Shown one piece after another: positions 1 to 64,000 of a stretch of 64,000 nucleotides of DNA. The stretch covers positions 1 through 64,000 of the forward strand of contig JALSNX010000018.1 in assembly GCA_026986775.1 (NCBI GenBank). Direction: 5' to 3'. The notes below the pieces were generated by a model. That model had not been told where the DNA came from and made no database searches. It saw only the letters and a list, made by a program, of their open reading frames with translations. Made by a program: the position numbers and the translations under genes. The DNA is from Caldifarciminota bacterium. GTDB taxonomy: Bacteria; Hydrothermota; Hydrothermia; UBA1063; CAJXJZ01. The first letter of the stretch is position 1. Each line of letters begins with the position of its first letter.

Positions 1-163
1 AGTTGGAATATGCACCTCCACTGAATGTCTTAGCTGAATAACTCCCTGAATGATATCTCGTACTGCTCTTTACCCAATCACCATGAACCTCCCACCCACT
101 CGGAAAGTTCGTCATATTTTCCTGAAGAATTACCGTTGAGATTAGTATAAGTAAAAGATTCAT
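1..163 (-). CDS. Secreted protein, N-terminal fragment
   Basis: The first 54 codons of a minus-strand gene that runs off the left edge. It begins at an ATG (161-163) preceded by a good ribosome binding site (GGGAGGT). The N-terminus is a short hydrophobic signal peptide (MNLLLILISTVILQ), so the product is exported. It is followed by a stretch resembling the start of a carbohydrate-binding or choice-of-anchor type beta-sandwich (FPSGWEVHGDW, then SGSYSAK). Such domains occur in large secreted proteins of FCB-type bacteria. The family cannot be settled from this fragment. Confidence 0.7.
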   Translation of the reverse strand, partial: MNLLLILISTVILQENMTNFPSGWEVHGDWVKSSTRYHSGSYSAKTFSGGAYSN

Positions 164-349
164 GTTACCTCCCTCGTTTGCCAGATTTAATGCAATTTGT
201 ATGCCAATAATCTGATATTAGATAATTCTCTGGAATACGTAGAAAAAATAAATGACAGCCATATAGATTTATGTCGAAAATTTGAACATACTGAAGCCCT
301 TTTTACAACGTATTGTAAAACAATATCTTATGGTGTCGATTTTTAAGAT

Positions 350-1312
350 TTACAGCCACCTATTGCGTTTATACCAATCATATGTTTTCTGGAATGCCTT
401 ATCAGACGGGGCAAAATCTGCAAAAATCTCTTTTTTCAACTTTTCATTGGATGCAAGCCAGGCATATTGGGAAAGTTCTCTGAGTTTTTCTCTGGTAAGC
501 ATGGATTCCTGTCCAACCAATCCCGAATAATATTCATTCAAAAAAGCAACCAACAAAGCTGCCACCTTTGGGACCTTTATATGAAAAGTGTACTTTTTCC
601 CCATTATCCTGCTTAATATCTCATTGAGTTTTCTGGGCGAGTAGATTTCTCCGTTATTAACAAAATAAATGGTATTACTGACATCTTTTTCAATACATCT
701 CGCTATTATGCTGGCAAGATCTCTAACATAGATCATATTGAAAAGGGGGCCTTTCCCTATACTGAAAGAAACCCCTAATTTTGCCATTTTAAAGAGAGAA
801 AAGGTTTCTCTGTCCCCTTCTCCAAATACTGCAGATGGACGCAGGATGACATAGGGTAAACCCGATTTCATCACCCTTTCCTCTGCTATTTTCTTACTCA
901 GTCCATAGAAACTAACAGGTCGGGGCACATCATCCTCTGTAACTGGTCTTTCACCTGATGGACCTGCTGCACTCTGAGAACTGAGAAATATAAACTTTTT
1001 AATAGGATATTTTTTCAACTCTTTTATCAAATTTGTGGTGGCATAGATATTACCACGCTTAAATACCTCAAACCTTTTTCCCTTTATTACCCCCGCCATA
1101 TGAATCACATAATCCACATCTTTTCCAATTCCTCTAAGAGTTTCAGGCTTTAAATAATCCACCACTACAACCTCTATATTGTCCCTGTCATGGGGGACAA
1201 AATTGGGATTTCTCGTCAAAATGCGTAATTTATATCCTCTCAAAATAAGCTTTTTCGTTACATGAGAGCCAATAAATCCTGTAGCTCCGGTGAGTAATAC
1301 GGTTTCAATCAT
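350..1312 (-). CDS. NAD(P)-dependent sugar epimerase/dehydratase (extended SDR)
   Basis: Extended short-chain dehydrogenase of the nucleotide-sugar epimerase/dehydratase type. The Rossmann motif TGATGFIGSH lies at residues 8-17 and the catalytic Y-x3-K at about 136-140 (FYGLSKK), with an upstream SSQSAA stretch supplying the serine. I chose the ATG at 1312. A TTG seven codons upstream is possible, but the ATG gives a normal N-terminus right before the Rossmann strand. It overlaps the end of the upstream glycosyltransferase gene by 8 nt, so the two are probably translationally coupled. Its likely job is to make or modify a nucleotide-activated sugar for the polysaccharide cluster. The exact substrate cannot be read from the sequence. 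Confidence 0.85.
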   Translation of the reverse strand: MIETVLLTGATGFIGSHVTKKLILRGYKLRILTRNPNFVPHDRDNIEVVVVDYLKPETLRGIGKDVDYVIHMAGVIKGKRFEVFKRGNIYATTNLIKELKKYPIKKFIFLSSQSAAGPSGERPVTEDDVPRPVSFYGLSKKIAEERVMKSGLPYVILRPSAVFGEGDRETFSLFKMAKLGVSFSIGKGPLFNMIYVRDLASIIARCIEKDVSNTIYFVNNGEIYSPRKLNEILSRIMGKKYTFHIKVPKVAALLVAFLNEYYSGLVGQESMLTREKLRELSQYAWLASNEKLKKEIFADFAPSDKAFQKTYDWYKRNRWL

Positions 1313-2381
1313 TTTCTCTGATATCCTGGACAATTTGAGCCACCTTTTCAGCAGATTTATTCCAGTTGAATCGTTTTACATTTTCAAAACCCTTGTTTAT
1401 CAACTCTTCTCTCAAAGCACTATCAGAAAGTAACCGCTCCATTTTGTTTGCTATGTCTTCTACATCCCATGGATCACAATACAGAGCACTATCTTTATAA
1501 ATCTCTGGTAAAGCACTTGCCCTTGCAACAAGCACCGGACAACCACAGGCCTGAGCCTCAAGTGGGGGAATACCAAAACCCTCATAAAGCGAAGGAAACA
1601 CGAAAAAAACTGCATTTGAATAAAGTTCAATTAGTTTTTCATCGTCAACCCTACCCACAAACTGCACATTTGGTATGTTAACAAGGTCCGGTGAAATACC
1701 ACCCTCTCCAAACACCCGATGTTCTTCACCAACCACATATAACATAATATTTTTTACTGAAAGTCTTGAAAAAGCCCTCAAAAGACTGGAAAAATTCTTC
1801 CTCTTATTAATAGAAGATACTGCTAAAATATATTTATGTTCTCTAAACCCCCTGTTTTTAATAGGAGTAAATTTCTCACTAACTGCATTATACACAACTA
1901 CCACTTTGTCTTCCGGTAATTTATATTTTGAAACTATCTCCCTCTTGGAAAAATTACTTACTGTTATCACCTTTTTAGATGTTCTAAGCATAATAGGAGT
2001 TAGCAATCTATAATAAGTCCTGAAATACCAGCTATATGTTTCCGGGTATCTGATAAAAGCAATATCGTGTAAGGTTGTTATCTTATTCTGATAGTAAATT
2101 GGAGCAGTACTTTCAAGATTCAACAGGATTGGCTCACCTCTTTTCTTTAGGTACAAAGGCAGATCTATTTGTTCCCATACATGTCCCTTCCCCAGACCAA
2201 AGACTTCCACATCGAGCTCTCTGGCCACTTCTTCCAGCACAATATTACTGGGAGATACAAAATGTACATCAGGCAAATACTTGCGCAACCGACGCGATAT
2301 CTCAATGGCGAATCTCTGGACCCCTGTTACGGGTTTAGTGAGGAATCGTGCGTTTACTACGACCTCCTGCGACTTTTTCAT
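1305..2381 (-). CDS. GT4-family glycosyltransferase
   Basis: A 358-residue GT-B fold glycosyltransferase of family GT4 (GT1-type C-terminal domain). The N-terminal half has a nucleotide-sugar transferase opening (VTGVQRFAIEISRRL). The C-terminal half has the donor-binding E-x7-E motif in EGFGIPPLEA at residues 267-276, followed by CGCPVLVA. There is no membrane segment, so it should act on the cytoplasmic face of the membrane. It overlaps its upstream neighbour by 47 nt and its downstream epimerase by 8 nt, which indicates one operon. It resembles mannosyltransferases of exopolysaccharide clusters, but donor and acceptor are unknown. Confidence 0.88.
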   Translation of the reverse strand: MKKSQEVVVNARFLTKPVTGVQRFAIEISRRLRKYLPDVHFVSPSNIVLEEVARELDVEVFGLGKGHVWEQIDLPLYLKKRGEPILLNLESTAPIYYQNKITTLHDIAFIRYPETYSWYFRTYYRLLTPIMLRTSKKVITVSNFSKREIVSKYKLPEDKVVVVYNAVSEKFTPIKNRGFREHKYILAVSSINKRKNFSSLLRAFSRLSVKNIMLYVVGEEHRVFGEGGISPDLVNIPNVQFVGRVDDEKLIELYSNAVFFVFPSLYEGFGIPPLEAQACGCPVLVARASALPEIYKDSALYCDPWDVEDIANKMERLLSDSALREELINKGFENVKRFNWNKSAEKVAQIVQDIREND

Positions 2382-3447
2382 ACAGTCTCCTGTAGGCTTT
2401 CAACATATAATTTAGAGAAAACTCTTCCTGGATTCTGGTAAAAGATTCTTTTCCCATAACCTTGAGCAGACTTCTTTCAGATTTCAACCTTATAATGTAT
2501 TTTGCTGCTTCATCTTCAGTTTCAAACAAAAAACCATTTTTTCCATGCTGGACAAGGTCAATATTTCCAGTTACCTTCTTAAGTAACAATGGTTTCTGTA
2601 AACACATAACCTCAAGTCCGGATATAGGTAATCCTTCCCATAAAGACGTTGATAAATAAAGGTCTATACTCATTGCATGCGCCAAAGTTTCTTCATGAGA
2701 TAACCAGCCCGTTACTTCTATATTCGGTGCTTTCAGCAGATACTCTAATTCTCCACCACCTATCCATTTAAACTTAACCTGTGAATCATTAGCAAATCTC
2801 TCGGCAATTCTATTAAAAAGATATGGATTTTTTTGATATGTGACTCTTCCTATAGTAGCAACTACAAACTTGCCTTTTTCAGGTATTTCTTCATCTACAA
2901 GTTTACCAATAGATGTACAATTAATACCATTATTGACGTAAATAGCCGATATGCCCCTCTTTTTAAGTTCTTCTGCTTCCGATTCAGAGCATGCAACAAC
3001 TATGCCACCAAAATGATTTGCCAGCATTTCAAGAAATATGTAAATTTTCCTTTGAAGCTTATTCACATCTAATCTCAAGAAAGAAAGGCCATGAGGAGTG
3101 TACAGCGTAACCATTTCCCGTCCCAACAATCTACTTACCAATCGCCCAATAAATCCTGCCTTGGATGAGTGAAGATGAACAACATCAAACTCAATGTTTT
3201 TAAGTACTTTATACAGAAATATAGATGATTTCAAGTCTTTCAAAGGAGATATTTGCCTCCCTGTCCATTTCCACCTTATAAACCTCACATTATCAGAAAA
3301 ATACCTCGTAAAATCAGGGGGTGTACTTTCTCTTATCCCATGCACTACGACATGTCTAAAATCTTCTCCCAATCCATTTATTAAGTTAGACAAGAAGAAC
3401 AAAACACCACCACCAAAAGACTCCACAACATGGACTACTTTTATCAT
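2335..3447 (-). CDS. GT4-family glycosyltransferase (first gene of the minus-strand EPS operon)
   Basis: Glycosyltransferase of the GT4 type. From the chosen start it opens MIKVVHVVESFGGG, has the acceptor-side motif HLHSSKAGFIGR near residue 91 that is typical of capsule and EPS transferases, and later EGLPISGLE as the donor-site E-x7-E equivalent. An open frame extends 21 codons further upstream, but a near-perfect promoter (3458-3486) lies inside that extension. The -10 box ends 10 nt before the ATG at 3447. Transcription would then start about 3 nt before this codon, giving an essentially leaderless message, and no Shine-Dalgarno sequence is visible. Confidence 0.85.
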   Translation of the reverse strand: MIKVVHVVESFGGGVLFFLSNLINGLGEDFRHVVVHGIRESTPPDFTRYFSDNVRFIRWKWTGRQISPLKDLKSSIFLYKVLKNIEFDVVHLHSSKAGFIGRLVSRLLGREMVTLYTPHGLSFLRLDVNKLQRKIYIFLEMLANHFGGIVVACSESEAEELKKRGISAIYVNNGINCTSIGKLVDEEIPEKGKFVVATIGRVTYQKNPYLFNRIAERFANDSQVKFKWIGGGELEYLLKAPNIEVTGWLSHEETLAHAMSIDLYLSTSLWEGLPISGLEVMCLQKPLLLKKVTGNIDLVQHGKNGFLFETEDEAAKYIIRLKSERSLLKVMGKESFTRIQEEFSLNYMLKAYRRLYEKVAGGRSKRTIPH

Positions 3448-3457
3448 ACAGTTCTGA

Positions 3458-3486
3458 ATTATAGTCATTTTACAAAATCCAATCAA
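3458..3486 (-). promoter_or_regulatory. Sigma-70 promoter for the minus-strand EPS genes
   Basis: The minus strand reads TTGATT, 17 nt, TATAAT: -35 at 3481-3486 and -10 at 3458-3463. The predicted start of transcription is only a few bases upstream of the ATG at 3447. Confidence 0.65.
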
Positions 3487-3543
3487 GCATAAGGTTCTCA
3501 TATATTCCATGTTTTACTTTACATCCAGGAAGGATTATAATAT

Positions 3544-4692
3544 ATGCAAATGAATTTATTACAGTTCCTTGCTAAACAGAGACGAAAAATTTTCATTGGT
3601 ACGCTTTTAGCTGGAATGATAGGTGTAATTTTTAGTTTAGTAACCCCATCTAAATACCGTGCCACAAGCTGTATCATGCCATCAATGGACATGATAGGAG
3701 CTGGAAGTCTTCAATCTGCAGGTGCTGCAATGAACATGTTACAATTTCTTGGCGGACTTGCAGTGACACCTGCCGATATATATGCAGAATTTGCCACTAA
3801 TAGAGCAATAATCTCAAATTTAATTGACAGGTTCAGACTTGACACAGTATATAAAGCTAAATATCGTGATGTTCTTATAAAAAATGTATCCAAACACATT
3901 GAAACCAAAGCAACAACCTCTGGACTGGTTTACATCAGTTACAAAGATAAATCTCCCGAGCGGGCTGCAATGCTTGCCAATGCACTTGTTGATGAACTCG
4001 ACAGATTAAATCGGGAAATAATAATAACAAAGGGCAAAAAATTACGAATATTTTTGGGCAATAGGCTAAAAGAAATTGAAGATTCCATGAATTTATATCA
4101 GGATAGCCTCGCATACTATCAAAAAAAATACGGTATTTTAGACCTTCAAGCATCCATACAATCAATAGTACGCAACTGGCAGGATATAGAAACCACATAT
4201 TTCAAAACCAAATTACAATATGAGTTTGCAAGAAAAGAACAGGGACCAAATTCCAGAGTAACAAAAAATTTAAGTAACAAACTTGATGTCCTTACCAGAG
4301 AGAAAATGCGATTATGGAATATGGCTTTTGACACAGTTGCCAATCTACCAGCACTCAAAAAATTGCCTGAAATCGGGGTAAAATACGTCCGTATTCAGCT
4401 AATGCTGGAAAAATACACGGAGATATATAAATTTCTCACAACTGAATATGAAAAGGCTAAAATCATGGAAAAACAGGATACCCCAACACTTCAGGTAATA
4501 TTTAAGGCCACTGTCCCTGAAATGCGCTACTGGCCTCAAAGGAAATTAATTGTATTACTGTTTATGATAGTATTTTTCTTTACCTACACCACACTCCTTG
4601 TTATACATTATGCTCTTTCACAAAGCCCTGAAGGGGAAAAAACAATTAATCTCCTGAAGAAAATATTTTTAAATCCTTTAGGCAAAAATTAA
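3544..4692 (+). CDS. Polysaccharide co-polymerase / chain-length determinant (Wzz-type)
   Basis: A 382-residue inner-membrane protein with the Wzz architecture: one transmembrane segment near the N-terminus (about residues 15-33, ending in LVTPSKYRA), a long periplasmic helical region rich in predicted coiled coil, and a second transmembrane segment near residues 338-362. The C-terminal tail is short and there is no tyrosine-kinase domain, so it is a PCP-1/2-type protein without the Wzc kinase. The family sets polymer length and helps export. A strong ribosome binding site (AGGAAGGA) lies 9 nt before the ATG; the third residue is also Met and could start instead. It is divergent from the glycosyltransferase at 3447. 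Confidence 0.85.
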   Translation: MQMNLLQFLAKQRRKIFIGTLLAGMIGVIFSLVTPSKYRATSCIMPSMDMIGAGSLQSAGAAMNMLQFLGGLAVTPADIYAEFATNRAIISNLIDRFRLDTVYKAKYRDVLIKNVSKHIETKATTSGLVYISYKDKSPERAAMLANALVDELDRLNREIIITKGKKLRIFLGNRLKEIEDSMNLYQDSLAYYQKKYGILDLQASIQSIVRNWQDIETTYFKTKLQYEFARKEQGPNSRVTKNLSNKLDVLTREKMRLWNMAFDTVANLPALKKLPEIGVKYVRIQLMLEKYTEIYKFLTTEYEKAKIMEKQDTPTLQVIFKATVPEMRYWPQRKLIVLLFMIVFFFTYTTLLVIHYALSQSPEGEKTINLLKKIFLNPLGKN

Positions 4693-4702
4693 TTCAAATC
4701 CA

Positions 4703-5386
4703 ATGTATAAGCAATACACAAAAACTGACCTAAAAAAAGTTCTGAAAAAAAAGGATGCCTGGTGGACAGTTCTCGTAATTGACCGTATAGCAATTCCACT
4801 TACCCTTTTTACAGCCAATTATCTGCCATTTATTTCTCCAAATACCTTCACTATTTTATCTTTACTTGTTTCTCTTACTGCGGCATACTCTTTTTTTAAC
4901 GGGCACATGTTGCAGGGAGTCCTGCTGTACGAACTTGCATTTTTATTTGACTGTATCGACGGAAAGCTTGCATCTCTCACACAAAAGCAATCTCTAAAAG
5001 GTCTATGGCTTGATAAAATAGCCGACAAACTCCGCCTCTTTTTTAATACAGTGGCTTTGAGCTTAAAATGCTGTCCATTAATCGGATTAACGTTTGTGTT
5101 TCTTTATTTGTGGGATGAGATAGATGCAATAACATACGAGAACATGGCCATCAAAAACCGAAAAGATAAATACGATAAAATCAATAAAACTACCGGACTC
5201 TCAGGACTTTTACTAAAACACCGTCTTGCCCTCTTACCAAGTGCAGTTGAAATGGATACCCTCGCCTTTTTCATAGGTCCGTTAACATCAATAAAAGCAG
5301 GCTTTCTTGCAGGCATCCTCATAGCCTTACTGAGAAAATTAATAATACATTTTCACTTCAGGATGGGCAATGCATTTAAAGAATAA
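4703..5386 (+). CDS. CDP-alcohol phosphatidyltransferase family membrane protein
   Basis: A 227-residue membrane protein of the CDP-alcohol phosphatidyltransferase family. The metal-binding signature D-x2-DG-x2-A-x9-G-x3-D-x3-D is present: FDCIDGKLAS, then GLWLDKIAD with correct spacing. The Arg that usually follows Ala in DGxxAR is Ser here. Hydrophobic segments lie on both sides. These enzymes transfer a substituted phosphate from a CDP-alcohol to an acceptor alcohol. In a polysaccharide cluster the likely role is adding a phospho-alcohol to the glycan or making its lipid anchor (inference). It follows the co-polymerase after 10 nt and overlaps the next glycosyltransferase by 17 nt. Confidence 0.85.
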   Translation: MYKQYTKTDLKKVLKKKDAWWTVLVIDRIAIPLTLFTANYLPFISPNTFTILSLLVSLTAAYSFFNGHMLQGVLLYELAFLFDCIDGKLASLTQKQSLKGLWLDKIADKLRLFFNTVALSLKCCPLIGLTFVFLYLWDEIDAITYENMAIKNRKDKYDKINKTTGLSGLLLKHRLALLPSAVEMDTLAFFIGPLTSIKAGFLAGILIALLRKLIIHFHFRMGNAFKE

Positions 5387-6473
5387 AATTGCATTCATAG
5401 ATTTATCTTACCAGAAAGGTGGAACCCAAAAGACAGTCCTTTATCACATTCTTAATTTTCAAAAACTTGAAGGCTATATATTTGCGAGAAAACGCTCCAT
5501 TTTTTCCAAATTTGCAGATGAGATCCAAAAACACGGCTTCAACCCAATACTCACATCAAACGACATACCCTTTACACGTTCAAAAAGAATATTAATGATG
5601 AAATTCATCTCACCAAAACAGATTTATCTGCACATTTCATTATTGAATTTTATAAGAAAAAACCTCCATCCTGATATAAGGCTAATAGTGGGATCGGCTT
5701 TATTTTCCAATTTATATGCTTATTTACTTTCCCACCTTAAAGGAATAAAATTTATTGCTCATCTTGACGATTCCGATTTAATTTCTCAAAAAAAATTATT
5801 CGTGGTAAAACATGCAAAGAATATTGTGGTAGTATCAAATTTTCTGAAGAATAAACTGCTTAACATGGGTCTGAGTGAGGATAAAATACACGTCATATAC
5901 CCTCCTCTTCACAATATTCCTGACATAGAATATACACACCACAGTACTCCAACCATAGGCTTTATAGGTAGACTGACTCCTGAAAAGGGAGTTCATATAT
6001 TTCTAGAAATTCTGGAAAAGAGAAGAGACTTGCATGGTGTAATAGCCGGCGACTTACCAGAAGATACAGCAAAAGAGCATATGAATATAAAACATAAAAT
6101 CACACGGCTTCAGAAGGAAGGACGAGTTGAATACTTGGGGTACACTCACGAACTTAAAGATGTCTTCAGAAAAATCAACATTCTCCTATACCCCAGTCTG
6201 GCACAGGAAGGCTTTGGAAGAACCATAATAGAGACCCTGAGTGCTGGAATACCTGTAATAGGTTCTCGCATGGGAGCCATACCTGAAGTTCTCGAGGGTA
6301 TACCGCATACAGTAACGGTCCTTCCTACAGTGGAAAATTTTATCAATGCAATAGACCTACTTCTCTCACAGAAAATAAAACCAGAGGAAATAAGGTCAAG
6401 CACACTGCACAAGTTTTCTCCAAAAAAATCCAGCTCAAAATTTGAACGCCTCCTCATGAACCATTTAAATTAA
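5370..6473 (+). CDS. GT4-family glycosyltransferase
   Basis: A 367-residue soluble GT4 glycosyltransferase. The N-terminus has the motif KGGTQKTVL that matches the glycine-rich acceptor-domain loop. The middle has VVVSNFLKN and IGFIGRLTPEKGVH, which begins the donor-binding domain, and the E-x7-E region is EGFGRTIIETLSAGIPVIGS. The start codon lies inside the upstream CDP-alcohol transferase gene (17-nt overlap), so translation is coupled. It is the last gene of the plus-strand EPS unit. No terminator is obvious before the promoter at 6491. Confidence 0.88.
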   Translation: MHLKNKIAFIDLSYQKGGTQKTVLYHILNFQKLEGYIFARKRSIFSKFADEIQKHGFNPILTSNDIPFTRSKRILMMKFISPKQIYLHISLLNFIRKNLHPDIRLIVGSALFSNLYAYLLSHLKGIKFIAHLDDSDLISQKKLFVVKHAKNIVVVSNFLKNKLLNMGLSEDKIHVIYPPLHNIPDIEYTHHSTPTIGFIGRLTPEKGVHIFLEILEKRRDLHGVIAGDLPEDTAKEHMNIKHKITRLQKEGRVEYLGYTHELKDVFRKINILLYPSLAQEGFGRTIIETLSAGIPVIGSRMGAIPEVLEGIPHTVTVLPTVENFINAIDLLLSQKIKPEEIRSSTLHKFSPKKSSSKFERLLMNHLN

Positions 6474-6490
6474 AGGGAAAAAACTTTTTC

Positions 6491-6519
6491 TTGACAAATC
6501 ATGAGTTAGGGTGTATAAA
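6491..6519 (+). promoter_or_regulatory. Strong sigma-70 promoter for the Flp pilin gene
   Basis: TTGACA (6491-6496), 17 nt, TATAAA (6514-6519). The -35 and the first spacer bases (TTGACAAATCA) are identical to the promoter at 8677-8705. Confidence 0.8.
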
Positions 6520-6549
6520 ATAAAGGAAACAAACCAACGGGGTGAGATT

Positions 6550-6735
6550 ATGAAGCTGTTGAAAAGGTTTTTGATAGAAGAAAAAGCAGCCACAGCTGTG
6601 GAATATGCTATGATTGTTGGCCTGATTGCACTTGTAAGTTTCATAGCTTTCGTGAAATTAGGACGACAGGTGAAGCAAATTATAGGTTGGATGTATATAC
6701 TATTGTTCGGGATAAAGCCTCCTAACAACGTCTAA
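6550..6735 (+). CDS. Flp/Fap-type type IVb pilin, orphan
   Basis: A 61-residue protein with the hallmark of Flp pilins: a short charged N-terminus (MKLLKRFLIEEKA), then ATAVEYAMIVGLIALV, matching the family pattern G/A-ATAIEY-hydrophobic. The Glu-Tyr pair is diagnostic. I start at the ATG at 6550 with a GGGGTGAG site; a longer reading from 6511 would begin inside the promoter. Flp subunits are processed by a prepilin peptidase and assembled by Tad machinery at the inner membrane. No tad genes are in the window, so assembly genes must lie elsewhere. The C-terminus (MYILLFGIKPPNNV) is more hydrophobic than usual. Confidence 0.82.
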   Translation: MKLLKRFLIEEKAATAVEYAMIVGLIALVSFIAFVKLGRQVKQIIGWMYILLFGIKPPNNV

Positions 6736-6755
6736 GTAAAAACTGTACAGAACTG

Positions 6756-7949
6756 TTAATAAGTAAAGGTCCTGGGATAGATAAGAAAGATAGAATCTGT
6801 ATTCCAGTATTTTGAAAAAACATCCAAAATAAAAACTCCTCCATTCTTAGCAAGAGCATAGTATCTGGGCGGATAAATAAAAGTGATACTATCTGGTAGA
6901 GGAAGATTATTAATAGATAACAATTCATCTTTATACACCAATCCTATTACTGCCTTTTCTGAATAAAATGAGAGAGGTTTACCAAGCGTTGCAAGAAATA
7001 CCCCATAGGAATTTAAAGGTCCCCCTGTTATAAATGGTATTGTATTATCAGGAAAGCTAAAAATGATTTTATACTGACCTTTATAGTATGCGTATATATG
7101 ATGTGCAAACATACCATCCCCGGCAGTAAAAAGAAAATTATTCTTATCCCCAAAAGCGACAACTCCGTAAACATTTCTAATACTATCCACAAAAACCGGT
7201 TTTAAATCAATCAACCGCATTCTATCAACCCTTACAACTCCTTCATATAAATCATTTCCATGCCCCGGTATCTTTGAGCCAACCACAGAAATAAACATCC
7301 TGCTCCCTTTAAATTCAAGGTTTTTCAAAAAAAGACTTCGTTCTTTTATGTTCCCTATATATTTAAGATTGGATATATCTATAAGATGAAGTTTAAAATC
7401 ATAGTCAAACATCAAATACTCCATTTTACCGTTACTAACAATCCACATATGTTTGGTACCCCCCATCTGTCCATTTGCCACAAAGAGAACAGTGTCATGT
7501 ACAATGCCTTTTCCTGGCACAATCTTTACCATTCTAATATTCTTGAAGTATTCCCACACAGGTCCTCTCCTGGGTATACCATCTCCCATAAAACCAAAGA
7601 TAGTGTCGTTTTTAATCTTCCACAACTCAAACCATTCAAGATTAAGTTTATTTTTTATAAATACAGTATCAAAATCGGGTAATTTAACAATCGTTAAATA
7701 ATGTGTAAAGTTGTATTTACCTTTAATACTTCTTTCAAATACTTTTCTTGTTATAATAGCTAAGTAGGGATACTTATAGGAATATCTAATAGTATGCTTA
7801 CCTACTGCATATGAGCTTATTTTAGACGAAAAACTTATATCAGTATGGGATCTTCCACATCCATATAAAAATGATAAAATGACAAAAATAAAAAGCCCCA
7901 GCGAATGCTGGGGCTTTCTGGACCCACCTTTCTTCTTATCAGTTAGCAT
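6756..7949 (-). CDS. Predicted lipoprotein, unknown function
   Basis: A 397-residue protein with a lipoprotein signal: a basic N-region, a hydrophobic core (LGLFIFVILSFLYG) and a lipobox Cys at residue 31. The rest is rich in short beta strands in a repeating pattern, suggesting a beta-propeller-like fold; I do not recognise a family. Its ATG overlaps the stop of the upstream lipoprotein gene by 11 nt. A perfect intrinsic terminator (7892-7917) lies within its codons 12-19, so most transcripts from upstream should stop inside this gene. No independent promoter or alternative ATG is visible after the hairpin, and the reading frame through it encodes the signal peptide. Confidence 0.72.
   Translation of the reverse strand: MLTDKKKGGSRKPQHSLGLFIFVILSFLYGCGRSHTDISFSSKISSYAVGKHTIRYSYKYPYLAIITRKVFERSIKGKYNFTHYLTIVKLPDFDTVFIKNKLNLEWFELWKIKNDTIFGFMGDGIPRRGPVWEYFKNIRMVKIVPGKGIVHDTVLFVANGQMGGTKHMWIVSNGKMEYLMFDYDFKLHLIDISNLKYIGNIKERSLFLKNLEFKGSRMFISVVGSKIPGHGNDLYEGVVRVDRMRLIDLKPVFVDSIRNVYGVVAFGDKNNFLFTAGDGMFAHHIYAYYKGQYKIIFSFPDNTIPFITGGPLNSYGVFLATLGKPLSFYSEKAVIGLVYKDELLSINNLPLPDSITFIYPPRYYALAKNGGVFILDVFSKYWNTDSIFLIYPRTFTY
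7892..7917 (-). terminator. Intrinsic terminator/attenuator inside a lipoprotein gene
   Basis: An 11-bp perfect stem (AAAGCCCCAGC / GCTGGGGCTTT) with an ATTC loop on the minus strand, followed directly by a T-rich run (TTTTTATTTTTG). It lies 22 nt past the stop of the gene ending at 7939 and within the first codons of the gene starting at 7949. Confidence 0.85.
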
Positions 7950-8649
7950 TGATAGTAAACGAAATATCCTTATTCCAATCCCATCCGAACGCAGGGTCAG
8001 AACCGAAAAATCTGTCTATCACACTTAAATTAACACTATGATCAGCAGGAGGGAAGTCAAAGAAGGCAACTCCGCCATATCCTACGGCAACCCTGCCACC
8101 CCATTGAGCACTCCCAATATAGGCAAGAGAATCAATAAACTGATCAACCATAAAATACATAGCTATTTTAATTGAATCCATTGAGCGTGTAATTGAACCT
8201 GCAATATTCAAGCCACCAACACCACCTACATAGCCCTGATATCCAAGACCATATCCTGCCACTACTGCTGCTACGACATCCCAATCCAGTAAGCCTGTAC
8301 CCTTTCTCTGAGCATGAATAATACCTTCACACTGGAGGTCTCTTACATTTTGAGGTACATTTACTCCGAAAGAGCCCAGTAAGTCAAAGAGGTCATTACA
8401 GTCGAATTCATAATCAAACTCTTTCTTTTGAGTCTTTGTATCAAGAGCAAGTCTGTATTTATTGTATACTGCCTGGGTATACTTTTCTGCCTGGATACCG
8501 GTAGGTGCAACAAAGCCATGATTAGCGGCATCCTGGCCAAAATAGATTTCATACTTTGGAGTATTTGTTGGTTCTGTAGGGGTGGCTGTTTTGCTACACC
8601 CTACTGCTATTAGACCGACCACCACCAGCAGGCCCATCAATTTTTTCAT
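7939..8649 (-). CDS. Predicted lipoprotein, unknown function
   Basis: A 236-residue lipoprotein. Signal peptide MKKLMGLLVVVGLIAVG is followed by the lipid-modified Cys18 and a Thr/Pro-rich linker. The mature part is Gly- and aromatic-rich in its second half, with strand-like alternation; it has no family signature I recognise. A textbook ribosome binding site (AAGGAGG) lies 8 nt before the ATG, and a near-consensus promoter lies just upstream, so expression is probably high. The intrinsic terminator at 7892-7917 should end most of its transcripts. Confidence 0.8.
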   Translation of the reverse strand: MKKLMGLLVVVGLIAVGCSKTATPTEPTNTPKYEIYFGQDAANHGFVAPTGIQAEKYTQAVYNKYRLALDTKTQKKEFDYEFDCNDLFDLLGSFGVNVPQNVRDLQCEGIIHAQRKGTGLLDWDVVAAVVAGYGLGYQGYVGGVGGLNIAGSITRSMDSIKIAMYFMVDQFIDSLAYIGSAQWGGRVAVGYGGVAFFDFPPADHSVNLSVIDRFFGSDPAFGWDWNKDISFTINAN

Positions 8650-8676
8650 AACTTACCTCCTTTTTATTCTGTTCAA

Positions 8677-8705
8677 ATTATATAACAGCCACTGTGATTT
8701 GTCAA
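8677..8705 (-). promoter_or_regulatory. Consensus sigma-70 promoter for the lipoprotein gene
   Basis: The minus strand reads TTGACA (8700-8705), 17 nt, TATAAT (8677-8682), an exact match to both consensus boxes. It lies 27 nt before the ATG at 8649. Confidence 0.85.
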
Positions 8706-8873
8706 GGGGGTAAACACCAAAGAGCAGGGGAATACACCCAATAGAAGATAAGATACTGCAATTCAATATCTTATGAATACAAAAATTCCGCAATATATTA
8801 AATTTAACACGGAGGGTGTTCCCCAAAAAGGTGTCCAAAGTTTCGACATGCACATGGAGATGATAAAAAAAAA

Positions 8874-8947
8874 AGCGGGAGACGGGACTCGAACCCGCGA
8901 CACCCAGCTTGGAAGGCTGGAACTCTACCAAACTGAGTTACTCCCGC
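8874..8947 (-). tRNA. tRNA-Gly (anticodon UCC)
   Basis: A 74-nt cloverleaf. Acceptor GCGGGAG pairs with CTCCCGC, the anticodon loop is CTTCCAA, the T-arm is GCGGG-TTCGAGT-CCCGT, and the discriminator is U as expected for tRNA-Gly. CCA is not encoded: the gene is followed on its own strand by a run of T, so it is last in the tRNA cluster and may terminate there. Confidence 0.95.
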
Positions 8948-8954
8948 ATTTAGG

Positions 8955-9039
8955 TGGTGGAGGGGGCAGGATTCGAACCTGCGAAGGCTGAGCCACCAGA
9001 TTTACAGTCTGGCCCCTTTGGCCGCTTGGGTACCCCTCC
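8955..9039 (-). tRNA. tRNA-Tyr (anticodon GUA), CCA encoded
   Basis: A class II tRNA with a long variable arm. Acceptor GGAGGGG pairs with CCCCTCC, the anticodon loop contains CTGTAAA, and the discriminator A (8958) is followed by an encoded CCA (8955-8957). It is the middle gene of the Thr-Tyr-Gly cluster. Confidence 0.95.
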
Positions 9040-9047
9040 ACGTACCC

Positions 9048-9120
9048 AGCTGGCGGAGGGATTTGAACCCCCGACCTGGTGATTACAAATCACCTGCTCT
9101 GCCGACTGAGCTACGCCAGC
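9048..9120 (-). tRNA. tRNA-Thr (anticodon UGU)
   Basis: A 73-nt cloverleaf. Acceptor GCTGGCG pairs with CGCCAGC, the anticodon loop is TTTGTAA, and the T-arm is GGGGG-TTCAAAT-CCCTC. CCA is not encoded. It is first in the Thr-Tyr-Gly order seen in many bacteria, often next to tuf, which is not in this window. Confidence 0.95.
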
Positions 9121-9138
9121 ATGTCTGTGTGTCTTTAT

Positions 9139-9167
9139 AATTTATTACAAAACCAGAGTTCAGTCAA
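9139..9167 (-). promoter_or_regulatory. Probable promoter for the tRNA cluster
   Basis: The minus strand reads TTGACT (9162-9167), 17 nt, TAAATT (9139-9144). The -35 box overlaps the queG stop codon. The -10 box is only moderate, so read-through from the queG operon is an alternative source of tRNA transcript. Confidence 0.4.
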
Positions 9168-10203
9168 GTAAACCAAGTTCAATACAGGTTTTTTGAACTA
9201 TCCTGTCGGTTAAGAGAACACATTTTTTTCGTGCAGACTCAAGTAGACTATTATTTTTACTGTTGTAAGCGGCAATAATAACGTTTCTGAGAAACGCTGT
9301 ATAACCAGCCCTTAGAACCGGTGTCCCTTTAAACATATCTCTGAACTCCGCCTCTGTGAGTCCAAGCAAAACTTCAAGAGGAATCCCCTGAAGTTCAGAT
9401 AAACTTTTCTCTCCAAAATATGGTTCAACACTGTCAGAAGAAGCCTTAGCATTATAAGGACAGGAAAGTGCACACATATCGCATCCAAAAACCATATTTT
9501 TCATATTTGCCATAACCTTTTCGGGGATCAGTGCATCTTTATTTTCAATGGTATGATATGATATGCAGAGATTTAAGTCAACCTCATACGGGCTCAATGC
9601 GCCAGTGGGACAGCTATCCACACATAGAGAACATTCAGAACAACTGATATTAAGAGGCTTTGAACTTTTGAATTCAAGATTGGTGAATATCTCGCCCAAA
9701 AAAATCAATCCTCCTAAAATGGGATTTATTAGAAAGTTATTTTTCCCGATAAAGCCCAGTCCAGCTCTTTGAGCGAAGTATCGTTCCAATACCGGGGCAG
9801 AATCTACAAAAATCCTCGCTTTTAACTGAGGTTCTCTTTCCTTTATAAAATCTACAATCTTCTTGAGCTTTTTCTTCATTACCTTATGATAGTCCTTCCT
9901 GAGAGCATAGGTGGATATGTAAGCTTTATCAGACGACACGTATTGACCAAATAGTCCATCCTTATAACTTACTCCAAAAACTATGATACTCTTTACTTCT
10001 TCCATGAGTTTACCTGGATTAAACCTGAGCATCAATCTCCGCTTATCCTCAAGATACCAGAGTCCGGCATGTTTTCCCTCCTGTACCCAGCGAATAAAGT
10101 ATTCTTTTATTTTTTCACTAACATCGGGAGTAGTAAATCCTATAAGGTGAAATCCTGATTGTATGGCAAAGTTTTCTATTTCTTTCTGCAGGCTACTGCT
10201 CAA
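9160..10203 (-). CDS. queG: Epoxyqueuosine reductase QueG
   Basis: A 347-residue cobalamin-dependent iron-sulfur enzyme that reduces epoxyqueuosine to queuosine in tRNA, the last step of queuosine synthesis. The catalytic Asp lies in VDSAPVLER (D134). Two 4Fe-4S clusters are bound by CSECSLCVDSCP (from C188) and CDMCALSCP (from C241). Length and architecture match the family. It overlaps ymdB by 11 nt and is the last protein gene of the rplT operon. tRNA-Tyr, a queuosine-modified tRNA, is encoded just downstream, although the proximity may be chance. Confidence 0.93.
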   Translation of the reverse strand: MSSSLQKEIENFAIQSGFHLIGFTTPDVSEKIKEYFIRWVQEGKHAGLWYLEDKRRLMLRFNPGKLMEEVKSIIVFGVSYKDGLFGQYVSSDKAYISTYALRKDYHKVMKKKLKKIVDFIKEREPQLKARIFVDSAPVLERYFAQRAGLGFIGKNNFLINPILGGLIFLGEIFTNLEFKSSKPLNISCSECSLCVDSCPTGALSPYEVDLNLCISYHTIENKDALIPEKVMANMKNMVFGCDMCALSCPYNAKASSDSVEPYFGEKSLSELQGIPLEVLLGLTEAEFRDMFKGTPVLRAGYTAFLRNVIIAAYNSKNNSLLESARKKCVLLTDRIVQKTCIELGLLD

Positions 10204-10969
10204 GTCTTATATTTACTTTTTTAATAAGGAGAGCTTTTCCAGTTATGTTATCAATATCAATAATAACACCGCACATTCCGGGGTTTTCTTCTTCTGGCTG
10301 AAATCTCACCGGTAATCTGTCCACCATCTTTTTTATGAAGAGGTCCCTTTTCACACCTATTACTCCTGAAAGTCCCCCTGTCATGCCGACATCTGTAATA
10401 TAAGCTGTTCCATTTTCTATTCTGTCATCATTTGTCTGAACATGCGTATGAGTTCCAAGTATTGCACTGAATCTGCCTCTAAATAGATAAAAAAAGGAGA
10501 GCTTTTCAGCCGTAGCTTCACTATGAAAGTCTATTATTTTAACAGGATACCCTTCTATATCTTTAAGCACATCAAACGCAGCATAAAAAGGGGATTCATA
10601 AGGACCCATAAAAACCTGTCCGATGAGATTTAAAACAACTACCTTTATATTATTCACATCATATATACCATACCCGCGCCCCGGTAACCCTCTGCCCATA
10701 TTTAAGGGAACCAGCACGCGTTCACAGTTTTTAATAAACTCAACACCCTCGCTTCTATGAAAAGAATGATTTCCGCCAGTAAGGACATTAACACCAGACT
10801 CAAACACCTCCCTGGCCGTTTTCTCTGTTATACCTGCACCATTTGCAAGGTTCTCGCCATTGGCAATTACAAAATCAATGGAGTTTTTCTCAATGAAACC
10901 GGGCAGGAGTTCTTTCACTACTTTCCTGCCCGGCTTACCTACAATGTCACCTATAAAGAATATCCTCAT
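10193..10969 (-). CDS. ymdB: YmdB-family metallophosphatase (2',3'-cyclic-nucleotide phosphodiesterase)
   Basis: A 258-residue calcineurin-like phosphodiesterase of the YmdB/TIGR00282 family. Metal-binding motifs include the N-terminal GDIVGKPGR (Asp8), NGEN (about 37-40), GGNHSF, the histidine in IDFHSEATAEK and GTHTHVQT. In Bacillus YmdB hydrolyses cyclic nucleotides and affects RNase Y-dependent processes and biofilm switching. Here it directly follows rny with a 4-nt overlap, the same conserved neighbourhood. Cytoplasmic. Confidence 0.92.
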   Translation of the reverse strand: MRIFFIGDIVGKPGRKVVKELLPGFIEKNSIDFVIANGENLANGAGITEKTAREVFESGVNVLTGGNHSFHRSEGVEFIKNCERVLVPLNMGRGLPGRGYGIYDVNNIKVVVLNLIGQVFMGPYESPFYAAFDVLKDIEGYPVKIIDFHSEATAEKLSFFYLFRGRFSAILGTHTHVQTNDDRIENGTAYITDVGMTGGLSGVIGVKRDLFIKKMVDRLPVRFQPEEENPGMCGVIIDIDNITGKALLIKKVNIRLEQ

Positions 10970-12525
10970 TTAGCGAATTCAACTGCCCGGGTTTCTCTGA
11001 TAACGGTCACCTTTATCTGGCCTGGATATTCCAGTTTTTCCTCAATCTGCTCCGCTATTTTCCTTGCAAGGTCAAAGGCCTCAATATCATTGACCTTATC
11101 TGCTTCTACCATAACTCTTATCTCTCTTCCAGCCTGAAGGGCATAAGCCTTTTCCACACCGGGAAAACTATGTGCTATCTCTTCAAGGGTCTCAATTCTC
11201 TTAATGTATGCCTCTATACTTTCACGCCTTGCACCGGGCCTTGCACCTGAAATAGCGTCAGCAGTTGCAACCAGTATAGCATTTACTGACCTTGGGTCTT
11301 CATCTCCGTGATGTGCAGCAATGGAATTCACAACAAGGTCATTTTCCCCGAACTTTTTAGCTATCTGTGCACCAATGACTGCGTGAGGCCCCTCATAATC
11401 AGGCTCTGCAACTTTACCTATATCATGAAGAAGCCCCGCTCTCTTGGCAAACTCTACAGGAAGATTCAATTCACCGGCCATGACACCTGCAATATATGCC
11501 ACTTCTTTTGAATGCTGGAGAAGGTTCTGTCCATAAGAATATCTGAATTTCATCTTTCCAATGTATTTCAGGATTTCCGGGTGAAACCCTGAAAGACCAA
11601 GCTCAAGTGCTGTTTCCTCACCTATCATCTTAAGGTACTGTTCAAACTCCTCCTCAACCTTTTTATAGACCTCTTCAATTCTTGCCGGATGTATTCTGCC
11701 ATCCTTAACCAGCCTTTCAAGAGCAAGTCTGGCCTTTTCTCTCAATTCTGGATTGTGAGATGAAAGCGTAACTGCCTCTGGAGTGTCATCAATTATGACT
11801 TCCACACCAGTTATATTCTCAAATGTCTTTATGTTACGACCTTCTCTTCCGATTATTCTACCCTTTAGGTCATCTGAAGGAATTGATACCACAGTGACAG
11901 TAAGGTCCTGAGCAAGGGGTAACGCGCATCTCTGGATAGCATCTGCTATTATCTTCTGCGCTTCCTTTTCAGCCTTTTGCTTGGCCTCCTCTCTAATCCT
12001 GTAAACGAGTTGTGAAGCCTCATATCTTGCCTGTTGTTCAAGGTTTTTCAAAAGTTCAGCCTTGGCCTCTTCACGGGTGAGTCTTGCAACCTCTTCAAGT
12101 TTCTTGGCCTGCTCTTCAATTAGTTTGTCAAGTCTCTGCTCTTTAGCATCAAGACTGCGCTCTCTCTCCATAAGCTCCTGTTCTTTCTTTCTGAGGTCCC
12201 TCTCTTTTCTATTCAACTGGTCCGCTCGTTTTTCTATGAGAAGGCTCTTTTCCTCAAGCTTACGCCTCTCTTTATCAAGGCTCCTTCTCTCCTCCTGAGA
12301 TTCTCTTTCAAATCTTCTTTTTTCTTTGAGATAGTAGTCTTTAGCCTGAATCTCTGCCTCTTTCTTTATTGTCTGCGCCTCTCTTCTGGCTTCTTCAAGA
12401 ATTTTTTCTCTTGTGCCATAGGCTTCCTCAATCTCCTTTTTATAGGAGAATTTAAAGTAAAGTATGGATATTGCAAATCCTATTGCTCCACCTACAATTA
12501 TTCCTACAATCAAAGTGCTCCACAT
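10966..12525 (-). CDS. rny: Ribonuclease Y
   Basis: A 519-residue membrane-anchored endoribonuclease that starts bulk mRNA decay. The order is an N-terminal transmembrane helix (residues 2-24), a long charged coiled coil (about 30-195), a KH domain with GREG loop (about 205-270), and an HD hydrolase domain with HDIGK (H367-D368). Size and layout are typical. It sits between rarA (3 nt upstream) and ymdB (4-nt overlap) in one operon. Confidence 0.96.
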   Translation of the reverse strand: MWSTLIVGIIVGGAIGFAISILYFKFSYKKEIEEAYGTREKILEEARREAQTIKKEAEIQAKDYYLKEKRRFERESQEERRSLDKERRKLEEKSLLIEKRADQLNRKERDLRKKEQELMERERSLDAKEQRLDKLIEEQAKKLEEVARLTREEAKAELLKNLEQQARYEASQLVYRIREEAKQKAEKEAQKIIADAIQRCALPLAQDLTVTVVSIPSDDLKGRIIGREGRNIKTFENITGVEVIIDDTPEAVTLSSHNPELREKARLALERLVKDGRIHPARIEEVYKKVEEEFEQYLKMIGEETALELGLSGFHPEILKYIGKMKFRYSYGQNLLQHSKEVAYIAGVMAGELNLPVEFAKRAGLLHDIGKVAEPDYEGPHAVIGAQIAKKFGENDLVVNSIAAHHGDEDPRSVNAILVATADAISGARPGARRESIEAYIKRIETLEEIAHSFPGVEKAYALQAGREIRVMVEADKVNDIEAFDLARKIAEQIEEKLEYPGQIKVTVIRETRAVEFAK

Positions 12526-12528
12526 TTT

Positions 12529-13728
12529 CTATACCTCCTTTCCTCGTATCATGTCTCTTAGCCTATCTGATATATACTTCTGGCCTCGTGCTCCCTTAGG
12601 GTCCATATGCGGATTGATATATTTTTCGCTCTTTCTTTCACCGTGTTTCAGAAAACCGGGGACATCTTCAAGTTCCCCCTTATTTATCAACTTTTCGACC
12701 CTTTTTAGATAGGCTACTGTATCATTTGATTTTCTCTGAAGAGCGAGATACTGAGCAATCATACTCAGAATTATCTTACCCTCCTCTTCCCCTGTCTTTT
12801 CAAATGCTTCAAAACCTGCTTGAGCAACTGAAAGGGCCAGAGGATTGGCCAGCCCTATGTCTTCTGCGGCAAAAATCAGCATCCTTCTCAAAATATACCT
12901 GTAAGACACACCACCTTTAAGCATCCTTACAAGGTAATAAACCGTTGCCTCCCTGTCTCCTATCCTCATGGACTTTATAAAAGCAGAGACAAGGTCATAA
13001 AAGTCGTTTTTTGATATCCCGGGTTTTGCTATTCCCAGGGATGTTACGTCATCCCACTCTATTTTAACCGGCCGTTTCTTTCCCATAACGAGAACCTCAA
13101 GATAATTTAAGGCTCTGCGTGCATCTCCGTCGCTTAATCTGGCAATATGGTACAGTATTTCATCACTCACGGAAATACGAAGAGCACCAAGCCCTCTTTT
13201 TTCATCTTTTATGGCTTCTTTTAGAATATCAACAACATCGCTTTCTTCAAGTTTCTTAAATTCAAGTGGCAATACCCTTGACAATAAGGCCTTTGAAAGG
13301 GTGTAAAAAGGATTCTCAGAAGTAATACCAATCAGGTACAACTCACCTGTTTCAAGGTAGGGAAGTAAAAACTCCTGCTGCAATTTATTAAGACGATGCA
13401 CCTCATCAAGCAGCAGAATGGTACTGCCAGTGCTCTTTGATGTTATTTTCAATATTACTTTTTTCCACTCTCCTGGAGAGAGTTTACAGGCGTTAATTTT
13501 AACAAGTGGAAGGCCAAGAACATCCGCCACTATACGGGCAACCTGAGTTTTACCCGTACCAGGAGGACCATAAAATAGCAGGTTCAGAGGCTTTTTTGTA
13601 AGGAGAACTCTTCTCAGAATTCCATCATCACCAAGAATATGCCTCTGTCCACGAACATCCTCCAGAGATTTCGGCGTAAATCTGTCCGAAAGCGGAGAAT
13701 ACTGTTTTCCAAAACCATTAAAAACCAA
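12529..13728 (-). CDS. rarA: RarA/MgsA-type AAA+ ATPase (replication-associated recombination protein A)
   Basis: A 399-residue clamp-loader-like AAA+ protein. Walker A is GPPGTGKTQVAR (about 54-65), Walker B is LLLDEVHRL (about 104-112), sensor 1 is IGITSENPF, and an arginine-finger region contains ALLSRV. The C-terminal part has the RarA tetramerisation features (EDIGLANP, AVAYLKR-like, YINPHMDP). The family acts at stalled replication forks. It opens LSDRFTPKSLEDVRGQRH, as expected. It is co-oriented with zapA and rny; the gap to zapA is 24 nt. Confidence 0.92.
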   Translation of the reverse strand: MVFNGFGKQYSPLSDRFTPKSLEDVRGQRHILGDDGILRRVLLTKKPLNLLFYGPPGTGKTQVARIVADVLGLPLVKINACKLSPGEWKKVILKITSKSTGSTILLLDEVHRLNKLQQEFLLPYLETGELYLIGITSENPFYTLSKALLSRVLPLEFKKLEESDVVDILKEAIKDEKRGLGALRISVSDEILYHIARLSDGDARRALNYLEVLVMGKKRPVKIEWDDVTSLGIAKPGISKNDFYDLVSAFIKSMRIGDREATVYYLVRMLKGGVSYRYILRRMLIFAAEDIGLANPLALSVAQAGFEAFEKTGEEEGKIILSMIAQYLALQRKSNDTVAYLKRVEKLINKGELEDVPGFLKHGERKSEKYINPHMDPKGARGQKYISDRLRDMIRGKEV

Positions 13729-13752
13729 GTTATTTTCCCCCTTTTAAAAAAT

Positions 13753-14025
13753 TTAATCATGCAAACTCCTCAGTTCGCTTAAAAGTCTCTTAATTCTCGC
13801 CTGTTGCATGGTATAATCACGTTTCAGCTTTATATACTCCATACCAATGCTGTATAGCGCCATTACGAGAGGTTTAGTTTCATTGCTTTCAAAAAACTCG
13901 TACTTATAATAAAACTCATTCACAAGTTCTTCTACCTCACCAAGAAGCCTCTTTTCCTCATCATTCTGTGGTGCGAACCTCACTCCAAACCTATTATAAA
14001 GTTTTTCTCTGGGCGTTTTACTCAT
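13753..14025 (-). CDS. zapA: ZapA-like cell division protein
   Basis: A 90-residue protein with a short N-terminal strand region (LYNRFGVRFAPQ) followed by two helices with the ZapA spacing, the second a coiled coil (YIKLKRDYTMQQARIKRLLSELRSL). ZapA binds and bundles FtsZ. The match is by pattern and by position: zapA commonly sits next to pheT and rny. It lies 1 nt downstream of a small coiled-coil gene. Confidence 0.68.
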   Translation of the reverse strand: MSKTPREKLYNRFGVRFAPQNDEEKRLLGEVEELVNEFYYKYEFFESNETKPLVMALYSIGMEYIKLKRDYTMQQARIKRLLSELRSLHD

Positions 14026-14026
14026 C

Positions 14027-14254
14027 TTATCCTTTCCTGCCTTCTTCCAGTTCCCTTATCATCCAAAGTATATTCTGCAGCCTCTTTCTCAGTTTGTCAA
14101 GAGATACTTCCATTTCCTGCAACTTATTCAAAAGCTCTGCATTTTTCTCTCTGAGCCTCTCCTTCTCCCTCTGAATAGCCCTGTATTCATGAAGAAATTT
14201 TTCAAACTCCTCTTCAAATTCCTCAAAAATATCAGGTTCTCTGCGCATAGCCAT
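14027..14254 (-). CDS. Small coiled-coil protein between pheT and zapA (ZapB-like)
   Basis: A 75-residue, highly charged, almost entirely helical protein with heptad character throughout (IQREKERLREKNAELLNKL, then MEVSLDKLRKRLQ). It overlaps the end of pheT by 23 nt; the second Met (14248) is an equally possible start. It resembles ZapB or other small coiled-coil division proteins in form only. A role with the neighbouring ZapA at the division ring is inference from position and structure. Confidence 0.7.
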   Translation of the reverse strand: MAMRREPDIFEEFEEEFEKFLHEYRAIQREKERLREKNAELLNKLQEMEVSLDKLRKRLQNILWMIRELEEGRKG

Positions 14255-16580
14255 GTCTTTTTAAAAGGTCAACCACAACCCTTACTGCATCATCCACAAT
14301 TTCGCTCTTTAGGGTGGACTCATGGGATTCAAATTTGAGAGATATGGTAAAACTAATCTTATTACCAAGTATCTTTTCGTTTTCAAAAACATCAACGAGA
14401 ACAACCTGTGTCAGATAAGGAACATCTGCATCCTCAATAATCTTTTTTATCTCGCCAAACAATATGCCTTTCGGTACCAGCACCGCAATATCCCTGAAAA
14501 CTGCCGGATAACGTGAAAACTCTCTAAATCTGTATAGAGATGGAACAAGCACAGCAGCATCAAGTTCCATAACAAATACCGGTGTCTTAATTTCAAGAAA
14601 CTTGAGAACCTCATGGGATATTTCGCCAAGCATACCTATCACCCTGCTACCCTGCACAACATCAACAGAGAAAGCAAATCCCGGTAATTTATTTTCAGTC
14701 TCTTTAAGCAAGAAATCTATCATAAAATACCTGGATATAGCATCCAGAACGCCTTTTACATCATAAAAGTCAAATTGTCTCCTTTTTTCATACAGAGTCC
14801 TTGCAGAATACCCTCCCGCAAACACTGCAAGTCTCATGGTCTCTTCAAACGGCGACTCTTTCCCCTTCTGTCCGAAGAATACACGGCCAAGCTCAAACAA
14901 TCTTACATTTTCATTCCCATACCTTATATTAAGTGCACCGCTCTTCAAAATGCCGGGGATAAGGGATGAACGCATAACTGACATATCTGGTGAAAGGGGA
15001 TTGGCAAGTTCAACAGGTTTCTCTCTTGAAAACCAGGAATGTTCCTTTTCAGAGATAAACTCCACGGTTCGGGCTTCCCAGTATCCCTGAGAAGACAACA
15101 GGTTCCTTATGTAGAACCAGTTATCAAGGGGCAGGTCTCCTGCCATATTATCTGGCACATGCAATCTCTGACCAATAGAATCAAACCCTGTGAATCTCAA
15201 GTATTCTTCAGCAATATCCGGCTCACCTTCAATATCCCTTCTTCTTGAGGGAATATGAACCTCATAAACATCTTCTTCCTTCTCAGTAAAAGAGAAGCCC
15301 ATTCTATCAAGAATACCAAGCAATCTATCCTTTTCAACCTTTTCTCCAAGTATATCAGATATCCTTTGAATTCTAACCTTAATACTCCTCTCTCCTGTAA
15401 CCTTTCCTTTTATATCAACAAGTTTTGAGGACCTTCCTCCTGCAATTTCCATTATCAGTCTCGCAGCTCTGTTTGAAGCCATTGGAGGAATACACACATC
15501 TGCACCCTTCATAAACCTGATACCAGACTCAGTTCTGAGATTGAAGCTAAAAACCCCTCTTGATACCACACTGGGTTCAAAGTATGCACTTTCCAGAAAT
15601 ACATTCTTGGTACCCTCATCTATTGCAGTATCTTCACCGCCAATTATACCTGCAATGGCAATAGCCCTTTCTCTATCAGCTATCACCAGATTTTCAGAAC
15701 TCAATTCATACTCCCTTCCATCAAGGGCCAGAATTCGCTCCTTATTCTGTGCCCTTCTTATGATAACCTCATCTCTCAATTTATCTCTGTCAAAAGCGTG
15801 AAGAGGATGGCCAAGTTCAAGTAGCACGTAGTTGGTCACATCAACAACATTTGAAATTGGCCTTACACCGGAAAGATAAAGTTTTCTCCTCAACCAGAAA
15901 GGAGATTCCTTTACACTCACGTTTACGATAACTCTCCCCGTATATCTTGGACAGCCGTCATAATCCAGAATACTTATAGGTGGAATTTCTATATCCTCAT
16001 ATTCCTCTATACCATACGGTGGAATGTGAACTTTCTCATCATAATAAGCTGCAAGGTCAGCTGCAATACCGAGATACCCAAGAAGATCAGGTCTATTGGG
16101 AGTAATATAGAGTTCGTATAGCACATCATCAAGACCCAGATACTCTACAGGTGAAGTATCAAGATCAACGTTTTCAGGGAAAAATACACTGAAAGATTCA
16201 TCCTCAAGTCCAAGGTCCTCAAGAGAAACAATATTTCCTTCAGACACAATACCATACACATCTTTTTTCTCTACTTTACCTTTGGGTAAAATCGTTCCAG
16301 GAGTAGCAACAAACACAAACTTTCCTTTTTCAAGTCCGGGTGAACCCGAAACGCAGGTTAAATTACCATCCTTCAATTTAAGCTGAACAACACTGTAACC
16401 TGTTTTTCCAGGATGCGTTTTAACACTCTCTATAATTGCTGTTTTCAGGCCTGAAAGACCTTCTTTAAGGTCCCTTTTCTCCTCTACCTCCATACCAAGG
16501 CGTGTAAAAACCTCCACAAGAGTATCCGGAGAATCTTTTACATCAACGTATTCTTTAAGCCAGTTATAGAGTACTTTCAT
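14232..16580 (-). CDS. pheT: Phenylalanyl-tRNA synthetase beta subunit
   Basis: A 782-residue beta chain that pairs with PheS to charge tRNA-Phe. It has the N-terminal MKVLYNWLKEYVDV, an EMAP-like tRNA-binding domain (about 40-155), the B3/B4 editing region with LGHPLHAFDRDKL, the B5 domain (about 400-475), the catalytic-like core, and a C-terminal anticodon-binding (FDX-ACB) domain beginning near YRFREFSRYPAVFRDIAV. Length is typical. It is 2 nt downstream of pheS. Confidence 0.97.
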   Translation of the reverse strand: MKVLYNWLKEYVDVKDSPDTLVEVFTRLGMEVEEKRDLKEGLSGLKTAIIESVKTHPGKTGYSVVQLKLKDGNLTCVSGSPGLEKGKFVFVATPGTILPKGKVEKKDVYGIVSEGNIVSLEDLGLEDESFSVFFPENVDLDTSPVEYLGLDDVLYELYITPNRPDLLGYLGIAADLAAYYDEKVHIPPYGIEEYEDIEIPPISILDYDGCPRYTGRVIVNVSVKESPFWLRRKLYLSGVRPISNVVDVTNYVLLELGHPLHAFDRDKLRDEVIIRRAQNKERILALDGREYELSSENLVIADRERAIAIAGIIGGEDTAIDEGTKNVFLESAYFEPSVVSRGVFSFNLRTESGIRFMKGADVCIPPMASNRAARLIMEIAGGRSSKLVDIKGKVTGERSIKVRIQRISDILGEKVEKDRLLGILDRMGFSFTEKEEDVYEVHIPSRRRDIEGEPDIAEEYLRFTGFDSIGQRLHVPDNMAGDLPLDNWFYIRNLLSSQGYWEARTVEFISEKEHSWFSREKPVELANPLSPDMSVMRSSLIPGILKSGALNIRYGNENVRLFELGRVFFGQKGKESPFEETMRLAVFAGGYSARTLYEKRRQFDFYDVKGVLDAISRYFMIDFLLKETENKLPGFAFSVDVVQGSRVIGMLGEISHEVLKFLEIKTPVFVMELDAAVLVPSLYRFREFSRYPAVFRDIAVLVPKGILFGEIKKIIEDADVPYLTQVVLVDVFENEKILGNKISFTISLKFESHESTLKSEIVDDAVRVVVDLLKRHGYAQRT

Positions 16581-16582
16581 GA

Positions 16583-17560
16583 TTACAATGGAAACTGTTT
16601 AAGAAACTTAAGATTATTTTCCGTAAAGAGCCTTATATCTTTAATACCATACTTTATCATGGCAATTCTCTCCACCCCCATACCAAAAGCGAACCCAGTA
16701 TACTCTTCAGGATCAATGCCAACGTTTTTAAGCACTCTCGGGTGAACCATTCCACAACCGAGTATCTCCATCCATTCTCCCTTCCATCTCATATAAACCT
16801 CAGCACTCGGTTCGGTAAATGGGAAATACGTTGGTAGGAACTTTACCGCTGTTCCCTTTCCAAAAAGTTCCTCAATAAAGTGCATTATGGTGCCTTTTAG
16901 GTCTTTGAAAGTAACCCCCTTATCCACATAAAGCCCTTCAAACTGAGTGAAAGCCGGTGCATGGGATGCATCAAAAGGGTCAACCCTGAAAACACGACCA
17001 ATATGTCCAACTCTTATAGGCGGTTTCATTTTCTCCATAGTTCTTATCTGTACAGGTGATGTATGGGTTCTTAGAAGAATACTACCATGTCCTTTGACAT
17101 AAAACGTATCATGCATTTCACGAGCAGGATGATGTGGGGGGACATTCAGAGCCTCAAAGTTGTAATAGTCTGTCTCAATGTAAGGACCATCTACGAACTT
17201 AAAACCAAGCGAGGAAAAAATCTCTCTAATACGTAATTCCACAAATGACAGAGGATGAAAACCACCTTTCTCTGACACCCTGCCAGGAAACGTATAATCC
17301 CATTTTTTAGCCGAATATCTGGCCCTTGCCCCTTCCCGCTTCTTTTTTAGCTCTCTTTCATATTCCTTTTTAAGAGCATTAAGCTGTGCCCCTACCCTTT
17401 TTCGCTCTTTGAGGGGCAATTCTTTGAGAGATTTAAGAGCTAAAGTAACAAGACCCTTTTTTCCAAAATACTTGACCCTGATTCTTTCAAAATCATCAGG
17501 GGAAGAGGCAGACTGTATTTCTTCTTCTAACTCCCTGCGCAGTTTTTCTGCGTCATTCAC
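16583..17560 (-). CDS. pheS: Phenylalanyl-tRNA synthetase alpha subunit
   Basis: A 325-residue class II synthetase catalytic subunit. An N-terminal coiled coil (about 1-85) precedes the catalytic domain with motif 2 (TSPVQIRTM, VFRVDPFDASHAPAFTQFEG) and motif 3 (FAFGMGVERIAMIKYGI). PheS2-PheT2 attaches phenylalanine to tRNA-Phe. It lies 2 nt after rplT, so the operon couples a ribosomal protein to the synthetase. No T-box or leader peptide was seen. Confidence 0.97.
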   Translation of the reverse strand: MNDAEKLRRELEEEIQSASSPDDFERIRVKYFGKKGLVTLALKSLKELPLKERKRVGAQLNALKKEYERELKKKREGARARYSAKKWDYTFPGRVSEKGGFHPLSFVELRIREIFSSLGFKFVDGPYIETDYYNFEALNVPPHHPAREMHDTFYVKGHGSILLRTHTSPVQIRTMEKMKPPIRVGHIGRVFRVDPFDASHAPAFTQFEGLYVDKGVTFKDLKGTIMHFIEELFGKGTAVKFLPTYFPFTEPSAEVYMRWKGEWMEILGCGMVHPRVLKNVGIDPEEYTGFAFGMGVERIAMIKYGIKDIRLFTENNLKFLKQFPL

Positions 17561-17562
17561 TT

Positions 17563-17907
17563 TTATTCCTTGACAGATTCAACAAGAGCTTTAAAAGCGT
17601 CTCTGTCCCGCACAGCCATATCAGCAAGAACCTTTCTGTTGAGTTCAACATTGTTCTTCTTAAGAAGATTCATGAAGGTAGAATAATTCAGTCCGTACTC
17701 TCTGACCGCAGCATTAATCCTTAGTATCCACAGTTTGCGGAATTCTCTCTTCTTCTGTTTACGATGTGCATAAGCATACTGTAGAGATTTATATACCTGC
17801 TCTTTGGCCTTCTTAAAAGTAGAGTGTTTCTGACCAAAGTAGCCTCTTGCAAGTCTTCTTATTTTCTTATGTCTTCTTCTTCTTGTAAAACCGGTTTTTA
17901 CACGCAT
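17563..17907 (-). CDS. rplT: 50S ribosomal protein L20
   Basis: A 114-residue L20, an early 50S assembly protein that binds 23S rRNA. It opens [20 protein letters not shown] with the usual basic N-terminal extension and has the conserved [20 protein letters not shown] region. I start at 17907, preceded by GAGGAGG; a longer frame to 17949 would cover the promoter. The usual infC-rpmI-rplT order is absent: no L35 or IF3 gene lies upstream, and rplT has its own promoter and heads the pheST operon. Confidence 0.96.
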
Positions 17908-17934
17908 AATATCCTCCTCTTCAGGTAGTGCTAA

Positions 17935-17963
17935 ATTATACTGCCTCAATCAGAAACAGTCAA
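17935..17963 (-). promoter_or_regulatory. Sigma-70 promoter of the rplT-pheST-...-queG operon
   Basis: The minus strand reads TTGACT (17958-17963), 17 nt, TATAAT (17935-17940), 27 nt before the rplT ATG. Confidence 0.8.
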
Positions 17964-17989
17964 AAGCGAAGAAAGCGGCTATACGCCCT

Positions 17990-18352
17990 TTATTTACTAT
18001 TCGCCTTTCTGTTTTTAAAATATTCGTCCTCTTTTATAAGTTCCAAAAGTAAATCTTCAAGTTTCCATTTCAGAGACGTTTCAGTTGTCGTGGCAAAAAT
18101 CACATCTTTCAGACCAAGTGATTTAAATACAGAAAGCACACTTTTTATTTCACTATTACTTAAATTATGCATGAGCACAAACTTTCTACTGTGCCATACC
18201 TTTTTGCCTTTAAAACTTTCTGGATTATTCACTACATCCTCTACAAGGCTCCCTCTGGCTGATTCTTTAACAATAAATACATCCATTCCCAAGCGGTGCC
18301 TGAGTCCTAAAATTATATTTTCATCAATTATTCCTATAAGAAAAAGTCCCAT
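17990..18352 (-). CDS. DUF3783-like small protein
   Basis: A 120-residue protein. The C-terminal half resembles DUF3783: FVLMHNLSNSEIKSVLSVF, a short loop, then DVIFATTTETSLKWKLEDLLLELIKEDEYF, matching the family pattern of a T-x-N/T-x2-W segment followed by LLxEL-x2-E. The N-terminal half (MGLFLIGIIDENIIL) is unassigned. The molecular function of the family is unknown. It lies 82 nt upstream of rplT, with the rplT promoter in the gap, so it is a separate unit or only partly co-transcribed. Confidence 0.65.
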   Translation of the reverse strand: MGLFLIGIIDENIILGLRHRLGMDVFIVKESARGSLVEDVVNNPESFKGKKVWHSRKFVLMHNLSNSEIKSVLSVFKSLGLKDVIFATTTETSLKWKLEDLLLELIKEDEYFKNRKANSK

Positions 18353-18600
18353 AGCGCTCTTTCCTATCGTATAACAATACTATCCCGTTTCATATGGCTT
18401 TTATCACATGTGTGCATATATAGTATACACCTTTATCAAGGCCTGTTAAAGAGACCGCTATTCCTCACAAATAATCTTACAGAACCGAAGATGCTTCCTA
18501 AAAAAGAAGAGAATAATGCATTTTTCAAGTCTTGCGGAGATTCTAATTTGAGTCAAAGATGTAACTTTTGTGTAGATTTTTAATGAGGCAACTCGAAAAC
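18353..18600. other. Intergenic region with no recognised gene
   Basis: About 250 nt between the DUF3783-like gene and the peptide-locus promoter, both reading away from it. It is AT-rich with small dyads (for example GTATAC near 18422). I see no convincing coding frame, RNA or terminator. The promoter of the DUF3783-like gene must lie here or in its 5' end, but no strong match stands out. Confidence 0.5.
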
Positions 18601-18630
18601 TTGACAAAATACCCCCTACCCATGTATAAT
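18601..18630 (+). promoter_or_regulatory. Consensus promoter of the first RiPP locus
   Basis: TTGACA (18601-18606), an 18-nt C-rich spacer, then TATAAT (18625-18630): perfect boxes with a slightly long spacer. The spacer begins AAA and contains a C5 and a C3 run, resembling the other peptide promoter at 57239-57268. Confidence 0.8.
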
Positions 18631-18634
18631 ATAA

Positions 18635-18654
18635 GCATCACCTCGAGGTGATGC
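18635..18654. promoter_or_regulatory. 20-bp perfect palindrome at the transcription start (operator or 5' hairpin)
   Basis: GCATCACCTCGAGGTGATGC is fully self-complementary and begins 4 nt after the -10 box, so it should overlap the transcription start. It could be an operator for a dimeric repressor or, as RNA, a 5'-terminal stem that protects the transcript just ahead of the ribosome binding site. No T-tract follows, so it is not a terminator. Confidence 0.6.
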
Positions 18655-18677
18655 AAAAAATAAAAAGGAGGGTAAAG

Positions 18678-18821
18678 ATGAAGGTAGTAACCGAAGGGAT
18701 AAAAATCGATAGAGAAATGTTGAACAAGGGAACTATCCAGCCAGAGACTGTGAGAATGACCATATATTGTCCACTCAACTGCCATACCTGTCCATCAGGT
18801 GATCTTCTTTGTAGAGACTGA
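18678..18821 (+). CDS. Cys-rich RiPP precursor peptide, 47 aa
   Basis: A short gene with a strong ribosome binding site (AAGGAGGG) 5 nt before its ATG. It encodes 47 residues: a mostly Cys-free N-terminal leader (KVVTEGIKIDREMLNKG...) and a C-terminal core containing CPLNCHTCPSGDLLCRD, with cysteines at 31, 35, 38 and 45. Together with the radical SAM/SPASM gene 62 nt downstream this is the classic layout of a ribosomally made, post-translationally modified peptide, probably with thioether cross-links (sactipeptide or ranthipeptide class). I do not recognise the precursor family. No transporter or dedicated protease is next to it. Confidence 0.75.
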   Translation: MKVVTEGIKIDREMLNKGTIQPETVRMTIYCPLNCHTCPSGDLLCRD

Positions 18822-18829
18822 CCATGATC

Positions 18830-18854
18830 TCGGGTGCTACCGCGGGGCACCCGA
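18830..18854 (+). other. Intercistronic hairpin between peptide and maturase genes
   Basis: An 8-bp GC-rich stem (TCGGGTGC / GCACCCGA) with a 9-nt loop, starting 9 nt after the peptide stop codon and lacking a T-tract. In RiPP operons such a hairpin commonly stabilises the abundant precursor message or lowers transcription into the enzyme gene. Confidence 0.6.
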
Positions 18855-18883
18855 ACACTTGGATTGTTATACGGAGGGATAAA

Positions 18884-20245
18884 ATGAAATATAAGCGGTC
18901 ATTTTTTAATATCAAATTTGACGAGACTGATACAGAAGTATGGTTATACAATACATTAAGCAATGCAATGCTTGCTCTTGATAAAAATGCATATGAAATT
19001 TACGAAAATTCACTTGAAACTTTACAGAAAGAAAAACCCTTAATATTTAACAATCTCATAAAACATGGGTTATTGGTGGACAAAAATCTTAACGAGTTTG
19101 ATTTAGTAAAATATCTTTACTGGATGAATAAATTTGATACTACTACACTTAACCTGACGTTAGTTGTTACAAAGCTCTGTAACTTTGACTGTGTTTATTG
19201 CTTTGAAAAAAAAGAAAATAAAAAACTGACGCAGAGAGATATAGAACGTATTTTAAAATTCATGGAGAAACAATTGCCGGGCAGAAAAAATCTGTCTATA
19301 GGATGGTTCGGTGGTGAGCCATTGTTAGAAATTCCATTAATACTCGACTTGAGTTCAAAAATAAGATCTATAACTGAAAAACACAAGGTAAATTTAACAC
19401 AATATATGTCCACAAACGGATACTTCTTAACTGCAGAGAATTTCTTCGCCCTCTATAATGCAGGTATAACTGGTTATGATATTACCATAGATGGTCCCAA
19501 GGAACAGCACGATAAATTGAGGCCATTATTAGGAGGGCTTGGAACCTATGATAAAATTATTTCAAATTTAATCTCCATATCTGATGAATATTCTAATATA
19601 CTCAAAGAAGAAAAAGCTCTTATAACTATCAGGGTAAATCTGACCCATGAAAATTTACCAATCATCAAGGACTGGTTAGAAAACTCTTTTCCAGAAGAAT
19701 TGAAAAGCACTGTTAAAATATATTTTGCTATGGTAGCAGGAGGAGGAGAAAAAGAAAGCCCCGCTAATTATATACTTAACATGGACAACTTTCTTCTTTC
19801 TCCTCTTAAGGACACTTACATGCTACTTGAAATCTCAAAATTTGCTTTAGACCTTGGATATAACCTTCAATTCTCTTTAAAGCCTTCCTATGTCAATTGT
19901 GGAGCAGAAGCCGAAGGTAGTTACATAATTTTACCAGATAGCAAAATAGCCAAATGTCCTGTTATAATGAATGTAATAGGAGAATTGGACAATGAAGGGA
20001 ATATTTTGATAACCGACCTACCATCTTACGTTAAATGGATGACAAAAGATCCTTTTAGATATACAGGAACTTTTGAAGAATGTAAAACATGCCCGATGTT
20101 ACCTATATGTGGGGGAGGGTGCACAAAAGTCTATTTTAACACAAATAACAAAGGATGTAGAATATTTAAAGATAGTCTGAATGAATACCTCAAAATAATC
20201 AGAGATATAAGAATAAAAAAAGTACATAACAATAGCCCTAATTAA
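18884..20245 (+). CDS. Radical SAM/SPASM peptide maturase
   Basis: A 453-residue enzyme that should install cross-links in the upstream 47-aa peptide. The N-terminal ~85 residues (EVWLYNTLSNAMLALD to KHGLLVD) look like the precursor-binding region common in these maturases. The radical SAM cluster is C99-x3-C103-x2-C106 (KLCNFDCVYC), with the GWFGGEPLL segment matching the GGEP SAM-binding motif. The C-terminal SPASM region includes C400-x2-C403-x5-C409-x3-C413-x11-C425 (CKTCPMLPICGGGC), expected to bind auxiliary Fe-S clusters. I start at 18884, after GGAGGG; the frame extends 20 codons upstream but that part overlaps the intercistronic hairpin. A terminator follows. Confidence 0.9.
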   Translation: MKYKRSFFNIKFDETDTEVWLYNTLSNAMLALDKNAYEIYENSLETLQKEKPLIFNNLIKHGLLVDKNLNEFDLVKYLYWMNKFDTTTLNLTLVVTKLCNFDCVYCFEKKENKKLTQRDIERILKFMEKQLPGRKNLSIGWFGGEPLLEIPLILDLSSKIRSITEKHKVNLTQYMSTNGYFLTAENFFALYNAGITGYDITIDGPKEQHDKLRPLLGGLGTYDKIISNLISISDEYSNILKEEKALITIRVNLTHENLPIIKDWLENSFPEELKSTVKIYFAMVAGGGEKESPANYILNMDNFLLSPLKDTYMLLEISKFALDLGYNLQFSLKPSYVNCGAEAEGSYIILPDSKIAKCPVIMNVIGELDNEGNILITDLPSYVKWMTKDPFRYTGTFEECKTCPMLPICGGGCTKVYFNTNNKGCRIFKDSLNEYLKIIRDIRIKKVHNNSPN

Positions 20246-20267
20246 CTGTATAACATCCATAGCTAAA

Positions 20268-20293
20268 AAAGCGGGTCTTAAAAGACCCGCTTT
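20268..20293. terminator. Bidirectional intrinsic terminator
   Basis: A 12-bp stem (AAAGCGGGTCTT / AAGACCCGCTTT) flanked by A-run and T-run, lying between the converging radical SAM gene and the subtilase gene, so it can serve both. Confidence 0.85.
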
Positions 20294-20348
20294 TATGAAA
20301 AGAAAATTGTTGAGATACCAGTGTCTAAACCATTATAGTTCAGTCCAT

Positions 20349-22979
20349 TTAATGCACCAGAAGCCTCACAATTGGTTCATCAGATTTAGAAGGCACAATA
20401 TAATACACACCTCTCCTCAGTCTCCTGGAAAAAATCATTTTATTCCTGTGTAATCGAGCCTGAGCTATAAATGTACCATCTACTCCATAAACTTTGAAGT
20501 TGCTATTATTAAGAAAAATAGATTGTGATAACATAGCCGAAAGACCATCTGAAAAAATAACATAAAATGGTCTAATCTTATCCTTAGACCATGAGTTTTT
20601 AGAGCTCCTGTTCTCCTTCACTTTGGAAATATTCATGCCAAGCAAGTTAAGTAGAGTCCTAAGTACATCAGACCTTGTGTTTTTTCCTGCTGCATTATCA
20701 TCTATCGCCTCAATTGGCCATGGAATCAAAATGGACTTAAAAGTTCCGTTAGTATAGAAGGTGGCAGCCTCGCCATAATATCCAGACCCCGTTGGCAATA
20801 CATAGTGGAAAATACCTCTTGAATAAACAGGGATCAACTTGTCTATAGAATAATCATTATCCGCTCCGCCACTTCCCGTTATCCTAAAGGAAAGAGTATC
20901 TATTATGCCATCCGCGAGAGCTAAACTATCTGACCTGATGTATCTTTGTGGTATAGCAAGGTCCCCTACACTATCACCAAAATACTGTAAAATAAAATCC
21001 GTATCTTTCTCACATACATATTGAGACGAGAGAATAATATTACCTCCAGCATTAAGAAAAGAAATTATACTATCCTTTTCATCCTGTGTCAATACTTCGG
21101 TGGAGTCATCTGACGTAAACCATATAACATATTTTATGCTGTCGAACCTGAGAGAATGAATTAAGGGTGTACTTATTTTCTCATAACCAATATTCAACGC
21201 CTTTAAAGCACTTTCATAATAATGTGAAAAGTTTTTGTAAGGTTCATTATAATGATTATCATCCACAATAAGCACATAAGGATAATTTATTAAGATTTCA
21301 TGTGTAGTGTGGGTTTTAAAGTTTTCTGGGGTTGAAGTAATAGTAAGATGAAATTTTATATATAATGAATGAGTATCTATAATTGAAACAACAAATGGAT
21401 CAGTGCAATATTGTTCTTCTCCGTCTGGTAAACTTGATAGCCTTGCAACACTATCCTCTACTATCACGTATCCGTTAGGGAATACACTATCTATTTTTAT
21501 AGTAATATCGGAGGCATCTTGCCAATGAAGTTTATTACTAAGTAAAGGATAAATCTCAACAGTTTCTCCCATAGATGGTTGGCCATCGTTACCGTCCACG
21601 ATACTGTCTCCAATTACTGAAATATCGGATTTAACAAGGAGTGAGAGGGCTTTATAGGCATCTACTCTGCCTGCACCCAATTTACCCCATAAAGAATCGG
21701 GGTTTACAGAATCTATTGGGTCAGCAGACCAAATTAGTACGGATTCAACATCAGCAGGAGAGAATTCTGGTTTCAATGATCGCACAAGCGCCGCAACACC
21801 CATAACTACAGGAGCGGCCATTGACGTTCCATCGAGAGCCCCGTAAGCATCATTTGGTAAGGTAGAAATTATATTAGAACCGGGTGCCATTATGTCAACT
21901 CCAGGCCCATAATTGGAAAAATCCGTTTTATGATCATTCAGGTCAGTAGCACCCACACCTATCACATGGTTATACCCAGCTGGATAAGCAGCATAGCCAA
22001 TTGCGTCATTACTAGCAGCCGCTGTCATTACTACACCATGGTCAAAAGCATAATTTACAGCATCGACAACACTTTGATTATAATCGTATCCTCCCCAAGA
22101 AAAATTAAGAACTTTAACTCCTCTATCAGCGGCATAATGTATCGCATTGACAGCAGCAGATATATATATATATTGACCAGTTCCGCACCTAAAAGCCATA
22201 CCTTTAACTTTCCAGCCAATCCCAGCAATACCTAACCCATTATTAGTAGAGGCTGATGCTATTCCAAATACATGTGTACCATGTTCAGAGCCTTCACTTC
22301 CATCCGGGGTAGGATCCCAATCATTACTCATAAAATCCCAGCCTATAATATTGTCGACATAACCATCTCCATCATCATCTGAACCATTTATATCACTCAC
22401 ATCAAATCTACCATTATGATTTATGTCTTCTCCAGGATTAATGTATAGATTATCAACAATATCTTCATGATCAAAATCCACACCACTATCAACAGCACCG
22501 ACAAATATTGTAGAATCACCTTCAGTATAATTCCATGCTTTAAGAGCCTCAATCTTAAATAGATACCATTGACCTGAGTAATAGTCATTTACAACATATG
22601 GGTCATCAGGAACGTTTGAAACTGGGTAGAGGTAATCATATTCTACACATACAACATTCTTATCATGTTTCAAGTATGAGTAAGCTTCATCAATACTTAT
22701 CATTGAAGTATCTATGGTGACTATATACCACTTATCAAGTTCAGAAATGTTATCTTTACCAGGAGTAAACTTACCAGTAATTAATCTCCTGATTTGTAAG
22801 ACGAAATTTTTATCGATAAAGCTACTTTTCACTCTTTCCGGTACATAATATACCAGCGCACCATTCTGCCACTTTGACACAAGGAACTTTTGTATGCCTT
22901 GTATAACATTGTCATCAAATTTAACTAAAAGATGGTCCCTTGCATAAAGCTGTGAAAGCAGAAAAAAAACAATAAACAT
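20349..22979 (-). CDS. Secreted subtilisin-family (S8) serine protease with C-terminal sorting-like domain
   Basis: An 876-residue exported protease. After a signal peptide (about 1-13) and a propeptide-like region (about 15-120) comes the S8 catalytic domain with Asp164 (AVDSGVDFDHED), His233 (HGTHVFGIAS), oxyanion Asn324 and Ser386 (GTSMAAPVVMG). An Asp-rich insert at about 183-210 (EDINHNGRFDVSD, DDDGDGYVD) should bind calcium. The C-terminal ~80 residues end in FKVYGVDGTFIA...GVYYIVPS, a type IX-like sorting domain. It is convergent with the RiPP locus and separated from the upstream secreted-protein operon by a terminator, so it may depend on read-through or a promoter I do not see. Confidence 0.93.
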   Translation of the reverse strand: MFIVFFLLSQLYARDHLLVKFDDNVIQGIQKFLVSKWQNGALVYYVPERVKSSFIDKNFVLQIRRLITGKFTPGKDNISELDKWYIVTIDTSMISIDEAYSYLKHDKNVVCVEYDYLYPVSNVPDDPYVVNDYYSGQWYLFKIEALKAWNYTEGDSTIFVGAVDSGVDFDHEDIVDNLYINPGEDINHNGRFDVSDINGSDDDGDGYVDNIIGWDFMSNDWDPTPDGSEGSEHGTHVFGIASASTNNGLGIAGIGWKVKGMAFRCGTGQYIYISAAVNAIHYAADRGVKVLNFSWGGYDYNQSVVDAVNYAFDHGVVMTAAASNDAIGYAAYPAGYNHVIGVGATDLNDHKTDFSNYGPGVDIMAPGSNIISTLPNDAYGALDGTSMAAPVVMGVAALVRSLKPEFSPADVESVLIWSADPIDSVNPDSLWGKLGAGRVDAYKALSLLVKSDISVIGDSIVDGNDGQPSMGETVEIYPLLSNKLHWQDASDITIKIDSVFPNGYVIVEDSVARLSSLPDGEEQYCTDPFVVSIIDTHSLYIKFHLTITSTPENFKTHTTHEILINYPYVLIVDDNHYNEPYKNFSHYYESALKALNIGYEKISTPLIHSLRFDSIKYVIWFTSDDSTEVLTQDEKDSIISFLNAGGNIILSSQYVCEKDTDFILQYFGDSVGDLAIPQRYIRSDSLALADGIIDTLSFRITGSGGADNDYSIDKLIPVYSRGIFHYVLPTGSGYYGEAATFYTNGTFKSILIPWPIEAIDDNAAGKNTRSDVLRTLLNLLGMNISKVKENRSSKNSWSKDKIRPFYVIFSDGLSAMLSQSIFLNNSNFKVYGVDGTFIAQARLHRNKMIFSRRLRRGVYYIVPSKSDEPIVRLLVH

Positions 22980-23011
22980 ATTCTCCCCCTTATTTATGTA
23001 ATATACAAAAA

Positions 23012-23038
23012 AAGGGGAGCATTTTTGCTGCTCCCCTT
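23012..23038 (-). terminator. Intrinsic terminator of the exbB-tonB secreted-protein operon
   Basis: The minus strand carries a 10-bp stem (AAGGGGAGCA / TGCTCCCCTT) with a 7-nt loop, followed by TTTTTTT. It lies 26 nt past the stop at 23065. Confidence 0.85.
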
Positions 23039-23064
23039 AAGGAAAATATTTACTTTATCGTACA

Positions 23065-24729
23065 TCACTTTTCTATAAGAATCCTCTCCACCTGAGAGTT
23101 CAGATTTATGAAGTAGACTCCTGACTGAATTCCATTTAGTGATATGGTATTCCTACCTGACTTTAACTTTACGGGGATATTTTTCACAACTCTACCCGTT
23201 GGATCAACAACTTTCAGGTTACCTGTAATTTCACGGTTTGCGTTTATGGTGAGAGCATTCTTTACCACATTACTTGTAAGGGTGAATGTTTTGGTTATTC
23301 CTATCCTTCTCTCACTCACTGCTGCCAGGACTCCAGTGGAAACCAAGTGATAGTAGACGCTGGTTGCCCCATTAACAGCTGCCACATCATACATAAGGTC
23401 ATAATTCTGATCTGATGTACCACGTGGCGTTGCGTATACAAATACTGCGGCCATTGTATCAGAAGCAGTAAATTTAAAGCTTCTTGCAAGCTGAAACATC
23501 TGTTCGCTAATATCAGGAGTATTAGTAAAGTTTATCTCATCTGACCAGGTATATCCTCCATCAGTTGAAACTTTACCTACAATATCATAAATACCCCAAG
23601 GTATAGTATCCGTATACGCTGAATCTATCAGAGTTGTCATCTTCTCGTAAGCAAGAAGTACAGCATTGTTTGTCTTATCTACAGAAAGTTGTGTATAATA
23701 TACAAAGCCTGAGCCATCTGAAGTTGTATCCACATATGCAAGAAAAGTTGTATCTGGTCTTATAATAACAATTGCTCTACTTTCATACTGTTTCAGTATC
23801 GGTTTACCAATAGTATCGGTTACAAGACCAACAGCAATAATTGGTGTACCATCACTGAGTACAGCTGCGTCATACCAACCAATAGAATTAAGAGTATCAC
23901 CAGACGGTAAAATATAGCCTGGTATACTCTGTGAAAGTGTATCAACAGCGAAAGTAGCATTATTAACATCATACTTTACGTCAAGAAGTTCAAAATTATT
24001 ACCTAAACCAATCATATGGACAAAACCAGCTGCATAATCAAGTCCCATAAGATCTGCAATATCAGATACAGCCGTAGGGGATGTGGTGTAATATCCGTTA
24101 GTTATATCATAAATACCATACAGCAAACCGCCTGATGCACTTGCTCCTACACAAAATGCTGCATTTAACTCCGGAACATACACAGAAACATTCTTGTGGA
24201 CTCCCTGATTGCCACCATTTTCTCCATACCATGTTGATGGGTCATCGTATATCCCCGTTAATGCAACCATATACCCCCAATTGCCTCCTGTAAGTTCAGG
24301 AAATGTGGCAACAGGTCCGAGCGGAGTTGGTAGTGCAGACGGATACCTTCCACCCTGATCCGCAACTCCAGCAATAACATTAATGTCTCTTGCTACTGAC
24401 CATGTAATTCCCCCATCTACGGACCACGCTGCGGTGATAAAGCCACTACCAGAGAGAGAATCAGACAAAGCTCTGTTAACAAATAGTATTGTATCACCAA
24501 GAATATTTACAGGATTCTGATATTGTGACCACATTCCATATTGGTTCGCCGCTGAGTCGGTATAAAGCTCCATAAGAGTGATTGCTTTAGTAGGGGAAGT
24601 GGTCATTTCAATCTCTGCCTTTTTATTGGGTTCAGGTCTATTGTAGTATTTATCCGGGTTGAAGTTGACTCTGATATTTGCCCATGATAGAGCTATCATG
24701 CTGAGCATTACTACCACTTTTTTGTACAT
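23065..24729 (-). CDS. Secreted beta-rich protein with C-terminal sorting-like domain, unknown function
   Basis: A 554-residue exported protein (signal peptide about 1-17). The body has sialidase/BNR-like strand patterns: TAAWSVDGGITWSVARDI and GKVSTDGGYTWSDEINF resemble the S-x-D-x-G-x-T-W Asp-box, suggesting a beta-propeller. The last ~70 residues (LKVVDPTGRVVKNIPV...SGVYFINL) are a typical type IX-like C-terminal domain. No catalytic residues are evident. It is the last gene of the TonB operon, 67 nt after the TPR lipoprotein. Confidence 0.8.
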   Translation of the reverse strand: MYKKVVVMLSMIALSWANIRVNFNPDKYYNRPEPNKKAEIEMTTSPTKAITLMELYTDSAANQYGMWSQYQNPVNILGDTILFVNRALSDSLSGSGFITAAWSVDGGITWSVARDINVIAGVADQGGRYPSALPTPLGPVATFPELTGGNWGYMVALTGIYDDPSTWYGENGGNQGVHKNVSVYVPELNAAFCVGASASGGLLYGIYDITNGYYTTSPTAVSDIADLMGLDYAAGFVHMIGLGNNFELLDVKYDVNNATFAVDTLSQSIPGYILPSGDTLNSIGWYDAAVLSDGTPIIAVGLVTDTIGKPILKQYESRAIVIIRPDTTFLAYVDTTSDGSGFVYYTQLSVDKTNNAVLLAYEKMTTLIDSAYTDTIPWGIYDIVGKVSTDGGYTWSDEINFTNTPDISEQMFQLARSFKFTASDTMAAVFVYATPRGTSDQNYDLMYDVAAVNGATSVYYHLVSTGVLAAVSERRIGITKTFTLTSNVVKNALTINANREITGNLKVVDPTGRVVKNIPVKLKSGRNTISLNGIQSGVYFINLNSQVERILIEK

Positions 24730-24796
24730 GCTTACCTCCTTTTTTATTAATGTCTTTTTATCTGAGAAAGGGGGTGCATATAACCCCTTTCCCTTA

Positions 24797-25717
24797 TTAT
24801 TTGCTAAGCCCCTTTAGTTTATTTATTTCTTTCAATATCTCTTCCATTCCTTTGACTGAATACAACTTGATATTATTATAGTCAAACGACCATGTACTGT
24901 CAAGCGACTCAAGAATACTAACGGCATTAAAGTTCAATCCATAAGATAAGTAATCTGAAGCGAGATTGATAGCAATATCTCGTGCTCTGGTAAACGGGTA
25001 GTGAGAGAATTCAAAATCTGGCTTAAGTTTTAGAACAACAAGAGCTGCTGATATTGAGTTTGTATAATTCTCTGACATTGAGTATGCTGACGATAATCCT
25101 GCATAAGCACTATACAAAATAGAGTCATATGCATCGGCATTCAAAGTTAAGAAATCAATATACAAACTGTCAAACAAAGATGGATATTCTGTAGAATCAA
25201 GATACTCCGGTTTCAAAGCCAGCGTGGAATCTGTAAAATAGTAGAGTTTCCAGTTCCTCACGTCCCCCACAATATGAAATTTAAGAAGCCCGAGTATAGG
25301 TCTGTATTCATCAGGTACTTTTATCTCAACCAATTGTAAAGTAGTATCAAAGAACGGAGTGATAAGCGAAACATTAGCTATAGGAGGATGCCATTTGAAA
25401 ACAGGTCTAATAGGTGGTGTATTTGTGAGAGATGTTACTGTGAGATTAAGATAAGATATAGCTTCATCTTTTTGTCCCATCTGCCCATATGTCCAGCCCA
25501 AGCCAAGCAGTGCATAAGAATAACTTACATCATAGTTAACAACCGTATCAAATCTTCCTAATGCATTTTCAAAATTGAAATTATCGTAATCTGACCATGC
25601 AAGTTTTAAAGTTTCATCATAATCCTTCGCCTCTGGAACTTCTATATTTTTGGTTGAACAGCCAGAGGCATAAATGAAGGCTATCAATCCAACAATAAGT
25701 AAGAATCTACTTCTCAT
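24797..25717 (-). CDS. TPR-containing lipoprotein
   Basis: A 306-residue lipoprotein: signal MRSRFLLIVGLIAFIYASG then Cys20. Residues about 40-85 form tetratricopeptide-like helices (ALGRFDTVVNYDVSYSYALLGLGWTYGQMGQKDEAISYL), and more helical pairs lie in the C-terminal third. TPR lipoproteins act as binding scaffolds at the outer membrane. Its position after the receptor and PorV-like genes could mean a SusD-like partner role, but no SusD signature is seen. It lies 13 nt downstream of the 1005-aa gene. Confidence 0.8.
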   Translation of the reverse strand: MRSRFLLIVGLIAFIYASGCSTKNIEVPEAKDYDETLKLAWSDYDNFNFENALGRFDTVVNYDVSYSYALLGLGWTYGQMGQKDEAISYLNLTVTSLTNTPPIRPVFKWHPPIANVSLITPFFDTTLQLVEIKVPDEYRPILGLLKFHIVGDVRNWKLYYFTDSTLALKPEYLDSTEYPSLFDSLYIDFLTLNADAYDSILYSAYAGLSSAYSMSENYTNSISAALVVLKLKPDFEFSHYPFTRARDIAINLASDYLSYGLNFNAVSILESLDSTWSFDYNNIKLYSVKGMEEILKEINKLKGLSK

Positions 25718-25730
25718 TGGTATCCCTCCC

Positions 25731-28700
25731 TTACCTTACTACCACAGCTCTCTTATTATATACCTTACCATCAATATCCACCACTATATAGTAAACTCCC
25801 TTAGAGCTGACAGAGTATTCAAATTTCTGCATGTGTTTATGGGGTAACATATTCCATCTTTTAACCATTCTTCCCGATGCGTCAAAAAGCATAACTTTCC
25901 CACTCGAAAATCCGCTCTCAACAGAAACTGTGAACGAGAGTTTACTCGTAGAAATTCCATTTATATATATACCTGCCTCGGTAACTGGATTATCTTCTGC
26001 AAAATGTTCCATACTTTTCTTAACCTTAAATGTTCCAAGTGTCTTTACAAAAACATTTGCAACACCATCCTTGTTTACAACAGTCTCGATTTTGTTCCAT
26101 GTTCCATTTTCCCATCTGAAAACGTTAACATATTGCCATTTCCGCGGTACTTTAATTGACAATTTCACTTTTTCGCTGAATTTTATACTATTTGAGCCCA
26201 AGGTAAAAGATACCTCATCACTTGTAGTATTATAAGTACAGACAAGTTTGATACCTTTGGGATTAAGAAGTTCGGGAATATGAAGTACTACTCTCCCATT
26301 GAAAAGAACATATTTACCAGAGCCCTCAATGGTAAATATAGAAATTGGATAACCTTTTGTAATAATCTCATTGCCATATACATCTTGTGCCCTTGCTTTT
26401 ACAAGGAAATTTCCCATAATAGGAAAATAGCTATGGAGTCGATATACGTAAGAGCTATCTCCATAAGTAAAATAGTTGAGTTTGTAAGTATATGTAGTGT
26501 CCTCAGACTCGAACAATATTTCTGGAACTCTTACATTAATATCATTCCCAACATCATTATATAACTCCTCTGAACCGTAGATATAAAAATCAGCTGTAGC
26601 GACAAAACCTGGATTCTGAATAATATATAATCTGGGCGTGTCTGGTGGGATAATATCTTCAGAGAAAGATACATAGTAAATATTAGGCGTTGAATTGGTA
26701 AGCACAACCACTCTATTTGAAGTGGAAGAAGAAAATCTTTTATAATTTCTTGTGGTATCTGTGAATACAATTTTATGATACGTCGTATCTTGCACCAACC
26801 CTACATAAAAATCCTCCGCCGGGATATCATTTGATATATCCATAGAGTATTCCCTGTTAGAATCAATACTCAAATAAAAAGTTGCGTAATTATACAAAGG
26901 TTGCACGATAGGAGCACTTGAAGGAACCACCTTAAATGTAGAATCGACCTGATATCGCCCCATCACATTTTTAATCGCCCAATTGTTGAGACACTCTGAC
27001 AGTGAAATTGTATCCAGAGCCATTTCCAGCCTGTTGTATCCCGTATAAGTTTCTGGCAAAGAAATAAGTCTACGAATTACATCATCACCAAGGTATTCTG
27101 ATAAAAACTCTATGAAATAGAATAGCCTCTCTCTATCTACCTCTCTTACATCAAGCGCATCCGGATGATGCTGTGAACCTGATAGAAGAGGTTGATTATA
27201 ATTAGTCTCAAATTCAATATTATCCACCACAAACCCCTTGGTGAGGTTATAGCCAGCCTTCTGTGTTAGATACTCTGCTATTGCAGTTATCAGAGGTTGC
27301 CTTTCATTGGGTAATTTAATCATAACCGAGAGTTTAGCAAAATTATAAGCCAGTATGGTTTTCTGAAGATCCGGTGTAAGATCTAAATACGAGACCCATG
27401 GCCATGTAGGTTGAAATTCAGGCTGAGCGTTAATTCCCACGATGTTAGTCAATATACTGTCAATATTAGACGTTTGTGCATAACCATAGAAAGGTAGATA
27501 ATCAACAACAAAGTTATTCTGATTATCAACAAACTGCTTAATGGGATAGATCAATACATTTATCTTTTGGGGTAAACTAAGCCCATAATCACTAATTATT
27601 GGTTGTAACTTTTTATAAACTGAATCAGAGAAGCTATTAAACAGAGAAATGAATGTATCAACAACAAAAGTAGAAACATTATCAAAATACAGTTTATCAG
27701 GAGTGCCTCCGGCCATGTTCATAAGTTTACCATTTACCGGTATAAAAGGGCCCACATCAGTTGCAAAAGTTAAATATTCATCATTAACAGTAAGAATCTG
27801 ATATACCTTAGTGGCTCCAATTTTATAAAAATACTTTGGCCATATAGCATAAACATTATAGGAACTTGATGAAGAAAGATTGTAATACACAGCACTATCA
27901 CTCTCAGGAACAATAATGAGCGTGTCTTCACGCAGGCCCAACATTTCTATAGGCTTGCCATCAAATAAATATTGTTCCCAAGTGCTTCCACCATCTGAAC
28001 TTTTGAGAACACCCTCTTCTGTGGCGCTATAAAGCACACCTGCTCTCTCCACTAATGAGTTCACTTTACCAGTATATAACGGGCTGTTATCATAAACAGG
28101 ATATACTCTATAAAGTCCTGAGTCTCCTGCTGCAAAAACGGAGGAACTGGTAGACCATAATTTATAAGCACCATTAATTGTATCTATAATTCTAACTTCT
28201 GCAGAATCAGACGAGACAAATGAAACTTCCATTATAGTATCATTTGAAATTGCTATTATTGATGTATCGGATCCAGGAATTGCAACAAGGTAGTTTATTG
28301 GAACGTCTTCAAGATACAAAATCATCTTACCAATATTCGGTACGTTGCTTATCATTCTGATAATGCCATATGAGCCATATATATACCACACACTTCTCAC
28401 CACTGGTGTTTTCTTAATAAATACTATACCATTAGTAGAATTTACTCTTTCACTTGTTCCCAAAAACTTTCTTAGGATAGCCTCAGACTCCCACTTTCCT
28501 GAAGAAAGCTCAGAAGTATAATATAGGCCACTGTTTTTTGCTACAACATATAGTCTCTCTTGTACGGGATTCACAGCCGCTATTATACCATGCTCAGTAG
28601 AATAGGGAATATACAAATTATAATGTTCTCCCTCTGCTACAGACACAACAGGTGAAATGTGCTCCTCCAGACTGATACCAACCCTAAAAAGAGGAGCATA

Positions 28701-28748
28701 AGATGTATCACCTATAGACATAAAAAACGCTAATATTATAGACAACAT
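25731..28748 (-). CDS. Large secreted protein: beta-propeller-like N-terminus, helical middle, C-terminal sorting-like domain
   Basis: A 1005-residue exported protein (signal about 1-16). The N-terminal third has propeller-type repeats, including an Asp-box-like SSDGGSTWEQYLF. The middle (about 370-610) resembles a gluzincin/peptidase-MA-like layout with a helical tail (LITAIAEYLTQKAGY, YFIEFLSEYLGDDVIRRLI), but I find no HExxH, so it is probably not an active metallopeptidase. The C-terminus (VMLFDASGRMVKRWN...GVYYIVVDIDGK) is a type IX-like sorting domain. Function is unknown; context says surface or secreted partner of the TonB receptor. Confidence 0.78.
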   Translation of the reverse strand: MLSIILAFFMSIGDTSYAPLFRVGISLEEHISPVVSVAEGEHYNLYIPYSTEHGIIAAVNPVQERLYVVAKNSGLYYTSELSSGKWESEAILRKFLGTSERVNSTNGIVFIKKTPVVRSVWYIYGSYGIIRMISNVPNIGKMILYLEDVPINYLVAIPGSDTSIIAISNDTIMEVSFVSSDSAEVRIIDTINGAYKLWSTSSSVFAAGDSGLYRVYPVYDNSPLYTGKVNSLVERAGVLYSATEEGVLKSSDGGSTWEQYLFDGKPIEMLGLREDTLIIVPESDSAVYYNLSSSSSYNVYAIWPKYFYKIGATKVYQILTVNDEYLTFATDVGPFIPVNGKLMNMAGGTPDKLYFDNVSTFVVDTFISLFNSFSDSVYKKLQPIISDYGLSLPQKINVLIYPIKQFVDNQNNFVVDYLPFYGYAQTSNIDSILTNIVGINAQPEFQPTWPWVSYLDLTPDLQKTILAYNFAKLSVMIKLPNERQPLITAIAEYLTQKAGYNLTKGFVVDNIEFETNYNQPLLSGSQHHPDALDVREVDRERLFYFIEFLSEYLGDDVIRRLISLPETYTGYNRLEMALDTISLSECLNNWAIKNVMGRYQVDSTFKVVPSSAPIVQPLYNYATFYLSIDSNREYSMDISNDIPAEDFYVGLVQDTTYHKIVFTDTTRNYKRFSSSTSNRVVVLTNSTPNIYYVSFSEDIIPPDTPRLYIIQNPGFVATADFYIYGSEELYNDVGNDINVRVPEILFESEDTTYTYKLNYFTYGDSSYVYRLHSYFPIMGNFLVKARAQDVYGNEIITKGYPISIFTIEGSGKYVLFNGRVVLHIPELLNPKGIKLVCTYNTTSDEVSFTLGSNSIKFSEKVKLSIKVPRKWQYVNVFRWENGTWNKIETVVNKDGVANVFVKTLGTFKVKKSMEHFAEDNPVTEAGIYINGISTSKLSFTVSVESGFSSGKVMLFDASGRMVKRWNMLPHKHMQKFEYSVSSKGVYYIVVDIDGKVYNKRAVVVR

Positions 28749-28758
28749 AATTCCCTCC

Positions 28759-29715
28759 TTACATGTTATAATAAATCTGTATTCTATGCTTTGGAGGAAG
28801 CGTATTCATATATGTATATGAATAATCAAGCCCCAAGCCGCCACGTATATTTATACCAAACCCAGCAGCAAATTTCTGTTCTCCCTGATTGTACATGTAT
28901 CCCCCACGTAAATTAAATAAGTGTAGCAATTTAAAATCGGCTCCTACACTTAGGCCTTCATAGTAATCATTTGGGTGAATAGCTTCCAAACTAAGAGTTA
29001 GTTTGTAATTTAGATTTTCTATAACTTCCATAGCAGCTCCCATTTCAAAAGACATGGGCAGAGGATAACCTTTAAATTGCTCTTTATGAGATTCAATGCT
29101 ACCTCCCTGCCCTATTGTATAAAAATTATAAGAACCACGAGGTTTAGAATCCGGTCCTAAATTTTTGATCACAAGTCCAATTCGTAAACTTTTAAAACCA
29201 GTCCAGTAGAAACTTCCTATGTCTATGGCAACATTATTTGTACCAACATAACCCCCATAATCCTCATGGAATAATTTTATAGAGAACCCTGCTGAAAACT
29301 TATCGGTATAGTACTTGGCATATGTAACATTCATCATAAATGTCTTATAACTGAGGTCCTTGCCTGTATAAACTATACCATTCTCCGTTACCTTAGTTTC
29401 TGGCATATTTCCAAGATAAGACCCCGCAAGATAAATCCCTAAATTTCCCCTATTTCTCATATTTATTACAGCACCTACTATAGGAAACTCTCCAATATCC
29501 ATCCAGCGCATACTGGAGACGCAAAAGGTATATTTACTCTTTAAGTTGGATATACCTGCCGGATTTGTTAAACCAGATAGTGGAGACTCGGCAACTGCTG
29601 TATAGGCTCCTCCCATCGCAGCTGACACCGGATCATAGTTCAACGATAAAAACGTTGAACTGGCTACTCCCACCTTACTAACCTGCGCAACAAGCAAAAA
29701 AACAAATATATTCAT
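28759..29715 (-). CDS. PorV/PorQ-family outer-membrane protein
   Basis: A 318-residue outer-membrane beta-barrel. After a signal peptide it has the family hallmark YDPVSAAMGGAYTAVAESPLSGLTNPAGIS, then alternating strands ending in aromatic residues (LGLDYSYTYMNT). PorV and PorQ act in type IX secretion, as shuttle or attachment subunits for proteins with C-terminal sorting domains. Its neighbours on both sides carry such domains, which fits. Confidence 0.82.
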   Translation of the reverse strand: MNIFVFLLVAQVSKVGVASSTFLSLNYDPVSAAMGGAYTAVAESPLSGLTNPAGISNLKSKYTFCVSSMRWMDIGEFPIVGAVINMRNRGNLGIYLAGSYLGNMPETKVTENGIVYTGKDLSYKTFMMNVTYAKYYTDKFSAGFSIKLFHEDYGGYVGTNNVAIDIGSFYWTGFKSLRIGLVIKNLGPDSKPRGSYNFYTIGQGGSIESHKEQFKGYPLPMSFEMGAAMEVIENLNYKLTLSLEAIHPNDYYEGLSVGADFKLLHLFNLRGGYMYNQGEQKFAAGFGINIRGGLGLDYSYTYMNTLPPKHRIQIYYNM

Positions 29716-29730
29716 TATATCCCTCCTTTA

Positions 29731-31860
29731 TTACCTGAGTATCATGAACTTCCCTATCTTGCTCTCACCATCTGGTGTGGTAATCTTGTAAATGTAGGTT
29801 CCTGTCGCTACTTTCATCCCTTCCTCCGAGAGTAAATTCCATGATATTGAACCCGACCCTTCTGTATTATAAAGCGTTATTATTTTATGCCCATTTAAAG
29901 TATAAATCGTTATCGCACATGATCGGGGGAGATTCTGAAATTCTATTCTATCTGCTATTTCATTATGTGCTGTCCAGACTGCATTACCGTAATATGGGTT
30001 AGGCACAACAACGACATCCTTCAATGTTCCCGTATGAGTAGGTTTCGTGATAGCAAGAGGATTACCTTTGTCGTCCTTCTTGTAATTACTCTTACTGCTT
30101 TCGAGACCTATTATTCCATTAGGGGAAGTATCATTATCATATGCAGTCACTGCATAAAAGTATGGAAATCCCGGAATGACAGTGGTATCAACAAAGGTAT
30201 GAATAAACGTTCCATCTGAATTTTTAGGTAGATCAGCAAGTAATTCCCATCCCAGCGGTTGGAATTTGGCTCTATATACCCTGTATCCTTGCACATCAAC
30301 TACTCCTTTTAGAGGATCCGGAGTTATTTCAGACTTATTATCCCATAACAATGTAACTCCTTCCGGAGAAACAGAATATTGTAGAGTTGGAGCAACAGGC
30401 GGAACGGGAATTTTCCAGTGTATATCTTGATCGGGATCTGAAGGAGTTAAAGGATCACTATGACGAGAGCCGGCATAGTATGCATAGAAGGCTCTATCTA
30501 TTATGCCTCTTAATCCATGCAAATATCCTCTTCCCCAATATTCATCAACACCGCCATTAAGTCCCTGACCTACACCTGCTACCCAGACAAGTTTTAGAGT
30601 ATCACCTGCTTCAATCCTAAATGGTCCAATAGTATTGAGAAATCTATAGTCAAACACAGATTGTCCGAGATTATATGGAAGAGGAGCAAATCTGTAATAC
30701 TGAGTTGCCGTACTACGACCCGCAAGATAATTATAAATATCCTCATCTGTTGCCGGGTCATGCTCCCAGTTCCACCACTGGTGCGACCAAGGACGAACGA
30801 AATACTTACCACTTCCCACATCTATAACTGAGTCAGCATCCTGAATTTCTAACTTATCAAGTGGGGCATAAATCCATGCTCCTCCCACGTAACCTGCCGC
30901 TGCACCACCCTCACCTGTATCATCGCCAGGATTTGCTGGGTCATCTCCATCATACATATAAGAAGCTCCTCGTGGGAAAATATAAACTTTATAAGTTTGC
31001 GATGTAACCGGGCTAGTATAATCAACTGCATGAAGTGTATCAAGTACTATCTCACCAGGCTCGTCTCCCCAAATCACATAATTATCCGGTACTCCATCTG
31101 GAATAGGAATAAAAGTATCAGATAATACCGTGCCTGAGTCCCCTATCGGAGGTAGAATCTGTAGATTATCCCATTCATGTCCGGTCCAACCATCAAAAGA
31201 TACCATATCGTCAATGTGTGGATTTGACTGGTCTATACCGGAAACATCGCAATCATACCATTGCCCCACATACAAACTATCAAGAACATTACTATGGCCA
31301 TTTATATCACACTGTGATGGATCATATGTAATATAGATCTCATATGCAATAAAATCGTTAAAAGGATAGTTCGGCCACTGCATACTCCTGATTATAACTC
31401 TAATGCCAGTATGCCTTCCTCCTGAATTTCTATCATTATTGTCCTTTTCGTCCTGGAAACAAGTTACCACATCAAAGGGGGACTTACCAGGGCCAGTTAT
31501 AGTTTGAAAATCTGGACATGGACTCCATTCTCCCATGGGATAGTTATGATTTGTTACATAAGGCACACCTCCCACCTTAACTCCTACCGTGAAATAACTG
31601 CCCCATAAATAGTAGTTGTTAACTGCAGCACCACCTGGCCATGAAAGTCCCCAATAGCCGCTACCAAATTCTCCTCCTAAAGATCCATAATTGGAGATAT
31701 AGTTCCATACTCCGCCCTGTGTTTGATTCACTATCAAATTACCGGCATCTTTAGTACCCATTATTCTGTTTTTGACCTTGGAGCTGTAATATAGTGACCT
31801 TGCCATTAGAGACTGGCTAAAAAGCAGGATTCCAAAAAATATCACGTGCTTACGTAACAT
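29731..31860 (-). CDS. Large secreted protein with fibronectin-like and FlgD-like C-terminal domains
   Basis: A 709-residue exported protein (signal about 1-20). The first ~470 residues are rich in Trp, Tyr, Gly and Asp and unassigned. A fibronectin type III-like segment follows at about 490-600 (VTLLWDNKSEI ... GYRVYRA ... YFYAVTAYD). The end (VVVPNPYYGNAVW ... ITIYTLNGHKI ... ATGTYIYKITTPDGESKIGKFMILR) is a FlgD-like/type IX-like C-terminal domain. It directly follows the TonB-dependent receptor gene, so it may be that receptor's extracellular partner. Confidence 0.8.
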   Translation of the reverse strand: MLRKHVIFFGILLFSQSLMARSLYYSSKVKNRIMGTKDAGNLIVNQTQGGVWNYISNYGSLGGEFGSGYWGLSWPGGAAVNNYYLWGSYFTVGVKVGGVPYVTNHNYPMGEWSPCPDFQTITGPGKSPFDVVTCFQDEKDNNDRNSGGRHTGIRVIIRSMQWPNYPFNDFIAYEIYITYDPSQCDINGHSNVLDSLYVGQWYDCDVSGIDQSNPHIDDMVSFDGWTGHEWDNLQILPPIGDSGTVLSDTFIPIPDGVPDNYVIWGDEPGEIVLDTLHAVDYTSPVTSQTYKVYIFPRGASYMYDGDDPANPGDDTGEGGAAAGYVGGAWIYAPLDKLEIQDADSVIDVGSGKYFVRPWSHQWWNWEHDPATDEDIYNYLAGRSTATQYYRFAPLPYNLGQSVFDYRFLNTIGPFRIEAGDTLKLVWVAGVGQGLNGGVDEYWGRGYLHGLRGIIDRAFYAYYAGSRHSDPLTPSDPDQDIHWKIPVPPVAPTLQYSVSPEGVTLLWDNKSEITPDPLKGVVDVQGYRVYRAKFQPLGWELLADLPKNSDGTFIHTFVDTTVIPGFPYFYAVTAYDNDTSPNGIIGLESSKSNYKKDDKGNPLAITKPTHTGTLKDVVVVPNPYYGNAVWTAHNEIADRIEFQNLPRSCAITIYTLNGHKIITLYNTEGSGSISWNLLSEEGMKVATGTYIYKITTPDGESKIGKFMILR

Positions 31861-31872
31861 TTGCGACCTCCT

Positions 31873-34800
31873 TTAAAATCCTTTTATCTGCAAAAGCATA
31901 CCCAATCTTGTTCTCCTTCTACTTGACCATACTCTTGGGTCACGTGTCTCGCCTTCTGGATTATGGAAAAATACGTACCAGTCAATATTTGCTGCGCTAA
32001 TAAGATCCTTACGATTAAACAAATTATTAACATCCACAAAAAATCTGAGAAATACCTTCCCTTTGCTAAATCTGAAATTTTTATATAGTCTCAGGTTAGT
32101 ATTCTGTGTAGAAGGATATCGAGCCGCATTAATATTTTCTATGGCTTCTCTAACAGTTTTTATCGGCGGTGTATATGGAAATCCACTACCGTACTGATGG
32201 TCTACTGTAATACCCCAATCATCAATTCCTCCAAATAGAGCCTTCCCTCTTGGAACAATGAAACTTAAATCAGTCTGCAAGCTGTGTCTCTGATCCCAGT
32301 CCAAGGGAGATTCATGAGGTGGCATAGGGTAACCACGCCATGCCCAATCATATGCATCAAACGGAGAAGAAAATGTACCGAGAGCAACCTGGAAGGTATA
32401 ATTTACATTTAACCCCAGATACGGCAAAATGCCTCCTCCAGGTCTCTTAGAAAAGCTAACTTCAATACCTCTAACATCACCATAGTCTTCGTTCACATAA
32501 GTAGAATAATTTCCGGTTATTCCATAATGTATCATCTTTAATCTTGCCCAATTTTTAATGTCCTTATAATAGGCAGAAGCATCAATTAATGTGTACTCAT
32601 TAAAAGCATGTTTTACCCCAAATTCATATGAAATTGTAAGTTCTGGATCAAGATTAGCATTACCTATGATAGGGAAGGCCCCGGAAAATACATAGTTACC
32701 GATTAATTGGCTTAATTGTGGGGGTTGCATGTAGTGCCCATAGGTAAAGTGTAAAACATCCCTATCACTCACTGGGAAGGAAATCCCTATCCTCGGACTT
32801 ATATGCCACTTTCCTTGTGCTTTTTTGGGGTTCTTGATCCTCCTTATTGAAAGCCATTGAGGATCGTTTTCAAACGGATTAGTAGAATCCGAAATGGAAT
32901 ATCCACCTGAGTAAAAGTAATCAAATCTTAATCCAAATTTGGCTACCATGCCTTCTACCTCTACTTTATCCCTTATATAGGCAGCCATTTGATAGGGCTT
33001 GATTGGATGATTTCTTAACCATTTTACAAAATTATCCAGTGTATCTCCTGGTCTTTCTGTAAAATTGCTGTTGACAAGCGTCATGTAAATGTTTCCACCT
33101 GAAGCATAATCAGCTCCATAACGCATTACATATAGTCTTTTATACTCAATACCTGCGAGTAATTCATGATATTTACTAACCTGCCCAGTGTACTTCAATA
33201 GAAAACTTTGCGTACTTGATCTACCAGTATACCACTGACTGCGAGGATAAGTATGAGGATCGGGAAGATACAAATTCCCAACCGATAAGATAGTATCTAT
33301 TACCATTGAATCTTCAATATTATGAACAATCCTGTTACGCATTTTTAACATATCTGGAATAAATGGAAACTGGTAATATGTTCCACTCATTTCTATTAAA
33401 GTATCAATACTCCCATCCTGCATTCTAACTTCCACTACATTGATATCATTATTAGACCTCTGCCCCCATGCGAATCTATTGTAAGGAAAATAAGCATAAC
33501 TACTATCCGTACTCCACCACTGAGGGCCGCTACCTAAAGAAGGATACAAATTTTGAACAACTGACTCCCACCAGTAATAAGGTAATTCTACATAGCCTTT
33601 ATCTTCGTAAACTTTTGCCCCAGGAAAAACAGAATCAATATTTATAAAATTACCCAGAGAATCTCTAAAATAATCAATGTCTACCTCTACAAAACCATTT
33701 TTATTCCTATCAGCAAAGTCGTCAATCCCATCCCTGTCAGCATCTTCAATTACATTATCGGTTAATTCCCTACCAAAATAACCAACCCTCAATTCTACAT
33801 ATTGCTTAGAGTTAGGTATATAGTTTATACCAAAAGACCCCTGAAGTATTTTTTCCGAGGTAATGTCACCGTTATCCAAAGCCAGACGCCACGGTGCTGA
33901 GTATGTCTTAAAACGCCTATACCTGTATATACCACTTGTAAATATCTTGAAATTTTTCAACGGTAAAGTAAATTTCCACTGGTAATTATTTTCAATATTA
34001 TAAAATCCAGGATCAAATGAAACAGGAAATGTTCCTTTATATTTAGAAATAACTCCTGATACATAAAAGCGAGGACCTTTTCTAAATGTAGGTATAAACG
34101 GCCCTCCAACACTAAACTCAAAAGTTTTATTCTGAGTTCTGTGCCTATTTAATGGACTCTTAAAATCTGTGTTTTTCCCTAAAAGAAAGTCAAGATATGG
34201 ATCCCCCTTATTCTCATCTAAAAAACCATATATCTTGTCTCCAAATATAGAAAAATCATTAGTGTAGGGCATCAGACTAATCTCATATTTTTCGCCACCT
34301 TCTTTTGTAATTATTTGAATAGCACCTGAAGAAGCTGAGCCCTGATCCACATCAAATCCTCCTCTTTCAACCGAAGCTTCTTGCATAGCCAATAGCGGAA
34401 CAATAGAAGTTGAAAAATTGTTGTATGGGTCCTTAGTTTCAATACCATCCACCGAAAAGCTTACCTCTCCTGGCCTTCCACCCCTTATATGCAATTCTCC
34501 TTCTCTAATTGAAACACCAGCCTGTCTGGCTATCACATCAGTAACTTCAGTTGCGGGCAGATTTTGAATATCTTTGGCAGTGGTAATTGTCCTGCTTGAG
34601 GTTAGATCTTTCTTGATAGCTTTAGGCTTTGCGGTCACCACTACAGTTGATTCTTGAAATGCTGCTGGCAACAGATAGAAATTTACTTCTGTAGTTCTAT
34701 CAGCATCTACATTCACATTTTTTACTACCATATCTCTGTAGCCAACATATGAAGCCTTAAGTGTATATGTTCCTGGCGGTACATTTATTATGACAAAAGA

Positions 34801-34989
34801 TCCATCTAAGTCTGTGGCAGTTCCCTGACCGGTTTCCTGTATAATCACACCAGCCCCGGGAAGGGCTTCACCGGTCTGTTTATCCACCACTTTACCTACA
34901 ATCTTACCTGTTGTGCCAGCATAAAGCATTCCTGTAAATGCTATGCCGAGCACAACGCTTACCATATAGCGCCATTTTAGCATAGGCAA
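31873..34989 (-). CDS. TonB-dependent outer-membrane receptor with N-terminal carboxypeptidase-regulatory-like domain
   Basis: A 1038-residue receptor. After the signal peptide (about 1-25) comes a carboxypeptidase-regulatory-like domain (GKIVGKVVDKQTGEALPGAG to about residue 110), then a plug domain (IQNLPATEVTDVIARQAGV, GELHIRGGRPGEVSFSVDG), then a large beta-barrel ending in RRRTRLGMLLQIKGF with a terminal Phe. A calcium-binding type insert is visible (DADRDGIDDFADRNKNG). Architecture is SusC-like. The substrate is unknown. It is encoded 5 nt after tonB, implying a dedicated energy-coupling system. Confidence 0.93.
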   Translation of the reverse strand: MPMLKWRYMVSVVLGIAFTGMLYAGTTGKIVGKVVDKQTGEALPGAGVIIQETGQGTATDLDGSFVIINVPPGTYTLKASYVGYRDMVVKNVNVDADRTTEVNFYLLPAAFQESTVVVTAKPKAIKKDLTSSRTITTAKDIQNLPATEVTDVIARQAGVSIREGELHIRGGRPGEVSFSVDGIETKDPYNNFSTSIVPLLAMQEASVERGGFDVDQGSASSGAIQIITKEGGEKYEISLMPYTNDFSIFGDKIYGFLDENKGDPYLDFLLGKNTDFKSPLNRHRTQNKTFEFSVGGPFIPTFRKGPRFYVSGVISKYKGTFPVSFDPGFYNIENNYQWKFTLPLKNFKIFTSGIYRYRRFKTYSAPWRLALDNGDITSEKILQGSFGINYIPNSKQYVELRVGYFGRELTDNVIEDADRDGIDDFADRNKNGFVEVDIDYFRDSLGNFINIDSVFPGAKVYEDKGYVELPYYWWESVVQNLYPSLGSGPQWWSTDSSYAYFPYNRFAWGQRSNNDINVVEVRMQDGSIDTLIEMSGTYYQFPFIPDMLKMRNRIVHNIEDSMVIDTILSVGNLYLPDPHTYPRSQWYTGRSSTQSFLLKYTGQVSKYHELLAGIEYKRLYVMRYGADYASGGNIYMTLVNSNFTERPGDTLDNFVKWLRNHPIKPYQMAAYIRDKVEVEGMVAKFGLRFDYFYSGGYSISDSTNPFENDPQWLSIRRIKNPKKAQGKWHISPRIGISFPVSDRDVLHFTYGHYMQPPQLSQLIGNYVFSGAFPIIGNANLDPELTISYEFGVKHAFNEYTLIDASAYYKDIKNWARLKMIHYGITGNYSTYVNEDYGDVRGIEVSFSKRPGGGILPYLGLNVNYTFQVALGTFSSPFDAYDWAWRGYPMPPHESPLDWDQRHSLQTDLSFIVPRGKALFGGIDDWGITVDHQYGSGFPYTPPIKTVREAIENINAARYPSTQNTNLRLYKNFRFSKGKVFLRFFVDVNNLFNRKDLISAANIDWYVFFHNPEGETRDPRVWSSRRRTRLGMLLQIKGF

Positions 34990-34994
34990 CCTCC

Positions 34995-35657
34995 TTATCT
35001 TTCCAGACTAAACACTATTGGCTGAATGACCCGAACGCTGACGGGTCTATCGTTCTGCATTGCTGGCTTGAACACATACTGCTTTACAGCATTCAAAGCA
35101 GCCTGATTAAATATTTCATTGTCAGATTTGAGGACACGGGCACTCTTAACATGCCCGTCCTTGCCCACAATTATCTCAACAATTACCTTACCTTCAAGAC
35201 CTGCTTTTCTTGCAAGTTCTGGATATTCTGGTAAAACCCTCTTTATAATCTGGGGTTTTTGCTGAACCATATAGAATTCATATACACTGTCTTCCTGCGG
35301 CGGTGGTGGTAATTCTGCTTCATTGAATGTTGTGGGTCCAATATCTATAGTATCTTCTGCTGCCGATTCTTCCTCCTCTGGGGTCGTCGCTTCTTCTATT
35401 TGTTTGGGAACCTGAGGCTTTGTTTGTGGTGGTGGCGGTTCTTCTATCTGGGCCTCAAGGTTAATCTCTTCTACCTGTGTGACTGTTTCTGTTTTCGGTG
35501 TATATGCTTTTATCTCCATATGTCTTACAGTAAGGAAAATAACGATGAAAAACAGTAAAGCCACACCTATAGCTTTCTCAAGGTCTGTAGCATATTCAAG
35601 CTCAGGGTCGTAGGCCTTTACTGCCTGTCCTTTTTTGATTTTTTTGTCATCGGCCAT
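34995..35657 (-). CDS. tonB: TonB energy-transducing protein
   Basis: A 220-residue TonB: short cytoplasmic start, a single transmembrane helix (about 28-45, IGVALLFFIVIFLTV), a Pro/Glu-rich periplasmic linker (EEPPPPQTKPQVPKQ), and a C-terminal TonB domain (PEYPELARKAGLEGKVIVEI ... FKPAMQNDRPVSVRV). It carries the proton-motive energy from ExbB/ExbD to the receptor. I start at 35657 with GGGGGTG upstream; an ATG six bases earlier is also possible. Confidence 0.93.
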   Translation of the reverse strand: MADDKKIKKGQAVKAYDPELEYATDLEKAIGVALLFFIVIFLTVRHMEIKAYTPKTETVTQVEEINLEAQIEEPPPPQTKPQVPKQIEEATTPEEEESAAEDTIDIGPTTFNEAELPPPPQEDSVYEFYMVQQKPQIIKRVLPEYPELARKAGLEGKVIVEIIVGKDGHVKSARVLKSDNEIFNQAALNAVKQYVFKPAMQNDRPVSVRVIQPIVFSLER

Positions 35658-35672
35658 ATACATCACCCCCTC

Positions 35673-36086
35673 TTATTTTTTATAATTAGTGGCAAATACT
35701 ACACGAAGGGCTTTGGCTTCTCGTAGTGCTTCTATTACTTTATCAATGTAGTCGTACTTCACATTTTTGTCCGCTTTTATTGATACTATGAGTTCCGGTT
35801 TTTCTTCCACCTTCCTGGCATAAGCAATTTTTAATATATCTGGAGATACGATCTTATCATCTACTGATATTTTACCATCCTTGCCTATATACACATGGGA
35901 TATATCCCGTGTTCTCGTCAGCTTTTCTGTAGCTCTCGCTTCAGGTAAAATTACCTTTAAACCCACCTCTTTTCTAAATGTGGTTGAAACCATGAAAAAA
36001 ATAAGGAGCAAAAAGGCAATATCTGACATTGAAGCGGTTGGTATTGCAACCTTGCCTTCCTTTCTTCTCTGTTTCCTTCTTGCCAT
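35673..36086 (-). CDS. exbD: ExbD/TolR-family protein (second copy)
   Basis: A 137-residue protein with a basic N-terminus (MARRKQRRKEGKVAIPTASMSDIAFLLLIFFMVSTTF): the single transmembrane helix contains the conserved Asp (MSDIAFLLLIFF) used in proton conduction, followed by a periplasmic domain. Works with ExbB and TonB in the inner membrane. It is the second of two tandem exbD genes; the pair are similar only in overall form, so they may form a hetero-dimer. Confidence 0.92.
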   Translation of the reverse strand: MARRKQRRKEGKVAIPTASMSDIAFLLLIFFMVSTTFRKEVGLKVILPEARATEKLTRTRDISHVYIGKDGKISVDDKIVSPDILKIAYARKVEEKPELIVSIKADKNVKYDYIDKVIEALREAKALRVVFATNYKK

Positions 36087-36095
36087 GTTAACCTC

Positions 36096-36515
36096 CTATC
36101 CCTCAGGTCTAATGGACTTAAGAGCGACCGCTTTAACCTTTAACTGCTTTACTATATCAAGCACCTCTATCATCCTATTATACGGAGCCTCAACATTCGT
36201 TTTTATAAGTACAATCTTTTTGGGGTCTTTCTTTATCTCTTCCTCTATTTTCTGTTTTAACTCCATCTGATTCTGCACTGGTGTATCATTGAAGAAAATC
36301 TGTCCTGCATCGTTAATGGAAATATCAATTATCTTCTTGGACTTAATTTTCACGGTCTCACTCTGCTTTTCTGGAAGAAGCATTTTAAGACCTTTGTCTC
36401 TTGCAAAAACAGTGGTAACCATAAAGAATATTATAAGAAGGAAGGCGATGTCAGCCATTGATGCCGTCGGTATCTCCGCCTCTTCTGGCGGTTTTCTCTT
36501 AGGTAGTACTCCCAA
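36096..36515 (-). CDS. exbD: ExbD/TolR-family protein (first copy)
   Basis: A 139-residue protein. The transmembrane helix is AEIPTASMADIAFLLIIFFMV, with the proton-path Asp in MADIAFLL, and a periplasmic domain of about 100 residues. It lies 11 nt after exbB and 9 nt before the second exbD. Confidence 0.92.
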   Translation of the reverse strand: MGVLPKRKPPEEAEIPTASMADIAFLLIIFFMVTTVFARDKGLKMLLPEKQSETVKIKSKKIIDISINDAGQIFFNDTPVQNQMELKQKIEEEIKKDPKKIVLIKTNVEAPYNRMIEVLDIVKQLKVKAVALKSIRPEG

Positions 36516-36526
36516 GGTATACCTCC

Positions 36527-37162
36527 TTACAGTTCTTCTTCAAGAACACCACTTTCAAGGAGGTACTCAACAAGCATATCTATGGCTTCGTCTGTGTTTC
36601 TGGTATAGTTGTTGATTCTATCTGCAAATATGGAGTAAAAGAGAGCAACAGGTGCTGCTATGATAAGACCTGTGGCAGTTGTTATCAATGCTTCTGAAAT
36701 ACCTGACGCCACAAGTGTCGGCTCAACTTCACCAGCTGCTGCAATTGCGGAGAAGGCCTTGATCATTCCTGTAACCGTTCCAAGGAATCCAAGTATTGGC
36801 GCAAGCGTGGCTGTTGCTGTGAGGTATATCATTCCTCTATCAAGGAATGCAAATTCTGTGCTTGCAGCACGTGCCATTGCCTCTTCAACAACTGCTCTTC
36901 CCTTGTCTGCCTTTTCAAGCCCCGCGATAAATATCTTTGCCACAGGACTTTTTATGCCTGTAAGATACTCAATGGCAGCATCTATGCCCTGGTTTTCAAT
37001 AATATTGGTAATCTCCTTTACGATCACTTTTGGATTACCTCTGAGTTTTATAAAGAGAGAATAAAGTCTCTCCAGAATTATGGCTAAGCCAAGAATGGCG
37101 AGTATGAGAAGCCCCCACATCATGGAGCCACCTCTGTGGAAATAGCCGACTAACCCTTGCAT
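36527..37162 (-). CDS. exbB: ExbB/TolQ/MotA-family proton channel protein
   Basis: A 211-residue inner-membrane protein with three hydrophobic segments: residues about 13-31 (MMWGLLILAILGLAIIL), about 112-135 (LTATATLAPILGFLGTVTGM) and about 150-180 (ALITTATGLIIAAPVALFYSI). The Gly/Thr-rich second and third helices match the ExbB pore. It is first in the operon and has its own promoter. Confidence 0.93.
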   Translation of the reverse strand: MQGLVGYFHRGGSMMWGLLILAILGLAIILERLYSLFIKLRGNPKVIVKEITNIIENQGIDAAIEYLTGIKSPVAKIFIAGLEKADKGRAVVEEAMARAASTEFAFLDRGMIYLTATATLAPILGFLGTVTGMIKAFSAIAAAGEVEPTLVASGISEALITTATGLIIAAPVALFYSIFADRINNYTRNTDEAIDMLVEYLLESGVLEEEL

Positions 37163-37193
37163 GTTATAACCTCCTTATTTTTTGTTCCTATAA

Positions 37194-37222
37194 ATTTTAC
37201 AACTAACCACACCAACGGTCAA
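37194..37222 (-). promoter_or_regulatory. Sigma-70 promoter of the exbB-tonB-receptor operon
   Basis: The minus strand reads TTGACC (37217-37222), 17 nt, TAAAAT (37194-37199). The -35 overlaps the end of uppP. Confidence 0.7.
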
Positions 37223-37971
37223 GTAGTTAACAATAGTATGGAGAGCAAAATTGTATAAATCCCAAAAAGATAAAGTCTGCCTTGTACAACCATTTTCTTA
37301 AGTAAAAACAGTGAAACAACTCCGAATATAAAGGAAACCGTGAACCCGAAAACGTATAAAGGGGTAAAGATGAGAGCACTAATATGTTTAATCTTGAGTG
37401 CAAGTGCACCCAAAACTGCAGGGAATAGCAAATAGAAGGAGTAATTAAAGGCTTCTTCTCTTGAAAGAGCTAACCAGCGTGAGACTGTAATCGTAGTTCC
37501 AGACCGTGATATACCGGGCAGAATAGCAAGGCTCTGACCGATACCTATGAGAAATGACTTGAGAGGAGAATTGTTTGTCTCTCTTTTTACTCGTTTATCA
37601 CCAATATAGAATGACAGCAGGATTAAACCGTTTAAAAGAAACGTTAAAGGTAAATAGGAAGTTTCATCAAACACTTTCTCTATCTTATCATTAAAAAGTA
37701 CCCCGATAATTCCAGCAGGGATTGTACCTATTAAAATTAGAAGAAGCGGGTTGCGGTCTTTTCCTTTTAAGGTAAATAGAGAAAGGAGTTTTTTATTGAA
37801 AAATACTGTAACTGCCAGCAGTGTTGCAAGATGTAATATTATTTCAAGGGTGGCTCCTTCTGGATTATAGTTAAGAAATTTCTCCAGCATTACCATGTGA
37901 CCGGAACTGGAAACAGGTAAAAACTCTGTAATTCCCTGAACAGCAGCAATGATGAACATCTTAATGTACAC
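37219..37971 (-). CDS. uppP: Undecaprenyl-diphosphatase UppP (BacA family)
   Basis: A 250-residue polytopic membrane enzyme that removes a phosphate from undecaprenyl diphosphate, recycling the lipid carrier for peptidoglycan and glycan synthesis. The two signature motifs are EFLPVSSSGHMVMLE (about 16-30) and ILPGISRSGTTITVSRW (about 153-169). Length is near the family norm. Its start overlaps merR by 11 nt. Confidence 0.95.
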   Translation of the reverse strand: MYIKMFIIAAVQGITEFLPVSSSGHMVMLEKFLNYNPEGATLEIILHLATLLAVTVFFNKKLLSLFTLKGKDRNPLLLILIGTIPAGIIGVLFNDKIEKVFDETSYLPLTFLLNGLILLSFYIGDKRVKRETNNSPLKSFLIGIGQSLAILPGISRSGTTITVSRWLALSREEAFNYSFYLLFPAVLGALALKIKHISALIFTPLYVFGFTVSFIFGVVSLFLLKKMVVQGRLYLFGIYTILLSILLLTT

Positions 37972-38305
37972 CCCTTACCTCCCTTAACTTTGAAATCAAT
38001 CGTTCCACTTCCCTTATACAGTCTCTGATATCACTAACTACGCGGTCTGAAAGTTCTTTTTCCGCCCACCTGAGAAGAACAGAACGTCCCTCCTCCTTGA
38101 TCATGGACTTTATGGAATTTAATGTGTATCCTCTTCTTGTGAGACTTTTAATGCCAATAAAGTAATCTACATCACGTTCACTAAAATACATTCTATTGTT
38201 TCTCTTTCTTCCGCTTATACCAAGTGTTCTTATCCAGTACCTCAATGTATATTCAGGTATTTCAAGTCTTTCTGCAACATCTTTCAGTGAATAATATCTT
38301 GCCAC
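37961..38305 (-). CDS. MerR-family transcriptional regulator
   Basis: A 114-residue DNA-binding protein: winged-helix MerR N-terminal domain (YYSLKDVAERLEIPEYTLRYWIRTLGI, RYFSERDVDYFIGIK-like) followed by a helical dimerisation tail (about 70-114). There is no effector domain or metal-binding cysteines, resembling the short MerR proteins next to housekeeping genes. The ATG overlaps the iorB stop by 1 nt. Target unknown. Confidence 0.88.
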   Translation of the reverse strand: MARYYSLKDVAERLEIPEYTLRYWIRTLGISGRKRNNRMYFSERDVDYFIGIKSLTRRGYTLNSIKSMIKEEGRSVLLRWAEKELSDRVVSDIRDCIREVERLISKLREVRGVH

Positions 38306-38889
38306 TACGCCTTTATACTCCTTCCCAATTCAAAGGCCCTTAGATTTGCCTCCACTGTTTTCGGTGGAACCCTGTATTTTATAACCTTGATCCAGGTATC
38401 AACAGAAAAGTCAATAAAATTTGAAAGTACCCCTAAAAGTACCGTATTTTGAGTTCTCGGATCACCTGCCTTTATGGATAGCCCCACCGCATCAACCACA
38501 ATTGTCTTAACGCCATATTTTTTGAATTCTTCCTCAACATTTTCAGGATAAGTATCAAGTCCAAGGGAAACTGTGGTTGGGTAAATCTCAAGGGTATTCA
38601 TTATGACTACACCACCTTCCTTCTTGAGATAACCTCTCCATCTCAGCGCTTCTGCTTTTTCAAAAGCAAGGATAACATCACCTGACCCTTTCTCTATCAG
38701 TGGGGAATACACCTTCTCGCCAAACCTGACAAAGGATACAACGCTCCCGCCTCTCTGGGACATACCGTGAACTTCACTCTTTTTCACATCAAGATTCTCC
38801 TCCATGGCACACAGCGCCAGAATTTCCGATGCTGTCAAAATTCCCTGTCCACCAACACCTGAAATGATTATGTTCTTCGTCTTAGACAT
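38305..38889 (-). CDS. iorB: Indolepyruvate ferredoxin oxidoreductase beta subunit
   Basis: A 194-residue gamma-domain protein of the 2-oxoacid:ferredoxin oxidoreductase family (IISGVGGQGILTASEIL near the N-terminus, KSEVHGMSQRGGSVVS). With IorA it oxidatively decarboxylates aryl pyruvates from aromatic amino acids to aryl-acetyl-CoA, reducing ferredoxin. I start at 38889 with AGGAGGG upstream; this overlaps iorA by 8 nt. Confidence 0.9.
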   Translation of the reverse strand: MSKTKNIIISGVGGQGILTASEILALCAMEENLDVKKSEVHGMSQRGGSVVSFVRFGEKVYSPLIEKGSGDVILAFEKAEALRWRGYLKKEGGVVIMNTLEIYPTTVSLGLDTYPENVEEEFKKYGVKTIVVDAVGLSIKAGDPRTQNTVLLGVLSNFIDFSVDTWIKVIKYRVPPKTVEANLRAFELGRSIKA

Positions 38890-40639
38890 TTTCTCCCTCC
38901 TCAACTATTGCATCAAATGGGCATACCTGCTGACAGAGGTCACAGCCAACACATAAAAGAGGCTCAATATACGCCTTGCCATCTCTCAAGGAAATTGCAG
39001 GACAGCCAAGTTTTATACAACCCATACATTTTTCGCCCTTACATTTATCTTTTATTACCACCTTCTTGGGTCTCTGTTTTGCCTTTTTTCTCTCTTCAGG
39101 TAACAGGGCACAGGGACGCTCTGATAAAACAACAACTGGCTCGGGAGTTGACATGGCTTCCCTGAGGATTTTTCTTGTCTCTCTCAGTTTATGAGGGTCA
39201 ACATGATAGACTTTATCTACACCAATAGCTTTTGCAAGCTTCTCAAAATCAAGTGTCTTCGTTTCCTCTCCCTTTGCGTTCTTTCCTGATCCGGGATGGA
39301 ACTGATGACCCGTCATTGCAGTAATTCTATTATCAAGGATTATAACTGTTGAATTGCCTTTGTTATACACTATATCGGCAAGACCTGTTATTCCTGAATG
39401 CACGAATGTGGAATCACCTATCACAGCAACTGTCTTCTTTGTAAAATCCCAGCCTCTGGCAACATCAAACCCATGTGCATTGGTAACCGCAGCACCCATA
39501 CATATCGTTGTATCCATTGCATTGTAAGGTGGTAGTGCACCAAGTGTGTAACATCCAATATCACCTGTAACAGTTGCCCTCAATCTCCAGAGATTGTAGA
39601 AAATGCCTATGTGAGGACATCCAGGACACAGCTGTGGTGGCCTTTTTACTCCTTTTCCATCGGGTAATCTCTCAAGCTCCTCTTTTAAAACTCCCTTTCT
39701 TATAACCTCTGGAGAGAGTTCATCCACAAGGGGTATGAACTTCTTTCCTTCTATATTATAGCCAAGAAACTTAATCTCTTCCTCAAGGAATGGTTCGTTT
39801 TCCTCTATAATAATAGCCCTTTCTACGCCATTCAGAAATTCCTTGAGCAGTTTTTCAGGGAATGGCCAGGAAAATCCTAATTTGAGAAAGGATGCATCGG
39901 GAAAAATTTCTCTTGCATGAACATAAGAAATTCCACTTGTTATAATGCCCAATTTTCTATCACCCCACTCTATTTTATTGAGAGGGGTTGTATTGGCATA
40001 CTCCTTTAATTTGAGAGTACGTTCTTCCACAAAATAATGACGCTTTTTTGCATGTGCTGGTAGAATTATATACTTCTCTGGTATTTTCTTATACTCTTTG
40101 AGTGGAATCTCTTTTCTATCTTCAACCTCAACTATACCCTTTGAATGGGATATTCTTGTGGTTAACCTGAACAGTACAGGAGTATCAAATTTTTCTGATA
40201 TTTCAAAGGCTTCCTTTATGAAATCGTGAACCTCCTGACTGTCTGAAGGTTCTATAAGCGGTATTTTTGCAAATTTTGCATAACGTCTGTTATCCTGCTC
40301 GTTCTGAGAAGAGTGCATGCCGGGATCATCTGCAGATATGATAACAAACCCACCATTTACACCTGTATATGAAGCTGAAAATAGCGGGTCTGCTGCTACA
40401 TTTAATCCAACATGCTTCATTGACACCATTGCGCGAGCACCTGCAATTGATGCACCAAGCGCTACCTCAAAAGCAGTTTTTTCATTGGGAGACCATTGTG
40501 CGTATACTTCCTTGAATTTAGCAACATTTTCCAGAATCTCTGTAGATGGGGTTCCAGGGTATGCAGTGGCCACATGAACACCTGCCTCCCAGGCCCCCCT
40601 CGCCGCTGCTTCATTACCTGATAAAAATTTCTTTTCCAT
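38882..40639 (-). CDS. iorA: Indolepyruvate ferredoxin oxidoreductase alpha subunit
   Basis: A 585-residue thiamine-diphosphate enzyme. It opens MEKKFLSGNEAAARGAWEAG and has ATAYPGTPSTE, the TPP region GDIGCYTLGALPPYNAMDT and VIGDSTFVHSGITGL, and two 4Fe-4S motifs at the C-terminus (CMGCIKLGCP; CVGCDLCQQVCP). Length is typical. Oxygen-sensitive enzymes of this class point to anaerobic peptide or amino-acid fermentation. Confidence 0.96.
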   Translation of the reverse strand: MEKKFLSGNEAAARGAWEAGVHVATAYPGTPSTEILENVAKFKEVYAQWSPNEKTAFEVALGASIAGARAMVSMKHVGLNVAADPLFSASYTGVNGGFVIISADDPGMHSSQNEQDNRRYAKFAKIPLIEPSDSQEVHDFIKEAFEISEKFDTPVLFRLTTRISHSKGIVEVEDRKEIPLKEYKKIPEKYIILPAHAKKRHYFVEERTLKLKEYANTTPLNKIEWGDRKLGIITSGISYVHAREIFPDASFLKLGFSWPFPEKLLKEFLNGVERAIIIEENEPFLEEEIKFLGYNIEGKKFIPLVDELSPEVIRKGVLKEELERLPDGKGVKRPPQLCPGCPHIGIFYNLWRLRATVTGDIGCYTLGALPPYNAMDTTICMGAAVTNAHGFDVARGWDFTKKTVAVIGDSTFVHSGITGLADIVYNKGNSTVIILDNRITAMTGHQFHPGSGKNAKGEETKTLDFEKLAKAIGVDKVYHVDPHKLRETRKILREAMSTPEPVVVLSERPCALLPEERKKAKQRPKKVVIKDKCKGEKCMGCIKLGCPAISLRDGKAYIEPLLCVGCDLCQQVCPFDAIVEEGENV

Positions 40640-40668
40640 AAACCTCTCCTTAAGTCTTAAAATTTGTT

Positions 40669-41730
40669 CTACCTTTTATTTCTATGGTCAAGAGTATCCC
40701 ATATATCCTGTACGGGTACAATCTGGTCTGCTGACATAAACACAATTTTTCTTCTGTCGGCAAGCACTTCAAGACTGTTTATAATCAAATCCCTTTCTGC
40801 ATCGGTTAACGCACTGAACCACCCTGGATACTCCACATACTCTTTTTCCATCTTCTCTGCCCACTCTTTCGTAAGCCCCATAATTATTGCATAGGGAAGA
40901 ACCTTTTTAAATATCTTGGGGTCTTTTTCCGCCATCCTTCTTATTCTTTCCCGTTCTACCCTTTTTATAAACTCTCTTAAACCAAGCACCCGTCCCCATG
41001 CCTCCACACCCTTCTGTGTGCGTAAAGCAACCGCTCTTTTCAACCTACGGTAAATTGGATAAGTCAATACAAGCGGTATAAAAGCAAATGATATAACAAA
41101 TCCCCAGTTTATCAGGTTGGAGAAGGGATTATATGGATTAAATGGAACGCTGATTCCTCCAAACTTGTAGACGAGTATATCGGCTGTTATAAAGAGCATT
41201 ATATAAAATGTGGTAAAGAAATTCCTAACACTGTATGGCGGGGCATCAAAATAACCCATTTTTGTTGCCTCATCCTCTATCTTCTTTTTCAATGCATTGA
41301 GTTCATGGGCAAATTTTTCTCCAAAATCTTTTAAAAACACCTGCTCTTTCAGTGAATGCTGTTCAAGGATAAAACTCATAATATCAGCCTCATATTCTGA
41401 AAGACCCTGGAGATCTTTCTTAACCACTTTAATTAAAATATCCGTATTTTTCTCATCTCCTGCGAAAAATCTGCTTCTTTTCATGGGAACGAGTTCTATA
41501 TATCCCTTTGTTTCAAGGTCAAATATTGTAGCAATAACATCAACAATATCAGCACTTTCATCAATCAGTGTGCCGGCAATGGCTGGAGTCATACCTTCTG
41601 GAAGGTTATATTCAACTTTAACTACAGAAGGTCTTTTGTCTTTTCCAAGTGTAAATTGAAATAGAAGAAGAATAAAGGCTATAACCGCTGAGGCTATAAG
41701 AAATGGTACGAGATTATGGATTAACACCAT
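40669..41730 (-). CDS. DUF2207-family membrane protein, short form
   Basis: A 353-residue protein with an N-terminal transmembrane helix (about 6-26), a DUF2207-like cytoplasmic region (VKVEYNLPEGMTPAIAGTLIDESADIVDVIATIFDLETKGYIELVP), and two further membrane segments near 168-225. The C-terminal part (RGVLGLREFIKRVERERI-like, PYAIIMGLTKEWAEKM, YPGWFSAL) also matches the family. Full-length members have a long extracytoplasmic N-terminal domain that is missing here. Function is unknown. It is co-oriented with iorAB, 29 nt upstream. Confidence 0.78.
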   Translation of the reverse strand: MVLIHNLVPFLIASAVIAFILLLFQFTLGKDKRPSVVKVEYNLPEGMTPAIAGTLIDESADIVDVIATIFDLETKGYIELVPMKRSRFFAGDEKNTDILIKVVKKDLQGLSEYEADIMSFILEQHSLKEQVFLKDFGEKFAHELNALKKKIEDEATKMGYFDAPPYSVRNFFTTFYIMLFITADILVYKFGGISVPFNPYNPFSNLINWGFVISFAFIPLVLTYPIYRRLKRAVALRTQKGVEAWGRVLGLREFIKRVERERIRRMAEKDPKIFKKVLPYAIIMGLTKEWAEKMEKEYVEYPGWFSALTDAERDLIINSLEVLADRRKIVFMSADQIVPVQDIWDTLDHRNKR

Positions 41731-41777
41731 GCTGAGTATATTTTAAGGTTTAAAAAATGGATGTGCAAAAACATGGC

Positions 41778-43124
41778 TCATAGTAAGAATCCCAGAACAC
41801 CATAAAAAATTGAGACAAGTAAAAGAATACATACCAGTGTGATAATAATACCTGTAGTGAACATATCTTTCACCTTTATTACGCCAGAGCCGTACGCTAT
41901 TGCATTTGGAGGAGTACTAACAGGCAGTAACATAGAACTTGATGCAGCAAGTGCTATACCAACAGCCATTATGGAAGGATTTACCCCACTCATCGCCATG
42001 GCGATGGGAATTACGAGAGCAGCAGTTGAGGTATTTGACATAAAATTCGTAATTATTCCTGTAAGAGCAACAAAACCAACAAAAACCCAGTATGGAGATA
42101 GGGCCGATATCCCTGTTGCCTGTATAAGCCACGCATTTAAGCCACTTTTCTGAGCCGCAAGACCAAGCGCAAGTCCACCTCCCATAAGCATCAACACATC
42201 CCAACCAAGGAAATAAAAATCGTCTTTGCATAGTGTACCGGTACCAAAAAGGATAATTACGGGAACTATAGCAATTATTGCATCCTTTATGTGGTGTATG
42301 GAGCTTGTTAACCACAAAATAACCGTAAGTACAAGTGTAAATGCCGTTATCCTGGTTGGAGTATCGTTGCGGGATGTATCCTCAACTTTTAGCTCTATCC
42401 TCTTTTTCTTGGGAGGGAAAAATTTAAGTAGCAAAAACCATGTAAAGAGCAACAACAATAGTTCAAGTGGAACTGCAAAAATCATCCATTTAAAAAAGGA
42501 AATTTCTATTCCCTTATCCCTTAAAAGCCCCATGGCTATAGCATTCGGAGGTGTACCAATGGGTGTTCCCATTCCCCCCACATTAGCTGAAAATGGTATT
42601 CCAAGAGCAAGAGCCTTTCTGAATCCATCATCAGGGTCAAGCTTATGAAAAATGGTAAGCGCCACAGCCATCATTAATGCAGTGGTAGCAGTATTACTCA
42701 TCCACATGGATAAAAATGCCGTGGCGAACATAAAGCCAAAGAGTATGCTTGAAGGCGAGGTGCCAGACTTTCTAAGGATATAATCCGCAAACTTCTCATC
42801 CAGTCTGTATACCTTCATGGCGCGAGCAAGGGTAAATCCTCCAAGAAAGAGCACTATGGCTCCTGAAAAGAAAGGGGCAAAGAAATACGTGTATTTTACC
42901 TTCATTTCTGGTACAAGGAAAATAGAAAGGAACAGGAGAATCACGAAGGAAGTTATATGTAATGGAATTGCCTCAGTAATCCATAAGAATGCCCCCATTG
43001 CAAAAATACTGAGCGCTATCTGGGCTTTGTGCGGCATACCTTTTATGGGTATAAGATAAAAAAGTGCAAAAAGAGCAAGGGATACAAGAAAAAATAACAG
43101 TTTTTTGGTACTGCTTTTTGCCAT
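41778..43124 (-). CDS. SLC13/DASS-family anion (di-/tricarboxylate or sulfate) transporter
   Basis: A 448-residue polytopic membrane protein with the duplicated DASS signatures: FSANVGGMGTPIGTPPNAIAMG (about 180-200) and SSSMLLPVSTPPNAIAYGSG (about 395-415), each containing the SNT-like substrate and sodium site. About 11 hydrophobic segments. The family imports dicarboxylates, citrate or sulfate with sodium. It has its own promoter and may lead the operon through DUF2207 and iorAB. Confidence 0.9.
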   Translation of the reverse strand: MAKSSTKKLLFFLVSLALFALFYLIPIKGMPHKAQIALSIFAMGAFLWITEAIPLHITSFVILLFLSIFLVPEMKVKYTYFFAPFFSGAIVLFLGGFTLARAMKVYRLDEKFADYILRKSGTSPSSILFGFMFATAFLSMWMSNTATTALMMAVALTIFHKLDPDDGFRKALALGIPFSANVGGMGTPIGTPPNAIAMGLLRDKGIEISFFKWMIFAVPLELLLLLFTWFLLLKFFPPKKKRIELKVEDTSRNDTPTRITAFTLVLTVILWLTSSIHHIKDAIIAIVPVIILFGTGTLCKDDFYFLGWDVLMLMGGGLALGLAAQKSGLNAWLIQATGISALSPYWVFVGFVALTGIITNFMSNTSTAALVIPIAMAMSGVNPSIMAVGIALAASSSMLLPVSTPPNAIAYGSGVIKVKDMFTTGIIITLVCILLLVSIFYGVLGFLL

Positions 43125-43150
43125 TCATTGCCTCCCTTTGTATGCTTATA

Positions 43151-43179
43151 ATTATATTACCAAATGGTCATCTAATCAA
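43151..43179 (-). promoter_or_regulatory. Sigma-70 promoter for the SLC13 transporter gene
   Basis: The minus strand reads TTGATT (43174-43179), 17 nt, TATAAT (43151-43156), 26 nt before the ATG. Confidence 0.7.
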
Positions 43180-43260
43180 AAATGATTTCGTTTATTCCCA
43201 TGCATAAGGGATAAAAGTTTAGTGTTTCAGAAACAATGTTTTTAATTTAAACTATAAATC

Positions 43261-44034
43261 ATGCTCAGCCTCACCAAGTATAGGCAAAAACTTCTTAACA
43301 GAGTAGAAAAAGCTGTAAAGTATTTTGATCTCATTAATGATGGAGAAACAATTATTCTTGGTATATCCGGTGGTAAAGACAGTCTATTTATGGCTGACAT
43401 TCTGTATCACTTCAGAAGAAAATACAATAAAAAATTCAGAATGATAGGTGTACATGTGGCAAATGGTATCAAGCCCCTTTACGAAAAAGATAAACTTGAA
43501 GCGTTTTTAAGCCAGCGTGATATAGAGTTTCTCATGGTTGAAGACCTCAATACAAAGAAAATTATAGAAAACAGATTAAAGCCTTTCAAACCATGTTATG
43601 TATGTTCAAAAGAGAGAAGAAAACACCTCATCTACACTGCCAAGGATAGGGGTATAAACAAAATTGCTCTTGCTCACACAATAGATGATGCTGTTGAAAC
43701 GCTTTTTCTTAATATTCTGTACGCAAGGGAGATAAGTACAATGGTGCCAAAGCAGTCCCTTTTCAGGGATGATTTTTTTGTTATAAGACCCATTATCCTT
43801 ATTGAAGAAGATGAAATAGAGACATATATGAAACTCGCTGGGATTACAAAAATTCATGAGGGTGTATGTCCATACGCTGATACAAGTCGCAGGACCACGG
43901 TAAGAAATATCCTACGTGAACTATACAAAAAAGACCCTCAGGTACGAAAAAACCTGAAACACTCTCTTTTTGAATGTAAACCTGAGTATTTGTGGAAAAA
44001 ATATCGAGAATTCAGAAAGGACATCCTCGGATAA
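43261..44034 (+). CDS. ttcA: TtcA-family tRNA thiolation ATPase
   Basis: A 257-residue PP-loop ATPase. The PP-loop is GISGGKDSLF (about 34-43), the Cys pair is PCYVCSKERRKHLIYTA, and a further Cys lies in EGVCPYADTSRRTT. KIALAHTIDDAVETLFLNILY aligns with the TtcA core. The family thiolates tRNA (2-thiocytidine at position 32) using a 4Fe-4S cluster. Related 2-thiouridine enzymes share the fold, so the exact position modified is not certain. The stop codon lies within a long terminator stem. Confidence 0.82.
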   Translation: MLSLTKYRQKLLNRVEKAVKYFDLINDGETIILGISGGKDSLFMADILYHFRRKYNKKFRMIGVHVANGIKPLYEKDKLEAFLSQRDIEFLMVEDLNTKKIIENRLKPFKPCYVCSKERRKHLIYTAKDRGINKIALAHTIDDAVETLFLNILYAREISTMVPKQSLFRDDFFVIRPIILIEEDEIETYMKLAGITKIHEGVCPYADTSRRTTVRNILRELYKKDPQVRKNLKHSLFECKPEYLWKKYREFRKDILG

Positions 44035-44049
44035 ATCCGAGGATGTCCT
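44018..44049. terminator. Bidirectional hairpin terminator between ttcA and a lipoprotein gene
   Basis: A perfect 13-bp stem (AGGACATCCTCGG / CCGAGGATGTCCT) with a 6-nt loop. It covers the ttcA stop codon and lies 5 nt past the end of the convergent gene at 44054. T-tracts on either side are weak. Confidence 0.7.
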
Positions 44050-44053
44050 CTGA

Positions 44054-44848
44054 TTATCTTAATGCTCCTCCTATATAACCATTAAAGTTTCCATTACCCC
44101 ACATTGAATTTCCAGAAACAGGAGCAACCACCCAGTTACCACTTGCAGAATCTCCGCTTACAATACCTGTAAAATTAAACATTCCATTAATTCCTCTTAT
44201 TGAACACCCAAAATCAATAAACAATGTATCATTAAACACAAAGCCCCCCATTGGAACATCAGAACTCATCGTGTCATTATCTCCTATGGCAAACATCTCT
44301 CCTGCAAAATAGGTGGTATCTCCATGTACGGTTTTAAATGCTTTGCCTTTCCAGAGTCCATTCTGAACTTCAACTGTATCAAGACTGATCCCATTCATAA
44401 AAAAGAAATTACCACTGAATTCACCATTCATATTGTAATTAGCAAATGGTCTTATGGCGAACCACGTGCCACTATCAGAGGTAAATTTATTAAACCACGT
44501 GCCAGCTATGCTGTCCGACGTTTCTACCCTTCCTTCAAAATGAAGTGAGTCATCGGAAGATGTAAAGTTAAGTGCTGTCCCATTTATCACTCCACTGAAA
44601 CTTCTGGCATACTTCGTTCCCCACATAATAAGTCCTGTAAATGAGGTATCGGTCTGCTCTATATCTGCCACATAGGGATTGGCATATCCAGTGCCACTGA
44701 ATGACACTTCAACATACCATCTTCCTGAGATATCTGTGCCTGTTCCCCCACCATTGTTATTTCCACTTTCTTCCTCATTTGAGCTGCCTGAACATGCCAG
44801 AAAAACTCCCAGAAGAATGACTGGTATTAGTTTGATATATCCTTTCAT
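44054..44848 (-). CDS. Predicted lipoprotein with repeated beta-strand domain
   Basis: A 264-residue lipoprotein: signal MKGYIKLIPVILLGVFLA, lipid-modified Cys19, a Ser/Glu/Asn/Gly linker (about 20-38), then three loosely repeated segments of the form G-x-W-(Y/F/V)...D...SG...G-N-W, typical of a small beta-barrel or lipocalin-like fold. Not assigned to a family. A good ribosome binding site (AAGGAGG) precedes the ATG. A possible promoter (-10 TATAAT at 44872-44877, -35 TTGTAG at 44894-44899) lies upstream. Confidence 0.75.
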   Translation of the reverse strand: MKGYIKLIPVILLGVFLACSGSSNEEESGNNNGGGTGTDISGRWYVEVSFSGTGYANPYVADIEQTDTSFTGLIMWGTKYARSFSGVINGTALNFTSSDDSLHFEGRVETSDSIAGTWFNKFTSDSGTWFAIRPFANYNMNGEFSGNFFFMNGISLDTVEVQNGLWKGKAFKTVHGDTTYFAGEMFAIGDNDTMSSDVPMGGFVFNDTLFIDFGCSIRGINGMFNFTGIVSGDSASGNWVVAPVSGNSMWGNGNFNGYIGGALR

Positions 44849-44984
44849 CTTATACCTCCTTCAGGCATATCATTATAATAAGACATGCCCGTACTACAAA
44901 ACATATACGACTCTATTATACTTAGGAAAGAATTTCTCCAATTATCGTTGTCACTTATTTCACCACTTTAGTTTTAGAATTTTA

Positions 44985-45013
44985 TTGACCATTCCAGGCT
45001 ATAATACTATAAT
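44985..45013 (+). promoter_or_regulatory. Sigma-70 promoter for the large membrane protein gene
   Basis: TTGACC (44985-44990), 17 nt, TATAAT (45008-45013). The leader to the ATG at 45040 would be about 20 nt and has no clear Shine-Dalgarno sequence. Confidence 0.7.
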
Positions 45014-45039
45014 AGAACTGCAATATTAATATAAAACAT

Positions 45040-47271
45040 ATGAAAGTCTTTATTAGAAGAGAAGTAACAAAAATCGTAAAAGTATTCGTAATTCCCGTGA
45101 TATTCTTCTTTCTACTAACTCTGTATTTATTTCAAAAATTATTATTTCTTAACAAAGCCAGATATGTAATCGCTTTTTTCCTCAATGACCCACTACTGAA
45201 CATGGCCATACTTAAACACAACATGGACACCATTTTGTCACATAATTTAGGCCAACTCTGGCAACTTCCTATTTTCTACCCATATAAATTAACACTTGCT
45301 TTTTCCGAAAGCTTATTGCCTCAATCCATTTTCCTTTTACCAATTTACAGCATATTCCATTACAACATTGTTGTTATATACAATTATGGAATAATTTTCG
45401 GATTTATGGGACTCGCTTTATCTTCTTATCTTATGTATTACTATCATACAAAACACGTAAAAGCCTCTTTAGTTGCTTCTACTTTCTTTGCATTTTCGCC
45501 ATTTTTTATCTCGCACATAAATCACTTTCAGGTGATAACATCTATCTGGATGCCCCTTATTTTCCTTACAATGCATATATCTTTTGTAAAAAAGAAGATA
45601 AATTACACTATAGTCGCATCTTTACTATATGTATTACAATCCTATTCTTGCGTATATTACATGATAATTTTGCCTATTTTCATTTTAATATACTATGTAA
45701 CTTACTTTTATTATGAACGTGACAATAAAAACTTTTACATAAGGTCAGCACTTGCGTTTATATCAACTTCCATAGCGCCAATAATAATACTTTCCCTACC
45801 CTACATAAATGTCGTAAACATTTATGGATTTAAACGTACAATTGAAGACATATTGCCCGGTACTCCAACTTTCATGAATTTCATTCTGCCAACACCATGC
45901 TCTTTACTGGATTCTATAATACGAAAATTACTCGGAAATTTGCAGGGTTATATGTCTATACGTTTCTATATAGGGTTAATTCCATTTTTAACAATAATTT
46001 TGGCTTTAGTTTCAATCGAGAAAAATATTATTTTACGATTTAAATTAAACAAACGGATAATGAAAAATAATACCATACAATTTACTCCCTCCATTATTAT
46101 TGAAAAACATACTTATACTCCTTTTGTGAAATCAATGTGGTGGATTTTCTGGGTTTCTCTGATATTAAGTTTGGGGCCCAAAATTTTAGGGAGTCCACTT
46201 CCTAATCCTATCTACATCCTTTTCTATAAACTTTATCCTGGAGCATCAGGTATTAGAGCACCGGTGAGATTTTACGCACTGGCAATCCTTTCCGGAGGAA
46301 CATTCATCTCCTGTTTTTATAAACTTTATTTTAGTCGTAGAAGAACCTTATTTTTCTTTTTTACAATTTTACTTATACTTGTGGATTTTTTCCCAAAAAA
46401 ATCGTTTTTAAGAATAATGCCATATAATGGTAAAGTACCAAATGTATATAGATGGATTAAACATAACACCCAAACTAACGATAAAATTATGGAATTTCCT
46501 CTTAATGAAATGTTCTATGGTTACGGCATACAATGCAATGAAAGAGCACTCTCAGACACAAATCACAAAGGATTCTTCTATACTTTTTTCGCTTCTTACC
46601 ATAAGAGGGAGATATTTAATGGTTACAGTGGATATTACACACCTCTTTATATATATTCACTTGTTTCTCCTCCAAAAACACAAATTCAAATTGCTCACAC
46701 TATTGGTATCAAATATGTAATAATTCACAAAGATATGTACAAATATATAGAAAACTGCTCAAAAGATACACTGGAGGAAGACTTAATTGAATTAATAAAT
46801 TATTTAAACCACAGGGAACAACTTGTAAACGTGCTTTCTACCTATGGGGCTCATAAAGTCTATGAAGACAGTATATCAGAAGTATTTGAATTAGAAAAAA
46901 CTAATGAGGATTTTAATCCTGATAATGCAAGGATTGAATCATGTAACATACAACTATCAGGAGTAAAACTTGGGGATACGCTTAAGATACATGTCATTAA
47001 CAACGGTCCGGAGACATGTGTATTTTTATATCGAGAAAAAGCTAAAATTTATTTATTTAATAGTAAAGGTCCGATTTTAAAAACTACTTTTGATCTAAAG
47101 CCAGGCAACATTCCTCCATTTATTTCGCCTCATCATGGCTTTACCATATCGCTTAAATTCCACAATAAATGTAAACCATATGAAACACTAACGGGTAACA
47201 TGTATATAAAAAATAAAAACAACAAATGGAAAAAAATAGGTGAGTTTGAGATAAACAATGCTAAAAAATAA
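45040..47271 (+). CDS. Large polytopic membrane protein, GT-C/YfhO-like
   Basis: A 743-residue protein with about a dozen hydrophobic segments in the first 470 residues, then a soluble C-terminal domain of about 270 residues. The membrane half has the look of GT-C glycosyltransferases and YfhO-type proteins: acidic residues early (NDPLLNMAILKHNMDTI), then LASSYLMYYY-type helices and FFAFSPFFISHINHFQV. A lipid-linked sugar transferase role at the outer face of the inner membrane is inference. Its last 14 nt overlap the next, broken, gene. Confidence 0.65.
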   Translation: MKVFIRREVTKIVKVFVIPVIFFFLLTLYLFQKLLFLNKARYVIAFFLNDPLLNMAILKHNMDTILSHNLGQLWQLPIFYPYKLTLAFSESLLPQSIFLLPIYSIFHYNIVVIYNYGIIFGFMGLALSSYLMYYYHTKHVKASLVASTFFAFSPFFISHINHFQVITSIWMPLIFLTMHISFVKKKINYTIVASLLYVLQSYSCVYYMIILPIFILIYYVTYFYYERDNKNFYIRSALAFISTSIAPIIILSLPYINVVNIYGFKRTIEDILPGTPTFMNFILPTPCSLLDSIIRKLLGNLQGYMSIRFYIGLIPFLTIILALVSIEKNIILRFKLNKRIMKNNTIQFTPSIIIEKHTYTPFVKSMWWIFWVSLILSLGPKILGSPLPNPIYILFYKLYPGASGIRAPVRFYALAILSGGTFISCFYKLYFSRRRTLFFFFTILLILVDFFPKKSFLRIMPYNGKVPNVYRWIKHNTQTNDKIMEFPLNEMFYGYGIQCNERALSDTNHKGFFYTFFASYHKREIFNGYSGYYTPLYIYSLVSPPKTQIQIAHTIGIKYVIIHKDMYKYIENCSKDTLEEDLIELINYLNHREQLVNVLSTYGAHKVYEDSISEVFELEKTNEDFNPDNARIESCNIQLSGVKLGDTLKIHVINNGPETCVFLYREKAKIYLFNSKGPILKTTFDLKPGNIPPFISPHHGFTISLKFHNKCKPYETLTGNMYIKNKNNKWKKIGEFEINNAKK

Positions 47272-48700
47272 TCTCAACCGTATAAATAGATACTTATTTC
47301 TTCTTATGCTGTTTCTATTATCTATTGTTAAAACAATAAACACTACCATAGGCCCAGACTTCTATTGGTATCTTGAGGATGGAAAATTTTTCTGGGAACA
47401 TAAAACTCCTTTAAACACAAATATCTATTCTTTTTTGCCCCAAAAAAGAACTATTTCCCACTCATTTGGCTTCAGTGTTCTCCTTTACAAATTTTATTCC
47501 ACATACAAAATAAAAAGGCTATACGTCTTAACAGCTTTTTTTCTTGTACCACTTTTCTTTTTAATGATATTATTGGCCTATAGACCTTATATTAAAATAA
47601 TGGAGTTCCTTATAATTTACCTGGGAAGTTTTTTACTTGTATTTTGGGGGACAACTTTAAGACCGCACCTTTTAACATATATATTTACCCTTATATTACT
47701 TCTTTTGTATAACAAGGATAAATTCTTTCCTTCCGTCTTTATTCTCCCAATATGGTCATTTTTTCACGGAGGAGTTATTTTCGGTATATTCCTGCTCATT
47801 ACTTTTGCTATTGATTATGTTATACGAAACGATTTAAAGAAAATGCTTTACATACTTGCATATACATTATTGGGTGTTTTGCTGATTGTTATTATTAATC
47901 CTTATGGAATTTATTATTTTGCCGGCATATTTCCTGATATCTTGAAAGCTGTTTTGTTCAGAAGCAATTATATGAATATTTACATAAGTGAGTGGCAATC
48001 ACTACCTCATGCTTTCATCTACACTCATCAAATGTATTACGTGATTGCATTCCTGGATATGCTTGTCCTTACAATTTTGTTTTTAACGAGTAAAAGTAAA
48101 AAAAATTCGCCCATATTTTCCTTCTCGTGATTACTTTTTATGAGGCTATTGCTCATGTTCGTAACATTCCCCTATTTGGTATTATCTCTGTATGGGCCTT
48201 ACCTGATAACATAAACCTTAACTTTCTAAAACTTAATCTCACATTTGATTCTCTAAACACGAAGAAACATTTAATCATACTAATACTGGTTAATTTACTG
48301 ATAGTTGTATCCTTATTATCTAAATCCAGGGTTCAGGGTCCAAATCCAAAATTCTTTCCTGTAAATGCAGTAAAATTTTTAAAAGAAACTAATGACAGTG
48401 GGAATATTCTTGTCCCATCAGACAGGGCTGGTTTTGTTGAATACAATCTATATCCAAGATACAAAATTGCTATAGATGGAAGATTATCTGCACCTCTGAA
48501 AGAATCCTTTTAATTTTTCAAATTCTGGAACTTGGAAATAGATCCTATTGAATATATAAAAAAATACAATATCAAATATATTCAAATATATTATAATTCC
48601 AAGAATATCAAAACCTCTCATTGACACCTTATTAAAAAATAAAACTATAAAACCTGTATATGAAGATAAGTATTTTGAAGTTCTCAAAGTAATGAAATAT
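47258..48700 (+). pseudogene. Decayed GT-C-like membrane protein gene
   Basis: One ancestral membrane-protein gene now broken in at least three places. The first frame runs from 47258 to a TGA at 48128-48130. Coding continues in the next frame (FAHIFLLVITFYEAIAHVRNIPLF), the shift lying at an A8 run near 48098-48105. That frame hits an in-frame TAA at 48511-48513, yet the same frame continues sensibly (FKFWNLEIDPIEYIKKYNIKYIQIYY). It shifts again near 48610 into KPVYEDKYFEVLK. The N-terminus (GPDFYWYLEDGKFFWEH) and transmembrane helices suggest a GT-C-like protein related in role to its upstream neighbour. Fragments could be called as separate genes of 290 and 128 aa; the 128-aa one has no ribosome binding site. 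Confidence 0.75.
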
Positions 48701-48758
48701 TTTAAAGTTGCAAATACACAATCTTACCAATATTATAATTCTAAACAGGAGGGAGTTC

Positions 48759-49280
48759 ATGAAGGTAGCCATTTTTATTGAAGACCTTGTAGAGGATGTG
48801 GAATTCATCTACCCTTACTATCGCTTCAAAGAGGAAAAATTTGATGTTGATGTGATATCGCCAGAAATAAAGACCTTCAAAGGCAAAAAGGGCTGTGCTT
48901 TTGTCAGTAAAAAGAGTATAAAGGATGTGGACCCTGAGGATTATGATATTCTTTTTATTCCCGGCGGATATGCACCTGATAGACTGAGAAGATATCCTGA
49001 GGTGCTGAACTTTGTCCGCAGAATGCACGAATTAGGAAAGATAATCGGTGCTGTGTGCCATGGTCCATGGGTATTAATATCCGCAAGGATAGTCAAAAAC
49101 AGAAAGATTACAGGATATCATGCTATAAAGGACGACATTGAAAACGCAGGTGCTGTGTATACGGGAAAATCCGTTGAAAGAGACGGCAATATATTCACTG
49201 GAACAGACCCTGAATCTATGGCTGAACTTTTGAAAATGATTATTAAAGAAGCCCGCAAGATGAAACCCGGTCCGTTTTAA
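48759..49280 (+). CDS. PfpI/DJ-1-family protein
   Basis: A 173-residue class I amidotransferase-like protein. The nucleophile elbow is GAVCHGPWVL with Cys at about residue 99, and the N-terminus MKVAIFIEDLVEDVEFIYPYYRF carries the family's early Glu. Members act as deglycases, chaperones or peptidases; the reaction cannot be told from sequence. I start at 48759 with AGGAGGG upstream rather than at 48708, which lies in pseudogene remnants. Confidence 0.88.
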   Translation: MKVAIFIEDLVEDVEFIYPYYRFKEEKFDVDVISPEIKTFKGKKGCAFVSKKSIKDVDPEDYDILFIPGGYAPDRLRRYPEVLNFVRRMHELGKIIGAVCHGPWVLISARIVKNRKITGYHAIKDDIENAGAVYTGKSVERDGNIFTGTDPESMAELLKMIIKEARKMKPGPF

Positions 49281-49344
49281 GAGAGAATTATTAATAATTA
49301 AGATTAGACAAAATTATACAGGAATCACCATTTTATTGGACCGT

Positions 49345-50034
49345 TTATCGTGGTCCGTATTCTATTACATCCTCTATTTCTCCATCCTTTATTCTTATTT
49401 CTTTATTCCCCCTTCTTGCAAGTTCCACTGAATGTGTGACTATTATAACAGTTCTATTATTGGATATGAATTTTTCAATGAGTGTAATTATTCTACTGCC
49501 GGTTTTTGAATCCAGATTACCCGTGGGTTCATCTGCAATTAAAAGCAGAGGTTTCTTGCAAATTGCCCTGGCTATTGCCACCCTCTGCCTCTCACCTCCT
49601 GAAAGTTCATCCGGCATCCTGAACCTCTTTTCATAAAGCCCAACTTCATTTAAAGCCCAATCAGCGAGTTCTTTCTGCACATTTTTATTAAATCCAGCAA
49701 TCTGAAGAGCAATTCTTACATTTTCATAAACATTAAAATAAGGAAATAAGAAAAAACTCTGAAATACAAACCCTATTTTTTCCCTTCTCAATGCGCTCTT
49801 TGCTCTATCATCCATCTCTGTGGTGTCTGTTCCCTGAAGTCTATACTTTCCTTCTGATGGTGAATCAAGGAGACCGATGATATGTAAGAGGGTTGACTTA
49901 CCTGCACCTGAAGGGCCTGTGATATAAACATATTCTCCACTATCTATTCTTAAATTTATACGGGAAAGTGCCTTAACCTGTGTATGACCAAGGTTGTAAT
50001 ACTTGCTTACATCCACGAGTTCAATAAATGACAT
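49345..50034 (-). CDS. LolD/MacB-type ABC transporter ATPase
   Basis: A 229-residue nucleotide-binding subunit. Walker A GPSGAGKSTLLH (about 39-50), Q-loop FVFQSFFLFPYFNVYENV, signature LSGGERQRVAIARA (about 143-156), Walker B LLLIADEPTGNLDSKTG. It groups by pattern with ATPases that pair with FtsX/MacB permeases. It is the last gene of the peptide operon and overlaps the adaptor gene by 14 nt. It should power the FtsX-type permease at 52187-53386. Confidence 0.92.
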   Translation of the reverse strand: MSFIELVDVSKYYNLGHTQVKALSRINLRIDSGEYVYITGPSGAGKSTLLHIIGLLDSPSEGKYRLQGTDTTEMDDRAKSALRREKIGFVFQSFFLFPYFNVYENVRIALQIAGFNKNVQKELADWALNEVGLYEKRFRMPDELSGGERQRVAIARAICKKPLLLIADEPTGNLDSKTGSRIITLIEKFISNNRTVIIVTHSVELARRGNKEIRIKDGEIEDVIEYGPR

Positions 50035-51079
50035 TCAGGGTATCCTCCAGATTTCTCAATATGGACACAGGTCCGGTGACCACCGTATCTTTTAGACTCA
50101 AGCCCTCAAGAACTTCTGCAAATAAGTCTCCAATGAAACCTATATTCACCCTTTTCTTAAAAACCTCTCCATTCTTTACCACATAAACATAACTGGTATC
50201 ACTGCCTACAACACTTTCAATGGGAATACAGATTTTACACTTCTTTTCAAGCAAAATAGAAAGGTCTCCCTTAAGATAAGGAATAAGTCTCTTTTTACCT
50301 GCTTCTGGCATCATTTCTACAATATAATAAACTCCATCTACCTTCTCTTCTGCCTTAATATTCAGGGATAAAATCCTGGTCTTTAGTTTCAGGTTAAATG
50401 GAGTAATAATATTCACAGGTATTTTTTTTACCTTCATCATCAACTCTTTAATTCTCAAAAATTCAATGTCCCGTATATATCCACTGATCTTGATATCTTT
50501 GCTGTAAAACTTAATTAGAGTATCCTTTGAAAATGATTTGCCCACAAAAATTCCATCCAATGTAACATACCCCTCAAAAGGAGCCGTTATAGTAGAGTTT
50601 TTTATCTTAAATTCAATCTGTCTCAGTTGTTCTCTTGCCCTGAGAACTGCAAAAGAATCTTGAAGATAAGACTTATAGTCTAAGAGACCTGTCCTGAATT
50701 GTTTTCTGGACAGGCGGAATGCTAACTCCTTCTCTCTGAGATTGAGTTTTTTCTGATATAGTTCTCCAGAAAGAGCATCGTTTTCAAGGATTATGATGAC
50801 ATCTCCTTTATGATAAAAAGACTTTTTATTAACATATTTCACCCTGCTACCCTTTTTAATTAAAAATGCCTCTACTTTCAGAGGCTTTACTTCATAAGAT
50901 GCTAACACAGTTGCAACTATTGTGGTATCAGATGGAAGAGTCCATGTTATTTTCAAATGATCCTGACAACTGTCCCTAAACCTGAAATATAGCACTTTAA
51001 ACAATCCCACCAAAAATATAAGTGTCAACAATATCCATGTAACATGTTGTCTTCTTTTTTTGTCGCCAATCTTTTCCAT
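50021..51079 (-). CDS. HlyD/MacA-type membrane fusion (adaptor) protein
   Basis: A 352-residue periplasmic adaptor: a single N-terminal transmembrane helix (about 14-33), a beta-barrel/lipoyl split domain (KVEAFLIKKGSRVKYVNKKSFYHKGDVIIILEN), a short helical hairpin (about 125-165), and the second lipoyl half (STITAPFEGYVTLDGIFVGKSFSKDTLI). It links an inner-membrane permease to an outer-membrane channel. I start at 51079 with AAGGAG upstream. It follows the TolC-like gene. Confidence 0.88.
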   Translation of the reverse strand: MEKIGDKKRRQHVTWILLTLIFLVGLFKVLYFRFRDSCQDHLKITWTLPSDTTIVATVLASYEVKPLKVEAFLIKKGSRVKYVNKKSFYHKGDVIIILENDALSGELYQKKLNLREKELAFRLSRKQFRTGLLDYKSYLQDSFAVLRAREQLRQIEFKIKNSTITAPFEGYVTLDGIFVGKSFSKDTLIKFYSKDIKISGYIRDIEFLRIKELMMKVKKIPVNIITPFNLKLKTRILSLNIKAEEKVDGVYYIVEMMPEAGKKRLIPYLKGDLSILLEKKCKICIPIESVVGSDTSYVYVVKNGEVFKKRVNIGFIGDLFAEVLEGLSLKDTVVTGPVSILRNLEDTLNVIY

Positions 51080-51092
51080 ATTCTGCAACTCC

Positions 51093-52190
51093 TTATTTTG
51101 AAAGTATGTTCATTAAGGTTTCATACTTTAATTCAATAAGATACCTGCATTTTTCATGGTAAAACAGCAATTCATTTATGTAATCTTCTTTTTTCAAACT
51201 GTTGTTTTCATAACCGAGTTTTATCTTTTTATAATAGTTATTGAGCATCTCATCCATTCTGTCCGTATTTATCTTCATCTTATTCACTTGAGCGATATTT
51301 ATCCTGTGCTTTTCTGAATATCTTTTGGCTTCCAATTCCACTCTGAGTCTCCTTTTGTTTAAACGCGCCCTTTTTATTGCTTTTATACATTGGGGAACTG
51401 ATAGGTTAAAATTCAGAGAAATCCCTGAAATGGTATTAGAGCCAACAGGGTTTAAGGGGTCAAAACCGGCAAATTGACGCATATATAAATAAGATAAGTG
51501 GGGTAGCATTCTGGAATACGCATCTATCTCATCCATACGGGCAAGGCGATACCGTATGTGTTCAATCTTCAAATTTAAACTGTCCATGGTATTTTTAAGT
51601 TTGATTGCCATGTCTACAAGTTCATTATAAGTTTCCTCTATGACTATTTCATAAGTTTTATCTGATTTAATCCTTTTCAATAACTGCTCTCTTTCTCCGA
51701 CAAGTAGTGTTAACTCTTGCTCAGCCTCAAAAAGTTTCAGGTCTTCTTCTATGACCTTTTTTTGATTTGCTGGCAAATATGAGTATAATGTTCTAGCCTT
51801 TTTATAATAGAATATCAGACTATCCATAACATCAATAATTCTGCTGTAATACCACAATTTTGAGTATATCATAAGCATCGTTTTTTCAGCCCTCAAAACC
51901 GCCAGTGAATCTGTCAGCTTTTTTAATTTTTTTATATTTCTGTATCTTGGATAAAATAAGACATGCTTTGAGGTAAAAATAGGTATATTTATAGTGTAGT
52001 AATACAGCCATCTGTCATTACCATTAAATCTATATGTTTGAAAACTAAAATCAAGGTCCAGTGGTAAGATGTCAAGGAAATCTGTCTCATGGTATTTTAG
52101 CCGCTCTTTCGCTAATAGCGTTTTAAAATATTCACTTTTGAGTTTAAACTCCTTAAATGTGATTGCAACTAAAAATAATAAAATATTCAT
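51093..52190 (-). CDS. TolC-like outer-membrane efflux protein (divergent, short)
   Basis: A 365-residue, mainly helical protein with long coiled-coil segments in two halves (about 80-230 and 280-365), a weak N-terminal signal (MNILLFLVAITF), and a motif PVGSNTISGISLNFNLSVPQ that resembles the second TolC barrel strand region. It is shorter than typical TolC proteins. Its place between the permease and adaptor genes, with a 4-nt ATGA overlap, supports the role of outer-membrane exit duct. Confidence 0.7.
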   Translation of the reverse strand: MNILLFLVAITFKEFKLKSEYFKTLLAKERLKYHETDFLDILPLDLDFSFQTYRFNGNDRWLYYYTINIPIFTSKHVLFYPRYRNIKKLKKLTDSLAVLRAEKTMLMIYSKLWYYSRIIDVMDSLIFYYKKARTLYSYLPANQKKVIEEDLKLFEAEQELTLLVGEREQLLKRIKSDKTYEIVIEETYNELVDMAIKLKNTMDSLNLKIEHIRYRLARMDEIDAYSRMLPHLSYLYMRQFAGFDPLNPVGSNTISGISLNFNLSVPQCIKAIKRARLNKRRLRVELEAKRYSEKHRINIAQVNKMKINTDRMDEMLNNYYKKIKLGYENNSLKKEDYINELLFYHEKCRYLIELKYETLMNILSK

Positions 52191-53386
52191 AGGTATCTCA
52201 ACGCTTCAACAATCTCTCTCTTTGATGCCTCAAAGGCAGGATATATACCCGCTATTACTCCTGTAAACATGGATAGAAACAGGGACACAAGGAAAGGAGC
52301 AAGAGTGACATGAAAGATTATACCCTTCCCACCGGCCAGTATAAGAAGATAAGCAAGTATTACTCCAGATGGTATTCCTACAATCGCACCTAAAAGAGAA
52401 AGGACCACGGACTCAACTACAAAAAGAATAAAAATTGAGAATTTATTAAGTCCAAGTGACCTGAGTATACCTATCTCATGTATCCTTTCCCTCGCTGAAG
52501 TCAACATCACATTGGCAATTCCTATACTGGCAACAAGGAGACTTATAAACGACACAGCAAATAGCACATATGTGATGTTTGTGCTTATCCCCTTAAAACT
52601 TTTAAATACACTGAACATATCATTTACTCCGAATTTACCATATATACCATACCTTTTCCTGATACTTTCAAGTGTATTTTTAATCTCATTTTTTATCTTT
52701 TTTCTGTCAACTTCCGGGTCTATGAAAATATGGATTTGCACACTTGTGCCGGGCGTATAAAGGGCACTAAACGGACATATTACCACATTGTCGGGCCTGT
52801 TTTGCAATACCTCCCCCATTTTTGATAGAATGCCCGCTGCAATATAGGTTCTGCCATTGATAAGAAAATAATCAGGAACCTTCTTTATCCCAAGTTCCCT
52901 GGCCACTTCATAACCCATTACACATACCGGTTTTTTCAGTTTATTGTCAATCAAAGTAAATCCTCTTCCCGCATGGATTTTATAGTGTCTCAGACCAAGA
53001 TAATCCGGGTCAGACCCAATTATGTCCACATCATTCTTTATCCTTTTATTAAATTCCACATCTCCATTGAACCTTATTACACGAGAAATAAACTTTATAC
53101 CCCTTAATTTCTGCAGTATATGATACTCCTTTTCACCCACGGGAACCCTTCTTTCTATAACACTTTTTTTAAGATTCTTTTCCCTTTCCCAGTCATACCT
53201 ATCCACCACTATATCCGTCATTCCCAGCATTTCTATGCCAGTATTAACGGTGTATCTTATGGTATCAGAAATAACGAGAAAAAAACTTACAACAAAAGTA
53301 GCAATTATGATGGATGTGGATGTAAGTAGCGTCCTCAGCTTATGCTGCCTGAGATTATAAATTCCAAACAGTATTAATTCCCTCAT
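52187..53386 (-). CDS. FtsX/MacB-type ABC transporter permease
   Basis: A 399-residue permease: transmembrane helix 1 near residues 20-42 after the amphipathic start MRELILFGIYNLRQHKLRTLLT, a large periplasmic MacB-PCD-like domain (about 45-270, including GRGFTLIDNKLKKPVCVMGYEVAREL), then three helices at about 278-300, 325-350 and 365-385 (FtsX domain, ARERIHEIGILRSLGLNKFSI). I start at 53386: the ATG overlaps the preceding stop as ATGA. A longer frame reaches 53458 but runs into the preceding gene. Confidence 0.9.
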   Translation of the reverse strand: MRELILFGIYNLRQHKLRTLLTSTSIIIATFVVSFFLVISDTIRYTVNTGIEMLGMTDIVVDRYDWEREKNLKKSVIERRVPVGEKEYHILQKLRGIKFISRVIRFNGDVEFNKRIKNDVDIIGSDPDYLGLRHYKIHAGRGFTLIDNKLKKPVCVMGYEVARELGIKKVPDYFLINGRTYIAAGILSKMGEVLQNRPDNVVICPFSALYTPGTSVQIHIFIDPEVDRKKIKNEIKNTLESIRKRYGIYGKFGVNDMFSVFKSFKGISTNITYVLFAVSFISLLVASIGIANVMLTSARERIHEIGILRSLGLNKFSIFILFVVESVVLSLLGAIVGIPSGVILAYLLILAGGKGIIFHVTLAPFLVSLFLSMFTGVIAGIYPAFEASKREIVEALRYL

Positions 53387-53952
53387 TTTCTTAAAATACC
53401 CATAAGAATTATATACAGTGTATAAATCCCTGCATAAGACCCAAAAAGTTTTTGCCACCTGTCCCTTGATAAAGAAATAGAAACAAGATAAAAAACAAAT
53501 AAAAGCACAACATCAAAGTTAAATACAGCAATGTCAAAATTTTCCATGTTAAACAACCACCTTACAAGAAACACAAGAAGATTGGCAATAGTTTTCCAGG
53601 TCAAAAACAGAATAAAGATTTTCATGAAAGAATTAAATTTAATTTTTACGCCGTTGAATTTTGACACAACCCATAATACTAAAGCAGTAAATACAACTTT
53701 AATCGGAACTATGATAAATTGAAGTAAAACCGGTAGATAGTATGGAATTTCAATCCTTGTTCCTTTCTCTCTTGATCCAAGAACAAGATAAGACGAATAA
53801 GCGCTTTTGCCAGTAAATACTGGTAGTTTTTTCTCTGCTACAATCAGGACGAAAGAAATAACTAAAAGAAAAAAGAGGAACACAATCTGTGAGGTTTTCA
53901 ATTGGTCAGGTTCAAATTGTTCAGGGTTTGTCATATTTTTCAATATATTCAT
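53383..53952 (-). CDS. Small polytopic membrane protein (Yip1-like)
   Basis: A 189-residue protein with about five hydrophobic segments, in the manner of Yip1/DUF1282 membrane proteins often found beside MacB-type transporters. The N-terminus has about 20 polar residues. It overlaps the upstream ATPase gene by 32 nt and the permease gene by 4 nt. Role unknown: transporter accessory protein or self-immunity protein are both possible given the operon. Confidence 0.65.
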   Translation of the reverse strand: MNILKNMTNPEQFEPDQLKTSQIVFLFFLLVISFVLIVAEKKLPVFTGKSAYSSYLVLGSREKGTRIEIPYYLPVLLQFIIVPIKVVFTALVLWVVSKFNGVKIKFNSFMKIFILFLTWKTIANLLVFLVRWLFNMENFDIAVFNFDVVLLFVFYLVSISLSRDRWQKLFGSYAGIYTLYIILMGILRK

Positions 53953-54661
53953 CTTCCTTACCCCCTATTTTTATATGTTTTATCATTCCATTTTCCAGTT
54001 CTACTATTTTGTCTGCTCCTTTAAGCAATGTATTCTTGTGAGAACACACCACCACAGTCTTCCCATTCTTTATAAGATCAATAAGCGTATTATAAATTAT
54101 CTTTTCCGTTTTTAAATCAACGTTGGATGTAGGCTCGTCAAAGACATATATCTCATGATCTCCATAAAGGACACGGGCAAGATGTATTCTCTGTCTTTCG
54201 CCTCCGGAAAGGTTTTTACCTCCCTCCAGAATATATCTTTCCATATAATCCGGTTTCTCTATGAATTCCTGTAAACCAGCCTGCCTGATAACTTTAAGGT
54301 ATTTATCTTTGTCAAAAGGCCGGCCAAAAACTATATTTTCCCTTAATGAAGCATTCAGAATAAACGGCTGTTGAGGCAGAAAACCGATGAGTTTTCTGTA
54401 TGCAACAATCTGATCTTCCGTTAACTTAAGACCATCAATTAATATATCTCCTTCCTGTGGTATAAATAGCCCTGCTATTATATAGAGCAATGTTGACTTT
54501 CCTGCTCCAGTTTTACCTTTTATTCCAACAAACTCACCTTTTCTAATCTCAAAAGAAACATTTTTCAATATCTTTTTATCATCAAAACCAAATGTTATAT
54601 TTTTAAAAGAAATTTGATTTCTGAAAACCATTTTAGAAGAAATTAAAATCTCTTCTTTCAC
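53921..54661 (-). CDS. ABC exporter ATPase subunit
   Basis: A 246-residue nucleotide-binding protein of the exporter type: Walker A GKTGAGKSTLLY (about 49-60), Q-loop FLPQQPFILNASLRENIVFG, signature LSGGERQRIHLARV, Walker B IYVFDEPTSNVD. It is normally fused to a membrane domain in this class, but here that domain is the separate upstream gene. The start looks like GTG (54661), 2 nt after the permease stop; an ATG ten codons in is an alternative. Confidence 0.9.
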   Translation of the reverse strand: MKEEILISSKMVFRNQISFKNITFGFDDKKILKNVSFEIRKGEFVGIKGKTGAGKSTLLYIIAGLFIPQEGDILIDGLKLTEDQIVAYRKLIGFLPQQPFILNASLRENIVFGRPFDKDKYLKVIRQAGLQEFIEKPDYMERYILEGGKNLSGGERQRIHLARVLYGDHEIYVFDEPTSNVDLKTEKIIYNTLIDLIKNGKTVVVCSHKNTLLKGADKIVELENGMIKHIKIGGKEDEYIEKYDKP

Positions 54662-54663
54662 AC

Positions 54664-55602
54664 CTATTTCACACCTAAAAATTCATTTACACGTTTTAAA
54701 GAAGCCAGATTCTGTTTGAGAACAGAAATAGAATTGTTAAGGGTATTGAATTGCTGGTTACTCATCACAAACAGGGCAAAGGCCGATAAAAATTCTCCAA
54801 GTGTCAGAATGTTGTTCTTTACAAGATGAGAACCTACGATAAACCAAAGGATTACAAATGCACTAACAACAGCCACTACCACAACCAGTGAAGAGAATAG
54901 CAAAATGTCAGATTTAAACATCCTTTTAACAGTTTTAGACATAACTATCTTAAATCTATTGAAAATAAAATCCCAAGAACTCAGCATTTTAATAGTAATA
55001 AACCCGTGTATTACCTCAAGTATAAACGACTGCTTTTTGCCAATTGTATTGTAGTATTCGTAGAATACCTTCTGGATGAACGTGGCAAAGAATAAGGATA
55101 CAGCAGTAAAAAGGAAAATAAACAATAGAAAAAATATGCCGAACAGTGGATGGATACGAAATATAAACCATAAAGAAAACAGTATAAATGTTGCACTCCT
55201 GATTGTATTAAGAAGATTCTGTCCAATAATATTGGAAACTGAGCGGGTGTTTGAGCCGATACGCTCAAGCAAATCCCCTGAATTAAATCTGTAAAAGACC
55301 TGTGGTTTTGCATACAACAAATGCCTGAATAGAATATACTCAGTCTCAAATACAATTTTCTTTTTTACAAGGGCAAGATACAAGGCCAGCAAAAACTGTA
55401 TTACTACAGAAAGAACCATTATAAAAACGAATATTTTTACAGACCTTGAAAGTTCTATAAGGTTTCTGCTTTTTGTAAGAGCATCAATTATATTACCTGC
55501 TTTTCTCAACACAAAGGCATCAAGAAAAGCCACAAGTCCACCGAATACAACAATAAGTATAACCAGAACCATATGACGTTTCAAAACTCTGTATAATATC
55601 AT
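54664..55602 (-). CDS. ABC exporter membrane subunit (type 1 exporter domain)
   Basis: A 312-residue protein with six transmembrane helices in type 1 exporter style (about 10-30, 50-75, 130-150, 153-175, 240-262, 270-290) and the intracellular-loop pattern ETEYILFRHLLYAKPQVFYRFNSGDLLERI. There is no ATPase domain and no C39 peptidase domain, so leader cleavage must be done elsewhere. It starts 9 nt after the radical SAM gene and forms a half-transporter with the ATPase at 53921-54661. Confidence 0.9.
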   Translation of the reverse strand: MILYRVLKRHMVLVILIVVFGGLVAFLDAFVLRKAGNIIDALTKSRNLIELSRSVKIFVFIMVLSVVIQFLLALYLALVKKKIVFETEYILFRHLLYAKPQVFYRFNSGDLLERIGSNTRSVSNIIGQNLLNTIRSATFILFSLWFIFRIHPLFGIFFLLFIFLFTAVSLFFATFIQKVFYEYYNTIGKKQSFILEVIHGFITIKMLSSWDFIFNRFKIVMSKTVKRMFKSDILLFSSLVVVVAVVSAFVILWFIVGSHLVKNNILTLGEFLSAFALFVMSNQQFNTLNNSISVLKQNLASLKRVNEFLGVK

Positions 55603-55611
55603 TCCTCTCCT

Positions 55612-56982
55612 CTATTTATATTTTTCAGCCTCTTTTTTAAATTCCCCATTCATCCAGTAAAGTGTTTGTTTAATTTTTTCGCAATCCTTCTGTTCATGCA
55701 ACCTGTCATAAATCACCGCTTCTGTTATAACTCCAAAAAATTTACAATAAGGCGATGGCTCCGTTAATTTACCGGTAAATGCAAGATTCCTTGCTATACA
55801 CCCGCCACCTGCACAAAAATATTTTACAGGACATGTGTTACATCTTTCAAACTTGTCAATAAAAGGAGGTTCCCACCTTTTCAGGAAATCCACAGGTTCT
55901 ACATTTTCACTGAGGATGTTACCAAGTTTAAATTCATTGTCTCTAAGAGACGGACATAAATACACATCACCTCTACTATCAATCATAAATCCATCTCTTC
56001 TTCCAACAGAACAAAGTGGGTAACCATTGAGAGTAATTTGCTCCGTCACATATTGCACCACAGGAAATTCAGATATTACACTACAGTTATCCGACAATTT
56101 TTTAAGTATAGCGGTCACCTGATTAGAAAGCTGTTCATAAAACTTAACTAACATCTTTTTTGTGTTTTCATCGTTATGGAGATTTATACCTCTTCCAGAG
56201 GGTTCAAATAGACTGGATGAAAAAGCAAATCCGTATTGTTCTTCTATCATCATTCTCAAAGCATCAGTCTCGTGGATGTTCAAATGTATAGGAGTCATTT
56301 TTACAGTAACGTTTTCTATGCCAGCATTTTTAAGCATATTCAAAGTGTTCATAACTCTGCTAAATACACCTTTTCCTCTTATAGAATCATTGGTCTCAGG
56401 AGTGGCGCCATCAAGAGATATCTGAAAATGTATATCCCATTGTCTTAGTTGTTCAAGATATTCCCTTTTAAGTAATGTTCCATTGGTAAGTATCACAACT
56501 CTATCGATGCTCAACTCATCTTTTAAGTAATGAAGTAGTTTCATTAAATCATGTCTTATAAATGGTTCTCCACCTGAAATTTGAATTTCCGGGTTATAGG
56601 AAGCAAGTTTTTCAGCAATCCGAAATAACTCCTCCAATGTTAAATCTTTTTTTGCAATATTATCAGAAGCAAAACAGGTTATACACCTCAGATTGCATCT
56701 ATGTGTAATCTCCCAGTAGACATGTTTCACCTGTGGAGCAGGGGGTTTGACATTGACTTTGTTTTCCACAGGTTCACGGGGCTTACGCTCTTCTATATAA
56801 CCATGTTCTTTAAGATAATAAACTAACGGTGTGTACTTAGAGTCAAGATTTTTTTTCATAAAAATATTGTTGAAAGCATCCTTTGTTATAATTAAATAAC
56901 TGTGTTGAACCAGATTCACCAGTGCCACTTCGTTTCTTCTGTGGTTTATAGAATACCTCACACCTTCTTTCAATTTAAACAT
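55612..56982 (-). CDS. Radical SAM/SPASM peptide maturase
   Basis: A 456-residue enzyme. Residues 1-75 (VRYSINHRRNEVALVNL ... YYLKEHGYIEE) have a PqqD-like, precursor-recognition appearance. The radical SAM cluster is C96-x3-C100-x2-C103 (HRCNLRCITC) with ISGGEPFIRHD as the GGEP motif. The SPASM domain contains SVGRRDGFMIDSRGDVYLCP, then C381-x2-C384-x5-C390-x4-C395-x17-C413 (CNTCPVKYFCAGGGC), for auxiliary Fe-S clusters. It lies 56 nt after the 42-aa peptide gene, with a strong AGGAGGAGG site, and should modify that peptide. Confidence 0.92.
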   Translation of the reverse strand: MFKLKEGVRYSINHRRNEVALVNLVQHSYLIITKDAFNNIFMKKNLDSKYTPLVYYLKEHGYIEERKPREPVENKVNVKPPAPQVKHVYWEITHRCNLRCITCFASDNIAKKDLTLEELFRIAEKLASYNPEIQISGGEPFIRHDLMKLLHYLKDELSIDRVVILTNGTLLKREYLEQLRQWDIHFQISLDGATPETNDSIRGKGVFSRVMNTLNMLKNAGIENVTVKMTPIHLNIHETDALRMMIEEQYGFAFSSSLFEPSGRGINLHNDENTKKMLVKFYEQLSNQVTAILKKLSDNCSVISEFPVVQYVTEQITLNGYPLCSVGRRDGFMIDSRGDVYLCPSLRDNEFKLGNILSENVEPVDFLKRWEPPFIDKFERCNTCPVKYFCAGGGCIARNLAFTGKLTEPSPYCKFFGVITEAVIYDRLHEQKDCEKIKQTLYWMNGEFKKEAEKYK

Positions 56983-57010
56983 TTTGTACCTCCTCCTAGT
57001 ATGAATGGAG

Positions 57011-57231
57011 TCCGCAGGAAGGAGGAATTTTTTAAATATTATTTTTTGGGATTGCTTTCATACCAGCCCTGTATTACCCATATACAGATACCTCCACAAG
57101 AGCAACTTCCTCCACTATCATCTGCTTTTATAGTAGATCCTGTTAAAGGCAGAATCAATCCTTCCATTGTTCACCTCCTCCTTTTTGTTTTTTACATTAT
57201 CCTTTAGAATTTTTAGCCTCCTTCCTGCGGA
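57011..57231. repeat. Perfect 15-bp inverted repeat bracketing the peptide gene
   Basis: TCCGCAGGAAGGAGG at 57011-57025 and its exact reverse complement at 57217-57231, 191 nt apart. In the transcript one arm is at the very 5' end and the other lies between the peptide and maturase genes. The downstream arm reads CCTCCTTCCTGCGGA, an anti-Shine-Dalgarno-like sequence that could pair either with the 5' arm or with the maturase ribosome binding site (AGGAGGAGG, about 56988-56997). Confidence 0.85.
57039..57167 (-). CDS. Precursor peptide of the RiPP operon, 42 aa
   Basis: A short gene with a strong ribosome binding site (AAGGAGGAGGTG) before its ATG at 57167. It encodes 42 residues: a Cys-free leader (MEGLILPLTGSTIKADD), a GG at 19-20 that could mark leader removal, and a core starting SCSCGGICIWVIQGWY, with cysteines at 22, 24 and 28, tryptophans at 30 and 35, and Tyr36. 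It lies immediately upstream of a radical SAM/SPASM maturase and seven envelope and transport genes, which makes a precursor role likely. I do not recognise the peptide family. Thioether and Trp-based cross-links are both plausible for this class of enzyme. Confidence 0.78.
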   Translation of the reverse strand: MEGLILPLTGSTIKADDSGGSCSCGGICIWVIQGWYESNPKK

Positions 57232-57238
57232 TATTTTT

Positions 57239-57268
57239 ATTATAAGGGGGGGGGGGACGTTTTGTCAA
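57239..57268 (-). promoter_or_regulatory. Putative phase-variable promoter (C11 tract in the spacer) of the RiPP operon
   Basis: The minus strand reads TTGACA (57263-57268), an 18-nt spacer consisting of AAACGT, eleven C (57246-57256) and T, then TATAAT (57239-57244). Gain or loss of one C changes the spacer to 19 or 17 nt, which should change promoter strength strongly. The start of transcription would fall at the first base of the inverted repeat arm. Confidence 0.85.
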
Positions 57269-57424
57269 GAAAATGGATAAATTAGATTATACTAAAAAGC
57301 GTCTATTTATTATATTACATGTATCCTTGACCACTCAATCATATAAAACGAAAAATATCAATTATCGTTAAAACTTCTCTTTAAAAAATGGAACTTACGA
57401 CCTCACACTTTTATACTTTAAAAA
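57269..57424. other. Intergenic region upstream of the RiPP promoter, no gene seen
   Basis: About 155 nt of AT-rich sequence between the peptide promoter and the terminator of the next operon. No coding frame with a ribosome binding site, no RNA and no convincing operator palindrome was found. Confidence 0.5.
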
Positions 57425-57444
57425 AGCCGCCCGAAGGCGGCTTA
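57425..57444 (-). terminator. Intrinsic terminator of the DUF3078-like gene
   Basis: The minus strand carries an 8-bp stem (AAGCCGCC / GGCGGCTT) with a TTCG loop and a following T-run, 31 nt past the stop at 57476. Confidence 0.85.
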
Positions 57445-57475
57445 AAAGGAGGGCATAGAGCTATATGGTATATGC

Positions 57476-58273
57476 CTAAAGTATATTGAACGTCAACCCA
57501 AGAGACATGGTTTGCTTAATCTGGGCTCTGTCTATCTGGTCTTTATCGTAAAATATCATAAGATACAGGGAAATGTTAACGTATTTTACGACGCTAACTG
57601 TGAGGTTATTTTCAAACCTTACATCAGCGGCTTTCCATGTGTCCTGCGAACTGGAAACACTGCTTACGAGTGCCTTAAATAACCTTAAATTTGCCTCATA
57701 AAGGGCATTATCAGATATTTTGAACTTCCCGTTGGTTACCCATTCTACACCACCTTCCCTTGAAGTGACAATGGAATCCACCTGATTTATTACCTGCTTA
57801 AACGCAACACCCACCCTGCTTGTGAGATTTGCCCCGTTTTGCTCTATAATACTCCGTGCAAAACCAAAAGATTCCTGAAGGGTTATGGGATTTACATATT
57901 TGTTATTCTCATCATCAAAAAACCTTGAAAGAAGGTATATGGATGTGTATGGGTCAACTGGCCAGCCTTTTTTAAGAGTAAGTGTATTTTCATCTTCTAT
58001 TTTATCGGTGGATTTCACAGGTGAAAGCCAGTTTCCAGTTGTTTTGTCCTTTAAAAAAGTCTGACCATAGGCAAGAGAGAGTCTGTTTTTGTAGAAAAGG
58101 TATTCTGTAATATCTTTTTGTGCTTCACCGTCTAACTTCAAAAACCACGCTACATTGCTTGCATCATCACCCTGCCATGAATCATTGTAATAGGCCTCAC
58201 TCACATTTAACACAGACGTAAGAGAGACATTCCACGAATTCAAGAGTGCTATTAGCATTATACTGCTTATCAT
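57476..58273 (-). CDS. Predicted outer-membrane beta-barrel, DUF3078-like
   Basis: A 265-residue exported protein: signal peptide (about 1-17), then strands with alternating hydrophobic residues and aromatic ends (NRLSLAYGQTFLKD, VNISLYLMIFYDKD, MSLGLTFNIL). The N-terminal VSEAYYNDSWQGDDASNVAWFLKLDGEA and the KSTDKIEDENTLTLK segment resemble DUF3078 barrels, where S-N-W and D-K-x-D-x-L patterns recur. Outer-membrane location is likely; function unknown. It has its own promoter and a clear terminator, so it is monocistronic. Confidence 0.68.
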   Translation of the reverse strand: MISSIMLIALLNSWNVSLTSVLNVSEAYYNDSWQGDDASNVAWFLKLDGEAQKDITEYLFYKNRLSLAYGQTFLKDKTTGNWLSPVKSTDKIEDENTLTLKKGWPVDPYTSIYLLSRFFDDENNKYVNPITLQESFGFARSIIEQNGANLTSRVGVAFKQVINQVDSIVTSREGGVEWVTNGKFKISDNALYEANLRLFKALVSSVSSSQDTWKAADVRFENNLTVSVVKYVNISLYLMIFYDKDQIDRAQIKQTMSLGLTFNIL

Positions 58274-58319
58274 GAAAACCTCCTTTATATTTGTTTATAT
58301 TTGTTTTTAGGTTTCAACT

Positions 58320-58348
58320 ATTATAGTCCACGTTGGATGGATGGACAA
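58320..58348 (-). promoter_or_regulatory. Promoter for the DUF3078-like gene
   Basis: The minus strand reads TTGTCC (58343-58348), 17 nt, TATAAT (58320-58325). The leader to the ATG contains AAGGAGG. Confidence 0.6.
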
Positions 58349-58401
58349 ATACTGCATTTTATTTTGAATTTCATTTTATAAGGGTTAAGATAAAAGGCGC
58401 A

Positions 58402-59460
58402 ATGAAGATGACTGCAATCCTGGTGAGTAAACACCATCCCGGTGTAGTGAGCATGGCAAGAAATCTTGCAGAGGTAACAGGCGCGGTAAAGGTTCATTAC
58501 ATTGAAGACCTCTTTAACAGTGAACTTCTCTTCAGGCTGGAAAGAAGGTTTTTTCCACACTCTTTTTTTTCATTTACAAGAAGTGGTATTGAAAAACTCG
58601 TAAAGGAATACGATGACAGAATTATTCTTGGAGGCTGGAGTTCTATCCATGAAAAAATCGTAAATATTCTCAACGCCAGAGGGGTTAAACCTTCTGTAAT
58701 GTGGTGCAGTACACTGGGGCAGATGGAGATGACATGCCGAATGGGAGATTACAAAGCCCTCGTTTCGCTTTTATCACTGAATAAAGAGGGGAAAATCCGA
58801 TACATACTATTTAACGAGAGGCTCTTTGAGGAAATGGGATTTATTGAAAATTCAATATACTTTCCGCATACACTGAACCTTGATAAATTTAACGCATATT
58901 TTAAACCCTATCCCCAGAATAATTCTGATGCCTTCAATATAGACCTTTTTGTTGCAATGCGCTCTGGTAAAAATATACTTGCCCAGATATCGGCGATAAA
59001 ACTTTCAAAATACATGAGTAAAATAAAACTTCATATTAACTTCAAACACACTTATATTGAACAGGTTATCACCCACTGGGATGTTCCTGTTATAAAACAC
59101 AACTGGCTTAAATGGGAGGAATACCTGAACCTTATATCGGGCATGCACCTTTCTCTTCAGGTAACACATACAGAGAGTTTTAACTATGCTGTGGCTGAAC
59201 GTATGGCAATGGGTGTGCCTTCCCTTGTAAGTTGCAATATATACAACGTGTGTAAAGATGAATTTCTGAGAAAATATCTGTGTGTTGAAGCTGTGGACTC
59301 ACCGGCTAAAATAAGGGAACGTATGGATTTTATTCTTGCAAATCCCTCACTTTTTCTGGACTTACGGCAAAAAGTCCACGAGAGAATTAATAGAGTAATG
59401 AGAGAAAAAAATTCCCTGGCCGCAATGCTTCTCAACAAACTTTTCTATGAAAGACCTTAA
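58402..59460 (+). CDS. Glycosyltransferase (GT4-like)
   Basis: A 352-residue soluble protein with a GT-B look: an N-terminal half with ILVSKHHPGVVSMARNL and a C-terminal half in which HTESFNYAVAERMAMGVPSLVS matches the donor-site E-x7-E region of GT4 enzymes (Glu in TESF and AER). The frame extends to 58333, but the sequence before Met at 58402 is not conserved-looking. It overlaps the following flippase gene by 14 nt, which supports a polysaccharide or glycolipid role. Confidence 0.75.
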   Translation: MKMTAILVSKHHPGVVSMARNLAEVTGAVKVHYIEDLFNSELLFRLERRFFPHSFFSFTRSGIEKLVKEYDDRIILGGWSSIHEKIVNILNARGVKPSVMWCSTLGQMEMTCRMGDYKALVSLLSLNKEGKIRYILFNERLFEEMGFIENSIYFPHTLNLDKFNAYFKPYPQNNSDAFNIDLFVAMRSGKNILAQISAIKLSKYMSKIKLHINFKHTYIEQVITHWDVPVIKHNWLKWEEYLNLISGMHLSLQVTHTESFNYAVAERMAMGVPSLVSCNIYNVCKDEFLRKYLCVEAVDSPAKIRERMDFILANPSLFLDLRQKVHERINRVMREKNSLAAMLLNKLFYERP

Positions 59461-60742
59461 GACCTTCATCAAAAGTGCATTCTGGACGTTATTCTATCAG
59501 GGTGTAAGCCTTGGGTTTAACTTTCTGCTAAATATTGTACTTGCACGAAGACTTGGACCTGCAGGAAAAGGCCTGTTTTCCGTCTATATTCTTACACCTT
59601 CCCTTTTATCCATGATGCTCTCTTTGAGTATGGATGAATCTCATGTGTACTTTGCAAGCAAGGGCTACAGGGTGCGAGATATTGCTATAATTTCATTTTT
59701 CTATACCATCATATCAGGCATACCGCTTGTTTTAACATTTAAAACCTTTCCTGCACTTTATGCTGCCATCTTCAGAAACATTGAAATGTCAACACTTTTT
59801 TATGCTATCCTTATTACTCCCCTATTTCTCTTATTCAGATACTTACGTTCTATCTTTCTGGGAATGGGATATATAAAAACCTATAATTTCCTTGATTCAA
59901 TGAGGATAGCAGCGCTCCTTGTTTTTGTATCATCCTTTATCCTTATAAAACCGGACGTTGGACTTGCAGAAAAAGGGGTGAATTTTCACATACTATTTGC
60001 CCTTGTAATAACCACAATTCTACTTATTCCCCACCTGAAATATGGGACCAGAAAGTCCCATATTCTAAATCTCTTTGGAAAGGAACTAAAGTACGGACTT
60101 AAGGCATACCTTGGAATAACCATGAGCTTTTTTAACAGAAGGCTTGATGTTTTTATACTCAACTACTTCCGTTCGCCATGGGAAGTAGGGATATATTCAA
60201 TAAGTACAGCCCTTGCAGAACTTTTATGGAAGCTTCCGAATTCCATCGCAATTCCCTTATTTCCAAAAGTCGCAAGGGAAGAGAAAAAAGACTCAACGTT
60301 ATTTACTGTTTTCATCACCCGCATAACCTTTTTTATGCTGATTATTCTCGCTGTTTTAATGTTTTTAATAGGACGCCCTATTATTACCCTCCTTTTTGGA
60401 AATAAATTCTCCGCTTCCTTTACTCCACTTTTATGGCTTTTACCTGGTATAGTATTTCTCGGCACCGGAAGAGTGATTTCTTCCTACTTTCATGGGATTA
60501 ACAGGCCAGAATATGGGTCATTTTTTACCATAGTATCCGTTATATTCACCATTGCTTTTGACTTTATATTGATACCTTCCCTTGGGGCAAAGGGAGCAGC
60601 CATTGCTTCAAGCATTGCCTATACTGTCGCCGGAATTCTGGCTGTTGCGCTTTTTTCAAAAGAGGCCAGCGTCAGTTTCTTTTTAATGTTTATGCCCCCT
60701 GTAAGGGATATTGTGGAAATTGTCAAAAGGATTGGAGATTAG
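59447..60742 (+). CDS. MOP-superfamily polysaccharide flippase (Wzx-like)
   Basis: A 431-residue polytopic membrane protein with about 12-14 helices. The N-terminal LGFNFLLNIVLARRLGPAGKGLFSVY and the mid-protein RRLDVFILNYFRSPWEVGIYSISTALAELLWKLP segments are typical of Wzx/MviN-type lipid-linked oligosaccharide flippases. Translationally coupled to the glycosyltransferase (14-nt overlap). It could also serve the separate EPS cluster at 350-6473, which lacks a flippase in this window. Confidence 0.9.
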   Translation: MKDLKTFIKSAFWTLFYQGVSLGFNFLLNIVLARRLGPAGKGLFSVYILTPSLLSMMLSLSMDESHVYFASKGYRVRDIAIISFFYTIISGIPLVLTFKTFPALYAAIFRNIEMSTLFYAILITPLFLLFRYLRSIFLGMGYIKTYNFLDSMRIAALLVFVSSFILIKPDVGLAEKGVNFHILFALVITTILLIPHLKYGTRKSHILNLFGKELKYGLKAYLGITMSFFNRRLDVFILNYFRSPWEVGIYSISTALAELLWKLPNSIAIPLFPKVAREEKKDSTLFTVFITRITFFMLIILAVLMFLIGRPIITLLFGNKFSASFTPLLWLLPGIVFLGTGRVISSYFHGINRPEYGSFFTIVSVIFTIAFDFILIPSLGAKGAAIASSIAYTVAGILAVALFSKEASVSFFLMFMPPVRDIVEIVKRIGD

Positions 60743-61584
60743 TCTGACCGTATATACTTCAAAAGCGTATTACCAAACCTCTCCCTCAATTTTTTGAGTG
60801 CTCTATCCTTCAATTGTCTCGCTCTTTCTCTGGAAATGCCCAGTCGCTTGGCAATCTGAGAAAGGGGCTCAGGCTCATCTTCATCAAGTCCGAAAAATCT
60901 TTTTACTATGTACCTTTCTCTCGGAGAAAGCGTTTTCAGAGCATCATCTACTGCTTTTTTCATGGCTTCCTGCTTGAGTGCCTGCTCAGGTGATGGAAGC
61001 GCATCCTGCACCAGAAACTCAGGAATATGGGATTTGGAATCCTCTTCTCTGGTAAGAGCCTCAAGGGATATTTCTCTCTGGACATGCGATAAAAGCTCTG
61101 TCACCTCACGTTCCGGTAAGTTAACTTCCTTAGCTATATCCTGAACAGTTGAAAGTGCTCCCATTTCATGGGACAGACTTTCACCTATATCTAAAAGCTC
61201 TCTTGCTCTGGTCCTCGCCGAATGAGAGATTCTTATATCCTTGGCCTGATTTGATATGGCATTGAGTATGGCCTGCTTAACCCACCATATGGCATAACTC
61301 ATGAATCTCACATTTTTGGAGAGGTCAAAACGCTTAATAGCCCTGAGGAGCCCCATATTGCCCTCATTTATGAGGTCAGCAAGTGGGACTCCTCTGTCCT
61401 TGTATTTTTTTGCGATGGCTACTACGTATCTTAAATTTGCATAAAGAAGCTTCTCTACAGCTTCCCTGTCGCCCTGCTGAGCTTTCTTAATAAGCTCAAG
61501 TTCCTCTTCCCTCGTCAGTGTGGGAAGATGCTCAATATTTTTAAAATAGTACTCTAAGGAGTCCTCTTCGTACTTTCTGGGCAA
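60739..61584 (-). CDS. RNA polymerase sigma-70 factor (primary or group 2 type)
   Basis: A 281-residue sigma factor lacking region 1.1. Region 1.2 (DSLEYYFKNIEHLPTLTREEE), region 2 (DLINEGNMGLLRAIKRFDLSKNVRFMSYAIWWVKQAIL) with the WW -10 recognition motif, region 3 (about 115-190) and region 4 (LSPRERYIVKRFFGLDE ... LSQIAKRLGISRERARQLKDRALKKL) are all present and well conserved. The promoters in this window match what such a factor recognises. Whether it is the only housekeeping sigma cannot be told here. Confidence 0.95.
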   Translation of the reverse strand: MPRKYEEDSLEYYFKNIEHLPTLTREEELELIKKAQQGDREAVEKLLYANLRYVVAIAKKYKDRGVPLADLINEGNMGLLRAIKRFDLSKNVRFMSYAIWWVKQAILNAISNQAKDIRISHSARTRARELLDIGESLSHEMGALSTVQDIAKEVNLPEREVTELLSHVQREISLEALTREEDSKSHIPEFLVQDALPSPEQALKQEAMKKAVDDALKTLSPRERYIVKRFFGLDEDEPEPLSQIAKRLGISRERARQLKDRALKKLRERFGNTLLKYIRSD

Positions 61585-61588
61585 CTAC

Positions 61589-63457
61589 TTATCTTCCTAC
61601 AAGTTTACTATAGAGATCCTCAGGATAAACTTCCAGAGCCCTCACCCATCTGGAAAGTTTTTCCACTCTATCTTTTGGATTCTCCGGCATGGTAAGTGGC
61701 CTGCCTCTTCCATCAAAAATCAATCCGACAACTCCCCCCTGAAGCTCAACCTCCAGCACCTTACCCTTTCCTGCACCAACATCCACGTTCTTTACTGGTT
61801 CTATAACTGCTTTTGCGACTTCCCCAACACCGAGCGGAACCTTAAAGAGGTCTCCCCACTTTATCTCAAGGTCTTTTTTGCTTCCATCAGGCATTTCAAG
61901 GTGTACCTTTGCCATGAGCTTACCTTCCTTCATGGGTTTATCCGTTACAGGAACAACAGAGTGACCGAGCCTTATAAGACAGTCCCTGTCAAACACCTCA
62001 GTGGCAGCCTCCTCATGGACATCAGCAAGAACACCCAGATGAGGCATCATAAAGATGGAGTCAACTGTAAGCATGGTGATGCCTTCAGGCTCAAATGCAT
62101 CAAGCATCATAAGTGCAGACTGTACCCTTCTCGGAGCATGAGATAGCACTCCACCTGAACCAATTATCATGGCAAGACTCATCATATCAACAAGCGTTCC
62201 TCCTGCAAGGCTCTGAGCGAATGCATCTGATATAGTCCTTTCCTGCTGAACCCCCTTAAGCCCTACAGCCATTGATTTATGATGTTCAAAGGCAAGCCTT
62301 AACGCCTCTCTTGCAATAGCCTGTTCTATTATAAGCTCTTCAAGGGTCTGCGGTATTGTGGTGGGTCTTATCATCTTATTCCTGATTCTGTTTTTTAGCT
62401 CTGAGGGGTCTATATGGAAGGGCACCCACCGCAGGATATTGTCCACTCCAGCCTCAACAAGGACATTTGAAATTGAATAGCTCATACCAAGATTTGCGGA
62501 AACCGTTCTGTTGAAAACCCTTTTTCCCTCACTCTTGTCCTTGAAAACAGAGAACACGTCGGTTGTTGCACCACCTATATCCACACCTAAAACATCAATA
62601 TCCTGTTTATTACCAACCTTCTCTACTAAAGACCCAACAGCACCCGGTGTCGGTTTTATAGGTGTATCGGTCCAGCTCATAAGTTTTTTGTAACCCGGAG
62701 CATGCTGCATTACGTGTTCCATAAAGAGTTCATGTATCTTGTCACGTGCAGGTTTGAGATTCTCTTTCTCCAGAACGGGCCTTATATTATCCACTATTTC
62801 AAGTGCAACCTTATCACCCAAAATCCTCTTTATATCTTCTCTTGCATCTTTATTTCCCGCATAGATAACGGGAAGACTGTATCCTACACCGAAACGTGGC
62901 TTTGGGTCTGCGGCTGCTATAAGCTCTGCAAGTTCTATTACATGTTTCTTGGTACCACCATCAACGCCACCTGCGAGAAGAATCATATCGGGTCTTAATC
63001 GCCTTATAAGTTCAACCCTCTCATGGGGCATTCTTCCATCATTGGATGCAATTACATCCATAACTATGGCACCTGCACCAAGAGCCGCCCTCTGTGCACT
63101 TTCTGCTGTCATTTGTCTAACAACACCTACAACCAGCATCTGAAGTCCACCGCCTGCAGAAGAAGTGGAAACATAAATATCCACTCCTTCCTTTTCACTC
63201 TTTTTTGGCTTGATAATCTTTTCGCCTTCAAGTATATCTATTCCTGTAAGTTCTTCAACTTCCCTGAAAGAATTAAGAACACCCCTTGTAACATCTTCAA
63301 AAGGAGCCTCAACTGTTGTGGGAGCCTCACCTCTTGCAGATAAACGATAATGCTCACCCTTTTTCTCAATAAGAATGGCTTTCGTAGTTGTACTTCCACA
63401 ATCCGTTGCAATTACTCTCTCAATCTTTGTTTTGTCAATGTTTTTCTGAGGACTCAC
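61589..63457 (-). CDS. GlmL/MutL-family ASKHA ATPase
   Basis: A 622-residue protein of the glutamate mutase L family (PF13941). Two actin-like phosphate loops are visible: VIATDCGSTTTKAIL (about 17-31) and GVDIGGATTDVFSVF (about 295-310). The family is encoded near adenosylcobalamin mutases and is thought to support or reactivate them; no mutase subunit is in this window. It overlaps the L7Ae-like gene by 23 nt and lies 4 nt before the sigma gene. Confidence 0.88.
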   Translation of the reverse strand: MSPQKNIDKTKIERVIATDCGSTTTKAILIEKKGEHYRLSARGEAPTTVEAPFEDVTRGVLNSFREVEELTGIDILEGEKIIKPKKSEKEGVDIYVSTSSAGGGLQMLVVGVVRQMTAESAQRAALGAGAIVMDVIASNDGRMPHERVELIRRLRPDMILLAGGVDGGTKKHVIELAELIAAADPKPRFGVGYSLPVIYAGNKDAREDIKRILGDKVALEIVDNIRPVLEKENLKPARDKIHELFMEHVMQHAPGYKKLMSWTDTPIKPTPGAVGSLVEKVGNKQDIDVLGVDIGGATTDVFSVFKDKSEGKRVFNRTVSANLGMSYSISNVLVEAGVDNILRWVPFHIDPSELKNRIRNKMIRPTTIPQTLEELIIEQAIAREALRLAFEHHKSMAVGLKGVQQERTISDAFAQSLAGGTLVDMMSLAMIIGSGGVLSHAPRRVQSALMMLDAFEPEGITMLTVDSIFMMPHLGVLADVHEEAATEVFDRDCLIRLGHSVVPVTDKPMKEGKLMAKVHLEMPDGSKKDLEIKWGDLFKVPLGVGEVAKAVIEPVKNVDVGAGKGKVLEVELQGGVVGLIFDGRGRPLTMPENPKDRVEKLSRWVRALEVYPEDLYSKLVGR

Positions 63458-63749
63458 TTTTCTCCTCCTTTGATATTAAAAGGTTTTCAAACTTTCTTTT
63501 TATTCCAAATACACCGACTTCCGCACGACCGAATATTTTGCCTAACTCCGCTTTGGACTTATTGCAATATAAAATTTTATGCTTTCCCTCCAACACGTTC
63601 AAGATTTTATTAATTTCACGACGGGACATATCATCTGCAAAAACGATTACACTGATTTTATCAAGGTTGTGTAAAACACATGACCTGCCAACACTTATAC
63701 CTCCACCCTTTATTGCAAGGCCGATGTTCTCTAATTTTATCTGTGCCAT
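63435..63749 (-). CDS. L7Ae/YlxQ-like RNA-binding protein
   Basis: A 104-residue protein with the L7Ae/L30e fold pattern: AIKGGGISVGRSCVLHNL, KISVIVFADDMSRREINKIL (the A-x-D-x-S region), YCNKSKAELGKIFGRAEVGVFGIKR (the LG-x-x-x-G motif). Such proteins bind K-turn RNA or ribosomal sites. The charged tail overlaps the MutL gene. Confidence 0.82.
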   Translation of the reverse strand: MAQIKLENIGLAIKGGGISVGRSCVLHNLDKISVIVFADDMSRREINKILNVLEGKHKILYCNKSKAELGKIFGRAEVGVFGIKRKFENLLISKEEKSESSEKH

Positions 63750-64000
63750 AGCTTTGCGATGTCCATAAATGTTATAACGACCATTAATATCACAAGGGCA
63801 ACAAAGCCAACAAACTGGATGGATTCTACAATTTCCCGTTTTAACGGTCTTTTTATGATAGCTTCAAAGGTGAAAATAAGCGCATGAAAGCCATCAAGAG
63901 CTGGAAATGGAATGAGATTCAAAAGAAACAGATTTATGGATAAAGCTGCGACAAGATTGATAAGACTGGACAGCTTTATTAAAAATCCGCTTCCCATGCT
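63737..64000 (-). CDS. RseP/site-2 protease family (M50) membrane metalloprotease, C-terminal part
   Basis: The last 87 codons of a gene that runs off the right edge. The C-terminal membrane core LSINLFLLNLIPFPALDGFHALIFTFEAI has the N-x2-P-x4-D-G motif that supplies the third zinc ligand Asp in site-2 proteases, followed by KRPLKREIVESIQFVGFVALVILMVVITFMDI, typical of RseP. HExxH and PDZ domains would lie beyond the window. It overlaps the L7Ae-like gene by 13 nt. Confidence 0.85.
   Translation of the reverse strand, partial: SMGSGFLIKLSSLINLVAALSINLFLLNLIPFPALDGFHALIFTFEAIIKRPLKREIVESIQFVGFVALVILMVVITFMDIAKLWHR

Follow-up and report, generated by a model that had tools for sequence, protein, structure and literature searches.

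A consensus promoter with an 11-C spacer tract, on a cassette shared among RiPP-type operons of an uncultured WOR-3 bacterium, as a likely phase-variable switch

The stretch of DNA analysed here (64,000 nucleotides, hereafter the window) comes from the 2.18-Mb genome, in 30 contigs, of an uncultured bacterium of candidate division WOR-3; this genome is labelled G000, and its sister genomes G001, G002 and G003. On the minus strand of the window, a promoter reads 5′-TTGACA AAACGT CCCCCCCCCCC T TATAAT-3′ (Table 1). An earlier note, made from the sequence of the window, had described perfect TTGACA and TATAAT boxes, an 18-nt spacer with exactly 11 C residues, and in that tract the longest homopolymer of the window. 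All of this was confirmed, the runner-up homopolymer being an A10 run at 8865. Perfect TTGACA-N15..20-TATAAT promoters occur six times in the window versus 0.19 times expected from shuffling, and only the C11 promoter among the six has a long homopolymer spacer, with its run well within the range (at least about 8 residues between recognisable −35 and −10 boxes) that defines such tracts here. Given the genome size and a C content of 19%, approximately 0.04 runs of at least 11 C are expected by chance. An intrinsic-terminator-like hairpin, AAGCCGCC-TTCG-GGCGGCTT-TTTT, was read from the sequence and is absent from the output of a mechanical scan; because it would cut off the upstream gene, the C11 promoter probably heads its own unit.

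Table 1. Features of the C11 promoter, its operon and related tract promoters. Coordinates are those of the window unless a contig is named.
Feature	Position	Strand	Remark
−35 hexamer TTGACA	57263..57268	−	Perfect match
−10 hexamer TATAAT	57239..57244	−	Perfect match
C11 homopolymer, proposed slippage tract	57246..57256	−	Inside 18-nt spacer 57245-57262
Promoter cassette, window copy	57238..57347	−	76% identity to contig C4 copy, E 1.4e-15; nine other places homologous
Degenerate palindrome copy TGATTGAGTGGTCA, candidate operator	57328..57341	−	In window cassette
Intrinsic-terminator-like hairpin	57420..57443	−	Between upstream gene and cassette
Inverted repeat, 15 bp, perfect, 5′ arm	57217..57231	−	At expected transcript start
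Inverted repeat, 15 bp, perfect, 3′ arm	57011..57025	−	Between precursor and maturase
Cys-rich precursor-like ORF, 42 aa, MEGLILPLTGSTIKADDSGGSCSCGGICIWVIQGWYESNPKK	57039..57167	−	62% identical to G002 precursor behind orthologous tract promoter
Radical SAM/SPASM peptide maturase-like protein, 456 aa	55612..56982	−	Best solved-structure matches 5wgg, SkfB 6efn
ABC transporter membrane half	54664..55602	−	Operon member
ABC transporter ATPase half	53921..54661	−	Operon member
YknW-like membrane protein	53383..53952	−	Weak match
MacB/FtsX-type permease	52187..53458	−	Operon member
ORF between permease and adaptor, 365 aa	51093..52190	−	Without family match
Membrane-fusion (adaptor) protein	50021..51088	−	Operon member
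LolD/DarD-like ABC ATPase	49345..50034	−	Operon member
Sister promoter TTGACA-AAATACCCCCTACCCATG-TATAAT, interrupted tract ACCCCCTACCC	18601..18630	+	18-nt spacer; second peptide operon
Cys-rich precursor-like ORF of second operon, 47 aa	18678..18821	+	SPASM maturase from 18884
T19 tract between TTGA and TATAAT	G000 contig C9:121452-121484	−	Precedes 32-aa Cys-containing precursor ORF and SPASM maturase

Behind the C11 promoter, a short precursor-like gene is followed by a maturase gene and, downstream of it, two ABC export sets. The maturase combines a radical SAM core (PF04055, 97.6 bits) with a SPASM domain (TIGR04085, 47.9 bits, above cut-off), and its nearest solved structures are SkfB and 5wgg, a radical SAM domain protein. 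The short Cys-rich precursor, SPASM maturase and ABC exporters resemble radical SAM/SPASM RiPP operons of the sactipeptide/ranthipeptide type; unlike the named SPASM RiPP types, the window maturase falls below every curated NCBIfam maturase cut-off, the best being the mycofactocin maturase (141.7 bits versus a cut-off of 265). With the maturase as query, a protein-based scan of named genomes found no relative. The orthologous unit in G002, a sister genome, also starts from such a tract promoter and then has a conserved precursor, in which the core CSCGGICI of the window peptide is kept as CSCGG(I/V)CI; both precursors end in YESNPKK. The precursor/maturase/exporter layout, together with the like arrangement in G002, therefore indicates a RiPP-type unit by anatomy, as the earlier note had claimed. 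Positions 50000-64000 gave no match to Rfam at gathering cut-offs, hence no known riboswitch or leader. The two arms of the inverted repeat, 190 nt apart, are predicted to form a stem that encloses the precursor gene (z-score −4.96) and perhaps stabilises the precursor RNA. We considered an invertible element at this repeat and regard it as less likely, as the repeat flanks the precursor and not the promoter, and RNA pairing is the simpler reading.

The architecture is not confined to this operon. G000 contains 21 runs of at least 8 C, 15 of which lie in promoter spacers, between a −35-like and a −10-like box (of these, one is truncated by the end of its contig and another has the −10 box TATACT). 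The other six runs are all C8, and about six are expected by chance. For runs of at least 9 C, nine of nine lie in promoter spacers and approximately one is expected genome-wide by chance, so that the spacer tracts go beyond chance. A search for perfect boxes with at least 5 C found 16 places in G000, with 0 in a reversed-pattern control; these roughly 16 recurrences, as well as an interrupted version at 18601-18630 (+) in the same window, had been overlooked in the earlier note. Tract promoters occur in all four genomes of the genus and, elsewhere in the phylum, once each in 2 of 143 genomes.

Many of these promoters belong to one family. Ten places in G000 are homologous to the promoter region at contig C4:174698 over about 80-110 bp and share an upstream cassette of about 80 bp, and in many of these cassettes the transcript would begin with a small hairpin; the 5′ end of the window copy pairs 190 nt downstream instead. 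Outside the cassette family there are tract promoters on contigs C2:27651, C4:103890, C8:505, C22:58126 and C1:201270, plus a promoter with a T19 tract.

The targets of the tract promoters are mostly secreted peptides or surface proteins. G000 has 11 SPASM genes (TIGR04085), of which eight stand behind a C8-C12 promoter (two of these being copies of one 8.3-kb duplication), one behind an interrupted C tract and one behind the T19 tract, leaving a single gene, at contig C4:4014, with none. Finding a different base at the same place, as in T19, argues for homopolymer length and against a C-specific site. The second peptide operon of the window shares the promoter cassette and has a 5′ hairpin, and its interrupted tract is possibly a locked version of the switch. 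On contig C2, a promoter with another interrupted tract (C5AC7) controls genes for a 43-aa precursor and a RamC_N/kinase/LanC synthetase (L165:7730-10575), a unit that is, judged by its gene content, a class III-type lanthipeptide operon. Tract promoters also precede a C25 peptidase that carries a secretion tail, a matrixin-like protein, an adhesin weakly similar to BspA, and ORFs that look like lipoproteins. The precursor-like ORFs differ strongly among operons, which implies that many different peptides would come under one promoter type. Separately, on G002:C297, G001:C57 and G000:C27 the maturase gene behind the tract promoter is truncated or broken, with the promoter and exporter kept.

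Comparison of related loci allowed us to interrogate tract length. Near-identical cassette paralogs, with conserved flanks, carry 8, 9, 10 or 11 C. The earlier note had proposed counting the tract in related genomes, and there the lengths do differ, with flanks that have partly diverged: the window operon has C11 in G000, C8 in G002 and C7 in G001, the orthologs at contig C1:40941 and G002:C226 have C11 and C9, and those at contig C22:86075 and G003:C4 have C8 and C10. Proteins of the orthologous operons compared are approximately 40-65% identical. Spacer length is likewise loose. Of the consensus promoters in the genus that lack a tract, 73 of 108 have a 17-nt spacer; of the tract promoters, whose spacers range from 14 to 21 nt, 4 of 20 do (Fisher p ~1e-4, an optimistic value, because promoter copies are related by descent and the statistics overstate independence). 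This pool includes G002 and G003 as added background and added tract promoters from G001, G002 and G003; on unique G000 promoters alone the test is not significant (p ~0.1). Such a loose distribution is expected if tract promoters mix on and off lengths. Counting against switching, the two copies of the recent 8.3-kb duplication on contig C4 show no tract difference, both being C8, and a related promoter on contig C10 is also C8.

There are described precedents for length-dependent promoters of this kind. In Neisseria meningitidis, unstable homopolymers between −10 and −35 are described for porA, fetA and opc (PMC2791445), and shortening the 17-nt spacing of porA is described as abolishing its transcription (PMC7864442). 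Like porA (poly-G) and fetA, the window promoter has its homopolymer between the two boxes, where length shifts the spacer around a 17-nt optimum (PMC2791445, PMC7864442). By analogy with porA, a change in C number should retune the window promoter. Unlike porA and fetA, which are single surface proteins of a pathogen with known switching, the case here is a shared cassette before many peptide operons of an uncultured phylum, for which switching is predicted. The opc C tract, at about 11-12 residues, is similar in size; it varies from C11 to C12 and its length dictates expression (PMC3447861), and the window C11 counts for switching because it falls within that range. In opc the poly-C covers the −35 region and acts on regulator binding (PMC7864442), whereas the perfect −35 of the window stands apart from the tract. 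Treponema pallidum likewise has several variable homopolymer promoters per genome, with poly-G before the tpr genes and tp0126; its targets are outer-membrane proteins, unlike the window operon, and at tprL the tract overlaps the −10 and leaves the spacer unchanged (PMC7864442). Against switching, the opc tract showed 0 changes among 89 colonies of a mismatch-repair-proficient meningococcus (PMC3447861). MutS was found in all four genomes of the genus, so mismatch repair has probably not been lost, and hypermutation through such a loss is unsupported.

In our view the promoter is likely to be a phase-variable one of the porA type, with the C11 tract as the part that varies in length; it would be reused across a RiPP regulon and give stochastic expression. 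This reading builds on the promoter anatomy, the cassette family, the enrichment in spacers, the functional coherence of the targets and the length differences among paralogs and orthologs. In living cells, slipped-strand mispairing would add or remove single C residues, and the changed −35/−10 distance would alter engagement of the housekeeping sigma factor and hence transcription. C11 gives an 18-nt spacer, one above the genus-preferred 17, while C10 would give 17, C8 would give 15 and C13 would give 20. The lineage would have spread the cassette until it preceded almost every RiPP operon and several operons for secreted proteins. Individual cells would then probably turn production of the modified peptides on and off at random, and with each operon switching independently, cells would differ in the peptides they make, the benefit presumably being bet-hedging. 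The earlier note's proposal of a phase-variable switch on a RiPP operon is thus borne out in part: the promoter is real, as is the operon of RiPP type, and the genome-wide spacer placement, the varied ortholog lengths and the loosened spacer distribution favour a length-variable switch.

One alternative is that the C tract serves structure or recognition as a fixed element and that its length is not used as a switch: a regulator, or poly(dC).poly(dG) geometry, would set a weak promoter that a trans-acting factor, perhaps bound to an upstream palindrome, activates. Most G000 cassettes carry a palindrome, TGATTAAGTAATCA, at 73 bp upstream of TTGACA (69 bp in one); this suggests a shared regulator of the peptide operons beside any stochastic control. 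The C residues are on the RNA-like (sense) strand in 15 of 15 G000 promoter tracts, with G never found there; shared descent may explain part of this constancy, which counts against the slippage reading, since slippage alone does not require the same strand. Beyond the phylum, a scan of named genomes returned, among the matches listed, numerous promoters with C8-C11 spacers, from Mucispirillum, Clostridia-class MAGs and other genomes. Mucispirillum has many C9-C10 spacer promoters among the matches listed, nearly all of them C9 and mostly with a 15-nt spacer, and this near-constant length leaves room for a non-switching role there. The first ORFs behind the Mucispirillum promoters, among the matches listed, are often lipoprotein-like; lipoproteins are a classical kind of phase-variable target. 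The T19 tract in the equivalent position of one operon, the interrupted tract of another, spacers of 14 to 21 nt, and C numbers that differ among orthologs and paralogs all fit poorly with a fixed element, which we regard as unlikely.

Less probable still is that the tracts are neutral by-products, a cassette with a chance C run having been copied and its length having drifted without effect. The homology of the ten G000 copies is what such copying would leave, as is a 330-bp stretch that is 98% identical on contigs C4 and C10 before different genes. Against this, several tract promoters, T19 included, lie outside the cassette family, the targets are for the most part surface proteins or secreted peptides, and a C11 run under neutrality would be expected to decay, whereas these tracts persist in low-identity orthologs; neutrality is hard to reconcile with a long C run retained at changed length over approximately 40-65% protein identity. 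That the exact tract length is an artefact of the sequencing or assembly consensus is very improbable: homopolymers are error-prone and several contigs end near tract promoters (contigs C10, C27:8 and C8:505), yet these promoters recur on many contigs of four separately assembled genomes, G000 lacks long C runs outside promoters, and an error could put the count off by one or two residues but would not produce a tract where there is none.

Returning to a switch of variable length, we give even chances to a wider proposal, a RiPP phasome in which almost every modified-peptide operon, from unrelated classes, is independently and reversibly switched by homopolymer-spacer promoters. The joint form of this proposal, which takes in SPASM-type and class III lanthipeptide operons, with many of the promoters on a spreading cassette with a shared operator, could hold or fail with about equal probability. 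Full-text literature searches, narrow and of partial coverage, found no precedent for phase-variable control of RiPPs or bacteriocins, and nothing that speaks against the earlier note on this point. The principle is known; that one genome applies it, through a shared cassette, to almost all of its RiPP operons appears to be new. Known cases of spacer-homopolymer switching concern the surface proteins of host-associated pathogens. Should the same hold genome-wide for RiPP operons in an uncultured candidate phylum, stochastic peptide production would count as a strategy in its own right, and RiPP clusters that are silent or variable may owe this to genetic switching rather than to missing induction. 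Under a RiPP phasome, the cells of a clonal population would between them carry many combinations of surface proteins and secreted peptides.
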